From assembly GCA_014649555.1 (NCBI GenBank), contig BMTG01000005.1, positions 186,001 through 250,000 of the forward strand: a DNA stretch of 64,000 bases, given 5' to 3'. This DNA is from Streptomyces globisporus. GTDB lineage: Bacteria > Actinomycetota > Actinomycetes > Streptomycetales > Streptomycetaceae. Shown in pieces: positions 1 to 64,000 of the stretch (position 1 is its first letter; each line of letters opens with the position of its first letter). The notes beneath the pieces were generated by a model, which made no database searches, was not told the DNA's origin, and worked only from the letters and a program-made list of their open reading frames with translations. The translations under genes were made by a program, and so were the position numbers.

Positions 1-697
1 GCGGTTCGCTGAACCGGGCCTCGTCCGGGCCGCCGTTGCTCAAACCGCGTTCACCGGTGCCGAAGTGGCGTCGTACGGTCTCGCCGTCGGCGTCCAGCTC
101 GACCAGGCGGTGGCGGGTGGTGTCGGAGACCAGGAAGCCGCCGTCCGGCAGGAGCAGCGCCTTGCCGGGGAAGCGCAGATGCGTGGCGACGGGCTCGGGC
201 GCGACGTAGGGGCCGTCGCCGCGGCGGAGCGTGCCCTTGGCCCCGTGCTCGGCCTCCAACTCCTCGACGAGCTTCTCGATGGCGTGCGCGTGGCCCTCGC
301 CCGCGTGCTGGGCGACGACATAGCCCTCGGGGTCGATCACGACGAGCGTCGGCCAGGCCCGGACGGCGTACTGCTTCCAGGTGGCCAGCTCGGGGTCATC
401 GAGGACGGGGTGGTGGACCTCGTAGCGTTCGACGGCGTCGACGACGGCCTGGTGCTCGGCCTCGTGGACGAACTTGGGCGAGTGGACGCCGATGATCACC
501 ACGGTGTCGCGGTGCTTCTCCTCCAGCTCGCGCAGCTCGTCCAGGACATGCAGACAGTTCACACAGCAGAACGTCCAGAAGTCGAGGATGACGATGCGTC
601 CTCGCAGGTCAGCGAGGGTGTACTGCTGGTCGCCTGTATTGAGCCAGCCGCCCTTGCCGATGAGTTCGGGGGCGCGGACGCGTGCACGTGTTGCCAT
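1..697 (-). CDS. Thioredoxin-like/NHL-repeat protein (partial, C-terminus beyond window)
   Basis: The reading frame starts at the ATG read from 697 and runs leftward off the window, so only about 232 residues are visible. The N-terminal part is a thioredoxin-like AhpC/TSA-type domain: an FWTFCCVNC stretch carries a CxxC (C-V-N-C) redox motif about 45 residues in, followed by the usual 'vIGVHSPKF' and 'WPTLVVIDPEG' strands. The last visible residues (FPGKALLLPDGGFLVSDTTR) are the first blade of an NHL beta-propeller. This matches the NHL-domain thioredoxin family, a predicted cytoplasmic redox protein of unknown substrate. No signal peptide is seen. It is divergent from the next gene. The family is firm; the biological role is not known. 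Confidence 0.85.
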   Translation of the reverse strand, partial: MATRARVRAPELIGKGGWLNTGDQQYTLADLRGRIVILDFWTFCCVNCLHVLDELRELEEKHRDTVVIIGVHSPKFVHEAEHQAVVDAVERYEVHHPVLDDPELATWKQYAVRAWPTLVVIDPEGYVVAQHAGEGHAHAIEKLVEELEAEHGAKGTLRRGDGPYVAPEPVATHLRFPGKALLLPDGGFLVSDTTRHRLVELDADGETVRRHFGTGERGLSNGGPDEARFSEP

Positions 698-761
698 GTC
701 ACCAGTCAACACCGTCCCGGCCTGCGCGCATTCCGCCGGGCCCCGGGGGAACCTGTGCCCC

Positions 762-1253
762 ATGAGACTTCTCGTACGTGAGCGGCTGTTCGCCATCGGC
801 GACGACTACTGGATCGAGGACGACGGGGGCCGGAAGGTCTTTCTGGTCGACGGCAAGGCGATGCGGCTGCGCGACACCTTCGAGCTGAAGGACACCGACG
901 GCCGGGTCCTGGTCGAGCTGCGCCAGAAGCTGATCAGCCTGCGCGACACGATGCTCATCGAGCGTGGCGGCGAGGAGCTGGCGAAGGTCAAGCGCAAGCG
1001 GCTGTCGCTGCTCCGCAACCACTACCGGGTGACGCTGGTGGACGGTACGGAGCTGGACGTCAGCGGCAAGATCCTGGACCGCGAGTTCGCCATCGAGTAC
1101 GACGGCGAGCTGCTGGCCCAGATCTCGCGCCGCTGGCTGACCCTTCGGGACACGTACGGCATCGACGTCGTCCGGGACGACGCCGACACCGCGCTGCTCA
1201 TCGCCGTGGCGATGTGCGTGATCGTCCTGGCGGACAAGGAGAGCGAGGGCTGA
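762..1253 (+). CDS. LURP-one-related (LOR/DUF567 fold) protein
   Basis: A 163-residue protein beginning MRLLVRERLF, preceded by a purine-rich GGGGGA about 12 bases upstream. The pattern of short strands with repeated 'L.DT.e/L.D..' units (FLVDGKAMRLRDTFEL, LISLRDTMLIE, WLTLRDTYGIDV) is typical of the LURP-one-related/Tubby-like 12-stranded barrel. The C-terminal hydrophobic helix (ALLIAVAMCVIVLADK) fits the central helix of that fold. Bacterial members have no established biochemical role; lipid or nucleotide binding is only speculation. It is a stand-alone gene, converging on the nitrilase-family gene, with a parS site just after its stop codon. Confidence 0.8.
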   Translation: MRLLVRERLFAIGDDYWIEDDGGRKVFLVDGKAMRLRDTFELKDTDGRVLVELRQKLISLRDTMLIERGGEELAKVKRKRLSLLRNHYRVTLVDGTELDVSGKILDREFAIEYDGELLAQISRRWLTLRDTYGIDVVRDDADTALLIAVAMCVIVLADKESEG

Positions 1254-1279
1254 GCGCCCGCCGGGCGCGGCCGTTCGTT

Positions 1280-1293
1280 GTTTCACGTGAAAC
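1280..1293. other. parS: parS site (ParB-binding centromere)
   Basis: A perfect 14-bp palindrome GTTTCACGTGAAAC identical to the Streptomyces parS consensus recognised by ParB. It sits in the short gap between two convergent genes, 27 bp after the LURP-like gene. Streptomyces parS sites are concentrated around oriC, which agrees with the gene content of this window. Confidence 0.93.
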
Positions 1294-1336
1294 GTGGAGG
1301 CCGCCGAACTGCCCCCGGAAAGCCGTCCGGCGGCCC

Positions 1337-2128
1337 TCAGAGCGGTGACGTGAGCCCCAGCCGGCGGTCCTTCAGGGCCGGGAACTGCTCCCGGGTCGCG
1401 CGCACCTTGTCCGCGTCCAGCTCGACGGTCAGGACCTCCTCATCCGCGCCCGCCTGGGCCAGCACCTCGCCCCAGGGGTCGACGACGATGCTGTGGCCGG
1501 CCTGCTGGATGTCGCCGTGGGTGCCCGCCGTGCCGACGGCGAGCACGTACGCCTGGTTCTCCACGGCGCGGGCCTGCGCCAGGAGCGTCCAGTGGGAGCG
1601 GCGGCGCTCGGGCCAGCCCGCCGCGACGACGAGCGTCTCGGCGCCCGCGTCGACGAGGCCCCGGAACTGCTCGGGGAAGCGGAGGTCGTAGCAGGTGGCG
1701 AGGCCCAGGGTGGTGTCCGGCAGGGCGACGGTCACCAGCTCCTCGCCCGCGCCCATCATCACCGCCTCGCCCTGGTCGAAGCCGAAGCGGTGGATCTTGC
1801 GGTAGGCGGCCGTGCGCTCACCCTCGGGCGAGAAGACCAGGCTGGTGTTGTAGAGGGTGCCGTCGTCCGCGCGTTCGACGAAGGAGCCCGCGTGCAGCCA
1901 GACCCCGGCCTCGGCCGCCGCCTTCGCCATCGCCTCGTGCGTGGGGCCCTCCAGCGGCTCGGCCTCCGCCTCGAAGGCGGTGTAGGCGAACGCCCCGACC
2001 GGCCAGAGTTCGGGAAGAACCACAAGGTCGGCGCCGCGCTGGGCGACCACCAGAGAGGCCGCTCGCACTCTGCGGGCCTCGACGGATTCGTCCGGGTCTA
2101 CTGCGATCTGGATGAGGGAGGCGCGCAC
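1337..2128 (-). CDS. Carbon-nitrogen hydrolase (nitrilase superfamily)
   Basis: A 263-residue enzyme with a GTG start. The nitrilase catalytic triad is complete: Glu40 in VVLPELW, Lys111 in YRKIHRF, and Cys146 in LATCYDLRFPE. Length and the 'VPE' / 'CYDLRFPE' signatures resemble the Nit2/omega-amidase-like branch, which removes the amide from short C4-C5 omega-amidodicarboxylates such as alpha-ketoglutaramate, or related deaminated-glutathione repair amidases. The exact substrate cannot be read from the sequence. It is cytoplasmic and transcribed alone leftward; the nearest upstream gene is divergent. Confidence 0.9.
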   Translation of the reverse strand: MRASLIQIAVDPDESVEARRVRAASLVVAQRGADLVVLPELWPVGAFAYTAFEAEAEPLEGPTHEAMAKAAAEAGVWLHAGSFVERADDGTLYNTSLVFSPEGERTAAYRKIHRFGFDQGEAVMMGAGEELVTVALPDTTLGLATCYDLRFPEQFRGLVDAGAETLVVAAGWPERRRSHWTLLAQARAVENQAYVLAVGTAGTHGDIQQAGHSIVVDPWGEVLAQAGADEEVLTVELDADKVRATREQFPALKDRRLGLTSPL

Positions 2129-2329
2129 ACTACCACCGTCCTGGCATTCAAGCCGTCAACACGGGCCTACGATCGTCACACGAAAGCACTGCCGGGGTGC
2201 CTGCTCGCAGCGTAACTTAGCGGTCGAACCTCCCACGCAGCTCGCCGACAGTGCCGTCAGAGCCGGCCCACCCGCCAGCACTCCCTGCTCTCTCCAGCCC
2301 ATGCACCGCAGAACCGCACGAGGGGTCCC

Positions 2330-3154
2330 GTGACCGTCCATCCCAGCCTCCAGCCCTACACCGACGCCGCGACCCACTCCATCGAGGCGATAGCCGAGCT
2401 GGTGAAGCCCCTTCCCGAGAGCGAGTGGAACCGCCGCACGCCCTGCCCGGGGTGGTCGGTGCGCGACATCGTGTCGCACGTCATCGGCATGGAGTGCGAG
2501 ATGCTCGGCGATCCCCGGCCGATCCACACCCTGCCGCGCGACCTTTACCACGTGCAGAGCGACTTCGCCCGCTACATGGAGATGCAGGTCGACGTCCGGC
2601 GCCACCACACCTCCCCGGAGATCACCGCCGAGCTGGAGTACGTCCTCATCCGCCGGGCCCGCCAGATCCGCAACGAGTCGCGCAGCCCCGAGACCAAGGT
2701 CCGTGCGCCCCTGGGCGCCGAGCAGACCCTCGAAACGGCGCTGAATCTTCGGGCCTTCGACGTGTGGGTGCACGAACAGGACCTGCGCACCACGCTCGGC
2801 CAGCCGGGCAACCTGGACTCCCCCGGCGCCCTGATCACCCGCGACATGCTGCTCCTCGGGCTGCCGAAGGTGGTCGCCAAGGGCGCGGGCGCGCCGGCCA
2901 ACTCGGCGGTCGTCTTCGACGTGCACGGCCCGGTGGAGTTCCTGCGGACGGTCCGGGTCGACGCGGAGGGCCGCGGTTCGATCGACGGCGCGCCGTCGCT
3001 GGGCCCCGCCGTGACGCTGTCGCTGGACTGGGAGACGTACGTACGCCTCGCCTGCGGCCGGGTCCGTCACGCGGCCGTCGCCGACCGGATCAAGGTCGAG
3101 GGCGACCAGGAGCTGGCCACGGCGATCCTGGACAACTTCACCGTGACCCCGTGA
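2330..3154 (+). CDS. Maleylpyruvate isomerase-family, mycothiol-dependent-type enzyme
   Basis: A 274-residue protein with a GTG start behind a GAGGGG ribosome site. The N-terminal half matches the MDMPI/DinB-like helical bundle: WNRRTPCPGWSVRDIVSHVIGME carries the conserved 'PcpgW.v.dl..Hl' motif with the metal-ligand His (H51 by count), and a second histidine lies in FDVWVHEQDLR. The C-terminal part ends in a sterol-carrier-like domain (WETYVRLACGR). Family members use mycothiol as cofactor or a metal centre for isomerase or S-transfer reactions, but the substrate here is unknown. It stands alone between divergent and convergent neighbours. Confidence 0.85.
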   Translation: MTVHPSLQPYTDAATHSIEAIAELVKPLPESEWNRRTPCPGWSVRDIVSHVIGMECEMLGDPRPIHTLPRDLYHVQSDFARYMEMQVDVRRHHTSPEITAELEYVLIRRARQIRNESRSPETKVRAPLGAEQTLETALNLRAFDVWVHEQDLRTTLGQPGNLDSPGALITRDMLLLGLPKVVAKGAGAPANSAVVFDVHGPVEFLRTVRVDAEGRGSIDGAPSLGPAVTLSLDWETYVRLACGRVRHAAVADRIKVEGDQELATAILDNFTVTP

Positions 3155-3170
3155 CTCCGTTACGGCTTCA

Positions 3171-3184
3171 CGGGCACGTGCCCG
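3171..3184. terminator. Perfect 14-bp palindrome between convergent genes
   Basis: CGGGCACGTGCCCG is a perfect palindrome lying in the 46-bp gap between the stop codons of the mycothiol-dependent-type gene and the MFS gene. It can fold as a 5-bp stem with an ACGT loop. Position suggests a weak bidirectional terminator; an E-box-like regulatory role is less likely. Part of it (CGGGCACGTGC) recurs about 33 bp downstream, inside the MFS coding end. Confidence 0.4.
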
Positions 3185-3200
3185 CTCCCCGGAGTGAGGG

Positions 3201-4508
3201 TCACGCGGGCACGTGCACGGCCTCGACGCGGCTGACCACGTGGTGCTCGCGTTCCCTGAGGGCGGCCCGTCGGCGCAGCCGCAGGATCTGGGCGACGCCG
3301 AACGCCTCCAGGACGAAGACCGAGGCGAACGCGACGCGGTAGTTGTCGCCCGTGGCGTCCAGCAGGACCCCGACGGCCAGCAGGGTGGTCATCGAGGCGA
3401 TGAAGCCGCCCATGTTGACGATGCCGGAGGCGGTCCCCTGGCGCTCGGGCGGGTTGGCCGGGCGGGCGAAGTCGAAGCCGACCATCGAGGCCGGTCCGCA
3501 GGCGCCCAGCACCAGGCACAGGACGACCAGCAGCCACATCGGCGTGTGGTCGGCCGGGTAGAAGATCGCGGACGCCCAGAGCAGGGCCGTCGTCGCCACC
3601 GTGCCGAGGGCGATCGGGGTCCGCGCCTCGTGGTGGCGGGCGATGATCTGCCCGTAGACGAGTCCGACCACCATGTTGGACAGCACCACCAGGGTGAGCA
3701 GCGCGCCTGCCGTGCCCCGGCTCAGCTCCTGCGCCTCGACCAGGAACGGCATCCCCCACAGCAGCAGGAACACCATCGCCGGGAACTGGGTGGTGAAGTG
3801 CACCCACATCCCGAGCCGGGTCCCCGGCTCCCGCCAGGCGGCGGCGATCTGCCGGCGGACGTACGCGGCCCCCGCGTGCTCGGCGGGCGGCGGCTCGTGG
3901 CCCTCGGGGTGGTCCTTCAGGAAGAGCAGGAGGAGCACCAGCACCACGACGCCCGCCAGCGAACTGCCCACGAACGTCGTCGTCCAGCCGTAGCTGTGCA
4001 GCGCCCGCGCGATGAACAGCGTCGAGACGAGGTTGCCCGCCATCCCGAACAGCGCGGCGACCTGCCCGATCAGCGGTCCGCGCCGGGCCGGGAACCAGCG
4101 GCTGCCGAGCCGCAGCACGCTGATGAACGTCATCGCGTCACCGCAGCCGAGCAGGGCGCGCGCGGCCAGCGCCATCCCGTACGAGGGGGAGAGCGCGAAG
4201 CCGAGCTGTCCGACGGTGAACAGCACGACCCCGATGGTGAGGACCTTCTTGGTGCCGAGCCGGTCGACCATCAGCCCGACGGGTATCTGCATGCCCGCGT
4301 AGACCAGGAGCTGAAGGATGGAGAACGTGGAGAGCGCCGAGGCGTTGACGTCGAAACGGTCGGCGGCGTCGAGTCCGGCGACGCCCAGGCTCGTCCGGAA
4401 GATGATCGCGACGAAGTAGACGGCGACGCCGACGCCCCAGACCCAGGCGGCACGCCGGCCACCGGGCGGGTCACCGGGCAGGGAGAGCGTGGGGGCGGCC
4501 GAACTCAC
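3201..4508 (-). CDS. MFS transporter (anion:cation symporter-like)
   Basis: A 435-residue protein with about 12 hydrophobic segments, typical of the major facilitator superfamily. The cytoplasmic loop motif between helices 2 and 3 reads GLMVDRLGTKKVL, and 'LGCGDAMTF.S.LRLGSRWFPARRGP' fits the helix 4-5 region of organic acid (ACS-type, phthalate/hexuronate-like) carriers. It likely moves a small organic anion across the cytoplasmic membrane; the substrate cannot be read. The GTG start overlaps the stop of the upstream GntR regulator gene by GTGA, so the two are translationally coupled and the regulator probably controls the transporter. Confidence 0.9.
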   Translation of the reverse strand: MSSAAPTLSLPGDPPGGRRAAWVWGVGVAVYFVAIIFRTSLGVAGLDAADRFDVNASALSTFSILQLLVYAGMQIPVGLMVDRLGTKKVLTIGVVLFTVGQLGFALSPSYGMALAARALLGCGDAMTFISVLRLGSRWFPARRGPLIGQVAALFGMAGNLVSTLFIARALHSYGWTTTFVGSSLAGVVVLVLLLLFLKDHPEGHEPPPAEHAGAAYVRRQIAAAWREPGTRLGMWVHFTTQFPAMVFLLLWGMPFLVEAQELSRGTAGALLTLVVLSNMVVGLVYGQIIARHHEARTPIALGTVATTALLWASAIFYPADHTPMWLLVVLCLVLGACGPASMVGFDFARPANPPERQGTASGIVNMGGFIASMTTLLAVGVLLDATGDNYRVAFASVFVLEAFGVAQILRLRRRAALREREHHVVSRVEAVHVPA

Positions 4509-5188
4509 CGGTCCTCACCCCGCACCAGCTCCCGCACCCGGCCGACGTGGCGGCGCACGACCAGGGCCGCCCCGTCCGCGTCCCCGGACCGGATCGCCTC
4601 CAGCAGCTCACCGTGCTCGGTGATGTTGGCCTCGATCCTGCCCGGGTGCGCCTCCATCACCGCGACACCCATGCGCAGCTGACGGTCGCGCAGCTGGTCG
4701 TAGAGGCGCGAGAGGATCTCGTTGCCCGCGTATTTGACGATCTCGGCGTGGAAACAGCGGTCCGTGACGGCCACCGCCGCCAGATCGCCGGCCTCCGCCA
4801 GCTGCCGCTGCTCCTCCAAAAGCTGTTCCAGGCGCTCGATCAGCTGCGGGGACGCGGGCACGGCCTTGCGCGCCGCGAATTCCTCGACCAGCAGCCGGGT
4901 CTCCACCACGTCCTTGATCTCCTGCGCGGAGACGGCGAGGACGAGCGCCCCCTTCTTCGGGTAGAGCTTGATCAGCCCTTCGACCTCCAGCCGCAGCAGC
5001 GCCTCGCGCACGGGCGTCCGCGACACCCCGACCGCGTCCGCCAGATCCCCTTCGGTGAGCAGCGTCCCGCCCTCGTAACGCCGTTCCAGGACGGCTTCCT
5101 TGATGTGCGTGTAGACCCGCTCGGCGGCGGGCGGACGCTTGAGGGAGGAGGGCGTGGACCGTACGGGGGCGGAGGATGCGGGAGGCAT
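4505..5188 (-). CDS. GntR-family regulator with FCD effector domain (FadR subfamily)
   Basis: A 227-residue regulator. Residues about 20-85 form the winged helix-turn-helix (TEGDLADAVGVSRTPVREALLRLEVEGLI), followed by a helical FCD domain with the metal/ligand histidines expected of this subfamily (DRCFHAEIV, ITEHGELLEAI). I chose the ATG read from 5188 because a -10-like TATGCT (RC of 5195-5200) ends 6 bases upstream and no Shine-Dalgarno is visible, which suggests a leaderless transcript. FCD regulators respond to small organic acids. It is coupled to the downstream MFS gene by a GTGA overlap, so it is the likely local regulator of organic-acid uptake. Confidence 0.88.
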   Translation of the reverse strand: MPPASSAPVRSTPSSLKRPPAAERVYTHIKEAVLERRYEGGTLLTEGDLADAVGVSRTPVREALLRLEVEGLIKLYPKKGALVLAVSAQEIKDVVETRLLVEEFAARKAVPASPQLIERLEQLLEEQRQLAEAGDLAAVAVTDRCFHAEIVKYAGNEILSRLYDQLRDRQLRMGVAVMEAHPGRIEANITEHGELLEAIRSGDADGAALVVRRHVGRVRELVRGEDR

Positions 5189-5220
5189 GCGCACAGCATA
5201 GATACAACATGCACGCATAG
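5186..5220 (-). promoter_or_regulatory. GntR gene promoter/operator candidate
   Basis: AT-rich stretch in front of the GntR start. On the minus strand it carries TTGTAT followed by TATGCT, which ends 6 bp before the ATG, fitting a leaderless -10 element. Two short inverted repeats (ATGC-GCACA-GCAT and ATGC-AC-GCAT) flank it and could be the autoregulatory operator. No clear -35 element was found. Confidence 0.4.
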
Positions 5221-5328
5221 GGACCGGCGTCCGGATTCTGGACCCCCCTGGACGATCTGCGCTCCGCGGTGGTGGCCGTCGAGACCGACCGCACCTGCCC
5301 GGACGCCGGGACGGAAGGGTGCTGCTGA
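5221..5328 (+). pseudogene. 3' remnant of a metal-sensor regulator gene
   Basis: The frame 5221-5328 encodes a 35-residue tail (LDDLRSAVVAVETDRTCPDA then GTEGCC) whose TGA at 5326-5328 overlaps the ATG of the following cation transporter (TGATG). A cysteine-rich CxnCC tail after an amphipathic helix is how ArsR/SmtB-type metal sensors commonly end, and the stop/start overlap is how such regulators are coupled to efflux genes. The frame is closed by TAG at 5218-5220, with no DNA-binding domain upstream, only the GntR promoter region. I infer a 5'-truncated regulator gene; the tail may still serve as a short leader peptide from GTG 5269 or 5272. Confidence 0.5.
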
Positions 5329-6002
5329 TGACCACGCTCTCCCTCGGCCCCTCGCCGGCCCGCCGGGACGCCCTCGCCCGCCGGATACGGCTGCTGGTCG
5401 CCGCCACCATCGCCTACGACGTCATCGAGGCGGTCGTCGCCCTCACCGCCGGAACGCCCGCCTCCTCCAGCGCGCTGATCGGCTTCGGCCTGGACTCCGT
5501 CATCGAGGTCTTCTCCGCCGCCGCGGTCGCCTGGCAGTTCTCCGCCCGCGAGCACGCGGTGCGCGAGGCCCGGGAGAGGACGGCCCTGCGGATCATCGCC
5601 GTGTCGTTCCTCGCCCTCGCCGCGTACGTCGCCGTCGACGCGGTCCGTGCGCCGGCCGGGACCGGCGAGGCCGAACCCTCCCCGCTCGGCATCGTCATCG
5701 CCGCGCTGTCGCTGGCGATCATGCCGTTCCTTTCGGACGCCCAGCGGCGCGCGGGGCGCGAGATCGGCTCCGCGTCCGCCGTCGCCGACTCGAAGCAAAC
5801 CCTGCTGTGCACGTACCTGTCCGCCGTCCTGCTCGTCGGCCTGATCCTCAACGCGGTCTTCGGCTGGTCCTGGGCGGACCCGGTGGCCGCCCTCGCCATC
5901 GCCGGCATCGCGGTCAAGGAGGGCCGTGAGGCATGGCGCGGCAAGGGCTGCTGCGCGCCGACGACCCAGGGTCAAGCCTGCGCAAATTCACCCGTTCGGT
6001 AA
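5328..6002 (+). CDS. Cation diffusion facilitator-like transporter (transmembrane domain only)
   Basis: A 224-residue membrane protein; the ATG at 5328 is preferred over the GTG at 5319 because GGAAGGG lies 8 bases upstream. About six hydrophobic helices are visible. The CDF zinc-site pattern is recognisable: helix 2 has ALIGFGLDSVIEV (D near residue 57) and helix 5 has SAVADSKQTLL (D near residue 154). It lacks the long His-rich loop and C-terminal cytoplasmic metal-sensing domain of classical CDFs, and ends GKGCCAPTTQGQACA with three cysteines. Probable divalent-cation or metal(loid) exporter, formerly under control of the truncated regulator just upstream. Confidence 0.82.
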   Translation: MTTLSLGPSPARRDALARRIRLLVAATIAYDVIEAVVALTAGTPASSSALIGFGLDSVIEVFSAAAVAWQFSAREHAVREARERTALRIIAVSFLALAAYVAVDAVRAPAGTGEAEPSPLGIVIAALSLAIMPFLSDAQRRAGREIGSASAVADSKQTLLCTYLSAVLLVGLILNAVFGWSWADPVAALAIAGIAVKEGREAWRGKGCCAPTTQGQACANSPVR

Positions 6003-6087
6003 CACATCCCTTGCCCCTCCTCAGGAGTCTCTTCCACGAGCGGCACCCTTATGTGGCCGCATATCAGGCGCATTTGGGAGCATTCAG

Positions 6088-6987
6088 TTGAAAATCGGCA
6101 TCAAGCGCATCAATCGCGTCTCCGTCACGGCCACCGTGACGCTCACCGCCGGTGCGGTGCTCGCGGGCAGCGCCTTCGCCTCCACGGCACAGGCCGCCAC
6201 GCCGCCGACTCCGAAGATCGTCGCCAAGGGCGGCTTCCTGATGAACGACAGCACCGGGAAGACCCTCTTCACCAAGTCCGCGGACACCCGCCGGGCCACC
6301 GGTTCGACCACGAAGATCATGACGGCGCTGGTCGTCCTGTCCCAGAAGAACGTGAACCTGAAGTCCAAGGTCACGATCCAGAAGGCGTACAGCGACTACA
6401 TCGTCTCGAAGAACGCCTCGTCGGCCCGGCTCATCGTCGGCGACAAGGTGACGGTGGGCCAGCTCCTCTACGGCCTGATGCTCCCGTCCGGCTGCGACGC
6501 CGCGTACGCCCTGGCCGACAAGTTCGGCTCCGGCTCCACCCGTGCCGCCCGGGTGAAGTCGTTCATCGGCAAGATGAACTCCACCGCGAAGAGCCTCAAG
6601 CTGAAGAACACCCGCTTCGACTCGTTCGACGGCATCGGGAGCGGCAGCAACTACTCCACTCCCCGTGACCTGACGAAGATCGCCGGTAAGGCGATGAAGA
6701 ACTCCACGTTCCGCTCGATCGTCAAGACCAAGTCGACGAAGCAGAAGGTGACCACGAAGAGCGGTGGCTACCGCTACATGTCGTGGACCAACACCAACAA
6801 GCTGCTCGGCAGTTACAGCGGCGCGACCGGCGTCAAGACCGGCTCCGGCCCGACCGCCAAGTACTGCCTGGTCTTCGCGGCGACCCGCAAGGGCAAGACG
6901 GTCATCGGCACGGTGCTCACGTCGACCTCCGAGGCGAACCGCACGGCCGACGCGAAGAAGCTGATGGACTACGGCTTCAAGAAGTAG
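6088..6987 (+). CDS. K15-type serine DD-peptidase/transpeptidase (paralogue 1)
   Basis: A 299-residue secreted protein of the penicillin-binding DD-carboxypeptidase family. The start is TTG at 6088, 7 bases after GGGAG; no ATG or GTG gives a better signal peptide. Residues 1-36 form the signal peptide (KR..., hydrophobic core, cleavage near STAQAA). Active-site motifs: S73-T-T-K76, S134-G-C136 in place of the usual SxN, and K250-T-G252. The SGC triad is the hallmark of the Streptomyces K15 DD-transpeptidase. It acts outside the membrane on peptidoglycan stem peptides. A paralogue follows directly; both share leader layout and a TTG start. Confidence 0.92.
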   Translation: MKIGIKRINRVSVTATVTLTAGAVLAGSAFASTAQAATPPTPKIVAKGGFLMNDSTGKTLFTKSADTRRATGSTTKIMTALVVLSQKNVNLKSKVTIQKAYSDYIVSKNASSARLIVGDKVTVGQLLYGLMLPSGCDAAYALADKFGSGSTRAARVKSFIGKMNSTAKSLKLKNTRFDSFDGIGSGSNYSTPRDLTKIAGKAMKNSTFRSIVKTKSTKQKVTTKSGGYRYMSWTNTNKLLGSYSGATGVKTGSGPTAKYCLVFAATRKGKTVIGTVLTSTSEANRTADAKKLMDYGFKK

Positions 6988-7018
6988 GGCCTCCGCCCCG
7001 GGACAGGCGAGAAGGCCG

Positions 7019-7049
7019 GTGGGCCCGCGCGGTCGCCGTGCGGGCCCAC
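7019..7049 (+). terminator. Hairpin after first DD-peptidase
   Basis: Arms GTGGGCCCGC (7019-7028) and GCGGGCCCAC (7040-7049) are perfectly complementary. They lie 32 bp after the stop codon and before the leader of the second paralogue, so the two peptidase genes are probably separate transcription units. Confidence 0.7.
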
Positions 7050-7176
7050 GCGTCAGGGGGCACAGCCGGATTCTTTGCCATGGCTGCGTACATCCTTGCG
7101 GGCCGGTCATGAGTCTCGTATCGGGGCCTCTCCATATGGCCGGTCCCTCAATGCATTCGCGGAATCGGAGCGTTCA

Positions 7177-8151
7177 TTGATATCGAGCCACAAGACCCGT
7201 CCCGAGACCGGTCACAAGGCCCGCGGCAAGCGCCTGCGCAACTCTGTCGTCGCAGCCGTCGTATCCGGTGGCGTGATGCTCGGGGTCATGCCCCTCGCGT
7301 CGCCTGCCCAGGCCGCTGCCGCCCTGCCGACGCTCAGCGCCAAGGGCGCGTTCCTGCAGGACCGGGCGACCGGCGCAAAGAAGTACGGCAAGGCCGCCGA
7401 CATCAAGCGGCAGATGGCCAGCACCACCAAGGTCATGACCGCCGCCGTGGTCCTCAACACCCCCGGCGTCGATCTGTCCCGCAAGGTGACCATCTCGCAG
7501 ACCTACCGCGACTACGTCACGGCCCAGGGCGCCAGCACGGCGGATCTGAGGACCGGCGACAAGGCCACGGTCCGTCAGCTGCTGCACGCCCTCATGCTTC
7601 CGTCCGGCTGCGACGCGGCGTACGCGCTCGCAGACACCTTCGGCGTGGGCTCCACCCGGGCCGCCCGGACCAAGCAGTTCATCGGGCAGATGAACTCCAA
7701 GGCCGCATCGCTCGGGATGACCAACACCAAGTTCGACTCGTTCGACGGCATTTCTGCGGCCGGGGACAACTACTCGACCCCGCGCGATCTCGCGCAGCTC
7801 GCCAGCTACGCGATGCGGGGCTCGACCCTGCGCGGCATCATGAGCACCACCAAGTACGTGGCCCCGGTGACGACCAGCACCGGCGCGACACGCACGTACA
7901 CCTGGTACAACACCAACCAGCTGCTCGGCTCCTACAGCGGCGCCGTCGGCATCAAGACCGGCACCGGCACCGCGGCAGGTCCCTGCCTCATCTTCGCCGC
8001 CACCCGGGGCGACAAGACGTACGTCGGCGTCATCCTGAACGGCACCGACCGCTACAACGACGCGGCCAAGCTGCTCGACTACTACTACGGTTCCAGCACC
8101 GCGTCGACCATGAAGCTGCGCACGCTGCCCCAGGGCGCACAGCGCGACTGA
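7177..8151 (+). CDS. K15-type serine DD-peptidase/transpeptidase (paralogue 2)
   Basis: A 324-residue paralogue of the preceding gene. It starts at TTG 7177, 6 bases after GGAG; the leader 'gcatt...cggagcgttcaTTG' resembles the leader of the first copy, showing a tandem duplication. A signal peptide (about residues 1-46, ending SPAQAAA) directs export. Motifs: S82-T-T-K85, S143-G-C145 and K260-T-G262, again the K15-type set. The body aligns throughout (LPSGCDAAYALAD, FDSFDGI, NYSTPRDL, NTNQLLGSYSGA). A C-terminal tail rich in small and basic residues is extra. Predicted cell-wall crosslinking or trimming enzyme with possible redundancy with its neighbour. Confidence 0.92.
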   Translation: MISSHKTRPETGHKARGKRLRNSVVAAVVSGGVMLGVMPLASPAQAAAALPTLSAKGAFLQDRATGAKKYGKAADIKRQMASTTKVMTAAVVLNTPGVDLSRKVTISQTYRDYVTAQGASTADLRTGDKATVRQLLHALMLPSGCDAAYALADTFGVGSTRAARTKQFIGQMNSKAASLGMTNTKFDSFDGISAAGDNYSTPRDLAQLASYAMRGSTLRGIMSTTKYVAPVTTSTGATRTYTWYNTNQLLGSYSGAVGIKTGTGTAAGPCLIFAATRGDKTYVGVILNGTDRYNDAAKLLDYYYGSSTASTMKLRTLPQGAQRD

Positions 8152-8171
8152 TCCGGCACCGGGCATGACAG

Positions 8172-8204
8172 AAGGGTGCGGCCACCGTCGGTGGCCGCAC
8201 CCTT
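8172..8204. terminator. Bidirectional terminator hairpin
   Basis: Perfect 15-bp inverted repeat, AAGGGTGCGGCCACC and its complement, with a GTC loop (8187-8189). It lies between the second DD-peptidase and the convergent BCDH E2 gene and serves both. Confidence 0.85.
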
Positions 8205-8218
8205 TGTCCGTCTGTCCG

Positions 8219-9670
8219 TCAGGCCCAGGTGATGAGCCGCTTCGGCTGCTCCAGGATCGCCGCCACATCGGCCAGCACCTTGGAGCCCAGCTCGCCGTCG
8301 ACCAGGCGGTGGTCGAACGACAGGGCCAGCGTGGTGACCTGGCGCGGCTTCACCTTGCCCTTGTGGACCCACGGCTGGAGCTTGATCGCGCCGACCGCCA
8401 GGATCGCGGACTCGCCCGGGTTGAGGATCGGCGTACCGGTGTCGACGCCGAAGACGCCGACGTTGGTGATGGTCACCGTGCCGCCCGCCATCGCCGCCGG
8501 GGACGTCTTGCCGTCCCGGGCTGTGGTGACCAGCTCGCCCAGCGCCTCCGCGAGCTGCGGCAGCGTCTTGTCGTGCGCGTCCTTGATGTTCGGCACGATG
8601 AGACCGCGCGGGGTGGCCGCAGCGATGCCCAGGTTGACGTAGTGCTTCTGCACGATCTCCTGGTTGGCCTCGTCCCAGGCGGCGTTGACCTCGGGGTTCC
8701 GCTTGATCGCGACGAGGAGGGCCTTGGCGATGACGAGGAGCGGGTTGACCCGCACCCCCGCCATGTCCTTGTCCTCCTTGAGCTCGGCCACGAGCTTCAT
8801 CGTGCGCGTCACGTCGACCGTGACGAACTCGGTGACGTGCGGCGCGGTGAACGCGCTGCCCACCATCGCCTGCGCGATGGCCTTGCGGACGCCCTTGACC
8901 GGGATACGGGTCTCGCGGGCGGAGTCGGAGACAGCGGGGGGGAGAGCCGCTGCCGGGGCCTCGGGGGCCACCGGGGACGCGACCGCCGCGGGAGCCTCGG
9001 CAGCGGCCGGAGCCGCCGCCGCGTGGACGTCCTCGCGGGTGATGATGCCGTCCTTGCCGGTCGGCACCACCGTCGCCAGGTCGATGCCCAGGTCCTTGGC
9101 CAGCTTGCGGACCGGGGGCTTGGCGAGCGGGCGGCCACCTGCCGGAGCACCGGCCGGTGCGGTCGCCGCCGGTGCGGGAGCAGACGCCCCGTGCCCGTTC
9201 AGCTCGGCCTGCACCGCCGCCGCGACGGCAGCGGCCTCCGGAGCGGCGGCCGTCCCCTTGCGCGGGCGGCGCTTGGTGGAGGACTCGGCGACCCCGTAGC
9301 CCACCAGGACCGGCGTGCGGCCCTTCGGCTCGGCCTCGGCCTCCGGCGCCTCCACCGGCTCCTGGGCCGGAGCGGCGGCCGGGGCGGGCGCGTCGCCGCT
9401 GCCCGGTGCCACGTCGATCGCGATGATCACCTGGCCGACATCGACGGTCGTGCCCTCGGGGAAGCGCAGCTCGTGCACCACCCCGTCGAACGGGATCGGC
9501 AGCTCGACGGCCGCCTTCGCGGTCTCGACCTCGCACACGACCTGGCCGTCGGTGACGGTGTCGCCGGGCTGGACGAACCACTTGAGGATCTCGGCCTCGG
9601 TCAGTCCTTCGCCCACGTCGGGCATCTTGAACTCACGGAAACGAGCAGACGTTTCGGTCATCGTCGTCAC
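8219..9670 (-). CDS. bkdC1: BCDH complex E2, dihydrolipoamide acyltransferase (set 1)
   Basis: A 483-residue E2 with GTG start (in-frame ATG three codons later). Order of domains: lipoyl domain at residues 12-90 with lipoyl-lysine K52 in EVETAKAAVE; Ala/Pro-rich linker; RRPRKG basic patch; peripheral subunit-binding domain (RKLAKDLGIDLATVVPTGKDG); second linker; and the catalytic 2-oxoacid acyltransferase domain ending with LSFDHRLVDG, whose His is the active-site base. It transfers the branched acyl group from E1 to CoA. It is the last gene of an E1alpha-E1beta-E2 operon, 11 bp after E1beta. No E3 gene lies here, so the shared lipoamide dehydrogenase must be elsewhere. Confidence 0.93.
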   Translation of the reverse strand: MTTMTETSARFREFKMPDVGEGLTEAEILKWFVQPGDTVTDGQVVCEVETAKAAVELPIPFDGVVHELRFPEGTTVDVGQVIIAIDVAPGSGDAPAPAAAPAQEPVEAPEAEAEPKGRTPVLVGYGVAESSTKRRPRKGTAAAPEAAAVAAAVQAELNGHGASAPAPAATAPAGAPAGGRPLAKPPVRKLAKDLGIDLATVVPTGKDGIITREDVHAAAAPAAAEAPAAVASPVAPEAPAAALPPAVSDSARETRIPVKGVRKAIAQAMVGSAFTAPHVTEFVTVDVTRTMKLVAELKEDKDMAGVRVNPLLVIAKALLVAIKRNPEVNAAWDEANQEIVQKHYVNLGIAAATPRGLIVPNIKDAHDKTLPQLAEALGELVTTARDGKTSPAAMAGGTVTITNVGVFGVDTGTPILNPGESAILAVGAIKLQPWVHKGKVKPRQVTTLALSFDHRLVDGELGSKVLADVAAILEQPKRLITWA

Positions 9671-9681
9671 GAACCCTCTCC

Positions 9682-10662
9682 TCAGAACGCCAGCGAGCGG
9701 TCGACGGCGTCGAGCACCCGGTCCAGACCGGGCAGGTACTCGTCCTCCAGCCGGGCCGGCGGGTAGGGCACGCTGTAGCCGCCGACCCGCAGCACGGGGG
9801 CTTCGAGGTGGTAGAAGCAGCGCTCGGTGATCCGGGCGGCGATCTCCGCGCCGGAGCCGTAGAAGACGGGCGCCTCGTGGACGACCACGACCCGGCCGGT
9901 CTTCTCCGCCGACCTCTGGATGGCGTCGAAGTCGATCGGGGCCATCGAGCGCAGGTCCAGGACCTCGATCGACTTGCCCTCCTCCTGGGCGGCCGCGGCG
10001 GCCTCCAGGCAGACCTTGACCATCGGCCCGTACGCGACGAGCGTGAGGTCGCCGCCCTCGCGGGCGGTCACGGCCTTGTGCAGCGGGCCGGGGATGGACT
10101 CGGTGTCGACCTCGCCCTTGTCCCAGTAGCGCCGCTTGGGCTCGAAGAAGATGACCGGGTCGTCGCTCTGGACGGCCTGCTGCATCATCCAGTACGCGTC
10201 GCTCGCGTTGGACGGCGAGACCACCTTCAGGCCCGCGACGTGCGCGAAGAGCGCCTCGGGGGACTCGCTGTGGTGCTCGACCGCGCCGATGCCGCCGCCG
10301 TACGGAATGCGCACGACGACCGGCAGCTTGACCTTGCCGAGCGAGCGGGCGTGCATCTTGGCGAGCTGCGTGACGATCTGGTCGTACGCGGGGAAGACGA
10401 AGCCGTCGAACTGGATCTCGACGATGGGGCGGTAGCCGCGCAGGGCCAGGCCGATCGCCGTGCCGACGATGCCGGACTCGGCGAGCGGGGTGTCGATCAC
10501 CCGGTCCTCACCGAAGTCCTTCTGGAGCCCGTCGGTGATCCGGAAGACGCCGCCGAGCTTGCCGACGTCCTCACCCATGATGAGGACCTTGGGGTCGGTG
10601 TCGAGGGCGAGGCGGAGCGACTCGTTGAGCGCTTTCGCGATGGACATCTTTTCCACGGCCAT
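9682..10662 (-). CDS. bkdB1: BCDH E1 component beta subunit (set 1)
   Basis: A 326-residue transketolase-like E1 beta subunit. The pyrimidine-binding part shows LIMGEDVGKLGGVFRITDGL (Glu for TPP activation), DTPLAESGIVGTAIGLALRG and RIPYGGGIGAVEHHSESPEA with the conserved HHS. The C-terminal transketolase domain has VVVHEAPVFYGSGAEIAARI. With E1 alpha it forms the alpha2beta2 thiamine-diphosphate decarboxylase for 2-oxoacids from Val, Leu and Ile, feeding branched starter units for fatty acids. ATG at 10662 lies 2 bp after the E1 alpha stop, with its GAGGAGGG site inside the E1 alpha 3' end. Confidence 0.93.
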   Translation of the reverse strand: MAVEKMSIAKALNESLRLALDTDPKVLIMGEDVGKLGGVFRITDGLQKDFGEDRVIDTPLAESGIVGTAIGLALRGYRPIVEIQFDGFVFPAYDQIVTQLAKMHARSLGKVKLPVVVRIPYGGGIGAVEHHSESPEALFAHVAGLKVVSPSNASDAYWMMQQAVQSDDPVIFFEPKRRYWDKGEVDTESIPGPLHKAVTAREGGDLTLVAYGPMVKVCLEAAAAAQEEGKSIEVLDLRSMAPIDFDAIQRSAEKTGRVVVVHEAPVFYGSGAEIAARITERCFYHLEAPVLRVGGYSVPYPPARLEDEYLPGLDRVLDAVDRSLAF

Positions 10663-10664
10663 GG

Positions 10665-11825
10665 CTACTTGCCCTCCTCGGCAGAGTCGGCGAACGATGC
10701 CTGGTAGGCGGCGAACTGGGCGCGCTCCTCGTCCACGAGGGAGTTGCCGTCGGCGTAGGCGTGCTCGAACAGGGCCAGCGGCTCCGGGTCGGGCATCGCG
10801 CGTACCGCTTCCCGTACCCGCTTGCCGAGGGTCTCGCTCTCCTCCTCCAGGGCGGTGAAGAACGCCTCGTCGGCGTGGCCGGCCTTCTCCAGGTACGTCC
10901 GCAGCCGCAGGATCGGGTCCTTGGCCTCCCAGGCGGCCCGCTCCTCGTCGGCCCGGTACTTCGTCGGGTCGTCGGAGGTGGTGTGGGCGCCCATGCGGTA
11001 CGTGAACGCCTCGACGAGGGTCGGCCCCTCGCCCCGGCGGGCCCGCTCCAGCGCGGAGCGGGTGACGGCGAGACAGGCGAGGACGTCGTTGCCGTCCACG
11101 CGGACGCCGGGGAAGCCGAAGCCCTGGGCGCGCTGGTAGAGCGGCACGCGGGTCTGGCGCTCGGTGGGCTCGGAGATGGCCCACTGGTTGTTCTGGCAGA
11201 AGAAGACGACGGGGGCGTTGTAGACCGCGGAGAAGGTGAAGGACTCGGCGACGTCTCCCTGGCTGGAGGCGCCGTCACCGAAGTACGCGATCACGGCGGA
11301 GTCCGCACCGTCCTTGGCGACGCCCATGGCGTAGCCGGTGGCGTGCAGCGTCTGCGAGCCGATGACGATCGTGTACAGGTGGAAGTTGTTGCTGTTCGGG
11401 TCCCAGCCGCCGTGGTTCACGCCGCGGAACATGCCGAGCAGGTTGGTCGGGTCGACGCCGCGGCACCAGGCGACGCCGTGCTCCCGGTAGGTCGGGAAGA
11501 CGTAGTCGTCGTCGCGCAGGGCGCGGCCACTGCCGATCTGGGCGGCCTCCTGGCCGAGCAGCGAGGCCCACAGCCCCAGCTCGCCCTGACGCTGGAGGGC
11601 GGTCGCCTCGGCGTCGAAGCGGCGGGTGAGCACCATGTCCCGGTACAGACCGCGCAGCTCTTCCGCGCTCAGGTCGATGCTGTAGTCCGGGTGCTCGACG
11701 CGCTCGCCCTCGGGCGTCAGCAGCTGTACGAGCTGGGGCTCGGCGCTCTGCGGCTTCTTCGCGGCGCTGGTCCGCTTACTGGCGCGTCGCGGTTTACGCG
11801 CGGCGGCAGTGCTCTCCACGGTCAC
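10665..11825 (-). CDS. bkdA1: BCDH E1 component alpha subunit (set 1)
   Basis: A 386-residue thiamine-diphosphate-dependent subunit with GTG start behind GGAGGAG. The TPP motif is complete: [13 protein letters not shown] begins it (GDG) and CQNNQWAIS closes it (NN) about 30 residues later. The phosphorylation-loop region [16 protein letters not shown] is also conserved. A Lys/Arg/Ala-rich N-terminal extension (residues 1-28) is extra. It is the first gene of the operon; a 350-bp region separates it from the divergent response regulator, which may regulate it. Homologous to S. coelicolor bkdA1 by synteny, as recalled. Confidence 0.92.
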
Positions 11826-12175
11826 GTGCGTGCTCCTCCGTCGGTCCGGCCCCCGGGGTCTGCCGGGAAACCAGTGCGGCTCGCCTGAACCCGACAGCCG
11901 TGCACGGGGTGGGTGCCGGTCGGGCCGGGATCAGGCGTGACAGGTGCCCCGGCGAGCGCCCTGTCATAGGCACGTTACCCAGTGCATCGCATAACTGCGA
12001 AACCCTCTCTGACCTGCGATTTTGCTTGGATTTCCAAGTAAATCGAAAAAAACGCGAAGCGCTGCTGGTCAGGGCACTGGAAACAGCCTTGCAGGCCGCC
12101 GGAACAACGGCACGTTATCCCGCGGATCAGCCCCAGGGAAGAGCGGAGGGGAGGCGAGTATGTGAGACTGCGATC
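11826..12175. promoter_or_regulatory. Divergent regulatory region between bkdA1 and response regulator
   Basis: A 350-bp gene-free gap. Its middle (about 11995-12060) is strikingly AT-rich for this genome and contains a perfect inverted repeat CTTGGA-TT-TCCAAG at 12025-12038. This is a good candidate operator serving either divergent promoter. No RNA structure or small gene was recognised. Confidence 0.5.
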
Positions 12176-12835
12176 GTGCGCGAAGATGGAAAAATCACAG
12201 TATTTCTGCTCGACGATCACGAGGTCGTCCGGCGTGGCGTCCATGAGCTGCTCGCCTCCGAACCGGACATCGAGGTGGTCGGCGAGGCCGGTACGTCCGC
12301 GGACGCCCTGGCCCGGATCCCGGCGACGCGGCCCGATGTCGCGGTGCTCGACGTGCGGCTGCCGGACGGCAGCGGGGTGGAGGTGTGCCGGGAAGTCCGT
12401 TCCCAGGACGAGAACATCAAATGCCTGATGCTCACCTCGTACGCCGATGACGAGGCGCTTTTCGACGCGATCATGGCGGGCGCCTCGGGTTATGTACTGA
12501 AGGCGATCCGCGGCAATGAACTGCTGAATGCCGTACGGGACGTGGCGGCCGGAAAATCCCTGCTGGACCCGGTGGCGACCGCCCGGGTTCTGGAGCGGCT
12601 GCGCGACGGCGGCACCGCCAAGGGCGACGACCGGCTCGCCGGCCTCACCGAGCAGGAGCGCAAGATCCTGGACCTGATCGGGGAGGGGCTGACCAACCGC
12701 GTCATCGGGGAGCGCCTGCACCTCGCCGAGAAGACCATCAAGAACTACGTCTCCAGCCTGCTGTCCAAGCTGGGCATGGAGCGCCGCTCGCAGGCCGCCG
12801 CCTACGTCGCACGGCTCCAGGCCGAGCGCCGCTGA
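12176..12835 (+). CDS. Orphan NarL/DevR-type response regulator
   Basis: A 219-residue response regulator. The receiver domain (residues 7-125) has the acidic pair D13/D14, phospho-acceptor D59 in [12 protein letters not shown]87 and K109. A LuxR-type DNA-binding domain follows ([25 protein letters not shown]...[16 protein letters not shown]). Start taken at GTG 12176, where homology begins; the ribosome site is weak. No sensor kinase gene adjoins it, so it is an orphan. From memory, the syntenic S. coelicolor SCO3818 is an orphan regulator reported to be phosphorylated by a non-cognate kinase. It is divergent from bkdA1. Confidence 0.9.
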
Positions 12836-12838
12836 ACC

Positions 12839-12878
12839 GCCCCGGGCGGCGGGACTTTGGTCCCGCGTCACCCGGGGC
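12839..12878 (+). terminator. Nested hairpin after response regulator
   Basis: Outer arms GCCCCGGG (12839-12846) and CCCGGGGC (12871-12878) enclose an inner stem GCGGGAC-tttg-GTCCCGC (12849-12866). It sits just after the response regulator stop codon. Confidence 0.55.
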
Positions 12879-12923
12879 AGGCGACTCTTACGCGGGCCCT
12901 ACGCCCGGGGGACAGTGGAAGCC

Positions 12924-13373
12924 ATGTCCTTCGACTCCCACGGCTCCCCCGAACGACGCGCGGTCGGCACGATCGAGCGGACCGGTCCTGCCGAGCCCCT
13001 CGACCTGCTCGGCCGGGTCCCGTACGGCCGCCTCGCGACCAGCATGCGGGCCCTGCCGTTCCTGGCGGTGGCCCGGCACATCGTGAGCGACGGCAGCATC
13101 CTGCTGCGGATGCACCGGGGTTTCGGCCACCACGAGGCGTGCGACGGGAGCGTCGTCGCGTACGGGGCGGACAACTACAACGACGCGGCCTCGGGCGACG
13201 GCGGCAACCTGTGGTCGGTTCAGTTCACCGGGCCCGCCGAGATCGTGCACCTCTGCCCCGAGCAGGAGGAACTGTTCGGCGCCGCCCCCGTCAGCGTCAA
13301 CGGGGAGCCCTACGCGCCGGCGTACCTCCGGGTCGATCCGCACTTCGTCACGGAACACACGCTGGACTTCTGA
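12924..13373 (+). CDS. Pyridoxamine 5'-phosphate oxidase-fold protein
   Basis: A 149-residue split-barrel flavin-binding-family protein. ATG 12924 is preferred to GTG 12915 because GGGGGA lies 12 bases before the ATG. Recognisable elements: GRVPYGRLATSMRALPFLAVARHIV (first strands) and NLWSVQFTGPAEIV (core barrel strands), ending in a short tail. Such proteins bind FMN or F420 and act as oxidases, reductases or sensors; the substrate is not evident. Nearby is only the upstream response regulator on the same strand, 88 bp away, so a functional link is possible but unsupported. Confidence 0.78.
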   Translation: MSFDSHGSPERRAVGTIERTGPAEPLDLLGRVPYGRLATSMRALPFLAVARHIVSDGSILLRMHRGFGHHEACDGSVVAYGADNYNDAASGDGGNLWSVQFTGPAEIVHLCPEQEELFGAAPVSVNGEPYAPAYLRVDPHFVTEHTLDF

Positions 13374-13385
13374 GGCGTTGCCCCT

Positions 13386-13433
13386 CCAGACCCTTCAGCG
13401 CACCGGTGGCCGGACCCTCTAGCGCACCGGTGG
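13386..13433. repeat. Two tandem 24-bp repeats
   Basis: Two adjacent 24-bp units (13386-13409 and 13410-13433) match at 21 of 24 positions and share the core AGCGCACCGGTGG. They lie between the PPOX-fold gene and the phosphotransferase gene, about 55 bp before the latter's start. Role unknown; a repeated regulator-binding site is possible. Confidence 0.55.
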
Positions 13434-13473
13434 GCGTCACCGCAAGTCCGCAAAGTGGCCACGCAGAGTGATC

Positions 13474-13489
13474 TAACATCTGGTAAGTG
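13474..13489 (+). promoter_or_regulatory. -10 element for a probably leaderless transcript
   Basis: TAACAT (13474-13479) ends 7 bases before the GTG at 13487, and no Shine-Dalgarno precedes the start. This spacing is that of a leaderless mRNA. The -35 element is not clear. Confidence 0.4.
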
Positions 13490-14566
13490 CTGCGCTCATA
13501 TGTCACTCGTCCGCCTGTTCCCCCGGTCGGCGAGGTGCTGCGCCGTTACCCCGGCGTGGGCGAGCCGCTCGCCTGCGAGCCGATCACCAAAGGCCTGCTG
13601 AACCACGGATACCGCGTCTCCACGACGAGCGGTTCCTACTTCCTCAAGCACCATCTCGACAAGAAGCACCTGGACGACACCAGCGGCGAACGCGCCGCGA
13701 TCGTGCGCCAGCACCGTGCCACCCAGCGCCTGCAGTCGCTCGGCGTGCCCGTCGTGCCACCGCTGACGGACACCCGGGGCGACACCGTCACCATGATCGG
13801 CGAACGCTGCTACGCCCTGCACCCCTGGGTCGAGGGCCTCCACCGGGTCGGCGCCCAGCTCACCCTCGCCCAGTCGCGCCGGCTCGGCACGCTCCTCGGC
13901 ACCGTGCACACCGGCCTGGAGCAGGTGATGGCCCCGCGCGACGGCCCGCCCCGCGCGAGCCCGCCCGCCCGGCCGGGGCACCGCAGCCCGGACGCCGCCG
14001 ACACCTTCGCGCTGATCGACGACCTGCTGGCCGCCGCGCGCGGCGAGGACGGTCGGGACGCCCCGCGCGACGCCTTCGACGAACTCGCCGTGCACCGGCT
14101 CGTGGAGCGCCGCGCCCTGCTCGAACAGCACGCCCACCGCCGCCCGCCCACGCCGGACGGGCCCGCCACCGGCTGGGTGCACGGGGACTTCCACCCGCTG
14201 AACCTGCTCTACCGGGGCGCCGACCCGGTCGCGATCGTGGACTGGGACCGGCTGGACGTACAGCCGCGCGCCGAGGAGGCGGTACGGGCGGCGGCGATCT
14301 TCTTCGTCCGGCCGGCCGGGGAACTGGACCTCGCGAAGGTACGCGCCTACGCCCGGGCCTACCGGCGGGCCGCCGGGGCGGGGGCCGGGGAACTGGCGGC
14401 CGCGGTGCACCGGGTGTGGTGGGAGCGGCTCAACGACTTCTGGATACTGCGCTGGCGCTACCGCCTGGACGACCGCAGGGCCGACCCGCAGTTTCCCGCG
14501 GTGTCGGCCCTGGCGGTGTGGTGGACGCGCGAGTACGAGGCGGTGTACGCGGCCTTCACGGAGTGA
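13487..14566 (+). CDS. Aminoglycoside phosphotransferase/choline kinase-fold protein
   Basis: A 359-residue kinase-fold protein with GTG start. The N-lobe holds GLLNHGYRVSTTSGSYFLKHH (glycine-rich turn and ATP-binding Lys). The C-lobe carries the Brenner-type catalytic motif GWVHGDFHPLNLLY (HGDxxxxN) and the metal-binding IVDWDRL (in place of DFG). The central region is unusually rich in Arg, Pro and Asp. Family members phosphorylate small hydroxyl compounds (sugars, choline, homoserine, antibiotics); I see nothing to choose among them, and no resistance or sugar gene adjoins it. It probably stands alone, ending in a strong terminator shared with the convergent kinase. Confidence 0.87.
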   Translation: MLRSYVTRPPVPPVGEVLRRYPGVGEPLACEPITKGLLNHGYRVSTTSGSYFLKHHLDKKHLDDTSGERAAIVRQHRATQRLQSLGVPVVPPLTDTRGDTVTMIGERCYALHPWVEGLHRVGAQLTLAQSRRLGTLLGTVHTGLEQVMAPRDGPPRASPPARPGHRSPDAADTFALIDDLLAAARGEDGRDAPRDAFDELAVHRLVERRALLEQHAHRRPPTPDGPATGWVHGDFHPLNLLYRGADPVAIVDWDRLDVQPRAEEAVRAAAIFFVRPAGELDLAKVRAYARAYRRAAGAGAGELAAAVHRVWWERLNDFWILRWRYRLDDRRADPQFPAVSALAVWWTREYEAVYAAFTE

Positions 14567-14567
14567 G

Positions 14568-14607
14568 CGGACCGGAGCGACCGGCGTGCGCCGGTCGCTC
14601 CGGTCCG
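14568..14607. terminator. Bidirectional terminator hairpin
   Basis: A perfect 18-bp stem starting CGGACCGGAGCGACCGGC with a GTGC loop, squeezed between the convergent phosphotransferase and Ser/Thr kinase genes. Confidence 0.88.
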
Positions 14608-14612
14608 GTGCC

Positions 14613-16205
14613 TCAGCCCGTCGTGGCGCCCTGCGCCGTCTCACCGGGTGTCGTGCCCGCACCGCCCTCGTCCCCGCCGGCCCCGCCCTCGATGATTCCG
14701 CCCGGGGTGCCGGGGTCGGTCGTCGGGTCCGTGGGCTCGCCCGTGGGCTCCCCGGTGGTGCCCTCGTTGGTGGAGCCGTCCGACGTGCCGCCGTCGGTGT
14801 CGGTCGGCGTCGGGGACGGGCTGAACGTGGGCTCGCTCGGGGTCGGGTCCGGGGTGAACGGCGGCGGGTTCGGCTCGGTCTGGCCACCGCTGGTGGTGTC
14901 CGGCTCCTCCGGCTCCTCGCTCTCCTCCTCGGACGGCTTCTCCGAGGGCTCGTCCTCGGACTGGCTGACCGAGGTGGACGGGGTGACCGGGTCCTTGTCC
15001 TTGTCGCCGTCACCCTGCGCCGCGTTGAGGGCGAAGGCGACGCCCGCGCCGATCGCGATCAGGGCCAGCAGGACGAAGAGCCACATCTTGCCGCGCCCCC
15101 CGGAGCGCCGCTGCCCGCCGCCGTCGTACCCCCCGTCGTCCGGGTTGTACGGGGGCAGGATCGGGCCCTGCGAGGTGTCCCCGTGCATCGGGTGGCCCGT
15201 GCCCATCGCGCGGGTGGAGCCGGTCATTCCGTGCGGCGGGGTCTGGCCGCCCTCGTGCAGCGCGACCGGGCCGGTGTTCCAGGTGCCCGTGTGGCCGCCC
15301 TGCACCTGGAGCATCTGCAGGCTGTACTGGACGAGCCCGCGCATCTCCTCGGCGCTCTGGAACCGGTCGTCCGCGTCCTTCGCCAGCGAGCGCATCACCA
15401 TCCCGTCCAGCTCCGGCGGCACCACGTCCGAGACCTCGGACGGCGGCACCGGGATGTCCTGGACGTGCTGGTAGACCACCGAGAGCGGGGTCTCGCCGGT
15501 GAACGGGGGCCGCAGCGCCAGCAGCTCGTAGAGCAGGCAGCCGGTGGCGTACAGGTCGGACCGGTGGTCGACGGCCTTGCCGAGCGCCTGCTCGGGGGAG
15601 AGGTACTGGGGCGTGCCCATGACCATGCCGGTCTGGGTCATCGTCGACTGCGCGCCGTGCAGCGCGCGGGCGATGCCGAAGTCCATCACCTTGACCGCGC
15701 CGGAGTCCGTGATGATCACGTTGGCGGGCTTGATGTCGCGGTGCACGATGCCGTGCTGGTGCGAGTAGGCGAGGGCTTCCAGCACACCCGAGACGATGAT
15801 CAGCGCCTGCTCGGGCGGCGGGGCCTCGGCGGTCAGGAGCAGATCGCGGATGGTGCGGCCCTCGACCAGTTCCATCACGATGTACGGGACGGTCTGGCCG
15901 CCCACAACGTCCTCGCCGGAGTCGTACACGGCGACGATCGCATGGTGGTTGAGGCCCGCGACGGACTGTGCCTCGCGGGTGAAGCGGGCCTTGGAGACCG
16001 GGTCCTCGGCCAGGTCGGAGCGGAGCAGCTTCACCGCGACCGTGCGTCCGAGCCGGACGTCCTCCGCCGCGTAGACCTCTGCCATGCCGCCCCGGCCGAG
16101 CCGGTGGGTCATCCGGTAACGGCCGTCACCGACGACGCCGCCGACGCCCCAGGAGTCGGTGCCATCCGAGACTCCGCCGCCGTTTGCTTCGGAATCGGGT
16201 GCCAT
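14613..16205 (-). CDS. Transmembrane Ser/Thr protein kinase with Ser/Thr/Pro-rich extracellular tail
   Basis: A 530-residue Hanks-type kinase. Catalytic domain residues 30-295: glycine loop LGRGGMAEVY, ATP-binding K59 (VAVKLL), catalytic D157 (HRDIKPAN), metal-binding D175 (DFGIAR), and activation loop with TMTQTGMVMGTPQYLSPEQ. A juxtamembrane linker leads to a single transmembrane helix at about 374-393. The outside part (about 137 residues) has no PASTA repeat; it is an acidic, Ser/Thr/Pro/Gly-rich low-complexity stretch. It is divergent from a second kinase, a pairing known in S. coelicolor (SCO3820/SCO3821, as recalled). Signal and targets are unknown. Confidence 0.92.
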   Translation of the reverse strand: MAPDSEANGGGVSDGTDSWGVGGVVGDGRYRMTHRLGRGGMAEVYAAEDVRLGRTVAVKLLRSDLAEDPVSKARFTREAQSVAGLNHHAIVAVYDSGEDVVGGQTVPYIVMELVEGRTIRDLLLTAEAPPPEQALIIVSGVLEALAYSHQHGIVHRDIKPANVIITDSGAVKVMDFGIARALHGAQSTMTQTGMVMGTPQYLSPEQALGKAVDHRSDLYATGCLLYELLALRPPFTGETPLSVVYQHVQDIPVPPSEVSDVVPPELDGMVMRSLAKDADDRFQSAEEMRGLVQYSLQMLQVQGGHTGTWNTGPVALHEGGQTPPHGMTGSTRAMGTGHPMHGDTSQGPILPPYNPDDGGYDGGGQRRSGGRGKMWLFVLLALIAIGAGVAFALNAAQGDGDKDKDPVTPSTSVSQSEDEPSEKPSEEESEEPEEPDTTSGGQTEPNPPPFTPDPTPSEPTFSPSPTPTDTDGGTSDGSTNEGTTGEPTGEPTDPTTDPGTPGGIIEGGAGGDEGGAGTTPGETAQGATTG

Positions 16206-16559
16206 CAGTCCTCGCCGTCGTATCTGTCCGCGCGTCCGCGGGTTCTCACGGTGCCTTGCTGCATTGCCACGTCACGCTACAGCCTCCGCCGGACACCACG
16301 GTTCCGCTCCGGCAGGATCATCGGACCGCCCGGCGCGTCCTCCACAGGAATGTGATGCGTTTCCTGTAACGCTTCCGAGACGCTTCTTGTGCGTAGGGTC
16401 ACGGAACGGGCACCCGGCTTGACGTGTCGGACCCCTACGGCAGACTTGGCGCGTCATCGCGTTTGTACGGGAACCGCGTCGCACGCAATCACGTCAGACA
16501 GAAACACGTCGGACAAAAAAGCCGCGTGCGACCGCGCGCCGTCGAGGGGGAAGCAAGTC
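16206..16559. promoter_or_regulatory. Divergent kinase promoter region with direct repeats
   Basis: A 354-bp gene-free gap between the divergent kinases. It holds a TTGACG at 16419-16424 as a possible -35 toward the right-hand kinase (a matching -10 is poor). A direct repeat CACGTCRGACA occurs at 16490-16500 and 16505-16515, just before the GAGGGGGAA ribosome site. No other gene or RNA is seen. Confidence 0.4.
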
Positions 16560-18191
16560 ATGAGCCAGGACGGCGCACAGGGCCGCTATGCGGGCGGGTC
16601 GGTCGCGGGAGGCCGCTACCAGCTGCGCGACCTGCTCGGCGAGGGCGGGATGGCGTCCGTGTACCTGGCGTACGACTCCGCCCTGGACCGCCAGGTCGCG
16701 ATCAAGACCCTGCACACCGAGCTCGGCCGCGAGCAGTCCTTCCGCGAGCGCTTCCGGCGCGAGGCGCAGGCCGTCGCCAAGCTCCAGCACACCAACATCG
16801 TCTCCGTCTTCGACACCGGCGAGGACGAGCTCGGCGGTGCGCTGATGCCGTACATCGTCATGGAGTACGTCGAGGGGCAGCCGCTCGGCTCGGTGCTGGC
16901 CGCCGACATCCGCACACACGGCGCGATGCCCGCCGACAAGGCCCTCAAGGTGACGGCGGACGTGCTCGCCGCCCTGGAGACCAGCCACGAGATGGGCCTG
17001 GTCCACCGGGACATCAAGCCGGGCAACGTGATGATGACCAAGCGCGGCGTCGTCAAGGTCATGGACTTCGGCATCGCCCGCGCCATGCAGTCCGGCGTCA
17101 CCTCGATGACCCAGACCGGCATGGTCGTCGGCACACCGCAGTACCTCTCCCCCGAGCAGGCCCTCGGCCGCGGCGTCGACGCCCGGTCCGACCTGTACTC
17201 GGTCGGGATCATGCTCTTCCAGCTGCTCACCGGCCGGATCCCGTTCGACGCGGACTCGCCGCTGGCCATCGCGTACGCGCATGTGCAGGAGGAGCCGGTC
17301 GCACCCTCCAGCATCAACCGGTCGGTCACCCCGGCGATGGACGCCCTCGTCGCCCGCGCGCTCAAGAAGAACCCGAACGAGCGCTTCCCCAGCGCCGCCG
17401 CGATGCGCGACGAGATCGCCCGCGTGCTGAACGCCTCCGGCGGCCAGACCGGCGCCCCGATGATCGTGTCGGGCGGCGGGCCCGCCAACAGCGGCGCCGG
17501 CGTCGGCTCGGCGGTGTTCCCGCCGGTCGACCAGAGCACCCCGGCGCCCCACAGCGTCCAGACGCCGTACCAGCCGCATCCGCACCAGCAGCCGGGCCCG
17601 TACAGCCAGCCCACCCCCGCGCCGAGCTACGGCTACCCGCAGTCCGGCCAGGTCCAGGGCTACCCGGCCCCGGGCCGGCTGTCGCACCAGACCCCGCCGC
17701 CGTACTCGATCAGCCCGCAGCACGCGACGGCCGTGGGCACCACCGGTGGCGGCTCGAAGCGGAACATGCCGGTCATCGTCGGCTCGATCGTCGTGGCCCT
17801 GCTGGCCGTCGGCGGTCTGATCACCGCGATCGCCCTCCAGGGCGACGGCAAGGACGACGAGGCGGGCAAGGGCAGCGAGACGGGCACCGAGCAGGTGGAG
17901 GGCTACCGCCCGCCGGAGCGCAACCGGACGATGAAGGACACGGACTGCTCGAACGCCTCCGAGGACTCCAACGACCCGAAGAAGGTCCGCGCGCCGAGCT
18001 TCATCTACAAGGACATCCAGTCCGCGAAGGCGTGCGCGACCGCCGCAGGGTGGACGGTCAAGGAGGTCGAGGAGCCGGGCAACACGTACGCGGACGGCCA
18101 GGTCGTCGGCCAGTTCCCGTCCTCCGGTACGGCGGTCCCCGAGCGCGGCGCGCACTTCGAGCTGAAGGTCTCCACCGGGAAGCCGTCCTGA
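16560..18191 (+). CDS. Transmembrane Ser/Thr protein kinase with one PASTA-like domain
   Basis: A 543-residue PknB-type kinase. Catalytic domain residues 20-290: LGEGGMASVY, K49 (VAIKTL), D151 (HRDIKPGN), D169 (DFGIAR) and activation loop TSMTQTGMVVGTPQYLSPEQ. A 110-residue Pro/Gln/Tyr-rich cytoplasmic linker leads to a transmembrane helix at about 403-426. Outside, residues 475-540 resemble one PASTA repeat (AKACATAAGWTVKEVEEPG...GQVVGQFPSSGTAVPERG). PASTA domains bind muropeptides or lipid II, so it may sense wall precursors. It is separate from the main pknB cluster 38 kb away. ATG 16560 follows GAGGGGGAA. Confidence 0.92.
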   Translation: MSQDGAQGRYAGGSVAGGRYQLRDLLGEGGMASVYLAYDSALDRQVAIKTLHTELGREQSFRERFRREAQAVAKLQHTNIVSVFDTGEDELGGALMPYIVMEYVEGQPLGSVLAADIRTHGAMPADKALKVTADVLAALETSHEMGLVHRDIKPGNVMMTKRGVVKVMDFGIARAMQSGVTSMTQTGMVVGTPQYLSPEQALGRGVDARSDLYSVGIMLFQLLTGRIPFDADSPLAIAYAHVQEEPVAPSSINRSVTPAMDALVARALKKNPNERFPSAAAMRDEIARVLNASGGQTGAPMIVSGGGPANSGAGVGSAVFPPVDQSTPAPHSVQTPYQPHPHQQPGPYSQPTPAPSYGYPQSGQVQGYPAPGRLSHQTPPPYSISPQHATAVGTTGGGSKRNMPVIVGSIVVALLAVGGLITAIALQGDGKDDEAGKGSETGTEQVEGYRPPERNRTMKDTDCSNASEDSNDPKKVRAPSFIYKDIQSAKACATAAGWTVKEVEEPGNTYADGQVVGQFPSSGTAVPERGAHFELKVSTGKPS

Positions 18192-18243
18192 ACCACCGGT
18201 AACCCCTCCTGACCATCGGTACGCCGTCCTGAAACGTCGGTGT
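18183..18243. repeat. Three imperfect 20-bp repeats spanning the kinase stop codon
   Basis: Copies of CCGTCCTGA or CCCTCCTGA begin at 18183, 18204 and 18224, each followed by a related ACC(a/c)nCGGT block. The first includes the stop codon of the PASTA kinase, so the repeats probably arose by slippage of the gene's 3' end. Confidence 0.5.
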
Positions 18244-18379
18244 CCGAAGGTGATCGTTACGGTTCACGGATATCGCCGGATCTTCGTCAGGGACCGGTAC
18301 GTGGACCGGTAACAGGCCCCTGATTTCCGGATACCGCGTCCGGGATGCCGGATGCAGGGGCCCGTGTGACGCTGATCTC

Positions 18380-19117
18380 ATGGCTCCAGGTCTTCCGGCC
18401 GCATGGCCGTCGAGGTGTGCGGTCTGTCTGCTGGCGGCGGCCGGAGCGGCGCTGGGGCCGTCGGCCGGCTCCGCCCACGGTTCCTCGGCGCCCGACGGCC
18501 CGCCGTCCGTCACCGCCACGGCCCCGGGGACGTCGAGCCCCACCGCCACCGCGTCCGCCGCCCCGTCCTCACCCCCTGCCCCCTCGGGCTCCGCGTCGCC
18601 CTCGGCGCTCCCCTCCGCGCTGCCCCTGCCGTCCGGCGTCCCGGCTTCCGGAGCGGCGGGGACCGGTCCGGCCCCGTCCTCCCCGGCGGCGACCGGGAAC
18701 GGCGCGCAGACCCCCGGCGGAGCCGGTTCCGGGCCCGGGGCCGAGGCACCCGAGCCCTCTTCCTCTCCTTCCGCTTCGCCCGACGTGTCGGGGTCGACCG
18801 CCCCGCTGGCCGGGCGCGAGGCCGGGGCCGGCAAGGCGCGTCCCGGGCGTTCGCTGTCGCCGATGGAGCTGGCGCGGGCCGGGGACCCCGTCGAGGAGGA
18901 TCCGCCGGAGGAGGCCGACGAGGGGATCGCGGACCCCGTCGACCTGCCTGCTTCCACGCCGCCGCCCGACGCGTTCAGCGATCCGGGACAGCGGTCCGGG
19001 CAGGCGCTGGACGCGGCTGCCGTACGGCGGGTGCAGGAGGTCTCGCTCGGTACGGGCATCGCCCTGGTCGGACTGGGACTCGGCTTCCTCGCGTTCCGTA
19101 TGCGCCGCGCGAACTGA
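18380..19117 (+). CDS. Secreted, C-terminally membrane-anchored Pro/Ser/Ala-rich protein
   Basis: A 245-residue protein, not recognised as a named family. It has a signal peptide (residues 1-33, cleavage near SAGSAHG), then about 120 residues of Pro/Ser/Ala/Gly low complexity, an acidic segment (DPVEEDPPEEADEGIADPVD), and a C-terminal hydrophobic helix (TGIALVGLGLGFLAFRMRR) ending in positive charges. This is a surface-stalk layout similar to sortase substrates, but no LPxTG/LAxTG motif precedes the helix, so simple membrane anchoring is more likely. The ribosome site is weak. Function unknown. Confidence 0.65.
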   Translation: MAPGLPAAWPSRCAVCLLAAAGAALGPSAGSAHGSSAPDGPPSVTATAPGTSSPTATASAAPSSPPAPSGSASPSALPSALPLPSGVPASGAAGTGPAPSSPAATGNGAQTPGGAGSGPGAEAPEPSSSPSASPDVSGSTAPLAGREAGAGKARPGRSLSPMELARAGDPVEEDPPEEADEGIADPVDLPASTPPPDAFSDPGQRSGQALDAAAVRRVQEVSLGTGIALVGLGLGFLAFRMRRAN

Positions 19118-19151
19118 GCGTCGCACCCCGCGGTTCCGGCTCCGACGAGAC

Positions 19152-19190
19152 TTGCCAGGACGAACATACTCGGTATACATACTCAGTATG
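19152..19190 (+). promoter_or_regulatory. PadR gene promoter with overlapping 26-bp operator; leaderless start
   Basis: A near-consensus promoter is visible: TTGCCA (19152-19157), 16-bp spacer, TATACA (19174-19179). The ATG at 19188 falls where transcription should begin, and there is no ribosome site, so the mRNA is probably leaderless. A 26-bp imperfect palindrome (19165-19190; 20 of 26 positions symmetric, outer arms CATACT and AGTATG) covers the -10 and the start codon. This is where an autorepressing PadR protein would bind. Confidence 0.7.
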
Positions 19191-19811
19191 TCCATTCGCC
19201 ACGGCCTGCTGGCCCTGCTGGAGCGGGGCCCTCGTTACGGGTCCCAGCTCCGCACCGAGTTCGAGTCGCGCACCGGCTCCACCTGGCCCCTGAACGTCGG
19301 CCAGGTCTACACGACGCTCAGCCGTCTGGAGCGTGACGGCCTGATCGTCCAGGACGGCGCGGACGACGCCGGGCACGACCTCTACGCGATCACCGACGAG
19401 GGCCGCACCGAACTGCGCAGCTGGTTCGAGACCCCCGTGGACCGCACCAGTCCGCCCCGCGACGAGCTGGCCATCAAGCTCGCCATGGCCGTGGGGGCCC
19501 CGGGAGTCGACATCCGGGACGTCATCCAGTCCCAGCGCCACCACACGCTCAAGGCGATGCAGGACTACACCCGGCTCAAGGCCCAAGCCCTGGCCGACGT
19601 CCCCGCCAACCGCGACGAGGTCGCCTGGCTCCTCGTCGTGGAGCAGCTGATCTTCCAGGCGGAGGCCGAGGCCCGCTGGCTCGACCACTGCGAGTCCCGG
19701 CTCGTCCGCCTCGCCGAGGCCGCCGCCACCGAGCCCTCGGCCGAGCCCGGCCCCGCTGCCACCCGGGGCCCGGCCCGTGCGCTGGCCGACCGGACCCGCT
19801 CCCAGCGCTGA
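19188..19811 (+). CDS. PadR-family transcriptional repressor
   Basis: A 207-residue regulator. N-terminal winged helix-turn-helix: MSIRHGLLALLERGPRYGSQL with the conserved PadR tyrosine, then LNVGQVYTTLSRLERDGLI. A long C-terminal coiled-helical dimerisation domain (about residues 90-180, the longer Vir-type PadR class) ends in an Ala/Pro/Arg-rich tail. It precedes an ABC transporter operon by 77 bp and is likely its local repressor, released by the toxic ligand that the transporter handles. Its own promoter overlaps a palindromic operator. Confidence 0.9.
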   Translation: MSIRHGLLALLERGPRYGSQLRTEFESRTGSTWPLNVGQVYTTLSRLERDGLIVQDGADDAGHDLYAITDEGRTELRSWFETPVDRTSPPRDELAIKLAMAVGAPGVDIRDVIQSQRHHTLKAMQDYTRLKAQALADVPANRDEVAWLLVVEQLIFQAEAEARWLDHCESRLVRLAEAAATEPSAEPGPAATRGPARALADRTRSQR

Positions 19812-19888
19812 CACCGGCGCCGCCGCTCCTGCCCGACCCAGACCATTCCTGGTTCGTCACCAGTTGTTCCTAGGGGGAACCACCCGTC

Positions 19889-20671
19889 ATGCCCGCGTCC
19901 GCCACTCCGCCGCCCCCGTCGTCCTCCGGGACGCCCGGCGGCAGCCCCGTACTCGAACTGCGGGCACTGACCCGTACCCATGGCTCCGGCATCGCCGAGG
20001 TGCATGCCCTGCGCGGGATCGACCTCTCGGTGTACCCGGGCGAACTCGTCGCCGTGATGGGCCCCTCCGGCTCCGGCAAATCCACCCTGCTGACCCTGGC
20101 CGGCGGGCTCGACACCGCCACGAGCGGCCAGGTCGTCATCGAGGGCCAGGACATCGCCGCCCTCGGCCCCAAGGGCATGGCCGCCCTGCGCCGCCGCAGC
20201 GTCGGCTACGTCTTCCAGGACTACAACCTCATCCCCGCCCTGACCGCCGCCGAGAACATCGCACTGCCCCGCGAACTCGACGGCGTCTCCGTGCGCAAGG
20301 CCCGCAAGGAGGCCCTCGCCGCGCTGGCCGAGATGAAGCTCGAAGCGATCGCCGACCGCTTCCCCGACGAGATGTCCGGCGGCCAGCAGCAGCGCGTCGC
20401 CATCGCCCGCGCCTTGGTCGGCGACCGGCGCCTCGTCCTCGCCGACGAGCCGACCGGAGCCCTCGACTCCGAGACCGGCGAGGCCGTCCTCGCCCTGCTG
20501 CGCACCCGCTGCGACCAGGGCGCGGCCGGTGTCATGGTGACCCATGAGCCCCGGTACGCGGCCTGGGCCGACCGGGTCGTGTTCCTCCGGGACGGCTCGA
20601 TCGTCGACCAGACGGTGACCACGGGAGCCGACTCCCTGCTCGCCGCCGGAACCACCGGGACCACCGCGTGA
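19889..20671 (+). CDS. ABC transporter ATP-binding protein (MacB/LolD type)
   Basis: A 260-residue ATPase. Walker A GPSGSGKST, Q-loop VFQDYNLIP, signature MSGGQQQRVAIARAL, Walker B LVLADEPTGALD and the H-loop histidine in MVTHEPRYA are all intact. The sequence is typical of the MacB/LolD/FtsE-like 3.A.1.122 group that works with FtsX-type permeases. An N-terminal Pro/Ser-rich extension (residues 1-20) is extra. The next gene, the permease, begins by a GTGA overlap, and a PadR regulator precedes. The set resembles peptide-antibiotic resistance or envelope-stress exporters. Confidence 0.93.
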   Translation: MPASATPPPPSSSGTPGGSPVLELRALTRTHGSGIAEVHALRGIDLSVYPGELVAVMGPSGSGKSTLLTLAGGLDTATSGQVVIEGQDIAALGPKGMAALRRRSVGYVFQDYNLIPALTAAENIALPRELDGVSVRKARKEALAALAEMKLEAIADRFPDEMSGGQQQRVAIARALVGDRRLVLADEPTGALDSETGEAVLALLRTRCDQGAAGVMVTHEPRYAAWADRVVFLRDGSIVDQTVTTGADSLLAAGTTGTTA

Positions 20672-23529
20672 ACCCGCTCCCCGGCTGGCGCGCAGCCTTC
20701 CGCATAGCCCGGCGCGACGCGGCACGGGCCAAGGGCCGCAGCGCCCTGGTCGTCGCCATGATCGCCCTGCCGGTCCTCGGCGTGACCGCCGCCGACCTCA
20801 CCTACCGCAGCGCCCTGCCCACCAAGGCCGAGGAGCTGACGGCGGAGCTGGGGTCGGCCGACGCCGGATTCCAGGCCACGGGCATCGGCCCGGTGAAGAT
20901 CCATCAGATGCCCGACGGCATCAACTGGAGCACCCCCGAAGGCGCCCCGGACCCGACCCCGGAGGAGCAGGCGAAGCCGGTCGACGTACCGGCCGCCTTC
21001 CCGGAGGGCTCGCGGTATCTGACCGAGCGGAGTCTGCCCGCGTCGGTGACCACCCGGCACGGCATCGCCGACACCGAGATCACCGAGCTGCGCATCTCCG
21101 ACCCGATGCTGCGCGGCCGCATCGAGCTGACCGACGGCGCCTACCCGAGCCGGCCCAACGAGATCGCCGCGACCTCGGACTTCGCCGAGGCGGCCGGACT
21201 GTCCATCGGCGACCGCGTCACCGTGCGCGGCCCCGAGCAGACCTACACCCTCACCGGCACGGTCGAACTCCCCGCCGACCTGCGGGCCGACGCCCTCTAC
21301 GCGCTCCCCGGATCGGTCATCGCCCCGTGGCAGAAGACCGCCGACCGCGACCAGTCGATCCTGCCGCCCCAGCCGAGCGATCCGTACTGGCTGGTGAAGG
21401 GCCCGGCCGGGGCGGGCGTGACCTGGCAGGACATCCTCGCGGCCAACGAGAGAGGCGTGGTGGTCACGTCCCGCCAGGTCGTCCTGAACCCGCCGCCGGA
21501 CTCCGAGGTCCCGATGGCCGGGTTGAGCAGCGGGTACTCCACCGAGACGGAGACGACCGCGGCAGTCGTCACCGTGGCCGCCATGGCCGTCCTGGAGATC
21601 GTGCTGCTGGCCGGTCCGGCGTTCGCCGTGGGTGCCCGCCGTTCGCGGCGCCAACTGGGACTGGTCGGCTCGTGCGGCGGCAGCCGGGGCCAGGTCCGGG
21701 CCGTGGTGCTCGCGGGCGGCGCGGTGCTCGGCGGGGTCGGCGCGGTGGCCGGCGTCGGCGCCGGGTTCGGTCTGACCGCCCTGTTCCGGCCGATGATCGA
21801 GGACTTCACAGGCCGCCGCTTCGGCGAGCTGACCGTGCAGCCCTGGGAGATCCTCGGCATCGCCGCGCTCGGACTGGTCACCGGCGTCCTCGCCGCGCTC
21901 GCCCCGGCGATCGTCGCGGGCCGTCAGTCGGTCCTGGAGTCGCTCAGCGGCCGGCGCGGCACCCGTCGCAGTTCCCGCGTCCTGCCCGTGATCGGCGTGA
22001 TCGTGCTCGTCGCGGGCGTCGGCATCGCGGTCTACGGCGGGGTGGCCGGCGACACCACGTTCGTCGCCGGCGGTTCCGTCCTGGCCGAACTGGGCGTGCT
22101 GGGCTGCATCCCGGTGATCGTCGGCTTCCTCGGCCGGCTCGGCCGACGGCTCCCGCTGACGCCCCGAATCGCCCTGCGCGACGCGGCCCGCAACCGTGGC
22201 CGGACGGCTCCCGCCGTCGCCGCCGTGATGGCGGCCGTCGCGGGCAGCGTCGCCATCGCCACGTACACCAGCAGCAACGCCGCCCAGCAGGAGTACGACT
22301 TCGTGCCCAGCCTGACCCCGGGCACCGTCGCGCTGGCGGCCTCCGACATCGGCGCGGACGCCGAACTCCCCCGCTCCCGGGCGGCCGTCGAGCAGAACTA
22401 CCCGGTCAGCGGCAAGCCCGCCGACTTCGGGCGAGTCTGGGCCGGCAGCGACTGCTCGGTCTACTACGAGGAGGAGAACGGCTGCGGCACCCTCGAACTC
22501 GTCAAGCCCACCGGCAAGGGCCACAGCTGCCCGCTCAAGGGCAAGGGCGCCAAGGAACTCGCCCTGCGGCTCTCCGCCGACGAGCACAAGCGGATGATGA
22601 ACTCCCCGGCCTGCATGGACGAGAACTACACGATGGTCTCGTTCGGCACCGGTGAACACAAGATCGTCACAGGCGGCGCGGACGTCCTCGACACCTACGT
22701 GAAGCTCGACGACCCGGCGGCGGCGAAGGCCCTGGCCGCAGGCACCCCCGTCCTGCTGAACCCGGCGTACGCGAAGAACGGCGAGGTCACCCTCAAGGCC
22801 ACCCACCTCTACAACGACCGGGACAAGAAGAACCGGGCCCTGCACCCCGGCAAGGCCCGCACCACCACGGACCAGCTGAAGGTGTACGTCGCGCCGGACC
22901 GCTTCGCGGCGACCCCCGGCATCCGGATGATCATGCCGGAGAAGACCGCCGCGCGGCTCGGGCTGCACGTCGAGGAGTACGGCAGTTTCTACACGCTGGC
23001 CCGCGACGCCACGGACGCCGAGACCCAGGCCGCCCATGCGGCGCTCGACCAGGCCGGGAACCGTGCCTACCTGATGAACTCGAACGAGCAGTACCGGGCA
23101 GAGGACGACACCGACACGGTCCTGCTGATCCTCGCCCTCTTCGCCGGGGTGGTGACCTTGGGCGCGGCGGCCATCACGACCGGGCTGTCCAAGGCCGACG
23201 CGGAGGCCGACCTCACCACGCTCAGCGCGGTGGGCGCGGCCCCGGGCGTACGGCGTTCGCTGTCCGGCTTCCAGTGCCTGGTCGTCGCCCTGACCGGGGT
23301 CCTGCTGGGGACGGCGGCGGGGCTCGTCCCCGCGGTCGCCCTGCGCCTGACCGACCTGCGCGCGGCGCTGGAGAAGATGCGCGAGGACCCGATGCAGTCG
23401 GCGTACACGCCGATCGTGATGCCGTGGGAGACCGTCGGGCTGCTGGCCCTGGTCGTCCCGGTGCTCGCCGGTCTGCTGGCCGCCGCTCTCACCAGCTCCC
23501 GGCTGACCCTGGCCCGGCGCGCGGGCTGA
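20668..23529 (+). CDS. ABC transporter permease with two FtsX domains
   Basis: A 953-residue permease with GTG start overlapping the ATPase stop. Order: TM1 (ALVVAMIALPVLGVTAADL), a periplasmic-side MacB-like core (about 50-280), three helices of the first FtsX domain (about 285-420, with the ARRSRRQLGLVGSCG coupling region), three more hydrophobic segments, a second extracellular domain containing several cysteines (CSVYYEEENGCG, HSCPLKG, PACMDEN), and the C-terminal FtsX domain (about 810-950). It probably uses mechanotransmission, not classical transport. Substrate unknown; the PadR linkage suggests response to an antibiotic or toxic amphiphile. Confidence 0.92.
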   Translation: MNPLPGWRAAFRIARRDAARAKGRSALVVAMIALPVLGVTAADLTYRSALPTKAEELTAELGSADAGFQATGIGPVKIHQMPDGINWSTPEGAPDPTPEEQAKPVDVPAAFPEGSRYLTERSLPASVTTRHGIADTEITELRISDPMLRGRIELTDGAYPSRPNEIAATSDFAEAAGLSIGDRVTVRGPEQTYTLTGTVELPADLRADALYALPGSVIAPWQKTADRDQSILPPQPSDPYWLVKGPAGAGVTWQDILAANERGVVVTSRQVVLNPPPDSEVPMAGLSSGYSTETETTAAVVTVAAMAVLEIVLLAGPAFAVGARRSRRQLGLVGSCGGSRGQVRAVVLAGGAVLGGVGAVAGVGAGFGLTALFRPMIEDFTGRRFGELTVQPWEILGIAALGLVTGVLAALAPAIVAGRQSVLESLSGRRGTRRSSRVLPVIGVIVLVAGVGIAVYGGVAGDTTFVAGGSVLAELGVLGCIPVIVGFLGRLGRRLPLTPRIALRDAARNRGRTAPAVAAVMAAVAGSVAIATYTSSNAAQQEYDFVPSLTPGTVALAASDIGADAELPRSRAAVEQNYPVSGKPADFGRVWAGSDCSVYYEEENGCGTLELVKPTGKGHSCPLKGKGAKELALRLSADEHKRMMNSPACMDENYTMVSFGTGEHKIVTGGADVLDTYVKLDDPAAAKALAAGTPVLLNPAYAKNGEVTLKATHLYNDRDKKNRALHPGKARTTTDQLKVYVAPDRFAATPGIRMIMPEKTAARLGLHVEEYGSFYTLARDATDAETQAAHAALDQAGNRAYLMNSNEQYRAEDDTDTVLLILALFAGVVTLGAAAITTGLSKADAEADLTTLSAVGAAPGVRRSLSGFQCLVVALTGVLLGTAAGLVPAVALRLTDLRAALEKMREDPMQSAYTPIVMPWETVGLLALVVPVLAGLLAAALTSSRLTLARRAG

Positions 23530-23560
23530 ACGGCGCGTCCGGGTCTCCCGGAGGGGTTCC

Positions 23561-23602
23561 GGTGCCCCCGAGAACGGTGGATCTTCCGTTTTCGGGGGCA
23601 CC
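23561..23602 (+). terminator. Strong hairpin after the ABC permease
   Basis: Arms 23561-23577 (GGTGCCCCCGAGAACGG) and 23586-23602 form a 17-bp stem with one G-T wobble and an 8-nt loop. It ends the PadR-ABC operon. Confidence 0.87.
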
Positions 23603-23627
23603 AACGTGGTGTACGGCATGTGTGCGA

Positions 23628-23642
23628 GACAATGGCGGCATG
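23628..23642 (+). promoter_or_regulatory. -10-like GACAAT before bpa; leaderless start possible
   Basis: GACAAT at 23628-23633 ends 6 bases before the ATG at 23640, and no Shine-Dalgarno is visible. This would give a leaderless mRNA. No good -35 element was found. Confidence 0.3.
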
Positions 23643-24188
23643 GAAATGCCGAGGAATGACCGGTCGCAGGAGCACCCGCAGGTCCTTGTCGTGGGCCAGG
23701 ACGGAATGGCTATCGGCGGCGGTGCCAGTGACGACGAGTCGCGCGAGGTCCCGGTGACGGAAATGGTGGAACAGCCCGCGAAGGTCATGCGCATCGGCAG
23801 CATGATCAAGCAGCTTCTGGAGGAGGTCAGGGCGGCTCCTCTCGACGAGGCGAGCCGGGTCAGGCTCAAGGAGATCCACGCCAGCTCCGTGAAGGAGCTG
23901 GAGGACGGCCTGGCGCCCGAGCTGGTCGAGGAGCTGGAGCGGCTCTCGCTGCCGTTCACGGAGGAGTCGGTGCCCTCCGAGGCCGAGCTGCGGATCGCCC
24001 AGGCCCAGCTCGTGGGCTGGCTGGAGGGACTCTTCCACGGCATCCAGACGGCGCTGTTCGCCCAGCAGATGGCGGCCCGCGCCCAGCTGGAGCAGATGCG
24101 CCGCGCCCTGCCGCCCGGTATGGGTCACGAGGACGAGGAAGGCGGCGCGGACCCGCACGGCCCGATCCGTTCGGGCCCGTATCTGTAA
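23640..24188 (+). CDS. bpa: Bacterial proteasome activator Bpa (DUF2587)
   Basis: A 182-residue protein matching the Bpa/PafE family. The helical core (about residues 40-160) shows PAKVMRIGSMIKQLLEEVR, 'ELVEELERLSLPF', and AELRIAQAQLVGWLEGLFHGIQ. The C-terminus is GPYL, close to the GQYL tail of the mycobacterial protein that docks into the 20S proteasome alpha ring. Family knowledge: a dodecameric, ATP-independent gate-opener that feeds unfolded proteins to the proteasome. It is a single-gene unit between two terminators. The start is the ATG at 23640; the next in-frame Met is two residues on. Confidence 0.9.
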   Translation: MEMPRNDRSQEHPQVLVVGQDGMAIGGGASDDESREVPVTEMVEQPAKVMRIGSMIKQLLEEVRAAPLDEASRVRLKEIHASSVKELEDGLAPELVEELERLSLPFTEESVPSEAELRIAQAQLVGWLEGLFHGIQTALFAQQMAARAQLEQMRRALPPGMGHEDEEGGADPHGPIRSGPYL

Positions 24189-24197
24189 ATCCGCGTT

Positions 24198-24232
24198 CGT
24201 TCCCGGTCCGGGCCCGGCCCGGACCGGGAACG
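24198..24232. terminator. Bidirectional terminator hairpin
   Basis: A perfect 15-bp stem (CGTTCCCGGTCCGGG and complement) with a 5-nt loop between the convergent bpa and quinone oxidoreductase genes. Confidence 0.87.
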
Positions 24233-24239
24233 GTCCTGA

Positions 24240-25229
24240 TCAGCCGGCCGACGGCGCCACCAGCAGGACCTTGCCGATGTGCGCACTGGACTCCAGCACC
24301 CGGTGGGCCTCGGCGGCGTCCGCCATCGGCAGCGTCCGGTCCACCACTGGCTTGACGACCCCGCCGCCGATCAACGGCCACACGTGGTCGCGTACGGCGG
24401 CGACGATAGCGGCCTTCTCCTGGAGCGGGCGGCCCCGCAGGGAGGTCGCGGTGACGGCGGCCCGCTTGGTCAGCAGGGCGCCGAGGTTCAGCTCGCCCTT
24501 GGCGCCGCCCTGGAGACCGATGATCGCGAGGCGGCCGTTGACGGCGAGCGCCTGGACGTTGCGGTCCAGGTACTTGGCGCCGATGAGGTCCAGGATGACG
24601 TCGGCCCCCGCTCCGGCGGTGTTCTCCCGGATCTCCTCGACGAAGTCCTGCTCGCGGTAGTTGATGAGGATGTCCGCCCCCAGCTCGGCGCACCGGGCGA
24701 GCTTCTCCGGGCTGCCCGCCGTGACCGCGACCCGGGCCCCGACCGCCTTCGCCAGCTGGATCGCCATCGTGCCGATGCCGCTGGAGCCGCCGTGCACCAG
24801 GAAGGTCTCGCCGGGGCGCAGGTGGGACACCATGAAGACGTTGGACCACACCGTCGCGGTGACCTCGGGCAGCGCCGCGGCCTCCACCGGGTCGACGCCC
24901 TCCGGTACGGGGAGGAGCTGGCCGGCCGGGACGGCGACCTTCTCCGCGTAACCGCCGCCCGCCAGCAGCGCGCACACGGCGTCGCCGACCGCCCAGCCCG
25001 TCACCCCGGGACCGAGCGCGGCGACACGGCCCGCGCACTCCAGGCCGGGGTAGGGGGACGCGCCGGGCGGCGGATCGTAGAAGCCCTGCCGCTGGAGCAC
25101 GTCGGCACGGTTCACGGCGCTGGCGACGACCTCGACGAGGACCTCGCCGTCACCGGGTACGGGATCGGGCACCTCGGCCCACACGAGCGCCTCGGGGCCA
25201 CCGGGTTCGGGAATCGTGATCGCATACAT
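24240..25229 (-). CDS. NAD(P)H quinone oxidoreductase (PIG3/QOR-type MDR family)
   Basis: A 329-residue medium-chain reductase. N-terminal GroES-like part: VVASAVNRADVLQRQGFYDPPPGASPYPGLECAGRV, the PIG3/TP53I3-like signature. Nucleotide-binding fold: FLVHGGSSGIGTMAIQLAKAVGARVAVTAGS. Catalytic-zinc ligands of alcohol dehydrogenases are missing, as expected for this branch. Family members reduce quinones by NADPH. It is transcribed leftward 49 bp after the K+ channel gene on the same strand and could be read with it, but a separate promoter is also possible. Confidence 0.9.
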   Translation of the reverse strand: MYAITIPEPGGPEALVWAEVPDPVPGDGEVLVEVVASAVNRADVLQRQGFYDPPPGASPYPGLECAGRVAALGPGVTGWAVGDAVCALLAGGGYAEKVAVPAGQLLPVPEGVDPVEAAALPEVTATVWSNVFMVSHLRPGETFLVHGGSSGIGTMAIQLAKAVGARVAVTAGSPEKLARCAELGADILINYREQDFVEEIRENTAGAGADVILDLIGAKYLDRNVQALAVNGRLAIIGLQGGAKGELNLGALLTKRAAVTATSLRGRPLQEKAAIVAAVRDHVWPLIGGGVVKPVVDRTLPMADAAEAHRVLESSAHIGKVLLVAPSAG

Positions 25230-25278
25230 GGCCGCGAGGCTACTCCCGCCGCGCTCGCCCGGGCGGGCGCCTCGTCGA

Positions 25279-26382
25279 TCAGGGTCGCTGGTGCGGAGGC
25301 ATCGGGTTCTTCGGCAGCGCGGCCGAACTGGGGCTCGCCCGCACGATGGTGATGACCCGGTCCGTCAACTGCAGGGGACTGGCCGCCGGGTCGTCGTAGC
25401 CGAGCAGCCGGTGTCCGCGCAGCACGCTGACGACCAGGTCCTCGGTCTCCCGTACGTTCTTGCCCACCTCGGCCTTTATGACCGGCCGTTCGACGAGATC
25501 GAGGCCGCTGCCCTGCTGGATCAGGTCCTCCATCACGGTGCCCGCACTCGGGCTGAGGACGGAGAGGCCGAGCAGCCGTCCGGCGGCACTGGCGCTGGTG
25601 ATCACCGCGTCCGCACCGGACTGCCGGAGCAGGGGCGCGTTCTCCTCCTCACGGACCGCCGCCACGATCTTCGCCCCGCGGTTCAGCTGGCGCGCGGTCA
25701 GCGCCACCAGGACGGCGGTGTCGTCGCGCTGGGTCGCGATGATGACCTGACGTGCCTTCTGGAGCTCGGCACGCAGCAGCACATCGCTGCGGGTGGCGTC
25801 ACCGAGCACTCCGGTGAAGCCCTCGGCGTTGGCGGCCTCGATCACCTTGGAGGCCGGGTCGACGATGACGATCTGGTCCTTCGACAGACCGGTGGCACAG
25901 AGGGTCAGAATCGCCGAGCGGCCCTTCGTGCCGAAGCCGACGACGACGGTGTGGTCTCGCAAGTTGGCTCTCCAACGCTTCAGCCGGAAGTCCTCCCGGG
26001 TCCGCTCCGTGAGGACCTCGAGAGTGGTACCGACCAGGATGATCAGGAACATCACGCGCAGCGGTGTCACGAGCACCACGTTGATCAGCCGTGCTCCGTC
26101 GCTGTACGGCGTGATGTCGCCGTACCCGGTGGTGGAGAGGGTGACCGTCGCGTAGTAGACCGCGTCCAGCAGGTCGACCTTGCCGTCGGCGTTGTCGTTG
26201 TAACCGCTGCGGTCGAGCCAGACGATCAGCACGGTCGCGGCCAGCACGAGCAGCGCCATCAACAGGCGCTTGGCGACCTGGCGGGCCGGACCGAGGGCCA
26301 CCCGGCGGGGGAGCATCACCCGGGTCGGCACGACCAGTTCGTCGGCTTGCCTGGCCATCGCATCGTGGCCGGGAAGTTTCAC
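25279..26382 (-). CDS. Potassium channel with RCK (TrkA-N/C) domain
   Basis: A 367-residue two-helix channel. The pore loop has the K+ selectivity filter TTGYGD (residues 84-89), between TM1 (about 38-56) and TM2 (about 98-118). The RCK part has a Rossmann fold VVVGFGTKGRSAI (about 146-158), then a TrkA-C domain. GTG 26382 is preferred: it overlaps the moeA stop by GTGA and GGAAGG lies 8-9 bases before it. The more 3' ATG (26358) has no ribosome site. The start codon lies inside a parS palindrome. Coupling to molybdenum-cofactor genes is odd functionally. Confidence 0.9.
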   Translation of the reverse strand: MKLPGHDAMARQADELVVPTRVMLPRRVALGPARQVAKRLLMALLVLAATVLIVWLDRSGYNDNADGKVDLLDAVYYATVTLSTTGYGDITPYSDGARLINVVLVTPLRVMFLIILVGTTLEVLTERTREDFRLKRWRANLRDHTVVVGFGTKGRSAILTLCATGLSKDQIVIVDPASKVIEAANAEGFTGVLGDATRSDVLLRAELQKARQVIIATQRDDTAVLVALTARQLNRGAKIVAAVREEENAPLLRQSGADAVITSASAAGRLLGLSVLSPSAGTVMEDLIQQGSGLDLVERPVIKAEVGKNVRETEDLVVSVLRGHRLLGYDDPAASPLQLTDRVITIVRASPSSAALPKNPMPPHQRP

Positions 26383-26389
26383 GTGAAAC
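26376..26389. other. parS: parS site spanning the moeA/K+ channel junction
   Basis: Perfect GTTTCACGTGAAAC. On the coding strand it contains the last moeA codons, its TGA stop (26381-26379) and the GTG start of the channel (26382-26380). The ParB site is therefore wholly built into overlapping coding sequence. Confidence 0.93.
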
Positions 26390-28040
26390 ACCCTTCCGTC
26401 CACGGCGTCGCCGGGGCCCATGGGAGATCCAGAATCTCCACCTCGGTGCCGGACCGTACCCCGCCCGGCGGCACCACAGCCAGTCCGTCCGCCGCGGCGA
26501 TCCCCCGAAGCATCGCGGGCCCGTTGTAGCGCAGCGGCGCGACATGGTCCCGGCCGCCCGCCCGGCCCGGGCGGTGGACCACGGGGACGAGGCGGGTGTC
26601 GTGCGGATGTCCGTGCACCTCGGCGTGGACGAGGGCCCGGTACGGGTCCTGGGCGGGGCGGCCCGCGATGCCCGCGAGCAGCGGCTCCGCGAGCGTCAGC
26701 AGACCCGATACGGCCGCGAGCGGATTGCCGGGCAGCCCCACGAGACACGGCCCGTCCGGCGACAGCCGAGCCAGCAGCATGGGGTGGCCGGGGCGGACCG
26801 CGACCCCGTCCACCAACAGTTCGGCCCCGAGGGCGTCGAGGACCGGGTGCACATGGTCGACCGGACCGGCGGCGGTGCCCCCGGTGGTGACGATCAGGTC
26901 GGCGTCGGAGGAGGCGAGGGCATCGCGTAGCGCCCCGGCGTCGTCCCCGAGCCGGCGGGCGCCGGAGACCTCGGCACCGAGAGCCCGCAGCCAGGGGCCG
27001 AGCATGGGGCCGAGGGCGTCCCGGATCAGCCCGTCGTGCGGCAGACCGGCGTTGAGCAGTTCGTCGCCGAGGACGAGGATGTCGACGCGCGGACGGGGCA
27101 CGACGGGCAGGGCGTCGTACCCGGCGGCCGCGGCGAGGCCGAGCACCGCCGGGGTCACGACCGTCCCGGCCGGAACGAGATGCTCGCCCGAGCGGCATTC
27201 CTGGCCCCGGGGCCTGATGTCCTGCCCGGTGACCACGGACCGCCGGGCGTGCAGCAGCCCCCTGGCCTCGTCGACATGGGCGTGCTCGCTGCGGATGACC
27301 GCCGTGGTCTCGGGCGGTACGCGGGCGCCGGTGGCGATCCGTACGGCGGTGCCGTCGGGCAGCGCGGCGGCCGGGCCGCGTCCGGCGAGGAGCCCCGCCC
27401 CGGCCTCGAACGCCCAGGGGCCGGGTCCGGCGACGGCCCAGCCGTCCATGGCCGAGGTGTCGAAGGACGGCAGATCGGTGAGCGCGCCGAGCGCCTCGGC
27501 CAGCACATGCCCCGGCGCACGGTCGAGCGGCAACCGGATCGTCACGGGCGGGCCGCCGCGCCCCGCCCGGGCCGCGACCGCCCGCGCCCGGTCCCAGGAC
27601 GGGGGCGGGGGCGAGGTCTTTGCAGGGTCGCCCGGGAGGGCCCGATCGGGGAGGGGCGGCTGTTCGCTGCCGGGCGCCGGGGCGGTGGCGGAGGCGGCGC
27701 GGCCGTCGCGCGGGTCGTTGTCTCGGCCGTCGTACGGGGCGCTGTCGCTGCTCCGATGGGCTTGCGGGTCGCGGCTTCGGTCCGCGTGCGTGTTGCTGCT
27801 CCGGCCGGCGTCCAGGTCCTCGTCCCGGGGGCCTCGGCGGCCCCGGGTATCCCGGCCGCGGCTCGGGGGCTCGCCCGACCCTCCGGACCGGTCGGACCGG
27901 CTCGACCGGTCGGCTCCGCCGACCAGGGCGAGTGCCTGCTCGACGGCCCGCTCCTCCTCCTCGCGTGCGCGTTCGCTCGCGGACCCGGCGGCACGGACGT
28001 CGCTGCCGGGCTCACGGTGCGGCCCGTCGGAGCCGGTCAC
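26379..28040 (-). CDS. moeA: Molybdopterin molybdotransferase MoeA with long disordered N-terminus
   Basis: A 553-residue protein starting at GTG 28040, overlapping the mobA stop by GTGA. The first 160 residues are charged low complexity (Arg/Asp/Ser/Pro-rich). The MoeA fold follows: LDRAPGHVLAEALGALTDLPSFDTSAMDG-type N-terminus, VRIATGARVPPETTAVIR, and the MPT-binding domain LVLGDELLNAG...ADLIVTTGGTAAGPVDHV. LVGLPGNPLAAVSGL and a C-terminal beta domain close it. MoeA inserts molybdate into adenylated molybdopterin. The gene ends TTCACGTGA inside a parS site and is coupled to the K+ channel. Confidence 0.9.
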   Translation of the reverse strand: MTGSDGPHREPGSDVRAAGSASERAREEEERAVEQALALVGGADRSSRSDRSGGSGEPPSRGRDTRGRRGPRDEDLDAGRSSNTHADRSRDPQAHRSSDSAPYDGRDNDPRDGRAASATAPAPGSEQPPLPDRALPGDPAKTSPPPPSWDRARAVAARAGRGGPPVTIRLPLDRAPGHVLAEALGALTDLPSFDTSAMDGWAVAGPGPWAFEAGAGLLAGRGPAAALPDGTAVRIATGARVPPETTAVIRSEHAHVDEARGLLHARRSVVTGQDIRPRGQECRSGEHLVPAGTVVTPAVLGLAAAAGYDALPVVPRPRVDILVLGDELLNAGLPHDGLIRDALGPMLGPWLRALGAEVSGARRLGDDAGALRDALASSDADLIVTTGGTAAGPVDHVHPVLDALGAELLVDGVAVRPGHPMLLARLSPDGPCLVGLPGNPLAAVSGLLTLAEPLLAGIAGRPAQDPYRALVHAEVHGHPHDTRLVPVVHRPGRAGGRDHVAPLRYNGPAMLRGIAAADGLAVVPPGGVRSGTEVEILDLPWAPATPWTEGCFT

Positions 28041-28975
28041 GGTGTCCCGGTCCCCTCGCGGCCCGCGTCGGGCTTCGACCCGCCCGCCGGACCGCCCGCC
28101 GCATCGCCGCCCTGCCCCGCCGACCGGGCCGCTTCCGCTTCCCAGCGCAGAGCAAGGGCGGTGGCCTTGCGCGAGGCCTCCGCGACCGCAGCCGCGGCCT
28201 CGTCGGGGCCCGCACCGGCGCTCGCCCTGGCTGCCGCGTACCCGACCAGGAAGGTCGTGAGCGGGGCGGCGGGGCGGGCGACTCCGTGCGCGGCATCGCG
28301 GGCGAGGTCGAGCAGGACACCGGTGTCGACGTCGAGTTCGATGCCCAGTTCGTTCTTGACCGAGGTGATCCATTCGTCCAGCACGGCCCCATGCTCCCTG
28401 ATCCGGGCTCGGGCGGCGGCGATGTCGTCCCAGGTGTCGCAGTCGAACGCGGCGTCAGGGCCCGCGTCGATCCGGGCGAGCTCCAGCTCCGCCGTCAGGA
28501 TTCGCAGCGGCAGCCCGGCGAGGCTCCCGTGCTCGGTGGCGATCAGGGCCAGCTCCCGGCGGAGCGGCTCGGCGTGGTACGCGGCCACGAGCGGCTGGTC
28601 GCGCCCGTCGGGGTCGGTGCACAGGGCGCCTTCGCGGCCGGGCTGTCCGGCGGCGGCGAGCAGCGCGTCGACCGTGCCCGGGCCGAGGAAGGGCAGGTCG
28701 GCGGAGAGAACGAGAACGTGCTCCGCCGTCGTCAGCTTCAGCCCCGCGCCCAGCGCCGCCAACGGGCCGCCGCCCTGCGGCACTTCCCGGGTCCAGAGCA
28801 CCGGGCGGGCGGTCGCGCGGCGGTCGCCCACCACCACGGTGCGGGCCGCGTCGTCACATGCCGCGAGGACCCGGTCGAGCAGCGCCCGGCCGCCCACCCG
28901 GACTCCTGGCTTGTCGGCGCCGCCGAGCCGCTTCGCGGCCCCTCCGGCAAGGACGATCACGTCGTAGGCGGTCAT
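28037..28975 (-). CDS. mobA: Molybdenum cofactor guanylyltransferase MobA fused to a DUF6457-type domain
   Basis: A 312-residue protein. Residues 5-190 are the MobA nucleotidyltransferase: VIVLAGGAAKRLGGADKP (GTP loop), GGPLAALGAGL, and LVLSADLPFLGP (metal Asp). It adds GMP to molybdopterin. Residues about 198-275 form a second helical domain (DEWITSVKNELGIELDVDTG...LTTFLVGYAAARA), which I recognise as DUF6457. The tail is low complexity. First gene of the mobA-moeA-channel operon, with GTGA coupling to moeA. Alternative: molybdopterin cytidylyltransferase, less likely. Confidence 0.88.
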   Translation of the reverse strand: MTAYDVIVLAGGAAKRLGGADKPGVRVGGRALLDRVLAACDDAARTVVVGDRRATARPVLWTREVPQGGGPLAALGAGLKLTTAEHVLVLSADLPFLGPGTVDALLAAAGQPGREGALCTDPDGRDQPLVAAYHAEPLRRELALIATEHGSLAGLPLRILTAELELARIDAGPDAAFDCDTWDDIAAARARIREHGAVLDEWITSVKNELGIELDVDTGVLLDLARDAAHGVARPAAPLTTFLVGYAAARASAGAGPDEAAAAVAEASRKATALALRWEAEAARSAGQGGDAAGGPAGGSKPDAGREGTGTP

Positions 28976-29020
28976 ACGTCGAGTATGGGCGGCGCCCCGG
29001 AGCGACGCCCCCGCCGGGGT

Positions 29021-29036
29021 GGCCGGAAGACCGGCC
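29021..29036 (-). terminator. Hairpin after second BCDH operon
   Basis: GGCCGG-AAGA-CCGGCC, extendable by a G/C run with one bulge, lies 25 bp past the E2 stop codon, before mobA. Likely the operon terminator. Confidence 0.55.
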
Positions 29037-29060
29037 CCCGCGACAGGGGCACCCCCGCGA

Positions 29061-30503
29061 CTACAAGGTGCGCAGCAGCACCGCCGGCTGCTCCACGCAG
29101 TCCGCCACGTACCGGAGGAAGCCGCCCGCCGTTCCGCCGTCGCACACCCGGTGGTCGAAGGTCAGCGACAGCTGGACGACCTGACGTACGGCCAGTTCGC
29201 CCTGGTGCACCCAGGGTTTGGGCATGATCCGGCCCACGCCGAGCATCGCCGCCTCCGGGTGGTTGATGATCGGCGTCGAACCGTCGACCCCGAACACCCC
29301 GTAGTTGTTCAGCGTGAACGTGCCCCCGGTCAGCTGGGCCGGGCTGAGCTTCCCGGTACGCGCCAGCTCGGTCAGCCGGGCGATCTCGGCCCCGATCGAC
29401 TCGGCGTTACGGGCGTGCGCGTCCCGGACGACCGGAACGACGAGGCCCCGCTCGGTTTGGGCGGCGAACCCGAGGTGCACGCCGGACAGCCGGACGATCT
29501 CCCTGGCCTCCGTGTCCACCGTGGAGTTGAGCTCGGGGAACCGGGCCAGCGCCGCCGTGCAGATCCTCGCCAGCAGGGCCAGGACCGACACCTTCGGCCC
29601 GGCGGACGGGCCCGTGGCGGCGTTCATCGCGGCCCTGACCGCCATCAGCTCGGTGGCGTCGGCGTCGACCCAGCAGGTGGCGTCGGGAATCTCGGTCCGG
29701 CTGCGCGACAGCTTGTCGGCGACCGCTCCGCGCACCCCGCGCAGCGGAATCCGCTCGGCGTCCACAGCAGCGGCTACGCCGTTCGGGGCTGCCGCCACGG
29801 CTACCGCCGGGGCCTGGGCCTGCACCGGGGCTTGGGCCTGGGCCTGGGGCGCACGTGCCGTCGCCGTCGCGGTCTCCTCCGCCGTCCGGATCGCCCGGTC
29901 GACGTCGGCGCGCAGGATCAGCCCGTCGGGGCCCGAACCCGCCAGCCGCCGCAGATCGATGTCGTTCTGCCGGGCCAGTCGGCGTACCAGCGGAGAAACC
30001 ACCGGCACGGGCCCCTCGGACACCGAGGCGTCGGCAACCAGGACCTTGACCACGGGGGCTTCGAGCACCGGGGCCTTCACCACCGGCGCAGCGGAGACCG
30101 GGGCCTCGGTCACCGGCCGGTCGAGCCGGTCCGGGCGGATGCGCCGACGGCGGGCGGCCGGCGCGCCGGTCCCGTACCCCACGAGCACGTTCCCCGAGCC
30201 GCCCGAGGACTCAGGGGCGGAGCCGGAATCCTCACCGGAGCCGGAAGACCCCTCCGGTGCTCCGACGGCGACCGTCAGCAGCGGTGCGCCGACGGGAAGT
30301 TCCGTGCCCTCCTCGCCGAACCGTGCGGTCACCACGCCTCCGTAGGGGCAGGGCACCTCCACCATGGCCTTGGCCGTCTCGACCTCGACGACGGGCTGGT
30401 CGATGGCGACGACATCGCCGACCTCCACCAGCCAGCGGACGATCTCGGCCTCGGTCAGTCCCTCGCCGAGGTCCGGCAGCTTGAATTCGAGCACCTGGGC
30501 CAT
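29061..30503 (-). CDS. bkdC2: BCDH complex E2, dihydrolipoamide acyltransferase (set 2)
   Basis: A 480-residue E2. Lipoyl domain residues 3-78 with lipoyl-lysine K45 in VETAKAMVEV; linker with repeated APVVKAPVLEAPVVK-like segments; subunit-binding domain SPLVRRLARQNDIDLRRLAGSG; Gln/Ala linker (QAQAQAPVQAQAP); catalytic domain ending SLTFDHRVCDGG with the active His. ATG at 30503 overlaps the E1 beta stop (ATGA). It is a paralogue of bkdC1, but the linkers differ. It passes branched acyl groups to CoA. No E3 gene is in this operon. Confidence 0.92.
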   Translation of the reverse strand: MAQVLEFKLPDLGEGLTEAEIVRWLVEVGDVVAIDQPVVEVETAKAMVEVPCPYGGVVTARFGEEGTELPVGAPLLTVAVGAPEGSSGSGEDSGSAPESSGGSGNVLVGYGTGAPAARRRRIRPDRLDRPVTEAPVSAAPVVKAPVLEAPVVKVLVADASVSEGPVPVVSPLVRRLARQNDIDLRRLAGSGPDGLILRADVDRAIRTAEETATATARAPQAQAQAPVQAQAPAVAVAAAPNGVAAAVDAERIPLRGVRGAVADKLSRSRTEIPDATCWVDADATELMAVRAAMNAATGPSAGPKVSVLALLARICTAALARFPELNSTVDTEAREIVRLSGVHLGFAAQTERGLVVPVVRDAHARNAESIGAEIARLTELARTGKLSPAQLTGGTFTLNNYGVFGVDGSTPIINHPEAAMLGVGRIMPKPWVHQGELAVRQVVQLSLTFDHRVCDGGTAGGFLRYVADCVEQPAVLLRTL

Positions 30504-31534
30504 CAGCTGTCCGCCTCCCACTGCAGCCGGGCCACCGCGTCGAGCACCCGGTCCACTCCCGGCAGATGGTGCCGCTCCAGCATGGGCGGCGGGTAGGGGA
30601 TGTCGAACCCGGCCACCCGCAGCACCGGAGCCTCCAGATGGTGGAAGCACCGCTCCGTGATCCGGGCCGCGATCTCGCCGCCGGGCCCGCCGAAACCGGG
30701 GGACTCGTGCACGACGACCGCCCGTCCGGTGCGCCGCACCGACGCCGCCACCGTCTCGTCGTCGAACGGCACCAGCGAGCGCAGGTCCACCACTTCGAGG
30801 TCCCAGCCCTCGGCGAGGGCCGCTTCGGCGGCCTCCATGCAGACCGGCAGGGAGGGCCCGTACGTGATCAGAGTGGCGCTGCGCCCGGGTCGGCGCACCA
30901 CGGCCTTGCCGATCGGCTCGACCGCGGCGGGGGCCTCGGGCGACCAGTCGGCCTTGGACCAGTAGAGCCGCTTGGGCTCCAGGAAGACCACCGGGTCGTC
31001 CGAGGCGATCGACTCCCGCAGCAGCCCGTACGCGTCGTCGACCGTGGCCGGCGTGACGACGTGCAGGCCGGGGGTGGCCATGTAGTACGCCTCGGAGGAG
31101 TCGCTGTGGTGCTCGACCCCGCCGATCCCGCCGCCGTACGGCACGCGCACGGTGATCGGCAGCGGCATGGCTCCGCCGGTGCGGTTGCGCATCTTGGCGA
31201 CGTGGCTCATGAGCTGCTCGAACGCCGGGTAGGCGAACGCGTCGAACTGCATCTCCACGACGGGCCGCAGCCCGTACATCGCCATGCCGACGGCCGCGCC
31301 GAGGATGCCCGCCTCGGCCAGCGGGGTGTCGGTACAGCGGTCGTCGCCGAACTCCTTCGCCAGCCCGTCGGTGATCCGGAAGACCCCGCCGAGCGTGCCC
31401 ACATCCTCACCGAGCACATGGACGGTGGGGTCCTCGGCCATCGCGTCCCGGAGCGCGCGCCCGAGGGCCTGCGCCATCGTGGCCGGTTTCGCTTTCACGG
31501 GGCGGCCCTCGGCCGTCACTGCCGCCGTGGTCAT
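30503..31534 (-). CDS. bkdB2: BCDH E1 component beta subunit (set 2)
   Basis: A 343-residue paralogue of bkdB1. Conserved blocks: VHVLGEDVGTLGGVFRITDGL, DTPLAEAGILGAAVGMAMYG, RVPYGGGIGGVEHHSDSSEA and VVVHESPGFGGPGGEIAARI. A 20-residue N-terminal extension precedes the homology. ATG at 31534 overlaps the stop of bkdA2 (ATGA), and its own stop overlaps bkdC2, so all three subunits are translationally coupled, unlike set 1. It forms the E1 heterotetramer for 2-oxo acids of Val, Leu and Ile. Confidence 0.92.
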   Translation of the reverse strand: MTTAAVTAEGRPVKAKPATMAQALGRALRDAMAEDPTVHVLGEDVGTLGGVFRITDGLAKEFGDDRCTDTPLAEAGILGAAVGMAMYGLRPVVEMQFDAFAYPAFEQLMSHVAKMRNRTGGAMPLPITVRVPYGGGIGGVEHHSDSSEAYYMATPGLHVVTPATVDDAYGLLRESIASDDPVVFLEPKRLYWSKADWSPEAPAAVEPIGKAVVRRPGRSATLITYGPSLPVCMEAAEAALAEGWDLEVVDLRSLVPFDDETVAASVRRTGRAVVVHESPGFGGPGGEIAARITERCFHHLEAPVLRVAGFDIPYPPPMLERHHLPGVDRVLDAVARLQWEADS

Positions 31535-32691
31535 CGTCCTGCCTCCGGGCCGTGCTCGTCGTGGTCCTGCTCGGCGTCCAGCTCGGCGCGCAGGGCGGCG
31601 GCCTGCTCCCGGAGCTGACTCGTCTGCTCGGCGTACACATGGGTGAAGAGGTCCATCGGGGCAAGCTCCGGATCCGCGTTCATCCGGTCGCGCAGGGCGG
31701 CGGCCATGCGTTCGGCGGCCTCCTTCGCCTGTTCGATGCCCGCGTCGTCCAGCAGCCCGCGCTCCGTCAGCTCACGCTCCAGCAGTCGCACCGGGTCGTG
31801 CGCCTTCCACGCCTCGACCTCGCTGTCGACCCGGTAGCGGGTGGCGTCGTCGGCGTTGGTGTGGGCCTCCATGCGGTAGGTGACCGCCTCGACCAGCGTC
31901 GGGCCCTCGCCGCGCCGGGCGCGGCCTACGGCCTCGCTCAGCACCTGGTGCACCGCCGCCGCGTCGTTGCCGTCGACCAGGCGGCCCGGCATCCCGTATC
32001 CGACGGCTTTGTGGGCGAGGGAGGGGGCGGCGGTCTGCTTGGCCAGCGGCACGGAGATCGCGAAGCCGTTGTTCTGGACGAAGAAGACGACCGGGGCCTT
32101 CCAGACGGCCGCGAAATTCAGCGCCTCGTGGAAATCGCCCTCGCTGGTGCCGCCGTCGCCGACCATGGCGAGCGCCACCACGTCGTCGCCCTTGAGCCGG
32201 GCGGCGTGCGCCAGCCCCACGGCGTGCGGGAGCTGGGTGGCGAGCGGGGTGCACAGCGGGGCGATGCGGTGCTCGCGCGGGTCGTAACCGGTGTGCCGGT
32301 CGCCGCGCAGCAGGGTCAGCGCCTCGACCGGGTCCAGGCCGCGCGCGACGGCCGCGAGCGTGTCGCGGTAGCTGGGGAAGAGCCAGTCGTGCTCTTCCAG
32401 CACCAGAGCGGCGGCGATCTCGCACGCCTCCTGGCCGGTGCTCGACGGGTAGACCGCCAGCCGGCCCTGCTTCGTCAGCGCGGTGGCCTGGGCGTTGTAG
32501 CGACGCCCGCGCACCAGCTCCGCGTGGAGCCGGAGCAGCAGTTCGGGGTCGACGTCGGCGACCGCGTCCGTACCGAGCACCCGGTAGGGCTCCGGGTCCG
32601 GGAGCAGCGGGGCGGGGTCGGTGATCGGCTTCCAGGCCGGGGGCGGCGTGGGCCGGTAGGCGGCCGCGCCGGGCAGCTCTTGGACCGTCAT
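31531..32691 (-). CDS. bkdA2: BCDH E1 component alpha subunit (set 2)
   Basis: A 386-residue TPP-dependent subunit. GDGGTSEGDFHEALN starts and VQNNGFAIS ends the thiamine-diphosphate motif; the loop TYRMEAHTNADDATRYR matches the regulated phosphorylation loop region. ATG 32691 is preceded by AGGAGG. It heads the second BCDH operon, divergent from the Lrp-type gene bkdR. The shared 260-bp region has GTGTCGA repeats, a PaaR-like operator and DnaA boxes, so its control may be complex. Confidence 0.92.
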   Translation of the reverse strand: MTVQELPGAAAYRPTPPPAWKPITDPAPLLPDPEPYRVLGTDAVADVDPELLLRLHAELVRGRRYNAQATALTKQGRLAVYPSSTGQEACEIAAALVLEEHDWLFPSYRDTLAAVARGLDPVEALTLLRGDRHTGYDPREHRIAPLCTPLATQLPHAVGLAHAARLKGDDVVALAMVGDGGTSEGDFHEALNFAAVWKAPVVFFVQNNGFAISVPLAKQTAAPSLAHKAVGYGMPGRLVDGNDAAAVHQVLSEAVGRARRGEGPTLVEAVTYRMEAHTNADDATRYRVDSEVEAWKAHDPVRLLERELTERGLLDDAGIEQAKEAAERMAAALRDRMNADPELAPMDLFTHVYAEQTSQLREQAAALRAELDAEQDHDEHGPEAGR

Positions 32692-32836
32692 GAGAAGCAC
32701 CTCCTGGCATCGAGGGAGATCGAGGGTGTCGACCGGCGGTTTCGAGTCGATCGGCGGTGTCGATGGGTGTCGATGGTGTCGATCGGGAGAGAGACATCGG
32801 AAGCTGGGCGAGGCACGGGTGTGGTGTGCCTCACCT

Positions 32837-32850
32837 ACCGATTGTTCGGT
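32837..32850. promoter_or_regulatory. PaaR-like operator before bkdA2/bkdR
   Basis: ACCGATTGTTCGGT. Its reverse complement differs by a single base from the identical palindromes before paaN and paaA. It fits ACCGnnCGnnCGGT except for TG in place of the central CG. Confidence 0.6.
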
Positions 32851-32884
32851 CGCAAGCGCATTTTGGCTACAGGCACCACCAGCC

Positions 32885-32906
32885 TGTGGACAAACGGTTC
32901 TCCACA
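32885..32906. other. DnaA boxes in bkd control region
   Basis: TGTGGACAA (32885-32893) is a perfect Streptomyces-type DnaA box on the minus strand (TTGTCCACA). TTCTCCACA (32898-32906) fits the TTnTCCACA pattern 4 bp further on. Confidence 0.6.
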
Positions 32907-32951
32907 GCCTGGGATAGGTACAGGTCGTCCACGACAGGGAGGCGCGGGCCG

Positions 32952-33536
32952 ATGGCAGCTGAACAAATGGCCGACAGAGGCGAGGAGCAGGACCGGACCC
33001 CGCCCACCGCGACGCCGTCGGCCGCCGCCCCCGCGAGCCCGGCACCGGAGCCGGCCCCGGTTCCGCCCGCGCGGCCGCTGGACGCCGTCGACCGCGACAT
33101 CCTGCGGATCCTCCAGACGGACGGCCGCGCCTCGATACGGTCCGTGGCCGAGCGGGTCCATGTCTCGCGGGCCAACGCCTACGCCCGGATCAACCGGCTC
33201 GTCGAGGACGGCGTGATCCGCGGCTTCGGCGCCCGGGTCGACCACGAGCGGGCAGGTCAGGGGGCGTCCGCGTACATCACGCTCAAGATCGTGCAGAACT
33301 CCTGGCGCACCGTGCGCGAGCAGCTCCAGGCGCTGCCCGGGGCCACGCACATCGCCCTGGTCAGCGGCGACTTCGATGTACTGCTGCTGGTGCACACGCC
33401 GGACAACCGGGCGCTGCGCGAGCTGGTCCTCACCCGGATCCAGTCCATCCCCGAGGTGCTCTCTACGCGCACGCTGCTGGTGTTCGAGGAGACGGACCTC
33501 GGACCGCGCCCGGACCGGCCGGCCGAACTCGCCTGA
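32952..33536 (+). CDS. bkdR: Lrp/AsnC-family regulator of branched-chain catabolism
   Basis: A 194-residue regulator. After a 40-residue Pro/Ala-rich extension, LDAVDRDILRILQTDGRASIRSVAERVHVSRANAYARINRLVEDGVI forms the AsnC-type helix-turn-helix. A RAM/AsnC ligand domain follows (about 105-180, ATHIALVSGDFDVLLLVH). GGGAGG lies 9 bases before ATG 32952. It is divergent from bkdA2B2C2, the layout of S. coelicolor bkdR, which represses that operon. Ligand is likely a branched-chain amino acid. Confidence 0.9.
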   Translation: MAAEQMADRGEEQDRTPPTATPSAAAPASPAPEPAPVPPARPLDAVDRDILRILQTDGRASIRSVAERVHVSRANAYARINRLVEDGVIRGFGARVDHERAGQGASAYITLKIVQNSWRTVREQLQALPGATHIALVSGDFDVLLLVHTPDNRALRELVLTRIQSIPEVLSTRTLLVFEETDLGPRPDRPAELA

Positions 33537-33638
33537 CCGTGCCGTGCGCGGGCAGGCGACCGTGCCGCGCACGGAAGCCTGACGGCCCGGAAGCCCGGTG
33601 AAACGGCGGGGCTCGGGAAGCTCAGCAGGCCCGGAGGC

Positions 33639-34238
33639 TCAGCGGGCGCCGCCCGCCCGCATCCCTTCGAAAGCCAGCTGGACGACCGTGTCCGCGAGCT
33701 GCTCCTCCCCGGGGAAGCCGCCCGGCTGCGGCCGATACCACTCGACCAGCGAATTCACCATGCCGAACAGCAGCCGGGTCGCCAGCCGTATGTCCACGTC
33801 CGCCCGGAGGTCGCCCTCGGCCACCGCGGCCTGGAGCAGCTCCGCCACCCGCTGGTCGAACTCGCGGCGCCGCTCCAGCGCCCAGCGCTCCGTCTTCGTG
33901 TTTCCGCGCACCCGAAGCAGCAGGGTGACGTAGGGGACCTCCGCCATCAGCACGTCGACGGTCCGGCGCGTGACGTACTCGACCCGCTCGACCGCGCGCC
34001 CGCGCTGCGCCCCGGGCTCGTCGAGGATGGCGAAGAGCCCGTCGAGCGCCCGGCTCACGGCCCGGCGCAGCAGCTCCTCCTTGCCCGCCACATGGTGGTA
34101 GATGGAGGATTTCGAGATACCCGCCGCCCGGGAGAGATGCTCCATGGACGTGCCGTCGTAGCCGCGCTCGTTGAAGACACGGACGGCGACGGTGAGCAGG
34201 GTCTCCGGTGTGTACGTGTCCCGCTTGGCCGTGGTCAT
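33639..34238 (-). CDS. paaR: TetR-family regulator, PaaR type
   Basis: A 199-residue TetR regulator. Helix-turn-helix at about residues 28-52 (GYDGTSMEHLSRAAGISKSSIYHHVAGKE); the rest is a helical ligand domain. ATG 34238 is preceded by GGGAGGAT at a 9-bp distance; longer starts upstream would overlap the DnaA box region. It is divergent from paaN. Its probable operator ACCGATCGTTCGGT lies between the two, an identical site is before paaA, and the pattern matches the Corynebacterium PaaR core ACCGnnCGnnCGGT as recalled. Probable repressor released by phenylacetyl-CoA. Confidence 0.82.
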   Translation of the reverse strand: MTTAKRDTYTPETLLTVAVRVFNERGYDGTSMEHLSRAAGISKSSIYHHVAGKEELLRRAVSRALDGLFAILDEPGAQRGRAVERVEYVTRRTVDVLMAEVPYVTLLLRVRGNTKTERWALERRREFDQRVAELLQAAVAEGDLRADVDIRLATRLLFGMVNSLVEWYRPQPGGFPGEEQLADTVVQLAFEGMRAGGAR

Positions 34239-34293
34239 GTCCGCGATCCTCCCCCATGAGGGATCAGCCCCGCACAGGCGGGGACCGCCGAAG

Positions 34294-34302
34294 TTGTCCA
34301 CA
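34294..34302 (+). other. DnaA box in the paaR-paaN gap
   Basis: TTGTCCACA, a perfect Streptomyces-type DnaA box, 25 bp from the PaaR-type operator. Confidence 0.6.
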
Positions 34303-34327
34303 GGTTCCCCGAGGGCCCCTTGTCCCG

Positions 34328-34341
34328 ACCGATCGTTCGGT
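34328..34341. promoter_or_regulatory. PaaR operator before paaN
   Basis: ACCGATCGTTCGGT between the divergent paaR and paaN genes. Its reverse complement is identical to the site before paaA. It sits about 55 bp from the paaN start, immediately followed by TTACTCTAAC, a likely -10 region, so a bound repressor would block paaN. Confidence 0.8.
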
Positions 34342-34395
34342 TACTCTAACTCCGTCCGCACGTCCCCGCCCGGCTCGATGAGGAGTTGGTCCGCC

Positions 34396-36096
34396 ATGGC
34401 CTCCGCGCTCACCCCCCAGCAGCTGTCCGAGACCCACCGGCCCACGCTCGACCAGGCCCTCGACGTGATCAGTACCCGCGCGTACTGGTCCCCGCACCCC
34501 GAGCACCCGAAGGCGTACGGCGAGGGCGGCGCCCCGGGCAGCCTGGGTGCGGCCGAGGGCAAGGCCGCCTTCGACGCAGTTCTGGGCACCCGGTTCGACC
34601 TGGGCCAGCCGGGCACCGACGGCTGGGCCGGCGGCGAGGTCTCGCCGTACGGTCCGGAGCTCGGTGTCGAGTATCCGCACGTCGACCCGGACATCCTGCT
34701 GCCGGCGATGAAGGCCGGCACGGCCGCCTGGCGGGCGGCGGGTCCGGAGGTCCGGGCCCTGGTCTGTCTGGAGATCCTGTCGCGGATCAGCGCCCGCACC
34801 CATGAGCTGGCCCACGCCGTGATGCACACGAGCGGCCAGGCCTTCATGATGGCGTTCCAGGCGGGCGGCCCGCACGCCCAGGACCGCGGCCTGGAGGCCG
34901 TGGCGTACGCCTACCGCGAGCAGGTCCGCACCCCCGAGAACGCCGACTGGTCGAAGCCGCAGGGCAAGCGCGATCCGCTGAAGCTGCACAAGTCGTTCAT
35001 CACGTCCGGCCGCGGCGTCGCGCTGGTCATCGGCTGCAACACGTTCCCCACGTGGAACGGCTATCCCGGCCTCTTCGCCTCCCTCGCCACGGGCAACCCG
35101 GTGCTGGTCAAGCCCCACCCGCGCGCGGTACTCCCGCTGGCGCTCACCGTGTCCATCGCCCGTGAGGTCCTCGGCGAGGCGGGCTTCGACCCGAATCTGG
35201 TGGCGCTGGCCGTCGAGCGGCCCGGCGAGGGCATCGCCAAGGCCCTGGCCGTCCGCCCCGAGGTCCGGATCATCGACTACACCGGCTCGACCGCCTTCGG
35301 CGACTGGCTGGAGGAGAACGCCCGCCAGGCCCAGGTCTACACGGAGAAGGCCGGCGTCAACACGATCGTCGTCGACTCCACCGACGACTACCGGGGCATG
35401 CTGGCCAACCTGGCGTTCTCCCTCTCGCTGTACAGCGGCCAGATGTGCACGACCCCGCAGAATCTGCTGATCCCCCGGGACGGCATCGCCACCGACGACG
35501 GCGCCAAGTCCTACGACGACGTGGTCGCCGACCTCTCGGCCGCCGTCACCAAGCTGCTCGGCGACGACGCCCGCGCGTCCGCCCTGCTCGGCGCGCTGGT
35601 CAACCCGGACGTCAAGGCCCGGCTGGAGGCCGCGGGAGGGCTGGGCGAGGTCGCCCTGCCCTCGCGGACGGTCGCCAACGCCGAATTCCCCGACGCGGCC
35701 GTCCGCACGCCGGTCGTCGTGAAGCTCGACGGCACCAAGCCCGACGACGGCGCGGCCTACTTCTCGGAGTGCTTCGGGCCGGTGTCCTTCGCCGTCGCCG
35801 TCGAGTCGACGTCCGCCGCCCTGGACCTGCTCCGCCGCACGATCCGGGAGCAGGGCGCCATGACGGTCGGGGCGTACACCACCTCCCCCGAGGTGGAGCG
35901 CGCCATCGAGGACGTCTGCCTGGACGAGTCGGCCCAGCTCTCGCTGAACCTGACCGGCGGGGTGTACGTCAACCAGACCGCCGCCTTCTCCGACTTCCAC
36001 GGCTCCGGCGGCAACCCGGCGGCCAACGCGGCCCTGTGCGACGCGGCCTTCGTCGCCAACCGCTTCCGCGTGGTGGAGGTGCGCCGCCAGGCGTAG
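34396..36096 (+). CDS. paaN: Phenylacetic acid degradation protein PaaN (aldehyde dehydrogenase family)
   Basis: A 566-residue protein. The aldehyde dehydrogenase fold is clear: NAD site region RGVALVIGCNTFPTWNGYPGLFASLATGNPVLVKPHPRA, IIDYTGSTAFGDWL, YTEKAGVNT and the active-site Cys in YSGQMCTTPQN. It lacks the C-terminal MaoC-like hydratase domain of E. coli PaaZ (681 residues), so it may only oxidise the semialdehyde formed on ring opening of oxepin-CoA; a separate hydratase is needed. AGGAG lies 10 bases before ATG 34396. It is controlled by a PaaR-type operator. Confidence 0.92.
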   Translation: MASALTPQQLSETHRPTLDQALDVISTRAYWSPHPEHPKAYGEGGAPGSLGAAEGKAAFDAVLGTRFDLGQPGTDGWAGGEVSPYGPELGVEYPHVDPDILLPAMKAGTAAWRAAGPEVRALVCLEILSRISARTHELAHAVMHTSGQAFMMAFQAGGPHAQDRGLEAVAYAYREQVRTPENADWSKPQGKRDPLKLHKSFITSGRGVALVIGCNTFPTWNGYPGLFASLATGNPVLVKPHPRAVLPLALTVSIAREVLGEAGFDPNLVALAVERPGEGIAKALAVRPEVRIIDYTGSTAFGDWLEENARQAQVYTEKAGVNTIVVDSTDDYRGMLANLAFSLSLYSGQMCTTPQNLLIPRDGIATDDGAKSYDDVVADLSAAVTKLLGDDARASALLGALVNPDVKARLEAAGGLGEVALPSRTVANAEFPDAAVRTPVVVKLDGTKPDDGAAYFSECFGPVSFAVAVESTSAALDLLRRTIREQGAMTVGAYTTSPEVERAIEDVCLDESAQLSLNLTGGVYVNQTAAFSDFHGSGGNPAANAALCDAAFVANRFRVVEVRRQA

Positions 36097-36099
36097 GCG

Positions 36100-36783
36100 C
36101 TACCGGCGGGGGTCGGGGACGTCGGCGTAGCGCTGGATCCACGCGTGCATCGCGATGGCCGCGGCGGCTCCGGCGTTGATGGACCGGGTCGAGCCGAACT
36201 GCGCGATCGAGCACACCGTCGTGGCGTGCTCGCGCGCCTCCTCGGTGAGGCCCGGCCCCTCCTGCCCGAACAGCAGGACACAGCGACGCGGCAGCTCGGT
36301 GCGCTCCAGCGGTACGGCGCCGGGGAGGTTGTCGATCCCGATGACCGGCAGCCCCTCGGCGGCCGCCCAGGCGGTCAGGTCCGCCGTGTCGGGGTGGTGG
36401 CGCACATGCTGGTAGCGGTCGGTGACCATGGCGCCGCGCCGGTTCCAGCGCCGCCGGCCGACGATGTGGATCTCCTTGGCCAGGAAGGCGTTGGCGGTCC
36501 GGACCACGGAGCCGATGTTGAAGTCGTGGGTCCAGTTCTCCACGGCCACGTGGAAGTCGTGCCGCCGCAGGTCGAGATCGGCGACGATCGCCTCCCGCGT
36601 CCAGTAGCGGTACGCGTCACCGACGTTGCGCCGGTCGCCCTGCGCCAGCAGCTCGGGGTCGTACCGCTCGTCCTCGGGCCAGGGCAGCGGGTGCGGCCCG
36701 ACACCGATCAGCTGGCCGTAGCCGTCGTCGTACTGGAGGGGTTCCGCCGGGGGTTCTTGGGTTCTGCCGGTCTCACTGCTCAC
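36100..36783 (-). CDS. TrmH/SpoU-family RNA methyltransferase
   Basis: A 227-residue SPOUT methylase with GTG start. Motif 1: HVAVENWTHDFNIGSVVRTANAF with the conserved N and R; motif 2: LLFGQEGPGLTEEA; motif 3: CSIAQFGSTRSINAGAAAAIAMHAW (N of the knot). It methylates the 2'-O of a tRNA or rRNA ribose using SAM. It lacks an L30e-like N-domain. The start overlaps the stop of the HTTM gene by GTGA, and the gene ends only 3 bp from the convergent paaN stop, leaving no room for a separate terminator. Confidence 0.92.
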   Translation of the reverse strand: MSSETGRTQEPPAEPLQYDDGYGQLIGVGPHPLPWPEDERYDPELLAQGDRRNVGDAYRYWTREAIVADLDLRRHDFHVAVENWTHDFNIGSVVRTANAFLAKEIHIVGRRRWNRRGAMVTDRYQHVRHHPDTADLTAWAAAEGLPVIGIDNLPGAVPLERTELPRRCVLLFGQEGPGLTEEAREHATTVCSIAQFGSTRSINAGAAAAIAMHAWIQRYADVPDPRR

Positions 36784-38183
36784 CCGACGAGCGTATGGCC
36801 CCCGCCGCCGCCCTGGAGCCGGGGCTCCTCCGTACCGCCGTGGCCGTCCTGCGCCGGGCCGTCCGCCGGCGGTCCGTCCGGGCCGACCGCTTGGGCGGGC
36901 GTCCCGGGCTTCCCCGGCGTACGGGACCGGCCGGGCAGCCGGGAGAACAGCCGCCGCCTGCCGGTCGCGGCCCGGGCGCCCAGCCACACGAGGAAGGCCG
37001 TCGGCAGGAACACCGCGTCGGCCGCGATCATCGCCATGGAGAAGAAGGGCAGCCCGAGCAGCAGGGCGATCCCCGCGTGCTCGCAGATCATGATGACCAG
37101 CAGGACGTTCTTGACCCGCCGGTTGAACAGCGTGAACGGGAAGGCGACCTGGACGATGACCGTGCCGTACGTCAGCACCATGACCATCAGCCCGCTGGCG
37201 CCCAGGATGTCCGACAGGGCCGGCCACGGGGTGAAGTAGTCGAGGTTGAGCGGGTAGTAGAGCGCGGTGCCGTCCTGCCAGCGCGAGCCCTGGATCTTGT
37301 ACCAGCCGGCGGTCGCGTAGATCAGGCAGACCTCGGCCATGATCACGGCGAGCGTGGCGTTGTGCGCGAGGTTGGCCAGCACGTCGAGCAGAGTGCGGGC
37401 CTCGCTGTGCGGCGCGTAGCGGTTCACCGCCCACCAGACGGCGGCGGAGATCCAGAGGATCCAGAGCAGGGTCGGGAGCCACCAGGTGCCGCCGAGCCCG
37501 CCCATCAGGGTGGCCGTCGCGAGAACGGGGCCGAGGACCACCCAGAGCACCGGGCCCAGGATGTCCCGGAGCGGCGGCAGGCCCTGGGCGGCACGCCGCG
37601 CGTTGCGGGCCGCACGCCCGGCGTCCAGCGACCAGACCTGGGCGCAGCGCGTCAGCACGAGGTAGATCGCCATGAGGTGGACGACGTTGTCGCCGCCGTC
37701 GCCCATGAAGATGCTGCGGTTCTGCACCGAGAGCACGCCGACCATGAAGAGGACGGACATGGTCCGGGTCCGCCAGCCGACCATCAGCGCCGCCGCGGAC
37801 AGCAGCGTGAGGACGTAGACCGCCTCGAACCAGAGCGTGCTGTCGGTCCACATCAGGACGGAGAAGGCCTCGTTGCCGTCCGTGAGCTGGCGTGCCAGGT
37901 CCCAGTGCCACGGGCTGTCCGGGCCGTACAGCTCATGGCGGTGCGGCAGCTCGCGCAGCAGGAAGAAGAGGTAGGTGGCGGCGAAGCCGATCCGGACGAC
38001 GGCGCTCTGGTACGGGCCGAGGGCCGAGGCGGTGACACGCTGAAGGCCACGGGCCAGACCGCCACCGGGGCCGCCGACCCCTTGAGGCCGGGGCCCGGTC
38101 GGCTGTGGGCCGGTCGGCTGTGGGGCCGGGTTCTGCGAGGCGGGGTTCTGCGGAGCCGGGTTCTGCGGCGAGGGGATGGTCAC
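36780..38183 (-). CDS. HTTM-domain membrane protein
   Basis: A 467-residue multi-pass protein. A repeat-rich N-terminus (QNPAPQNPASQNPAPQ type, residues 6-33) precedes about nine hydrophobic helices. The HTTM (horizontally transferred transmembrane) domain shared with vitamin K-dependent gamma-carboxylase is visible: VVRIGFAATYLFFLLREL, GDGGDNVVHLMAIYLVLTR, and SRWQDGTALYYPLNLDYFTP. Function in bacteria is unknown. It is coupled by GTGA overlaps to a DUF5819 gene before and a TrmH gene after. Two N-terminal repeat blocks may vary in length between strains. Confidence 0.88.
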   Translation of the reverse strand: MTIPSPQNPAPQNPASQNPAPQPTGPQPTGPRPQGVGGPGGGLARGLQRVTASALGPYQSAVVRIGFAATYLFFLLRELPHRHELYGPDSPWHWDLARQLTDGNEAFSVLMWTDSTLWFEAVYVLTLLSAAALMVGWRTRTMSVLFMVGVLSVQNRSIFMGDGGDNVVHLMAIYLVLTRCAQVWSLDAGRAARNARRAAQGLPPLRDILGPVLWVVLGPVLATATLMGGLGGTWWLPTLLWILWISAAVWWAVNRYAPHSEARTLLDVLANLAHNATLAVIMAEVCLIYATAGWYKIQGSRWQDGTALYYPLNLDYFTPWPALSDILGASGLMVMVLTYGTVIVQVAFPFTLFNRRVKNVLLVIMICEHAGIALLLGLPFFSMAMIAADAVFLPTAFLVWLGARAATGRRRLFSRLPGRSRTPGKPGTPAQAVGPDGPPADGPAQDGHGGTEEPRLQGGGGGHTLVG

Positions 38184-39022
38184 TGGTTCGCCTCCGCACG
38201 GGGCGCGTCACGGCGCTGTTCCGCCGCGTGCTCGGGAAGATCGTCGGGGGTCACGGTCCACCAGGGGAGTACGCGGTGGACGGGCCGGGTGCTGATCTTC
38301 TCGGTGCTCCACCGGGGCGGGGCGATGGAGCTGGTGGCGGAGCGGAGCTGGATGCGTTCGATCGTGCCGCCGTAGTCGCGCTCGCTCAGCCGCAGCATCG
38401 CGATGCGCCGCACGTAACGCTCGGAGAGATCCCCGCGCAGGCCGTTGGGGCGGTTCTCGCTGTCGTGGGAGTTGACGTAGAAGTCCCAGCCCCGGCGGAG
38501 CTCGTTCTGGTCGACATGGCTGGGGAAGAGGTTGCCGCGTATCCCTTCGGCGTCCTCGTGGGTGAGGTTCATCCACCGGGTGGTGCGGCGGCCGTCGGCG
38601 TCGGCCACTTCGGCCCGTACATGGACGGCGACGTTCTGCTGGAGCGGGTTGGGCGCGAACAGCTTCCAGTTCTGCTCGAACTCCGGGTAGATCCAGCGGT
38701 CGATCGTCTTCCCGTGCTCCTTGGTCAGCGTGTTGGACGGGGCGACGTGCAGGAACACCATGGCCACCTGGGTGCAGGCGAGCAGTCCGATCAGGGACAG
38801 CGCCAGGGCCGCGACCACCTGGTACGGAGTCGAGAGCCCGGCTATGCCCCGGCCGGTGACCGAGGGATCCGGCATCGGCGACGAGGGCGTCGGGGGCGTG
38901 GTGACCGCCTGGTCCGCCGGTATGGCTCCGGGGGTGTTCCGCGCCTCCGCCGGCCGGTTCGACGCCCGCGGCCAGGCGTCCTTCCCCCCGCCCGCAGAGC
39001 TCCTGTCGTGGTCCGATTCCAT
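38180..39022 (-). CDS. DUF5819 membrane protein
   Basis: About 280 residues from ATG 39022; a GTG at 39049 is an alternative start nine codons upstream. One transmembrane helix (VVAALALSLIGLLACTQVAMVFLHV) lies after a 60-residue cytoplasmic Pro/Ala-rich segment. Outside, conserved WIYPEFEQNWKLFAPNP and 'VDQNELRRGWDFYVNSHDSE' mark DUF5819. This family is regularly found next to HTTM genes and likely works with them in the membrane. It is the first gene of the three-gene operon. The function is not known. Confidence 0.85.
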   Translation of the reverse strand: MESDHDRSSAGGGKDAWPRASNRPAEARNTPGAIPADQAVTTPPTPSSPMPDPSVTGRGIAGLSTPYQVVAALALSLIGLLACTQVAMVFLHVAPSNTLTKEHGKTIDRWIYPEFEQNWKLFAPNPLQQNVAVHVRAEVADADGRRTTRWMNLTHEDAEGIRGNLFPSHVDQNELRRGWDFYVNSHDSENRPNGLRGDLSERYVRRIAMLRLSERDYGGTIERIQLRSATSSIAPPRWSTEKISTRPVHRVLPWWTVTPDDLPEHAAEQRRDAPRAEANQ

Positions 39023-39053
39023 CCCGCCCCGCTCACCGTCGATCACCACTCAG

Positions 39054-39062
39054 TTATCCACA
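39054..39062 (+). other. DnaA box before paaA
   Basis: TTATCCACA, a consensus DnaA box, in the DUF5819-paaA divergent gap, 45 bp from the PaaR operator. Confidence 0.6.
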
Positions 39063-39107
39063 GGGTTGACACCCTACGGGCCTCCGACTCACCATTGAAG
39101 TCAAGGA

Positions 39108-39121
39108 ACCGAACGATCGGT
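39108..39121. promoter_or_regulatory. PaaR operator before paaA
   Basis: ACCGAACGATCGGT, the exact reverse complement of the site before paaN, 16 bp from the paaA start. A further CGGT follows at once. Occupancy would cover the paaABCDE transcription start. Confidence 0.8.
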
Positions 39122-39137
39122 CGGTAGGGAGCCCGGG

Positions 39138-40247
39138 ATGGCGGCAGTGACTGCGCACCAGACGACGCAGAAGACCCTCGGCACGGCGAATGCGGCGGGC
39201 GGAGCGGGTTCTACGGCTGCGGCAGGTGAGACGGACGCGGCGGCTGCGGACCACCTCGCGGCCTTCGACGCGGCCGTGGCGGCGGACGAGCGGATCGAGC
39301 CGCGCGACTGGATGCCGGACGCCTACCGGGCGACGCTGATCCGCCAGATGGCCCAGCACGCCCACTCGGAGATCATCGGCATGCAGCCCGAGGCCAACTG
39401 GATCACCCGGGCGCCCTCGCTGCGCCGCAAGGCGATCCTCATGGCCAAGGTGCAGGACGAGGCGGGCCACGGCCTGTATCTCTACAGCGCCGCCGAGACC
39501 CTGGGCACCAGCCGCGAGGAGCTGCTCGACAAGCTCCACGCGGGCCGCCAGCGCTATTCGTCGATCTTCAACTACCCCACGCTGACCTGGGCCGACGTCG
39601 GCGCCATCGGCTGGCTGGTCGACGGCGCGGCGATCACCAACCAGGTGCCGCTCTGCCGCTGCTCCTACGGCCCCTACGCCCGCGCGATGGTCCGGATCTG
39701 CAAGGAGGAGTCCTTCCACCAGCGCCAGGGATACGAGCTGCTGCTCGCCCTCAGCCGTGGCACCGAGGCCCAGCACGCCATGGCCCAGGACGCGGTGAAC
39801 CGCTGGTGGTGGCCCTCCCTGATGATGTTCGGCCCGCCCGACGACGCCTCGTCGCACTCCGAGCAGTCCATGGCCTGGAAGATCAAGCGGCACTCCAACG
39901 ACGAGCTGCGCCGGCGCTTCGTCGACATCTGCGTGCCCCAGGCCGAAGCGTTGGGCCTGGAGCTCCCGGACCCCGACATCCGGTGGAACGAGGAGCTGGG
40001 CGGCCACGACTTCGGCGCGATCGACTGGTCGGAGTTCCAGGAGGTCCTCAAGGGCAACGGCCCTTGCAACGAACAGCGGATCACCCAGCGGCGCAGGGCC
40101 CACGAGGAGGGCGCCTGGGTCCGGGACGCGGCAGCCGCGTACGCCGCCAAGCACGCCCCGGCACAGACATCGCCCCGGACACCGGCATCGGCATCGGCAT
40201 CGGCACCGACCAGCGCGTCCGCGCAGCATGTGGAGGAGACGGCATGA
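39138..40247 (+). CDS. paaA: 1,2-phenylacetyl-CoA epoxidase catalytic subunit PaaA
   Basis: A 369-residue ferritin-like diiron oxygenase. Two ExxH sites are visible: E108-A-G-H111 and E191-S-F-H194, the diiron ligands. The N-terminal 48 residues and a C-terminal Ala/Ser/Thr-rich tail are extra. With PaaC it forms the oxygenase that epoxidises the aromatic ring of phenylacetyl-CoA. First gene of paaABCDE, behind a PaaR-type operator. The stop overlaps paaB (ATGA). Confidence 0.95.
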
Positions 40248-40534
40248 GCAGCTCGACCGACTGGCCTCTGTGGGAGGTGTTCGTGCGTTCCCGGCGCGGA
40301 CTGTCCCACACCCACGCGGGCAGCCTGCACGCGCCGGACGCCGAGATGGCCCTGCGCAACGCCCGCGACCTCTACACCCGCCGCTCGGAGGGCGTCTCGA
40401 TCTGGGTGATCCCGTCCACCGCGATCACCGCCTCCTCCCCCGACGAGAAGGACTCCTTCTTCGAGCCGGCCGGCGACAAGCCCTACCGCCACCCGACGTT
40501 CTACGAGATCCCGGACGGGGTGAAGCACCTGTGA
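40244..40534 (+). CDS. paaB: Phenylacetyl-CoA epoxidase subunit PaaB
   Basis: A 96-residue protein: [41 protein letters not shown] is the PaaB signature. It bridges PaaAC complexes in the epoxidase. ATG 40244 overlaps the paaA stop, and its own stop overlaps paaC (GTGA). Confidence 0.95.
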
Positions 40535-41247
40535 GCGCCGCACTCGCCCTCGGCGACGACGCGCTGGTGCTCTCGCACCGGCTGGGGGAGTGGGCCGGTC
40601 ACGCCCCCGTTCTGGAGGAGGATGTGGCGCTCGCCAACATCGCCCTGGACCTGCTGGGGCAGGCGCGGGTGCTGCTCTCGCTCGTCGGCGACGAGGACGA
40701 GCTGGCCTACCTCCGCGAGGAGCGTGCCTTCCGCAACCTCCAGCTGGTCGAGCAGCCGAACGGGGACTTCGCCCACACCATCGCCCGGCAGCTCTACTTC
40801 TCGGTGTATCAGCACCTGCTGTACGAGCGACTGGCGGCCGGGGACGGCGAGTTCGCCGGTCTGGCGGCCAAGGCCGTGAAGGAGGTGGCCTACCACCGTG
40901 ACCACGCCGAGCAGTGGGTTCTGCGGCTCGGGGACGGCACCGAGGAGAGCCACGGCCGAATGCAGAGCGGCCTGGACGCGCTGTGGCGGTTCACCGGCGA
41001 GATGTTCCAGCCGGTCGAAGGGCTCGATTCCACGGATGCTGGCTTCGACTGGCAGACGCTGGAGGGCAGTTGGCTCGCCGCGGTCACCGACGTCGTCGAC
41101 CGCGCCACTCTGACCCTCCCCGCGGGCCCGCGGTCCGGAGGCTGGGCGGCGGGCGCGGGCCGGCAGGGCCTGCACACCGAGCCGTTCGGCCGCATGATCG
41201 CCGAGATGCAGCATCTGCACCGCAGTCACCCGGGGGCGTCATGGTGA
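40531..41247 (+). CDS. paaC: Phenylacetyl-CoA epoxidase structural subunit PaaC
   Basis: A 238-residue ferritin-like subunit with GTG start. LSHRLGEWAGHAPVLEEDVALANIALDLLGQAR, and AVKEVAYHRDHAEQWVLRLGDGTEES, match PaaC. It is the non-catalytic partner of PaaA. It overlaps paaB by GTGA and paaD by several bases. Confidence 0.94.
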   Translation: MSAALALGDDALVLSHRLGEWAGHAPVLEEDVALANIALDLLGQARVLLSLVGDEDELAYLREERAFRNLQLVEQPNGDFAHTIARQLYFSVYQHLLYERLAAGDGEFAGLAAKAVKEVAYHRDHAEQWVLRLGDGTEESHGRMQSGLDALWRFTGEMFQPVEGLDSTDAGFDWQTLEGSWLAAVTDVVDRATLTLPAGPRSGGWAAGAGRQGLHTEPFGRMIAEMQHLHRSHPGASW

Positions 41248-41738
41248 CCGACACACTGCTGGAGGCGGAGCTGCGCGAGCTGGCCGGCTCCGTGCCCGAC
41301 CCCGAGCTCCCGGTGCTGACCCTGGCGGAGCTGGGCGTCCTGCGGGACGTCCGGGTGGAGGGCCCGGGCCGGGTGACCGTGCGGCTCACCCCGACGTACA
41401 CCGGCTGCCCGGCGATCGAGGCGATGTCCGCCGACATCGAGCGGGTGCTGCACGACCACGGCGTGCCGGAGGTCTCCGTGGTCACGGTCCTGGCACCGGC
41501 CTGGTCGACGGACGACATCAGTGCCGAAGGGCGCCGCAAGCTCGCCGAGTTCGGCATAGCGCCGCCGCGCGCCCACAGCGCCGACGGCGGCCCCGTGCCG
41601 CTGACGCTCTCGGTGCGCTGCCCGCACTGCGGCTCCACGGACACCGAGCTGCTCAGCCGGTTCTCCTCCACGGCGTGCAAGGCCCTGCGCCGCTGCGTCG
41701 CCTGCCGTGAACCGTTCGACCATTTCAAGGAGTTGTAG
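41241..41738 (+). CDS. paaD: PaaD, Fe-S assembly-type accessory protein
   Basis: A 165-residue protein of the MIP18/DUF59 type. VPDPELPVLTLAELGVLRDV and PTYTGCPAIEAM are the DUF59 motifs. The C-terminus adds a zinc-ribbon-like CPHCGST...CVAC domain. It is needed for maturation of the epoxidase, probably of PaaE iron-sulfur. Start ATG 41241 overlaps the paaC end. Confidence 0.94.
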   Translation: MVTDTLLEAELRELAGSVPDPELPVLTLAELGVLRDVRVEGPGRVTVRLTPTYTGCPAIEAMSADIERVLHDHGVPEVSVVTVLAPAWSTDDISAEGRRKLAEFGIAPPRAHSADGGPVPLTLSVRCPHCGSTDTELLSRFSSTACKALRRCVACREPFDHFKEL

Positions 41739-42797
41739 ATGTTCCATCCGCTCCGGGTCAGCGCGATCGAACGGATCACGGACGACGCGGTGGCCGTGAC
41801 CCTCGCCGTGCCGGCCGAGCTGCGCGAGACCTTCCGCCACACTCCCGGCCAGCATCTGAACGTGCGCTACACCGTGGACGGCCAGGAGGTCCGCCGTTCG
41901 TACTCGATCTGCGCGCCGGCCACCGAGCAGCCCGGCGAACCGGTGCTCCGGGTGGGCATCCGCATGGTCGAGGGCGGGGCGTTCTCCACGTACGCCCTGA
42001 AGGAACTGGCCGTCGGGGACCAGGTGGAGGCCATGCCTCCGATGGGCCGGTTCGTTTTGAAGCCGCGCCCGGGCCTGTTCGCGGCGGTGGTCGGCGGCAG
42101 CGGCATCACCCCGGTGCTGTCGATGGCGGCCACCCTGCTCGACCGGGAGCCGTCGGCCCGGTTCTGTCTGATCCGCAGCGACCGCACGGCGGCCTCGACG
42201 ATGTTCCTCGACGAGGTGGCCGACCTCAAGGATCGTTATCCGGAACGCTTCCAGCTGGTCACCGCGCTCTCCCGGGAGGAGCAGTCGGCCGGGCTCCCCT
42301 CCGGGCGGCTGGACACCGAACGGCTCACCGGCCTGCTGCCCGCCGTGCTCCCGGTCGCGGAGGTGGACGGCTGGTTCCTGTGCGGGCCGCTCGGCCTCGT
42401 GCGGGGCACGGAGAAGGCCCTGAAGGCGCTCGGCGTCGACCGTTCCCGGGTCCACCAGGAGATCTTCCACGTCGACGAGGGCCCCGCCGACGTGGCGGTG
42501 GCCAAGGTCGCCGCGCCGTCCGACTCGGTGCTGACGGCGACCCTTCACGGCCGCTCGGGCAGCTGGCCCGTGGAGAACGCGGAATCCCTGCTGGAGACGG
42601 TGCTGCGAAGCCGCTCGGACGCTCCGTACGCGTGCAAGGGCGGGGTCTGCGGAACCTGCCGGGCGTTCCTCGTCTCGGGCGAGGTCCGGATGGACCGCAA
42701 CTTCGCTCTGGAACCGGAGGAGACGGATGCGGGCTTCGTGCTGGCCTGCCAGTCGCATCCGCTCACCCCGGAGGTGGCGCTGGACTTCGACCGCTGA
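41739..42797 (+). CDS. paaE: Phenylacetyl-CoA epoxidase reductase PaaE
   Basis: A 352-residue flavin/iron-sulfur reductase. FAD-binding R53-SYS, NADPH-binding GGSGITPVLSMA (about 119-130) and WFLCGPLG, then a plant-type ferredoxin domain with Cys299, Cys304, Cys307 and Cys337 for the 2Fe-2S cluster. It passes electrons from NADPH to PaaA. It begins one base after the paaD stop. No paaG, paaH, paaJ or paaK lies in this window, so the remaining steps must be encoded elsewhere. Confidence 0.95.
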   Translation: MFHPLRVSAIERITDDAVAVTLAVPAELRETFRHTPGQHLNVRYTVDGQEVRRSYSICAPATEQPGEPVLRVGIRMVEGGAFSTYALKELAVGDQVEAMPPMGRFVLKPRPGLFAAVVGGSGITPVLSMAATLLDREPSARFCLIRSDRTAASTMFLDEVADLKDRYPERFQLVTALSREEQSAGLPSGRLDTERLTGLLPAVLPVAEVDGWFLCGPLGLVRGTEKALKALGVDRSRVHQEIFHVDEGPADVAVAKVAAPSDSVLTATLHGRSGSWPVENAESLLETVLRSRSDAPYACKGGVCGTCRAFLVSGEVRMDRNFALEPEETDAGFVLACQSHPLTPEVALDFDR

Positions 42798-42835
42798 GGG
42801 CCGGGCGGGCCGCCGCACCGTTCCCTTCCCTTCCC

Positions 42836-42851
42836 ATAGAACCTGTTCTAT
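42836..42851. promoter_or_regulatory. KstR-like operator before acyl-CoA dehydrogenase gene
   Basis: Perfect inverted repeat ATAGAAC-CT-GTTCTAT. It fits the KstR pattern TnnAACnnGTTnnA used in actinobacteria for steroid-catabolism genes. It sits 47 bp before the start of the acyl-CoA dehydrogenase and next to a TTGACG (42853-42858). Confidence 0.7.
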
Positions 42852-42897
42852 CTTGACGACCCGTCAGCTAGCTCAGGGTCAACGGGAGGCTGGGACA

Positions 42898-44079
42898 GTG
42901 GACTTCACCTTCACCGAGGAACAGCAGGCGGCCGTCGAGGCGGCCAGGGCCGTCTTCTCGGATATCGCACCCGACCGGGCGCCCAGCCCCGCCCTGACCC
43001 CGGGCGCCGTGGCGGAGGACATCGACCGGCAGCTGTGGCACGAGCTGGCTCGCACGGACCTGCTCGGGCTGACGCTGTCGCCGGACCACGGGGGCGCGGG
43101 TCTTGACCCGATCGCGCTCTGTCTGGTCCTGCGGGAGTCGGCCAAGGTGCTGGCCAGGGTCCCGTTGCTGGAGAGCTGTGCGGTGGCGATGGCCATCGAG
43201 CGGTACGGCGATCGCACCCTCGCGGCGGAGCTGCTGCCCCGGGCAGGCCGGGGCGAACTGATCCTGACCGTCGGCGCCAACGGCCGCAGCGGCCACGATC
43301 CGGCCGAACTCGCCGTCTCCGCACGGCCGTACGGCGCGGTAACCGGGGCCGGCGACGGGGAGACCGACGGCCCGGCCGAGGGCTCCGGCTGGTTGCTCGA
43401 CGGGGTCCAGTCCGCGGTTCCGTGGGCCCAGGCGGCCGACCGGATCGCCGTCCCCGCACACACCGCCGGGGGCCGCCCGGTCCTCGCCCTCGTGCCCCGT
43501 ACCCGTGACGGCGTCACCCTGGCGGACCAGGTATCCACCAACGGTGAACGCCTGGCCGAGGTCCGGCTGGAGGCCGTGCGGGTGGAAGCGCGCGAGCTGA
43601 TCGACGCGGCCGGCTGCTGGGACTGGCTGCGGTCCCTGCTCACCACGGGGACATGCGCGCTGGCGCTCGGGCTGGGCGAGCGGGTGCTCGCGATGACCGC
43701 CGAATACACCGGGAAGCGCGAGCAGTTCGGGTTTCCGATCGCGACGTTCCAGGCGGTGGCGGTCCAGGCCGCCGACCGGTACATCGATCTGCGGGCGATG
43801 GAGGCGACCCTCTGGCAGGCCGCCTGGCGGATCTCCACCGACACCGGCGGCCCGCTCCCGGCCGCGGGAGACGTCGCCGTGGCGAAGATCTGGGCCTCCG
43901 ACGGGGTGCGCCGCGTCGTACATACCGCGCAGCATCTGCACGGCGGCTTCGGCGCGGACACCGACTACCCGCTGCACCGCTACCACGCCTGGGCGAAGCA
44001 GATCGAGCTCTCACTCGGCCCGGCAGCGGCCCACGAGGAGGCACTGGGAGACCTGCTGGCCGCCCACCCGCTCGGCTGA
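42898..44079 (+). CDS. Acyl-CoA dehydrogenase-family protein
   Basis: A 393-residue flavoprotein with GTG start 8 bases after GGGAGG. N-terminal helical domain FTEEQQAAVEAARAVF; middle beta domain; C-terminal part EQFGFPIATFQAVAVQAADRYI and LHGGFGADTDYPLHRY. The usual YEGT-type catalytic glutamate near the end is absent (ELSLGPAAAHEE), as in the partner subunits of heterotetrameric steroid/side-chain dehydrogenases. A KstR-like palindrome is upstream, so it may take part in steroid or cholesterol-like side-chain oxidation, not plain fatty-acid oxidation. It is 100 bp after paaE. Confidence 0.85.
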   Translation: MDFTFTEEQQAAVEAARAVFSDIAPDRAPSPALTPGAVAEDIDRQLWHELARTDLLGLTLSPDHGGAGLDPIALCLVLRESAKVLARVPLLESCAVAMAIERYGDRTLAAELLPRAGRGELILTVGANGRSGHDPAELAVSARPYGAVTGAGDGETDGPAEGSGWLLDGVQSAVPWAQAADRIAVPAHTAGGRPVLALVPRTRDGVTLADQVSTNGERLAEVRLEAVRVEARELIDAAGCWDWLRSLLTTGTCALALGLGERVLAMTAEYTGKREQFGFPIATFQAVAVQAADRYIDLRAMEATLWQAAWRISTDTGGPLPAAGDVAVAKIWASDGVRRVVHTAQHLHGGFGADTDYPLHRYHAWAKQIELSLGPAAAHEEALGDLLAAHPLG

Positions 44080-44143
44080 CACCGGCCCGGGCCCGAAGCA
44101 CCGGCCCGTAGGACCGGCCCGCAGGACCAGCCCGAGAGACCGC

Positions 44144-44488
44144 TCAGAGGACGAAGGCGGGCGTCCCGTTGTCCGTGACCATCGGACGGCCGGCGCCGTC
44201 CCAGGCCTGCATGCCGCCGTCGATGTTCACGGCGTCGATGCCCTGCTGGACCAGGTACTGGGTGACCTGGGCCGACCGGCCGCCCACCCGGCACATCACA
44301 TGCACGCGCCGGCCGTCCTCGGCCGCCGCGGTCAGCTCGCCGAACCGGCCCACGAAGTCGCTCATCGGAATGTGCAGCGCGCCCTCGACGTGACCGGCCG
44401 CCCACTCGTCGTTCTCACGGACGTCCAGGACGAAGCCGTCCGACGGCACCGCCGCGGCGTCCACCGAGGGCAGCGGGGCGAAGTTCAT
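44144..44488 (-). CDS. Single-domain rhodanese-like sulfurtransferase
   Basis: A 114-residue rhodanese domain. VLDVRENDEWAAGHVEGALHIPM is the N-terminal signature and VHVMCRVGGRSAQVTQYL has the active-site Cys loop CRVGGR. It transfers sulfane sulfur to cyanide or protein thiols. ATG 44488; leftward single gene. Its upstream region carries a 14-bp direct repeat. Confidence 0.93.
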   Translation of the reverse strand: MNFAPLPSVDAAAVPSDGFVLDVRENDEWAAGHVEGALHIPMSDFVGRFGELTAAAEDGRRVHVMCRVGGRSAQVTQYLVQQGIDAVNIDGGMQAWDGAGRPMVTDNGTPAFVL

Positions 44489-44514
44489 GGGTCATGCCTT
44501 CTCTCGTACATACG

Positions 44515-44547
44515 CGGAAGAGTCGTCCACTCACGGAAGAGTCATCC
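44515..44547. repeat. Direct repeat upstream of the rhodanese gene
   Basis: CGGAAGAGTCGTCC (44515-44528) and CGGAAGAGTCATCC (44534-44547) repeat with a 19-bp period, in the 103-bp gap between the rhodanese start and the J-domain gene's end. Candidate regulator site. Confidence 0.45.
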
Positions 44548-44591
44548 GGAACGCTACTGCACCCCGCCCGCCGCACCCTGCCCACTGCGGC

Positions 44592-45536
44592 CTACCGCGC
44601 CATCTCCGCGAGCTCGGCCTCGCGCCGGGAGACCTCGCCCAGCAGCTGCTCCGCGATGTCCTCCAGCAGCTGGTCCGGGTCGTCCGGGGCCATCCGCAGC
44701 ATCGAGCCGATCGCCCCGTCCTCCAGCTCCTTGGCGAGCACCGTCAGCAGCTCCTTGCGCCGGCTGAGCCACTCCAGCCGGGCGTAGAGCTCCTCGCTCT
44801 CGCTCAGCGGGGCCGGCGGCTGCACCGGTCCGGCCTCCCACTCCGCCACGAGCTCCTTGAGCAGCTCGACGTCGCCGCGGCCGTAGGCGGCGTTCACCCG
44901 GGCGATGAACCCGTCCCGGCGCTGCCGCTCCACCTCGTCCTGGGCGAGGTCCGGGTGCGCCTTGCGGGCCAGCTCCCGGTAGAGCCGGCGGGCCTCCTCG
45001 CTCGGCCTGACCCGCTTCGGCGGCCGGACCGGCTGCTCGGTGAGCATGGCCGCGGCCTCGGGGGAAAGCCCGTCGGTGTCCATCCAGTCGTGGAACAGCT
45101 CGTCGACCCCGGGCATCGGCATGACGACCGCCCGCGCCTCCCGCGCCTTGCGCTCGTCCTCCGGATCCCCGGTCTTCGCCGCCCGCGCCTCCGCGATCAG
45201 CGCGTCCAGCTCGTCGAGACGCGCGTACATCGGACCGAGCTTCTGGTGGTGCAGCCGGGAGAAGTTCTCGACCTCCACCCGGAAGGTCTCCACCGCGATC
45301 TCGAACTCGATCAACGCCTGCTCGGCGACCTGCACCGCCCGGGCCAGCCGGTCCTCGGGACGCGGCCCGGCGTCCTCGGGGCCGGCGGACCCGGGCGCGA
45401 CCGGCTCGGCCTCGTTCTGCTGGACGGCTTGGACGTCGTCGTTGTCCTGCGGGACGCCGTCGCTGTCCTGCGGGACGTCGTCCTGCCGGTCTTCATCGTT
45501 CCGGGTGGTCGGCACCCCGGCGGCTTCGTGGCTCAC
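44592..45536 (-). CDS. J-domain-containing protein
   Basis: A 314-residue protein with GTG start. Acidic N-terminus (about 1-60), a long helical part (about 70-130), then a J-domain-like segment SEEARRLYRELARKAHPDLAQDEVERQRRDGFIARVNAAYGRGD with the key HPD triad that stimulates DnaK. A C-terminal coiled coil (about 230-314) follows. It lacks the G/F and zinc domains of DnaJ, so it is a specialised co-chaperone; client unknown. Confidence 0.85.
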   Translation of the reverse strand: MSHEAAGVPTTRNDEDRQDDVPQDSDGVPQDNDDVQAVQQNEAEPVAPGSAGPEDAGPRPEDRLARAVQVAEQALIEFEIAVETFRVEVENFSRLHHQKLGPMYARLDELDALIAEARAAKTGDPEDERKAREARAVVMPMPGVDELFHDWMDTDGLSPEAAAMLTEQPVRPPKRVRPSEEARRLYRELARKAHPDLAQDEVERQRRDGFIARVNAAYGRGDVELLKELVAEWEAGPVQPPAPLSESEELYARLEWLSRRKELLTVLAKELEDGAIGSMLRMAPDDPDQLLEDIAEQLLGEVSRREAELAEMAR

Positions 45537-45575
45537 CCGTCCAGCGTATGGCCACAGCCCGGCGGCACGGCACAC

Positions 45576-45602
45576 GCGGTGGGCCCGGACCGGGCCCACC
45601 GC
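45576..45602 (-). terminator. Hairpin after the DUF2252 gene
   Basis: GCGGTGGGCCCG-GAC-CGGGCCCACCGC, a perfect 12-bp stem between the DUF2252 stop and the J-domain gene start, both leftward. Confidence 0.75.
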
Positions 45603-45629
45603 CTCACGCGCCCGCCGGACACGGACCGG

Positions 45630-47063
45630 TCATACACCGAACTCGGCGGCCAGCCTGCCCGCCTTGATCCCCCGCAGCAGCTCGGCGTGATCCGCTTCCG
45701 TACGGTCGGCGTACGTCACCGCGAAGGCGGCCACCGCCTCGTCAAGCTCGTCGTTCTTGCCGCAGTAGCCCGCGAGCAGGCGGGGGTCGGCGCTGTGGGC
45801 GTGCGCCCGGGCGAGCAGTGCGCCGGTCATCCGCCCGTAGTCGTCGACCTGGTCGGCGGCGAGCGCGGCGGGGTCCACGCTGCCCTTGCGGTTCCGGAAC
45901 TGCCGGACCTGGAACTGCCGACCGTCGACGTCCGCCCAGCCGAGCAGGATGTCGCTGACGACCTGCATCCGCTTCTGCCCGAGCACCACCCGGCGGCCCT
46001 CGTGCGCCACCTCCGGTACGTCGAAACCGACCGCGGGCAGATAGGGGGCGAGCACCGAGGGGCGCGCCTCCTTCACCTGGAGGACCAGCGGCTCTCCCCG
46101 GTGGTCGAGCAGCAGCACCACGTACGACCGGGTCCCCACACTGCCGGTGCCCACCACCCGGAACGCCACGTCGTGGATCGTGTACCGGGCCAGCAGCGGC
46201 ACCCGGTCCTCGGCGACGGTGGAGAGATAGCCGCCGAGACCGGCGGCCACGACGGCGGCCTCGGCGTCCGGCACCCGGCGCAGGACGGGCCGGGCGTCGA
46301 CGAAGCGCCGGCCGCCGTCGGGGCACTCCTCGGTGGAGCGGGCGGCGAACCGGGCGCTGGTGTTGTTGCGGGCCTTCTCCGAGACCCGCTCCAGGGTGCC
46401 GACCAGGTCACGGGCGTCGGTGTGCGAGACCAGCTCCTCGTCCGCGATCGCGTTCCAGGCGTCGAGGGCGGGCAGCCGGGCCAGCAGCCGCATCGTGCGG
46501 CGGTAGGCGCCGACGGCGTCGTACGCGCCCCGGCGGCAGGTGTCCTCGTCGGCTCCGGCGGCCCGGCCCGCGAGCACCAGGGAGGTGGCGAGCCGCTTGA
46601 GGTCCCATTCCCACGGTCCGAAGACGGTCTCGTCGAAGTCGTTCAGATCGATGACCAGGTTGCCCCGGGCATCGCCGTAGAGGCCGAAGTTGGCCGCGTG
46701 GGCGTCGCCGCAGAGCTGGGCGCCCACCCCGGTCACGGGGCTGCCCATCAGGTCGTGGGCCATCAGCCCGGCCGCACCCCGCAGGAAGGCGAAGGGGGTG
46801 GCCGCCATCCTGCCCACCCGTATCGGCGTCAGACCCGGCACGCGGCCCCGGTTCGACTCCTCGACGGCCCGCACCGCGTCCGGCCGTCCCGGCGGCAGGA
46901 CCAGCGAGGCGTGCGAGGACCGGGGCACCCGGCCGCGGAGCTCCTTGCCCGCCGCCTTCGGTGAAGTCGTCGCCCCGCGCCGGGCGAACCCGGGCACGAC
47001 AGGAATACGCGGATCCGACTCCTCGGCATGCTGTTCAGGCATCGTCGTCCCGGTTACGCCCAT
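45630..47063 (-). CDS. DUF2252 (kinase-like fold) protein
   Basis: A 477-residue protein. RMAATPFAFLRGAAGLMAHDL is the N-terminal DUF2252 motif; CGDAHAANFGLY and VIDLNDFDET resemble the catalytic HGDxxxxN and metal-binding DxD of APH-type kinases. ATG 47063 is 9-10 bases after GGGGAGG. Substrate unknown; no obvious partner. Confidence 0.88.
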   Translation of the reverse strand: MGVTGTTMPEQHAEESDPRIPVVPGFARRGATTSPKAAGKELRGRVPRSSHASLVLPPGRPDAVRAVEESNRGRVPGLTPIRVGRMAATPFAFLRGAAGLMAHDLMGSPVTGVGAQLCGDAHAANFGLYGDARGNLVIDLNDFDETVFGPWEWDLKRLATSLVLAGRAAGADEDTCRRGAYDAVGAYRRTMRLLARLPALDAWNAIADEELVSHTDARDLVGTLERVSEKARNNTSARFAARSTEECPDGGRRFVDARPVLRRVPDAEAAVVAAGLGGYLSTVAEDRVPLLARYTIHDVAFRVVGTGSVGTRSYVVLLLDHRGEPLVLQVKEARPSVLAPYLPAVGFDVPEVAHEGRRVVLGQKRMQVVSDILLGWADVDGRQFQVRQFRNRKGSVDPAALAADQVDDYGRMTGALLARAHAHSADPRLLAGYCGKNDELDEAVAAFAVTYADRTEADHAELLRGIKAGRLAAEFGV

Positions 47064-47180
47064 GGAGCGTCGCCTCCCCCACCTCGTCCACGCTCTCCGG
47101 CTGCCCGGCTGTCCCGCCCGGCCAGCAGCCCTGCCCAGCAGCGGCCGGGCACGACGGTACCGCCGATCCGGCAGCCCGCG

Positions 47181-47531
47181 TCAGCAGCCGCTGCCGGACT
47201 CCGGCGCGAGGTAGGTGTCCGCCCACTGCCCCAGCTCCTTGAGCGCGGGCTCCATCGCCGTACCGGCCTCGGTGAGCCGGTACGCGACGCGCAACGGTGG
47301 CCCCTCGTCGACCTCGCGGATCACCAGACCCGCCGCGCCGAGTTCGGTCAGCCGGTCCGAGAGCATGCGCTCACTGATCCCGGGAATCGCTCTGCGCAAC
47401 TCGGCGAAGTGCACCGGTCGCTGCAGCAGCACCGAGACGATCGGGCCGGTCCAGCGCTTGCCGAACAACTCGAAGACCCGACTGATCCCCCCATCGACCC
47501 GCCGACAGGCCTCTTCGCTGTGATCCGCCAT
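47181..47531 (-). CDS. HxlR-family regulator
   Basis: A 116-residue winged helix protein. C9 in HSEEACRRVDGGISRVFELFGKRW, then FAELRRAIPGISERMLSDRLTELGAAGLV, the HxlR signature. Divergent from an azoreductase gene and probably its redox or quinone/aldehyde-responsive regulator. Confidence 0.92.
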   Translation of the reverse strand: MADHSEEACRRVDGGISRVFELFGKRWTGPIVSVLLQRPVHFAELRRAIPGISERMLSDRLTELGAAGLVIREVDEGPPLRVAYRLTEAGTAMEPALKELGQWADTYLAPESGSGC

Positions 47532-47561
47532 ACCTCCAGCTTACTGCGCCTACGTCGGGAG

Positions 47562-47605
47562 CTTACTAAAAATAAGTAGCTATGCTATTAGTAGTTACGT
47601 ACGCA
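47562..47605. promoter_or_regulatory. AT-rich operator region between HxlR and azoreductase genes
   Basis: A 44-bp stretch of unusually low G+C with CTTA (47562-47565) and TAAG (47573-47576) arms, plus TAGC-TAT-GCTA further right. It is placed to serve both divergent promoters. HxlR binding is inferred. Confidence 0.5.
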
Positions 47606-47679
47606 ATGGCTACCGCCGGACGCCCGTGAGGTCGCGTCGACCCACCCGCGCCCCCTTCCCCCTCTCTGTGGAGATCCCC

Positions 47680-48291
47680 ATGGCCACGCTTCTGCACCTC
47701 GACTCCGCCGTCTTCCCCCAGGGATCCGCCTCCCGCGACGTCACCGCGGCGTTCGTCGAGGCCTGGCGCGAGCAGCACCCTGACGGCGCCGTCGTCCACC
47801 GCGACCTCGCCGCCGATCCGCTGCCCCACCTGGACGCCGGCGCCACGGCCGCGGGCGCCGACGACCCGCTCCGCCGCGAACTGGCCGACGAACTGGCCGC
47901 GGCGGACGCCGTCCTGATCGGCGCCCCGATGTACAACTTCACGATCCCGTCCACCCTGAAGGCGTGGCTGGACCAGGTGATCATCGTCGGGCACAACGCG
48001 GGCCCCGACTCCCCCGTCGCCGGGACGCCGGTCACCGTCGTCGCCAGCCGCGGCGGTTCCTACGCTCCGGGCACCCCGCGCGAGGGCTTCGAATTTGTCC
48101 AGAATTACCTGGAGAAGGTGTTCGCGGGCATGTTCTCCACCGAGGTGGACTTCATCGTTCCGGAGCTGACCCTCGCGCACTCGCAGCCGTCGATGGCCGA
48201 GCTGGTCCCGCTCGCCGAGGCCTCCCGCGCCCAGGCACTCGACGACGCCCGGGCGAAGGCGAAGGCCCTCGCCACCCGCCTCGCCGCCTGA
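47680..48291 (+). CDS. FMN-dependent NADH-azoreductase
   Basis: A 203-residue flavodoxin-like protein of the AzoR/AcpD type. N-terminus HLDSAVFPQGSASRDVTAAF binds the FMN phosphate; LIGAPMYNFTIPSTLKAWLDQVI is the family signature. It reduces quinones and azo compounds by NADH. ATG 47680 has GGAG 7 bases before. Divergent from its likely HxlR regulator. Confidence 0.93.
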   Translation: MATLLHLDSAVFPQGSASRDVTAAFVEAWREQHPDGAVVHRDLAADPLPHLDAGATAAGADDPLRRELADELAAADAVLIGAPMYNFTIPSTLKAWLDQVIIVGHNAGPDSPVAGTPVTVVASRGGSYAPGTPREGFEFVQNYLEKVFAGMFSTEVDFIVPELTLAHSQPSMAELVPLAEASRAQALDDARAKAKALATRLAA

Positions 48292-48315
48292 GAGAACCGC
48301 AGACTCCAAAGAGAA

Positions 48316-48359
48316 GCGGCAGGGCCGCGGAGCTTCTACGAGCTCCGCGGCCCTGCCGC
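48316..48359. terminator. Bidirectional terminator hairpin
   Basis: A perfect 19-bp stem (GCGGCAGGGCCGCGGAGCT and complement) with a TCTACG loop, between the convergent azoreductase and arpA genes. Confidence 0.88.
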
Positions 48360-48376
48360 ATCATGATCAATCGGAC

Positions 48377-48390
48377 GTTTCACGTGAAAC
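48377..48390. other. parS: parS site between azoreductase and arpA
   Basis: Perfect GTTTCACGTGAAAC. Fourteen bases later a degenerate copy (ATGGAACGTGAAAC, 48391-48404) shares 10 of 14 positions and the ACGTGAAAC half. Confidence 0.93.
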
Positions 48391-48424
48391 ATGGAACGTG
48401 AAACATGGAACGTCCGGTCGCGGA

Positions 48425-49246
48425 TCAGGCAGCCCCTCCGGCCGCCGTCACACCCGCGCCCGCGGGCTCCTCGTCGCCCTCGTCGCCGGCCTGCGTACCG
48501 CGAGCGGATCCACCGCCCCGCAGGCCCGCCCCGCCCGGTCGGGAGCCCGTGTCCGTCGCGGGATCGGAGCCGGCCTCCTTGGCCTCCGCGGCGATCCTGG
48601 CCTCCTGCTCCTCCCGCTCCGCCTTCTCACGCGCCTGGGCCGCGAGATCCACCCGGCCCTCGGGCTTGATGTGGGCGATGACACCGGGGTGAGCGATCGA
48701 CGGCAGGATGTGGCGCCACATCTCCGCGACCTGCTCGCGCAGATCGGCCCGCCCGGAGTCGGCCTCCGAGACCAGCTGGATACCGGTGAACGAGGCGACG
48801 ATGATTTTGGCCGACACCATCGGGTCGATCTGCGGGAACACCTCGCCGCGCTCCTGCCCCAGCTCCAGCATCCGGGCCGTCGCGTCGATCCAGTCGCCCC
48901 ACGGATGCGGCCCGCCGAGGAAGACGCCCTCGATGGAGAGCCTGGTACCGGCGCGGGCCATCGCGTTGTGGCGGAGGGCGAAAGCGAACTGCTGGCCTCC
49001 GTCCACCAGGGACTGGAGCGGCGATCCCTCCTGCTCGAACTCGACCGTCTTGGTCTGCTCGTCCATGATCGCCTGCGCGATGGCTTCCTTGGAGGCGAAG
49101 TGGAAGTACAGGGCCCCCTTGGTGACCTTGGCGCGGCGGAGAATCTCCGAGATGGCGGCACGCTCGTAGCCGTAGTCGTCGAAGACACTCGCCGCGGCAT
49201 CCACGATCGACCGCCACGTCTGGACCGCGCGAGCCTGCTTCGCCAT
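48425..49246 (-). CDS. arpA: Gamma-butyrolactone (A-factor) receptor, TetR family
   Basis: A 273-residue TetR-type regulator. The start MAKQARAVQTWRSIVDAAAS and helix-turn-helix AAISEILRRAKVTKGALYFHFASKEAI are, to my recognition, those of S. griseus ArpA. The ligand domain has the conserved W (GDWIDATARMLELG) of butyrolactone receptors. The C-terminal 60 residues are Ala/Glu/Gly-rich. ArpA represses the adpA promoter until A-factor binds, thereby switching on sporulation and streptomycin synthesis. Here it adjoins a parS site; the ligand synthase gene afsA is not in the window. Assignment to arpA rests on memory of its sequence. Confidence 0.85.
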   Translation of the reverse strand: MAKQARAVQTWRSIVDAAASVFDDYGYERAAISEILRRAKVTKGALYFHFASKEAIAQAIMDEQTKTVEFEQEGSPLQSLVDGGQQFAFALRHNAMARAGTRLSIEGVFLGGPHPWGDWIDATARMLELGQERGEVFPQIDPMVSAKIIVASFTGIQLVSEADSGRADLREQVAEMWRHILPSIAHPGVIAHIKPEGRVDLAAQAREKAEREEQEARIAAEAKEAGSDPATDTGSRPGGAGLRGGGSARGTQAGDEGDEEPAGAGVTAAGGAA

Positions 49247-49463
49247 TTCCTGCCTCCGGGACGTTCTGTGCGCTCAGCCCTTCGCCGCCGAGCCGCCGTC
49301 GATCCAACCTCTGCGGCCAGCGTATGCAAGTGCGCCGTTGCACCGGCCATCGGTCTGTCCGGAAACCGTGCCCACACCCGCTGTCCGTACCCCGCCCGTC
49401 CGCCGAAAACACGAGAACGCCTCCGACAAGCCCGACGAGACTGTCGGGAACACGCAACAACGA

Positions 49464-49501
49464 AGAACCCCCGCTCCGGATTTCTCCGGAGCGGGGGTTC
49501 T
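49464..49501 (-). terminator. Terminator after tRNA-Leu
   Basis: Near-perfect 17-bp stem, GAACCCCCGCTCCGGA with its complement, TTTC loop, 39 bp downstream of the tRNA 3' end on the minus strand; also just before arpA. Confidence 0.8.
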
Positions 49502-49539
49502 CCCGATTCAACTTCAGCAGCTGCAAGCACCTGCCGTTG

Positions 49540-49622
49540 TGCGCGAGGGGGGATTTGAACCCCCACGTCCCTAAGGACACTGGCACCTGAAGCCAGCGCG
49601 TCTGCCGTTCCGCCACTCGCGC
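49540..49622 (-). tRNA. tRNA-Leu (anticodon CAG)
   Basis: An 83-nt tRNA on the minus strand. Acceptor GCGCGAG pairs with CTCGCGC; anticodon stem CTGGC/GCCAG encloses loop TTCAGGT with anticodon CAG; long variable arm (TGTCCTTAGGGACG); T-arm GGGGG-TTCAAAT-CCCCC. CCA is not encoded. A long variable arm and CAG anticodon identify leucine, reading CUG, a preferred codon in such high-GC genomes. Confidence 0.97.
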
Positions 49623-49936
49623 ATAAGTGGTGTTTTCAGGCTCTCACCTTGGGGGGTGAGCGCCTGGCGACAAACGGAAGATTAGCACGCTGGACAGGGT
49701 GGATTCACATCCGTTGTTTCGTCGGCTCCGGGAGGGGAAGCGGGAACCCCGAACCCATCGCCCCCACTCCTCCGGAGTGCGTCCCGGGTGCGGGACACTG
49801 TGAGGAGGCCACCTCTACGATCCGTGTGAGGGGTGACACTCATCCACAGGCCAGACAAGGGGAACCAGCCGATTTCCCGACGCGTGGATACGATCAGTAA
49901 GCAGTACAGGGACGATGACAACGGAGGAGGTGCCCC
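49623..49936. promoter_or_regulatory. Gene-free region between tRNA-Leu and fhaA
   Basis: A 314-bp gap. A possible -10 TACGAT lies at 49889-49894, about 43 bp before the fhaA start, after GGAACC at 49861, but no sure -35. TCATCCACA (one mismatch DnaA box) is near 49850. Nothing else was recognised. Confidence 0.3.
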
Positions 49937-50794
49937 ATGGGGGTCATGAAGCGTTTCGAGCAGCGCCTCGAGGGGCTGGTCAACGGCACCTTCGCCAAGG
50001 TCTTCAAGTCCGAGGTGCAGCCTGTCGAGATCGCCGGCGCCCTCCAGCGCGAGTGCGACAACAACGCGACGATCTGGAACCGCGAGCGGACCGTCGTCCC
50101 CAACGACTTCATCGTCGAGCTCTCCACCCCCGACTACGAGCGGCTCAGCCCGTACTCGGGCCAGCTGGGCGACGAGCTCTCCGGCCTGGTGCGCGACTAC
50201 GCCAAGCAGCAGCGCTACACGTTCATGGGCCCGATCAAGGTCCACCTGGAGAAGGCCGACGACCTCGACACCGGGCTCTACCGGGTGCGCAGCCGCACAC
50301 TGGCGTCGAGTACGTCACAGCAGGACCCGTCGGCCCACTCCCACCAGCCCCCGGCCGGACGCCCCGGAGCCCCGCAGGCTCCCGGCGGCTACGGCTACCC
50401 CCCGAGCGCCGCTCCGCCGATGCCCGCGGCCCCGCCGCCCGGCGCCGGACGGCCCTCGGCCCCCACGAGCGACCGGCGCCCGGCAGCGGCGCCCGGCCCC
50501 CTGCCGGACGCCCGGACGCGACGCTGGATCGAGATCAACGGCACTCGCCATCAGATTTCCCGCCCGACGTTGGTGATGGGACGATCCACCGACGCCGACG
50601 TGCGGATCGACGACCCCGGCGTATCCCGCCGGCACTGTGAGATCCGGACCGGAACGCCCTCGACGATCCAGGATCTCGGGTCCACCAACGGCATCGTGGT
50701 GGACGGGCAGCACACCACCCGCGCTACGCTCCGCGACGGCTCGCGGATCGTCGTGGGCAGCACCACCATCGTTTACCGGCAAGCCGAAGGGTGA
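49937..50794 (+). CDS. fhaA: FHA-domain protein FhaA with DUF3662
   Basis: A 285-residue protein. Residues 1-115 are the DUF3662 domain (FEQRLEGLVNGTFAKVFKSEVQPVEIAGAL); a Pro/Gly linker (about 125-190) leads to a C-terminal FHA domain (LVMGRSTDADVRIDDPGVSRRHCEI...DLGSTNGI). FHA binds phosphothreonine of PknB or its substrates. In mycobacteria FhaA acts in peptidoglycan precursor control. AGGAGG lies 5 bases before the ATG. First gene of the cluster. Confidence 0.94.
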   Translation: MGVMKRFEQRLEGLVNGTFAKVFKSEVQPVEIAGALQRECDNNATIWNRERTVVPNDFIVELSTPDYERLSPYSGQLGDELSGLVRDYAKQQRYTFMGPIKVHLEKADDLDTGLYRVRSRTLASSTSQQDPSAHSHQPPAGRPGAPQAPGGYGYPPSAAPPMPAAPPPGAGRPSAPTSDRRPAAAPGPLPDARTRRWIEINGTRHQISRPTLVMGRSTDADVRIDDPGVSRRHCEIRTGTPSTIQDLGSTNGIVVDGQHTTRATLRDGSRIVVGSTTIVYRQAEG

Positions 50795-50804
50795 AGCGGG
50801 GGCA

Positions 50805-51323
50805 ATGTCAGAGCTGACCCTGACGGTCATGCGGCTAGGTTTCCTGGCTGTTCTGTGGCTGTTCGTCATCGTGGCCGTACAGGTCATCCGCAGCGACCTG
50901 TTCGGAACGCGCGTCACGCAGCGCGGCTCACGCCGCACTGCCGCCGACACGCGCCCCCAGCAGGGCCGCCAACAACAACAAGCGGCGCCGCCCCAGCAGC
51001 GCCAGCAGCCGGGCCGGCAGCGCCGCGGTGCGCCGACCAAGCTGGTCGTCTCCGAAGGCTCGCTCACGGGCACCACGGTCGCGCTCCAGGGCCAGACCAT
51101 CACCCTGGGACGGGCCCACGATTCAACGATCGTGCTGGACGACGACTACGCGTCCAGCAGGCATGCCAGGATCTACCCGGACCGTGACGGCCAGTGGATC
51201 GTCGAGGATCTCGGGTCCACCAACGGCACGTATCTGGAACGGACCCGGCTCACCACCCCGACATCAGTTCCGCTGGGCGCGCCGATCCGTATCGGCAAGA
51301 CCGTCATCGAGCTGCGGAAGTAG
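50805..51323 (+). CDS. fhaB: FHA-domain membrane protein FhaB (FipA-type)
   Basis: A 172-residue protein. A transmembrane helix (LTVMRLGFLAVLWLFVIVAVQV, residues 5-27) precedes a Gln-rich linker and a C-terminal FHA domain (ITLGRAHDSTIVLDDDYASSRHARIYP...DLGSTNGTYLERT). It recruits phosphorylated partners at the division or growth site. It lies 10 bp after fhaA. Confidence 0.94.
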   Translation: MSELTLTVMRLGFLAVLWLFVIVAVQVIRSDLFGTRVTQRGSRRTAADTRPQQGRQQQQAAPPQQRQQPGRQRRGAPTKLVVSEGSLTGTTVALQGQTITLGRAHDSTIVLDDDYASSRHARIYPDRDGQWIVEDLGSTNGTYLERTRLTTPTSVPLGAPIRIGKTVIELRK

Positions 51324-51407
51324 TACGACAATGAGCGAGCGGAGCGAGCGAGCCGCGGCGGTCCCGACCGTGGACGCTGCCCGGTTCCCGACCGGAGGGT
51401 GGGCAGT

Positions 51408-52952
51408 GTGGCTCGAGACAGGCTGTACCCCGAGCCGACGGGCGAGGTGCGCATGAGTCTGTCGCTGCGCTTCGCCGCCGGGTCGCACAAGGGCATGATC
51501 CGCGAGGGCAACGAGGACTCCGGCTACGCCGGTCCCCGGCTCCTCGCCATCGCCGACGGCATGGGCGGTCAGGCGGCCGGTGAGGTCGCCAGCTCCGAGG
51601 TGATCTCCACCCTCGTCCCGCTCGACGACGACGTCCCCGGCTCCGATCTCCTGACCTCGCTCGGCTCCGCCGTGCAGCAGGCGAACGACCAGCTGCGCGT
51701 CATGGTCGAGGAGGACCCCCAGCTGGAGGGCATGGGCACCACGCTCACCGCCCTGCTCTGGACCGGTCAGCGCCTCGGCCTGGTGCACGTCGGCGACTCC
51801 CGCGCGTATCTGCTGCGCGACGGTGTCCTGACGCAGATCACCCAGGACCACACCTGGGTGCAGCGCCTCGTCGACGAGGGCCGGATCACCGAGGAAGAGG
51901 CCACCACCCACCCGCAGCGCTCCCTGCTGATGCGGGCGCTGGGCAGCGGCGACCATGTCGAGCCGGATCTCTCCATCCGCGAGGTCCGGGCCGGCGACCG
52001 CTATCTGATCTGCTCGGACGGCCTCTCCGGTGTGGTCTCGCACCAGACGATGGAAGAGACCCTCGCCAGCTACCAGGGCCCGCAGGAGACCATCCAGGAG
52101 CTGATCCAGCTCGCCCTGCGCGGCGGCGGCCCCGACAACATCACCTGCATCGTCGCCGACGTCCTGGACGTCGACAACAACGACACCCTGGCCGGGCAGC
52201 TCAACGACACCCCGGTCGTCGTCGGCGCGGTCGCGGAGAACCAGGCCCAGCTGGGCGACGGCGGGGCCATGCAGACGCCCGCCGGACGCGCGGCGGGCCT
52301 CGGCCGCCCCGTACCCCCGCCCTCCGGCGGCTTCGGCCCGCCCGGCAGCGGCGACACCGGGTACGGCGGCATGCCGGACGGCTCCTACGACTCGTATACG
52401 GACGACGACTTCGTCAAACCGCGCGGCGGCCGTAAATGGCTGAAGCGTTCCGTCTACATCGTGCTGGCGCTGGCCGTGATCGGCGGCGGTCTGTACGGCG
52501 GCTACCGCTGGACGCAGACGCAGTACTACGTCGGCGCGAAGGACGAGAACGTCGCGCTGTTCCAGGGCATCAGCCAGGACCTCGCCTGGGTCTCCCTCTC
52601 GAAGGTCGAGAAGAACCACCCCGAGATCGAGCTCAAGTACCTGCCGCCGTACCAGCGCAAGCAGGTCGAGTCGACGATCGCCGAGGGCAACATCACCGAC
52701 GCCCGCGAGAAGATCGCCGAGCTGGCCGCCCAGGCCTCCGCCTGCAAGAAGGACGCGCAGCGCCGCGCGGCCGAGGCCGAGACCCGGGCCCGTACGGGCG
52801 AGGGCGAGGCCGGCGGCACCGCCGGGGCTCCCGCCACCAGGACTTCCGCCACGTCCTCCGCCAAGGGGACCAAGCCGACCACCGCTCCCACTCCCGGCCC
52901 CAGCCTCTCGGAGGAAGAGAAGAAGCTGGTCCCGCAGTGCGGTAAGCAGTAA
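51408..52952 (+). CDS. pstP: PP2C-family Ser/Thr phosphatase PstP
   Basis: A 514-residue phosphatase. PPM domain (about 25-250) with metal-binding Asp in NEDSG, ADGMGGQAAG, SDGLSGVV and GGPDNITC. A transmembrane helix (about 350-368, VYIVLALAVIGGGLYGGY) and an external helical part follow. It reverses PknB phosphorylation. GTG 51408 chosen: GGAGG is 9 bases upstream; MSLSL at 51453 is an alternative. Confidence 0.93.
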   Translation: MARDRLYPEPTGEVRMSLSLRFAAGSHKGMIREGNEDSGYAGPRLLAIADGMGGQAAGEVASSEVISTLVPLDDDVPGSDLLTSLGSAVQQANDQLRVMVEEDPQLEGMGTTLTALLWTGQRLGLVHVGDSRAYLLRDGVLTQITQDHTWVQRLVDEGRITEEEATTHPQRSLLMRALGSGDHVEPDLSIREVRAGDRYLICSDGLSGVVSHQTMEETLASYQGPQETIQELIQLALRGGGPDNITCIVADVLDVDNNDTLAGQLNDTPVVVGAVAENQAQLGDGGAMQTPAGRAAGLGRPVPPPSGGFGPPGSGDTGYGGMPDGSYDSYTDDDFVKPRGGRKWLKRSVYIVLALAVIGGGLYGGYRWTQTQYYVGAKDENVALFQGISQDLAWVSLSKVEKNHPEIELKYLPPYQRKQVESTIAEGNITDAREKIAELAAQASACKKDAQRRAAEAETRARTGEGEAGGTAGAPATRTSATSSAKGTKPTTAPTPGPSLSEEEKKLVPQCGKQ

Positions 52953-52974
52953 GCCGTAGGGGGCCTTCAGCACC

Positions 52975-54375
52975 ATGAGCGTTGTCACCAACACGACCAC
53001 CATCGGCGCGATCGACGCACCGAGCCGCCGCAACACCGAGCTGGCGCTCGTCGTCTTCGCCGTCGCCATTTCGGTGTTCGCCTACGCCAACGTGGGCCTC
53101 GCCCTCAACGGCGAACTGCCCGCGGGCATGCTCGGCTACGGAGCGGGGCTCGCCCTGCTCGGCGGGGTCGCGCACCTCGTGGTGCGCAGGTTCGCCAAGT
53201 ACGCCGATCCGCTGCTGCTGCCGCTGGCGATCCTGCTGAACGGGCTGGGCCTGGCGCTGATCTGGCGGCTGGACCAGTCGGAACGCTTCCAGGCACTGGA
53301 CACCTTCGCCCCGGCCGCCTCCAAGCAGCTGCTGTTCTCCGCCATCGGCGTGGCCACTCTGGTCGCGGTCCTGGCCATCCTCAAGGACCACCGCATCCTG
53401 CAGCGCTACACGTACATCTCCATGGTCGTGGCGCTGTTCCTGCTGATCCTGCCGATGTTCTTCCCCGCCGTGAACGGCGCCAAGATCTGGATCAAGATCC
53501 CGGGCTTCGGAACGCTCCAGCCCGGCGAGTTCGCCAAGATCATCATCACCGTGTTCTTCTCGGGCTACCTGATGGTCAAGCGGGACGCGCTGGCCCTGGC
53601 CAGCCGCCGCTTCATGGGCCTCTACCTGCCCCGCGGACGGGACCTCGGCCCGATCCTCGCCATCTGGGCGATGTCGATCCTGATCCTCGTCTTCGAGACC
53701 GACCTCGGCACCTCGCTGCTCTTCTTCGGCATGTTCGTCGTCATGCTCTACGTGGCGACCGAGCGCACCAGCTGGATCGTCTTCGGTCTGCTGATGTCGG
53801 CGGTCGGCGCGGTCAGCGTCGCCACGTTCGAACCGCACGTCCAGCAGCGCGTCACCGCCTGGCTCGACCCCTTCGCAGGCTGGGGCGAGGTGGCCGCGAG
53901 CGAGCAGATGGCGAAGTCCCTGATGGCCTTCGGCTCCGGAGGCACGCTCGGGACCGGGCTCGGACAGGGCAACTCCGACCTGATCGGCTTCGCGGCGAAC
54001 TCCGACTTCATCCTCGCCACGGTCGGCGAGGAGCTCGGGCTCGCCGGGATGATGGCCGTGCTTCTCATCTACGGCCTGATCGTCGAGCGCGGCGTGCGCA
54101 CCGCCCTGGCGGCCCGTGACCCGTTCGGCAAGCTGCTCGCGATCGGCCTCTCCGGCTCGTTCGCCATCCAGGTGTTCGTCGTCGCCGGCGGTGTGATGGG
54201 CCTCATCCCGCTCACCGGTATGACGATGCCATTCCTGGCCGCGGGTGGTTCCTCCGTGCTCGCCAACTGGGCGCTGATCGCCATTCTGATCAGGATCAGC
54301 GACACCGCCCGCCGCCCGGCCCCGGCCCCCTCACCGTCGCCCGACGCCGAAATGACCCAGGTGGTCCGACCGTGA
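52975..54375 (+). CDS. rodA: SEDS-family peptidoglycan polymerase (FtsW/RodA)
   Basis: A 466-residue protein with about ten helices. SEDS features: VNGAKIWIKIPGFGTLQPGEFAKI, ETDLGTSLLFFG (D of the active site), and FILATVGEELGLAG plus GVMGLIPLTGMTMPFLAAGGSSVLANW. It polymerises lipid II into glycan. Its stop overlaps the start of the class B PBP (GTGA), so polymerase and crosslinker are made together. Confidence 0.95.
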   Translation: MSVVTNTTTIGAIDAPSRRNTELALVVFAVAISVFAYANVGLALNGELPAGMLGYGAGLALLGGVAHLVVRRFAKYADPLLLPLAILLNGLGLALIWRLDQSERFQALDTFAPAASKQLLFSAIGVATLVAVLAILKDHRILQRYTYISMVVALFLLILPMFFPAVNGAKIWIKIPGFGTLQPGEFAKIIITVFFSGYLMVKRDALALASRRFMGLYLPRGRDLGPILAIWAMSILILVFETDLGTSLLFFGMFVVMLYVATERTSWIVFGLLMSAVGAVSVATFEPHVQQRVTAWLDPFAGWGEVAASEQMAKSLMAFGSGGTLGTGLGQGNSDLIGFAANSDFILATVGEELGLAGMMAVLLIYGLIVERGVRTALAARDPFGKLLAIGLSGSFAIQVFVVAGGVMGLIPLTGMTMPFLAAGGSSVLANWALIAILIRISDTARRPAPAPSPSPDAEMTQVVRP

Positions 54376-55829
54376 ACAAGCCGCTGCGCAGGATCGCGAT
54401 CTTCTGCGGAATCCTCGTCATGGCTCTCCTCATCCGGGACAACTGGCTCCAGTACGTCCGTGCCGACGAACTGAACAGCCACAAGTACAACCGCCGCGTC
54501 GAGATCGAGCGGTACGCCCACGAGCGCGGCGACATCATCGTCGACGGCAAGGCCATCACCGGCTCCGCCGAGACCGAGGACAGCGACTTCAGGTACAAGC
54601 GGGTCTGGAAGAACGGCCCCCTGTGGGCCCCGGTGACCGGCTACTCCTCCCAGGCCTTCGACTCCTCGCAGCTGGAGAACCTGGAGGACGGCATCCTCAC
54701 CGGCAACGACGACCAGCTGTTCTTCGACCGGACGCTGTCGATGTTCACCGGCGAGAAGAAGCGCGGCGGCAACATCGTCACCACACTGAACGGCGACGCC
54801 CAGAAGGCCGCCTTCAAGGGGCTCGGCGACAAGAAGGGCGCGGTGGTCGCCCTCGACCCCAAGAGCGGCGCCATCCTCTCCCTCGCGAGCACCCCGTCCT
54901 ACGACCCCTCGGTCTTCGCCGGGAACTCCATGAAGGACTCGGACAACCGGCAGAAGCTCCTGAAGGACAAGGACAAGCCGATGCTCAACCGGGCATTGCG
55001 CGAGACCTACCCCCCGGGCTCCACCTTCAAGGTCGTCACCGCCGCCGCCGCCCTGGAGAACGGGCTCTACGACGACATCGACGCCAAGACGGAATCCCCG
55101 CTGCCCTGGACGCTTCCGCAGTCCACCACGGAGCTCAAGAACGAGGGCAGCATCCCCTGCAAGGACGCCTCGCTGCGGGAGGCCCTGCGCTGGTCCTGCA
55201 ACACCGTCTTCGGGAAGATGAGCGATGACCTCGGCAACCGGAAGATGATCGAGCAGACGGACAAGTTCGGCTTCAACAAGGAAGTCTTCACGCCCGTCCG
55301 CGCCGACGCGAGCATCTACCCCGAGGACAACAAGCCGCAGAACGCCATGGCCGGCATCGGGCAGGCGTCGAACCGCACCACCCCGCTCCAGATGGCCATG
55401 GTGGCCTCCGCGATCGCCAACGACGGCAAGCTGATGCAGCCGTACATGGTCGCCGAGCGCCAGGCGCCCAACCTGGACCCGGTCTACACCGCCGAGCCCG
55501 AGGAGCTCAGCCGCGCGCTCTCCGGTGAGAACGCCCAGAAGGTCCAGCAGATGATGGAGACCGTGGTCGAGGACGGCACGGGAACCAACGCGCAGATCCC
55601 CGGCGTCACAGTGGGCGGCAAGACCGGTACCGCCCAGCACGGTCTGAACAACAGCGAGAAGCCCTACGCCTGGTTCATCTCGTACGCGAAGACCGACAAC
55701 GGCTCCCCGGTCGCCGTCGCCGTCGTGGTCGAGGACGGCAACGCCAACCGGGACGACATCTCCGGTGGCGGCCTGGCCGCCCCCATCGCGCGCGACGTGA
55801 TGAAGGCGGTCATCGACAGCAAGAAGTGA
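54372..55829 (+). CDS. pbpA: Class B penicillin-binding protein PbpA
   Basis: A 485-residue transpeptidase with GTG start. TM near residues 7-22; dimerisation domain; penicillin-binding domain motifs S217-T-F-K220, S275-C-N277 and K417-T-G. It crosslinks the glycan made by the coupled SEDS protein. The pedestal is short relative to PBP2/PBP3, as in PbpA of actinobacteria. Confidence 0.95.
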   Translation: MNKPLRRIAIFCGILVMALLIRDNWLQYVRADELNSHKYNRRVEIERYAHERGDIIVDGKAITGSAETEDSDFRYKRVWKNGPLWAPVTGYSSQAFDSSQLENLEDGILTGNDDQLFFDRTLSMFTGEKKRGGNIVTTLNGDAQKAAFKGLGDKKGAVVALDPKSGAILSLASTPSYDPSVFAGNSMKDSDNRQKLLKDKDKPMLNRALRETYPPGSTFKVVTAAAALENGLYDDIDAKTESPLPWTLPQSTTELKNEGSIPCKDASLREALRWSCNTVFGKMSDDLGNRKMIEQTDKFGFNKEVFTPVRADASIYPEDNKPQNAMAGIGQASNRTTPLQMAMVASAIANDGKLMQPYMVAERQAPNLDPVYTAEPEELSRALSGENAQKVQQMMETVVEDGTGTNAQIPGVTVGGKTGTAQHGLNNSEKPYAWFISYAKTDNGSPVAVAVVVEDGNANRDDISGGGLAAPIARDVMKAVIDSKK

Positions 55830-56000
55830 GACCTGTCACGGCTGCCGCGCGTCATACCGGACATCGCATACCGGTCGGATATCGGCTGACGGGTACGGGC
55901 TGATCACGTAACCCGTGCCCGGTAGCGTATGCGCGAACAGCGCACCGCCGCGGACCACACACGGGTGCGGTCGGGACTGACGGAGAGGGCTGGAACAGTT

Positions 56001-57977
56001 ATGGAAGAGCCGCGTCGCCTCGGCGGCCGGTACGAGCTGGGCTCGGTGCTCGGCCGTGGTGGCATGGCCGAGGTCTACCTCGCCCACGACACCCGGCTCG
56101 GCCGCACCGTAGCTGTGAAGACGCTCCGGGCCGATCTGGCCCGTGACCCGTCGTTCCAGGCCCGGTTCCGCCGAGAGGCCCAGTCGGCCGCCTCGCTCAA
56201 CCACCCCGCGATCGTCGCCGTGTACGACACCGGCGAGGACTACGTCGACGGGGTCTCCATCCCGTACATCGTGATGGAGTACGTCGACGGGTCGACGCTG
56301 CGGGAACTGCTGCACTCCGGCCGCAGACTGCTCCCCGAGCGCACGCTGGAGATGACGGTCGGCATCCTCCAGGCCCTGGAGTACTCGCACCGCGCCCAGA
56401 TCGTCCACCGCGACATCAAGCCGGCGAACGTCATGCTGACGCGCACCGGCCAGGTCAAGGTCATGGACTTCGGCATCGCCCGCGCCATGGGCGACTCCGG
56501 AATGACCATGACCCAGACCGCCGCGGTCATCGGCACCGCCCAGTACCTCTCCCCGGAGCAGGCCAAGGGCGAACAGGTCGACGCACGCTCCGACCTCTAC
56601 TCCACCGGCTGTCTGCTCTACGAACTGCTCGCCGTGCGGCCCCCGTTCGTCGGGGACTCGCCCGTCGCGGTGGCCTACCAGCACGTCCGCGAGGAGCCGC
56701 AGCCGCCGAGCAACTTCGACCCCGAGATCACGCCCGAGATGGACGCGATCGTGTTGAAGGCGCTCACCAAGGACCCGGACTACCGCTACCAGTCCGCCGA
56801 CGAGATGCGCGCCGACATCGAGGCCTGCCTCGACGGCCAGCCGGTCGCGGCCACGGCGGCGATGGGCGCCGCGGGGTACGGGGGCTACGACGGCTACAAC
56901 CCCGACCAGCCCACCACCGCCCTGCGCCCGGCCGACCCGAACAACGCGCAGACCTCGATGCTGCCGCCGGTCAACCCGGACGACGGCGGCTACGGCTACG
57001 ACGACCGCCAGGGCCGCCGACGCCAGCAGAAGAAGAGCAACACCTCGACGATCCTGCTGGTCGTCGCGGGCATCCTGGTGCTCATCGGCGCGATCCTGAT
57101 CGGCCGGGTGATCTTCTCCGACAACGGGGGCGACGACCAGGTCAAGGCCCCGAACCTGGTGGGGTCCACGCTCGAGGAGGCGCAGACGCTCGCGTCCAGA
57201 ACCGGCGTCACCGTGACCAAGGGCGCCGAGGAGCCGTGCGAGCAGCAGGAGAAGGGCCAGATCTGCTCCCAGGACCCGTCGGCCGACGCGATGATGGACA
57301 AGGACGGCACCGTCACGGTCGTCGTCTCGTCCGGAGCGCCGAAGGTCGAGGTCCCCAACGTCCTGGAGAAGTCCGAGGACGGCGCCCGCGAGGAGCTGGA
57401 GGGCAAGGGCTTCTCGGTCAACGTCACCACGGCGGAGTCCGAGGCGGCCGAGGGGACGGTGATCAAGCAGAACCCCAAGGGCGGCCAGAAGGCCGACGAG
57501 GAGTCCGAGGTCACCATCACGATCGCCAAGAAGACGACCGACCCGATGCCCGACGTGCGGACCCGGCAGTACGACGCCGCCGTCGCCCAGCTCAATCAGC
57601 TCGGGTTCACCAACGTCTCGCGGACCGACGTCGACTCGGACAAGCCGGCCGGCGAGGTGATCGAGCAGACCCCGGCGGGCCCGAGCAACCAGGCCAAGGA
57701 CGTGCAGATCGTCCTGAAGGTCTCCAAGGGGCCGGCCGAGCCGGAGAAGGTCCAGATCCCCGGTGACCTGGGCGGCAAGTCCTACCAGGACGCGAAGGGC
57801 CAGCTGGAGGGGCTCGGCTTCGTGGTCCAGCTCGCCCAGGGTTCGGTCGACAAGCCGGACGCCCGGGTGATCACCAGCAACCCGGCGCCGAACACCGAGG
57901 CGGAGAAGGGCAGTACCGTCACCCTCATCACCATCGAGGGCGGCGGGGGCGGCCTCTTCGGAGGCCCGGGCGGCTGA
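56001..57977 (+). CDS. pknB: Ser/Thr protein kinase PknB with four PASTA domains
   Basis: A 658-residue kinase. K40, D138 (HRDIKPAN) and D156 (DFGIAR); activation loop MTMTQTAAVIGTAQYLSPEQ. TM about 349-372. Four PASTA repeats (about 381-650): NLVGSTLEEAQTLA, NVLEKSEDGAREEL, DVRTRQYDAAVAQL and DLGGKSYQDAKGQL. PASTA domains sense muropeptides or lipid II. Starts at ATG 56001 after a GGAGAGGG. It is the main growth kinase; pknA of the mycobacterial cluster is missing. From memory, S. coelicolor pkaF. Confidence 0.95.
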   Translation: MEEPRRLGGRYELGSVLGRGGMAEVYLAHDTRLGRTVAVKTLRADLARDPSFQARFRREAQSAASLNHPAIVAVYDTGEDYVDGVSIPYIVMEYVDGSTLRELLHSGRRLLPERTLEMTVGILQALEYSHRAQIVHRDIKPANVMLTRTGQVKVMDFGIARAMGDSGMTMTQTAAVIGTAQYLSPEQAKGEQVDARSDLYSTGCLLYELLAVRPPFVGDSPVAVAYQHVREEPQPPSNFDPEITPEMDAIVLKALTKDPDYRYQSADEMRADIEACLDGQPVAATAAMGAAGYGGYDGYNPDQPTTALRPADPNNAQTSMLPPVNPDDGGYGYDDRQGRRRQQKKSNTSTILLVVAGILVLIGAILIGRVIFSDNGGDDQVKAPNLVGSTLEEAQTLASRTGVTVTKGAEEPCEQQEKGQICSQDPSADAMMDKDGTVTVVVSSGAPKVEVPNVLEKSEDGAREELEGKGFSVNVTTAESEAAEGTVIKQNPKGGQKADEESEVTITIAKKTTDPMPDVRTRQYDAAVAQLNQLGFTNVSRTDVDSDKPAGEVIEQTPAGPSNQAKDVQIVLKVSKGPAEPEKVQIPGDLGGKSYQDAKGQLEGLGFVVQLAQGSVDKPDARVITSNPAPNTEAEKGSTVTLITIEGGGGGLFGGPGG

Positions 57978-58004
57978 GCCCCCGCGAGCCCGGCAGCGTA
58001 CGGC

Positions 58005-58043
58005 GAAGGGCCCCGGTCACCACGATGGTGACCGGGGCCCTTC
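58005..58043. terminator. Bidirectional terminator hairpin
   Basis: A perfect 17-bp stem, GAAGGGCCCCGGTCACC with its complement, 5-nt loop, between the convergent pknB and sortase genes. Confidence 0.9.
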
Positions 58044-58069
58044 CCGTGTGCGGGGGCCGCGACGAGGGC

Positions 58070-58807
58070 TCAGCCCAGCAGCTCCACCGGCTTCGTACGG
58101 TCCTTGTCGACCTTCTCCGTGCGCTCCAGCTCGCCCCACACGATGTACCGGTACTTCGAGGTGTAGACCGGGGTGCAGGTCGTCAGCGTGATGTAGCGGC
58201 CGGGCTTCTTGACGCCCGACTCCTCCGGGACCGGCTGGATGACGTCGACGTTGAACTTCGAGGTCTCGGGGAGCGTCTTGTAGACCTTGTAGACGTACCA
58301 GGTGTCCTTGGTCTCGAAGACGACCGGATCACCGTTCTTCAGCTTGTGGATGTTGTGGAACTTCGCGCCGTGGCCGTCGCGGTGCGCGGCCAGCGTGAAG
58401 TTGCCCTCGTCGTCCGAGGGGAGGGCCGACTTCACGGGGTCGGTGTAGTAGCCGGCGATGCCGTTGTTGAGGGTCTTGGGGTCGGTGCCCTTCTTGACCA
58501 GCACCTCGCCGTTCTTCATGGCGGGCACGTGCAGGAAGCCGATGCCGTCCTTGGTGTCCAGGGCGCCCGGGCCGTCCGCCCACTTGCTGCGGACCGTGTC
58601 GCCCTGCCGGTCGGCCTCGCGGTCGGCGAGCACGTTGGTCCACCACAGGGAGTAGACGACGAACAGCGCGAGCACCAGGCCCGCGGTGATGAGCAGTTCA
58701 CCGAAGACGCTGACGGCCGACGCCACGCGGTCGCGGACGCGGCGGCGCGCCGGGGGCGGGGACGCGGACGTGTCGGTCCGCTCGTCGTGCTCGGTCCTCG
58801 CTGCCAC
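58070..58807 (-). CDS. Class E sortase
   Basis: A 245-residue protein with GTG start. TM about 36-55, then the sortase barrel with H142 (LAAHRDGHG), C211 (TLTTCTP) and R220 (YRYIVWG). Class E sortases of Streptomyces attach LAxTG proteins such as long chaplins to the wall. By synteny, one of the SrtE1/SrtE2 pair (which of the two is not settled). Last gene of the leftward operon. Confidence 0.93.
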   Translation of the reverse strand: MAARTEHDERTDTSASPPPARRRVRDRVASAVSVFGELLITAGLVLALFVVYSLWWTNVLADREADRQGDTVRSKWADGPGALDTKDGIGFLHVPAMKNGEVLVKKGTDPKTLNNGIAGYYTDPVKSALPSDDEGNFTLAAHRDGHGAKFHNIHKLKNGDPVVFETKDTWYVYKVYKTLPETSKFNVDVIQPVPEESGVKKPGRYITLTTCTPVYTSKYRYIVWGELERTEKVDKDRTKPVELLG

Positions 58808-58832
58808 CGCACCGTCCCTGTCGTGAGGATGT

Positions 58833-60152
58833 TCAGCCGACGAGCGCGTCGGGCTTCCCCTCGCTGCGTGGCCGTTCGTCGACCATCTTGCCCCAGACGA
58901 TCAGCCGGTAGGTACTCGTGAATTCCGGCGTACACGTCGTCAGCGTGAGGTACCTGCCCGGCTTCGTGAACCCGGAACCGACCGGGATCGGCTCGATCAC
59001 CGAGATGTTGGACGGCGAGGTCTGCGGAAGGATCTGGGCCATCTCGTACGTGTAGTACGCGTCCCGGGTCTCGACCACGATCGGGTCGCCGGGCTTCAGC
59101 TTGTTGATGTAGCGGAACGGTTCACCGTGGGTGTTGCGGTGACCCGCCACGGAGAAGTTGCCCTGCTTGTCGGAGGGCATCGCCGTCTTGAGCTTGCCCT
59201 CGCCGTAGTGGCCGATCATCCCCCGGTCGAGGACCTTCTCCTTGTCGATGCCCTCGGCGATCGGGGCGACGACGTCCAGCTTGGGGATGTGCATGATCGC
59301 GAAGCCCTCGCCGGGCGCGAACACCCCTGGCTTGCGGTCGCCGTTGGCCCATTCGTCCTGGATCCGGTTCGTCTCCTTGCCGGCGATCTGGTCGGCCCGG
59401 ATGTTGGTCCACCACAGCTGGTAGGTGACGAACAGCAGCATCAGGACGCCCAGCGAGATGAACACCTCGCCGACCGCCCGGCTGGCGATGACCGCCGGGC
59501 TGTCCTTCGCCGCCCGTGCCGCGCGCCGGGCCTCCACCCGGGACATCGGCACCGCGGCGGCCGGGGCGGCCTGCTGCTCCGGGGCCGTCCCCGGGCGCCG
59601 ACGCCCGCGCCCCTTGGCCGCCCGCCGCCGCTCGGCCCGCCCGCCGGGGGCCGGAGCGGGGTCGAGCGCCGCCTCCGGCTCGGGCTCCGGCTCCGCCGGT
59701 ATGCGGGCGAGCACTTCGGTACGCGGTTCGGCGTGGAAGTCCTGTATGTCAGGGGCCGGGGCCGGAGCCCGCTCCTCGGCCGGAGCCACCGGGGACACAT
59801 GAGCCATCGGGGACACCGGGTCCGCCGCGACCATGCCCGCAGACGGCTCCTGAGGCCCGTACCAGTCGCGTTGGTACCCGGCGGGGTCGTACCACTCGTT
59901 CGGGGCTCCCTGGGGCTGCTGAGGCCCTTGGTGGGCCGCGTACCCATCCGCGTACGAGGACGGCGCCGCGGGTTCCGCCGCCGGGACGGTGTCCGACCGG
60001 AACCACGGCGACGTGTGCCCGCCGGGCAGCGGATCGTTCAGCGGATCCGCGAGGCCGTCCACCGCCGCCACGAACGCGCCGTCGGTCCCGTACGCCCCGT
60101 GCGCGTCGGGGCCTTCCGGTCCGGCGGCGGGCCCGGGGCGGCCTGCGGTCAC
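58833..60152 (-). CDS. Class E sortase with long cytoplasmic N-terminus
   Basis: A 439-residue sortase with GTG start overlapping the glutaminase stop (GTGA). The first 215 residues are Pro/Ala/Glu-rich and Arg-rich (RAERRRAAKGRGRRR), then TM about 228-245 and the sortase domain with H338 (VAGHRNTHG), C407 (TLTTCTP) and R416. It is paralogous to its downstream neighbour; the N-tail could be a protein-interaction arm. Confidence 0.92.
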   Translation of the reverse strand: MTAGRPGPAAGPEGPDAHGAYGTDGAFVAAVDGLADPLNDPLPGGHTSPWFRSDTVPAAEPAAPSSYADGYAAHQGPQQPQGAPNEWYDPAGYQRDWYGPQEPSAGMVAADPVSPMAHVSPVAPAEERAPAPAPDIQDFHAEPRTEVLARIPAEPEPEPEAALDPAPAPGGRAERRRAAKGRGRRRPGTAPEQQAAPAAAVPMSRVEARRAARAAKDSPAVIASRAVGEVFISLGVLMLLFVTYQLWWTNIRADQIAGKETNRIQDEWANGDRKPGVFAPGEGFAIMHIPKLDVVAPIAEGIDKEKVLDRGMIGHYGEGKLKTAMPSDKQGNFSVAGHRNTHGEPFRYINKLKPGDPIVVETRDAYYTYEMAQILPQTSPSNISVIEPIPVGSGFTKPGRYLTLTTCTPEFTSTYRLIVWGKMVDERPRSEGKPDALVG

Positions 60153-60787
60153 GCGGCGGCCTTGCCCACCACCGGCGCGAGCCCCGCCGAGCGCGCGACG
60201 GCCCCCTGGTCTCCGCACTGCTCCAGCCAGTTGGCGAGCATCAGGTGGCCGTGTTCGGTGAGCACCGACTCGGGGTGGAACTGCACGCCCTCCACCGCCC
60301 GGTCGCGGTGGCGCAGCCCCATGATGATGCCGTCCGCCGTGCGGGCGGTGACCTCCAGCTCGGAGGGCAGCTCGCCGGGTTCGGCCGCGAGCGAGTGGTA
60401 GCGCGTCGCGGTGAAGGGGGACGGCAGCCCGGCGAAGACGCCCTTGCCCTCATGGGTCACGGGGGAGGTCTTGCCGTGCAGCAGCTCGGGGGCCCGGTCG
60501 ACGACACCGCCGTACGCCACCGCCATCGACTGCATCCCCAGGCAGACGCCGAAGACCGGAACCCCGGTGTCCGCGCAGTGGCGCACCATCTCGACGCAGA
60601 CGCCGGCCTGCTCGGGCGTACCGGGGCCCGGCGAGAGCAGGACGCCGTCGAAGCCGTCCTGGGCGTGGGCGGGAGTCACCTCGTCGTTGCGCAGCACCTC
60701 GCACTCGGCACCGAGCTGGTACAGATACTGGACGAGGTTGAAGACGAAGCTGTCGTAGTTGTCCACGACGAGGATGCGTGCGCTCAC
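60149..60787 (-). CDS. Aminodeoxychorismate/anthranilate synthase glutaminase subunit
   Basis: A 212-residue class I glutamine amidotransferase with GTG start. LLSPGPGTPEQAGVC (oxyanion), VFGVCLGMQSMA with catalytic Cys, and VEGVQFHPESVLTEHG with His-Glu. It supplies NH3 to a PabB/TrpE-like partner for folate or tryptophan. No partner gene is in view; it is embedded in a sortase operon by 4-bp overlaps both sides. Confidence 0.93.
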   Translation of the reverse strand: MSARILVVDNYDSFVFNLVQYLYQLGAECEVLRNDEVTPAHAQDGFDGVLLSPGPGTPEQAGVCVEMVRHCADTGVPVFGVCLGMQSMAVAYGGVVDRAPELLHGKTSPVTHEGKGVFAGLPSPFTATRYHSLAAEPGELPSELEVTARTADGIIMGLRHRDRAVEGVQFHPESVLTEHGHLMLANWLEQCGDQGAVARSAGLAPVVGKAAA

Positions 60788-60972
60788 CGGCCGGCTCCTG
60801 CTCCACCGGCGCTCGCGCCGTCGACGGTCACATCACCGAACGGGAGCAGCGGTTCCGCCCACGGGAACACGTACTGGAACAGTGCGTAGACGACCGCCAG
60901 AATCAGCATGAGCGCGATGATGCCGCGCACCCATGCGTTGCCCGGCAGATGCCGCCAGATCCAGCCGTACAT
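60784..60972 (-). CDS. Small single-pass membrane protein
   Basis: 62 residues: MYGWIWRHLPGN, then a TM helix (AWVRGIIALMLILAVVYALFQYVF) and an outside Ala/Gly-rich tail. GGAGG lies 6 bases before ATG 60972. Its stop overlaps the glutaminase start (GTGA). Conserved in this location in Streptomyces as far as I recall; function unknown. Confidence 0.8.
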   Translation of the reverse strand: MYGWIWRHLPGNAWVRGIIALMLILAVVYALFQYVFPWAEPLLPFGDVTVDGASAGGAGAGR

Positions 60973-61084
60973 GCTGACCCCTCCATTCGGTACCCGCACC
61001 AGACTAGAGGGCCGCGGCAGAAGCGTGGGTCCGCTGGGGAAAACCACGCGTCGTGGTCCACCACGGGCCGGGGACCATCACGGC

Positions 61085-61825
61085 TCAGTCGGCGAGCTCC
61101 GGCGGCTCCCCCTCGCTCACCGGCCGCGTCGCGTCCAGATGCGCCCAGGCGATCAGCCGGTGGCTGCTGCCCCATTCCGGTTCGCACGTGGTGAGGGTCA
61201 GATAGCGGCCCGCGCCCTCGAAGCCGGAGCTGCGGGGCACCGGGTCGACGACGGCGGTGTCGGTGGGCACGGTCCGGTGGGGTTTCTTCGCGATGCGGTA
61301 GGTGAACCAGGTCGTGCCGTCGTTGACGACGACCGCGTCCCCGGGGCGCAGCTTCGGGAAGTCCTTGAAGGGGTCGCCGTACGTCCGCCGGTGCCCGGCG
61401 ACCGCGAAGTTGCCCGTGTCGCCGGGGCGGGCGGTTCCGCTGTAGTGCCCGAGCCCCTTCTGCAAGGTCTTGACCTCGGTGTTCTCCAGGACGGGCCACT
61501 CCCAGCCGGAGCCGAACCGGGGGATGTGCATCGTCGCGAAGGGCTTTCCGCCGCGGTACGGGGCCGGGTCGGAGGGCTCCGCGGAAGCGGAAGCGGAAGG
61601 GGGCGCCGGGGCCACGGGTTCGCTTGCCCACTGACTCTGGAGGGTGTCGATCTCGCCCTCGGCCGCGTCGGCCGCTTTCACGCCGGTCCAGAACAGGAAG
61701 TAGACGACGAAGAGGACGATCAGCGCGCCCACGGTGATGCAGAGTTCGCTGAAGGTCCTGACGACGAGTCGCACCGACACCGGACCGGCCTCCCCGGGTT
61801 CAGCTGGCGCTCGGCCAGGGCTCAC
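61085..61825 (-). CDS. Third sortase (class E-like, divergent)
   Basis: A 246-residue protein with GTG start overlapping the DUF881 stop. TM about 25-46, Pro/Ser linker (about 70-90), sortase domain with H145 (VAGHRRTYG), C214 (TLTTCEPEW) and R223 (HRLIAWA). The residue after Cys differs from its two neighbours (E in place of T), so its substrate preference may differ. Confidence 0.9.
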   Translation of the reverse strand: MSPGRAPAEPGEAGPVSVRLVVRTFSELCITVGALIVLFVVYFLFWTGVKAADAAEGEIDTLQSQWASEPVAPAPPSASASAEPSDPAPYRGGKPFATMHIPRFGSGWEWPVLENTEVKTLQKGLGHYSGTARPGDTGNFAVAGHRRTYGDPFKDFPKLRPGDAVVVNDGTTWFTYRIAKKPHRTVPTDTAVVDPVPRSSGFEGAGRYLTLTTCEPEWGSSHRLIAWAHLDATRPVSEGEPPELAD

Positions 61826-62589
61826 TCCACAGGCTGTGCGTAGTGGAGATCCACTGTGCCCGAGTACCCGGGAAGAGTCACCGCCTCGTCCTCGTCGACT
61901 TTCCAGCCCAGCCCGTACGCCTTCACGTACAGCAGGTAGTTCTGGATCGCGGTGGAGCTGTTGAGCGCCTGCTTGAGCTTTCCGGGGTCGCCGACCGCGG
62001 TGACCTTGTACGGCGGGGAGTAGACGCGGCCCTGGAGGATCAGGGTGTTGCCGACGCAGCGGACCGCGCTGGTGGAGATCAGCCGCTGGTCCATCACCTG
62101 GATTCCGCGTGCCCCGCCCTGCCACAGCGCGTTCACCACGGCCTGCAGGTCCTGCTGGTGGATGACCAGGTCGTTGGGCTGGGGCTCGGGGTAGCCGGGG
62201 TTGGCGGTGGCGTCGGGAGGCGCGTCGTTGAGGGTCACGCTGACGGAGTCGCCGGTGATCTTCGTCGTGCCGGCCGCCTGCTCCAGCGCCTTCAGCTTGG
62301 CGTCCTCGGCCTCGGTGGAGCCGTCGTCGCGCTGGGCGAGGGCGTCGATCTGCGCGCGCACGGAGGCGGCCGAATCGTTCAGCTCGGCGTTCTTCTCGCT
62401 GCGCTCCCTGATCAGGTCGGAGAGCTTGAGGAGAGAGGAGTCACTGCGCAGATTGGTGCCCTTGGCCGTGTTGGCGCTGGTGACGAAGATGAGTCCGGCC
62501 AGGGCGAAAACCGCAGCGGTGAGCCCCCGGACCGCCCACACGGAGGTGCGCCGGGCCGGGCCTTCGGGGGAGTCGGCAGAATTGCTCAA
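61822..62589 (-). CDS. DUF881 membrane protein
   Basis: A 255-residue protein with TTG start. One TM near residues 18-40, a coiled coil (about 48-90), then the DUF881 domain ([30 protein letters not shown]...). DUF881 is common beside crgA and division genes in actinobacteria. First gene of the leftward sortase operon; divergent from crgA. Confidence 0.9.
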
Positions 62590-62740
62590 CGTACCCTTAT
62601 CTCATCAGGCGCCAGGGAAGCACTACGCTAACGGACGCTCGGGGGAGGCAGCATTCCCCCTGGCATCCCCTGGCACCCGCCCCCGGCGCCCGCCACAGAT
62701 CCCTGCGCGGTCACGCAGCGCATCGACAGGAGAGTCCCTC

Positions 62741-62995
62741 GTGCCGAAGTCACGTATCCGCAAGAAGGCCGACTTCACGCCGCCCGCGGCGAAGCAGGCA
62801 ACGGCCATCAAGCTGACCAACCGCAGCTGGGTCGCTCCGGTGATGCTGGCCCTGTTCCTCATCGGGCTGGCCTGGATCGTGGTGTTCTACGTGACCGAAG
62901 GCGATCTGCCGGTCGACGCCCTGGGCAACTGGAACATCGTGGTCGGCTTCGGCTTCATCGCCGGCGGCTTCGCCGTGTCGACCCAGTGGAAGTAG
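62741..62995 (+). CDS. crgA: Cell division protein CrgA
   Basis: 84 residues with GTG start 5 bases after [23 protein letters not shown]-terminus, then two TM helices ([22 protein letters not shown] and [17 protein letters not shown]). CrgA delays FtsZ ring assembly and sporulation septation in Streptomyces. Divergent from DUF881. Confidence 0.95.
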
Positions 62996-63330
62996 CGGAC
63001 CCCTTCCGCTCCGTCGCTCCCGGGCACGCAAGCGCGCCCGTAGCTGGTCGACGCCCTTCCGCGCAAGCCTTGCCCTGAGTTACCCACAGAGTTATCCACA
63101 GTCGGGGGAAAAGGTCAGACGATCTGTGGATAACCTCCACTGAAGTTGACGCCGGTGTGACTGCAGCCCCCCTCGCCGAGGGGGGCTGCAGCCCGTTGTC
63201 CCGGCGGAAAAGCCCAGTTCAGCGACAAGGGGCACACCTGTTCCTCTTGCCATGCACAAGATTCCGCGCACACTGTGGACAACTTCGGTCAGGCTGGGGG
63301 TGAAGAGCCCCTTCTCGCCGACCCTGCCGC
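62996..63330. other. DnaA-box cluster between crgA and rhomboid gene
   Basis: A 335-bp gene-free region. Boxes: TTACCCACA (63080, one mismatch), TTATCCACA (63092), TTATCCACA on the minus strand (63125-63133) and TTGTCCACA on the minus strand (63274-63282). In the middle a 14-bp perfect hairpin (63161-63191) serves as terminator. Out-of-oriC DnaA clusters are known in S. coelicolor near crgA (H69 cluster, as recalled). Confidence 0.75.
63161..63191. terminator. Bidirectional terminator within the DnaA-box cluster
   Basis: Perfect 14-bp stem CTGCAGCCCCCCTC with GCC loop, between convergent crgA and rhomboid genes. Confidence 0.85.
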
Positions 63331-64000
63331 TCAGGTGAGCGCCAGCGTCCGGGCGACGATGATCCCGAGGGACGCCAGCAGGACGAGCGCACAGGTGCCG
63401 GTCTGCACCGCCGTACGCCGCTCACGCGGGGCGTGGACCATGCCGACGGCGATGGCGACGCCCGCGATCAGACCGCCGACGTGCGCCTCCCAGGCGATAC
63501 CGCCCCAGGTGAAGGTGAAGACCAGGTTCAGCGCCAGCAGTACGAGCACCGGGCGCATGTCGTAGTTCATCCGGCGCATCAGGACGGCGGTCGCGCCGAA
63601 GAGGCCGTAGACCGCGCCGGAGGCACCCAGCGAGGGCTGGTTCTGCGCGGCGATCAGATAGGTCAGCGCGCTACCGGCGAACCCGGACAGCAGGTAGAGG
63701 GCGAGATAGCGGGACCGGCCGAGCGCCGCCTCCAGCTGTCCGCCGAGCCACCAGAGCCCCAGCATGTTGAACCCGAGGTGCACCACTTCCTGGTGCAGGA
63801 ACATCGAGGTCACCAGGCGGTACCACTGCCCCTCGGCGACACCTTCGACGGACCCCGGCGGCGGGCTCGGGTCCCACGCCCGGCCGAGCAGCGTCAGATC
63901 GCCCACCAGCCCGGGGCGGACGGTGACGAGGAGGAAGACGGCCAGATTGATGCCGAGGAGGATCTTGGTGACCAGGCGCGGATCGGCGGCCACCGAGCCG
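63331..64000 (-). CDS. Rhomboid intramembrane serine protease (partial, N-terminus beyond window)
   Basis: About 223 visible residues with six TM helices. Active site: Ser in LGASGAVYGLFG and His in EAHVGGLIAG; entrance HLGFNMLGLWWLGGQLE. The N-terminal zinc-ribbon of Streptomyces rhomboids is cut off at the window edge. It cleaves TM substrates; none known here. Confidence 0.93.
   Translation of the reverse strand, partial: GSVAADPRLVTKILLGINLAVFLLVTVRPGLVGDLTLLGRAWDPSPPPGSVEGVAEGQWYRLVTSMFLHQEVVHLGFNMLGLWWLGGQLEAALGRSRYLALYLLSGFAGSALTYLIAAQNQPSLGASGAVYGLFGATAVLMRRMNYDMRPVLVLLALNLVFTFTWGGIAWEAHVGGLIAGVAIAVGMVHAPRERRTAVQTGTCALVLLASLGIIVARTLALT

Follow-up and report, generated by a model that had tools for sequence, protein, structure and literature searches.

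A near-fixed PaaR-type operator between bkdA2 and bkdR suggests that the phenylacetate regulator also acts on a 2-oxoacid dehydrogenase operon in Streptomyces

In Streptomyces globisporus, a 14-bp palindrome located in the divergent gap between bkdA2 and bkdR is probably a working PaaR operator, at which the phenylacetate regulator would block the bkdA2B2C2 operon until phenylacetyl-CoA releases it, with phenylacetyl-CoA metabolism as the likely reason for this control. According to this model, PaaR, a TetR repressor encoded by a neighbouring gene, would bind the palindrome and, once bound, block the –10 region of the bkdA2B2C2 promoter, and the accumulation of phenylacetyl-CoA would lead to PaaR release and to the joint induction of bkdA2B2C2, paaN, paaABCDE and the unlinked paaK. 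Phenylacetyl-CoA is the known releasing inducer in the PaaR family. The reason would be metabolic, in that the BkdR-linked dehydrogenase would make, or help to make, phenylacetyl-CoA from phenylpyruvate, or would handle the products of that route. The sequences themselves show the site, its near-fixation, its co-occurrence with PaaR, a similar site at paaK and rows of bkd and paa genes in other genomes, whereas PaaR binding, repression, the inducer, the promoter boxes and the dehydrogenase substrate are what we infer; by sequence comparison the regulatory link between PaaR and bkd is well supported.

The window, which is the whole stretch of 64,000 nucleotides that was analysed, carries on its minus strand the consecutive genes bkdA2 (E1 alpha of a 2-oxoacid dehydrogenase, 31531..32691), bkdB2 (E1 beta, 30503..31534, by profile search) and bkdC2 (E2 acyltransferase with lipoyl, E3-binding and catalytic domains, 29061..30650), an arrangement as for branched-chain 2-oxoacid dehydrogenase (BCDH). 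The profile passed by BkdA2, TIGR03181 (424 bits, cut-off 411), carries the name pyruvate dehydrogenase E1 alpha, and among solved structures a pyruvate dehydrogenase matches best (7e-61), BCDH structures being found lower (9e-49). On the plus strand follows bkdR (32952..33536), assigned by profile search to the Lrp/AsnC regulators, and then, on the minus strand, the TetR regulator gene paaR (33639..34238; PF00440 at 56.7 bits against a cut-off of 24, plus TetR_C_24), which is divergent to paaN (34396..36096, plus strand; TIGR02288 at 959 bits, cut-off 579). The first gene of the paa epoxidase operon, paaA, lies at 39138..40247 of the plus strand (TIGR02156 at 509 bits, cut-off 280). The best solved structure for PaaR is PDB 2IAI (SCO3833; E 7.7e-89), and on this match the window protein is a close homologue and, by position, the orthologue of SCO3833. 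The names bkdA2 and bkdR agree with those given to SCO3831 and SCO3832 in the available part of PMC12323332. Another, more distant BCDH operon of the window is found at 8231-11723 (identities of 42% for E1 alpha, 56% for E1 beta and 38% for E2).

The preliminary description had claimed a 14-bp site in the bkdA2-bkdR gap that departs by one base from those before paaN and paaA, and a scan of the sequence confirmed it. The site, the PaaR-type operator ACCGATTGTTCGGT, occupies 32837..32850 of the plus strand with a TG centre (CA on the other strand). It lies upstream of both divergent genes, at a distance of 146 nt from the start codon of bkdA2 (ATG at 32691, minus strand) and of 101 nt from that of bkdR (ATG at 32952). 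A single base, T for C at position 7, separates it from ACCGATCGTTCGGT, which is present before paaN (34328..34341, plus strand) and before paaA (39108..39121, minus strand); this central change reduces the self-complementary positions of the 14-mer from 12/14 to 10/14 and makes the bkd site a poorer palindrome than its neighbours. Up to two mismatches, the window contains three matches, while 100 shuffles gave a mean of 0.23 and reached three only once. In the source genome of 8.25 Mb, the three matches to ACCGATYGTTCGGT were precisely the bkd, paaN and paaA sites, all inside 6.3 kb, and the reversed control of this pattern had no match; the expectation for the exact 14-mer from base composition is 0.015 per genome. 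The looser pattern ACCGANNNNTCGGT was found at 29 places in the same genome, so that half-sites alone are unspecific, and none was found near the BCDH operon at 8231-11723.

Conservation was followed in the best 80 of 501 BkdR loci, picked by BkdR similarity without use of the site and belonging, by title, to 79 Streptomyces and one [Kitasatospora] papulosa; paaR is present in 79 of them, the remaining contig ending before it. Conservation across Streptomyces had been named as a check in the preliminary description, and the opposite outcome, a palindrome lost from related genomes, did not occur: the exact 14-mer was found upstream of bkdR in 79/80 loci, the one exception (L065) reading AACGATTGTTCGGT, and in 288/295 Streptomyces genomes, with one copy each except in G185, against one match (in G019) of the reversed control pattern in the 295 genomes. 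This near-universal occurrence indicates that the central base is fixed and not the result of drift; thus, the one-base difference was correctly described, but the label of a 'variant' site is misleading. However, in the Streptomyces loci most of the bkdA2-bkdR gap is conserved and the palindrome lies inside this broad block, so that conservation alone does not single it out. In 25 loci from ten other genera, which were selected by the 14-mer itself, the 14-mer is exact and the flanks have diverged.

Read on the minus strand, the site becomes ACCG-AACAAT-CGGT, in which AACAAT (32841..32846, minus strand; 80/80 loci) would be the –10 box of bkdA2, with TAGCCA (32864..32869, minus strand; 79/80 loci) as the putative –35 box at a spacer of 17. 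At the –35 place of 26 other loci, 25 of them from the ten other genera, one of the words TAGCCA, TGGCCA, TGGTCA or TAGTCA stands at spacer 17 in 14 loci, and the remaining 12 have the same words shifted by one base (10 loci) or TAGCCG (two loci). The proposed boxes agree with the consensus at 4/6 positions each, 8/12 together, and a strict sigma-70 consensus scan of 32600-33000 reported no promoter. The change of CG to CA converts AACGAT into AACAAT, which is nearer to the –10 consensus and would explain why the base is fixed. As this likely –10 box is covered by the operator, the most economical interpretation is that PaaR would repress bkdA2B2C2.

For bkdR, a promoter TGGACA-N17-TGGGAT is proposed at 32887..32915 of the plus strand, where GTGGACA is found in 79/80 loci, followed by TGGGAT in 65, TGAGAT in nine and other words in five. 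We rejected an earlier candidate, in which the central T of the site would create a bkdR –35 box (TTGTTC), because no acceptable –10 box was seen 16-18 nt further, in contrast to the pairs TAGCCA-N17-AACAAT on the minus strand and, farther on, TGGACA-N17-TGGGAT on the plus strand. An imperfect palindrome of 24 bp, CTGTGGACAAACGGTTCTCCACAG (32884..32907; 20/24 positions self-complementary), lies in the conserved block and overlaps the proposed bkdR promoter; it is possibly a candidate site of BkdR autoregulation or a pair of DnaA-like boxes.

The occurrence of the site was also compared with that of PaaR. Among the 295 Streptomyces genomes, PaaR was present (E <= 1e-50) in 289, of which 287 carry the 14-mer, the other two being G010, where the gap is masked, and G231, with one mismatch. 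The six genomes without PaaR include a single one with the 14-mer, G198, whose assembly is 81% complete and retains the paaA operator, so that the draft may simply have missed paaR. Of the other five, G001 and G121 also lack a BkdR orthologue and are uninformative on the association, which leaves G037, G156 and G270 as the informative cases. A Fisher test gave 7e-9, a value that ignores kinship and joint loss and thus overstates the association. In a draw of 200 genomes from the family, with PaaR counted at E below 1e-80, PaaR was found in 189 and the 14-mer in 188 of those, the sole exception (G452) having one mismatch at the right place. The placement of these matches at bkd was checked in 26 of 29 opened loci, plus further loci reaching the gap. 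Matches in G298 and G323 and a second one in G307 lie away from bkd and were excluded from the count of bkd sites, since about three such matches in 200 genomes correspond to the chance expectation. The remaining 11 family genomes, whose PaaR is weak or absent, include three with the 14-mer (G461, G298, G323), with G461 as the only one with a match at bkd, and there the adjoining PaaR gene reads in two frames. The Fisher value for this draw, 5e-15, again overstates the association by ignoring kinship and joint loss. In fact, five of the same 11 genomes (G295, G298, G308, G311, G321) have no close BkdA2 and G325 has only a fragment, and the lack of BkdR or BkdA2 in several of the genomes with weak or no PaaR means that the association with PaaR is partly joint locus loss.

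Some genomes act as natural experiments. In G303 (93% complete), the bkdA2-bkdR pair is kept, PaaR and PaaA were not found, and nothing within three mismatches of the site was seen at the gap. In G037, G156 and G270, bkdR is present and PaaR absent, and the palindrome reads ACAGATTGTTCGAA or ACCGATTGTTCGAA, with the core GATTGTTCG retained and the outer arms broken; the persistence of this core without PaaR suggests that part of the sequence has another job. In these three genomes bkdA2 does not adjoin bkdR, and no operator was found at paaA, which comes from another lineage (71-72%), so that this is not a clean operator loss. G009 has no PaaA, yet PaaR, paaN and the bkd site are kept. In G313, which has a PaaR of 62% identity, paaN is preceded by a CA-centred site and paaA by a related sequence, and no site was found at bkd despite PaaR, which indicates that the PaaR-bkd link is not universal.

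Two other readings of the palindrome have to be weighed here. It could be a mere core promoter or a BkdR-binding sequence that resembles a PaaR operator, as its position within the wide conserved Streptomyces block, the survival of the core in the three PaaR-less genomes and the contribution of joint locus loss would allow; however, the 14-mer stays exact amid diverged flanks in the 14-mer-selected loci of ten other genera, the sample not chosen by the 14-mer gives 188/189, and the outer arms, needless for a promoter, are the very parts that are broken without PaaR, which makes this reading very improbable. Alternatively, PaaR could bind the site with bkdR as the relevant target, the dehydrogenase being affected only via BkdR. 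The divergent position of bkdR, 101 nt from the site, and the presence of the GATTGTTCG core before bkdR in G037, G156 and G270, where bkdA2 does not adjoin it, are consistent with that possibility, but the likely bkdR promoter at 32887-32915 starts 36 nt past the operator, and the likely promoter element that the site does overlap is the –10 box of bkdA2; this possibility is judged rather unlikely.

The centre of the bkd site recurs at a gene with an undoubted phenylacetate link. A fourth site, the CA-centred ACCGATCATTCGGT, lies 28 nt before an unlinked paaK (G000:C6:236530-236543, or L173:6531-6544), whose product, phenylacetate-CoA ligase, was identified with TIGR02155 at 722 bits (cut-off 646). 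Among 30 opened loci, eight carry paaK, and the centre is CA/TG in 8/8 sites, though the search pattern allowed CG too; in five of the eight, no more than 50 nt separate the site from the start of paaK, and in the other three it is farther off or paaK is only partly aligned, with paaA-like or paaN-like genes opposite. The CA/TG centre thus appears as a recurrent class. This observation also bears on the suggestion that another TetR protein with a similar operator, and not PaaR, uses the bkd site. TetR proteins are many in Streptomyces genomes (at least 16 in some, among the matches listed) and ACCGANNNNTCGGT occurs at 29 source-genome places; nevertheless, the exact site tracks the presence of PaaR, the CA/TG centre is shared with paaK and paaR adjoins, and such a protein is therefore a very unlikely user of the site. 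Repression by PaaR remains the preferred reading, and the earlier proposal that the phenylacetate regulator also acts on the bkd operon gains comparative support from the near-fixed site, the co-occurrence with PaaR, the paaK centre, and the absent or broken site in the four genomes that have bkdR and no PaaR (G303, G037, G156, G270).

A possible reason for such control emerges from gene rows and from the phylogeny of E1. In Embleya sp. NBC_00896 (L241), bkdA, bkdB, bkdC, paaN, a thiolase gene, paaA, paaC and paaE follow each other in this order on one strand, with 1.7 kb before paaA without a named gene. G323 (L235, G323:C31) has the Embleya gene order as far as the stretch reaches, with 2.4 kb unnamed, and its E1 groups with that of Embleya in the tree. 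In G037 (L234, G037:C32), a single strand carries bkdABC, an enoyl-CoA hydratase gene, paaA, paaC and paaE; this set seemingly belongs to another lineage (E1 alpha 61%) and is apart from the bkdR of that genome. Thus, some lineages have bkd and paa genes side by side, and in others an operator may connect the two. In Tsukamurella, Rhodococcus and Nonomuraea, the bkdR-bkdABC pair was found with no paaA, paaC or paaE within 12 kb, and an aromatic function is therefore not required as the older role of the complex.

Three Streptomyces linear plasmids (L237, L238, L242) carry phenylglycine pgl-like gene sets in NRPS clusters. They are the three that were opened of five Streptomyces hits among plasmid relatives of BkdA2 and BkdB2, and a DpgC-like gene was found as a neighbour in a pgl-like plasmid cluster. 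PglB/PglC of the L-phenylglycine pathway form an E1 alpha/beta pair, like BkdA2/BkdB2, and the comparison made here is with these plasmid look-alikes and not with the S. pristinaespiralis proteins; unlike the bkd operon, the PglB/PglC-like pairs have no adjoining E2 annotated. Their identities to BkdA2 (57-61%) and BkdB2 (74%) exceed those of the other BCDH operon of the window (42% and 56%), but the BkdR-linked E1 alpha of Embleya and that of Tsukamurella are at least as close to BkdA2. The E1 alpha tree unites the pgl and the BkdR-linked rows in a single clade (17 rows, 100/99) that leaves the other operon outside; the placement of pgl within this clade is weakly supported (83/77 for E1 alpha, 81/73 for E1 beta). 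In the accessible text of PMC7089894, PglB/PglC are suggested to convert phenylpyruvate into phenylacetyl-CoA, and the E1 kinship, together with the bkd-paa rows, renders it plausible that the operon acts on phenylpyruvate. On these grounds it is tentatively proposed, with less than even confidence, that the BkdR-linked complex of almost every Streptomyces is at least partly a phenylpyruvate dehydrogenase, an overlooked entry that would turn phenylpyruvate derived from phenylalanine straight into phenylacetyl-CoA, bypassing phenylacetate and PaaK and for that reason included in the PaaR regulon, and that PglB/PglC arose from this clade.

The preliminary description had instead suggested that the phenylacetate regulator touches branched-chain oxoacid oxidation, perhaps in order to balance the supply of acyl-CoA; in such a reading the two pathways need share no substrate. 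The operon adjoining BkdR is named branched-chain in S. coelicolor, according to the part of PMC12323332 available, and the deletion of bkdR alters pamamycin production, as stated in the available text of PMC8176718; however, nothing was found toward balancing itself, and the bkd-paa rows and the PglB/PglC-like kinship suggest a direct route. Balancing is consequently considered unlikely, and the gene neighbourhoods, like the E1 phylogeny, point rather to a direct connection with phenylacetyl-CoA.

With regard to known systems, the consensus of PaaR from Corynebacterium glutamicum is ACCG-NN-CG-NN-CGGT, with a fixed CG centre. The sites here share the ACCG...CGGT palindrome with it and have its CG centre at paaN and paaA, but a TG centre at bkd and a CA/TG centre at paaK; no paper containing the letters of this consensus was found in the literature searched. 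We know of no link between C. glutamicum PaaR and bkd. The second-best solved structure for the window PaaR is 3vpr, that of PfmR (TTHB023) of Thermus thermophilus, where the second pathway is fatty acid metabolism and not a 2-oxoacid dehydrogenase. The available part of the review PMC10933834 names the C. glutamicum protein as a homologue of S. pristinaespiralis PaaR (SSDG_03033; Zhao 2015), a TetR repressor of paa genes with the putative site AACGA-N4-TCGGT. The bkd, paaN and paaA sites of the window differ from this site at the second letter, whereas the bkd site of L065 fits it fully. In the same part of that review, just paa genes are named as targets of S. pristinaespiralis PaaR, and 'bkd' is absent from the review.

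That a TetR protein can control a BCDH operon is already known from PccD of Saccharopolyspora erythraea, said in the part of PMC8176718 consulted to act on the operon directly; TetR regulators of acyl-CoA genes of the PccD/AccR type have another operator (PMC10933834), and no phenylacetate genes are named for them in the text consulted. In the literature checked for it, seen in part, SCO3833 was not mentioned, and 'bkd' does not occur in the accessible main text of a 2026 survey of the PAA pathway (PMC13186573). No PaaR-bkd link was found in the literature searched, which did not cover Zhao 2015, the main paper on Streptomyces PaaR, and the novelty of the link is not proven.

In Streptomyces, BCDH complexes provide starter units for antibiotics and primers for fatty acids. 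If a phenylacetate repressor gates this BCDH, phenylacetyl-CoA would be a signal that reaches both branched-chain and aromatic precursor supply. Changes made to paaR or to paa genes with the yield of pristinamycin or phenylglycine in view, as described in the available parts of PMC10933834 and PMC7089894, would then have an unseen second effect, and SCO3833, whose structure 2IAI is solved yet labelled just a putative regulator, would receive a function and a regulon. If the phenylpyruvate reading is also true, a route for phenylalanine carbon into the PAA pathway of Streptomyces would result.

Two minor observations concern the surroundings of the sites. TT(A/C/G)TCCACA boxes stand beside the bkdR, paaN and paaA promoters (window positions 32885, 32898, 34294 and 39054), and further ones occur at 63092, 63125 and 63274. 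Of the 263 occurrences in the 80 loci (1.26 Mb), 257 have a PaaR-type site no more than 110 bp away, and they adjoin 79/80 bkd, 46/79 paaN and 59/68 paaA sites. The boxes are missing at paaA of G452 and G010, at the nine paaK loci examined and near bkdR of Embleya, Tsukamurella, Nonomuraea and Rhodococcus, and their use as a motif tying BkdR to the paa promoters was not built on. The word equals the DnaA box and may thus mark nearness to the replication origin. Additionally, in G010 (L125, G010:C2), paaR lies on the strand of bkdR with a ACCGAACGATCGGT site before the paaR start, which would allow autoregulation of PaaR.
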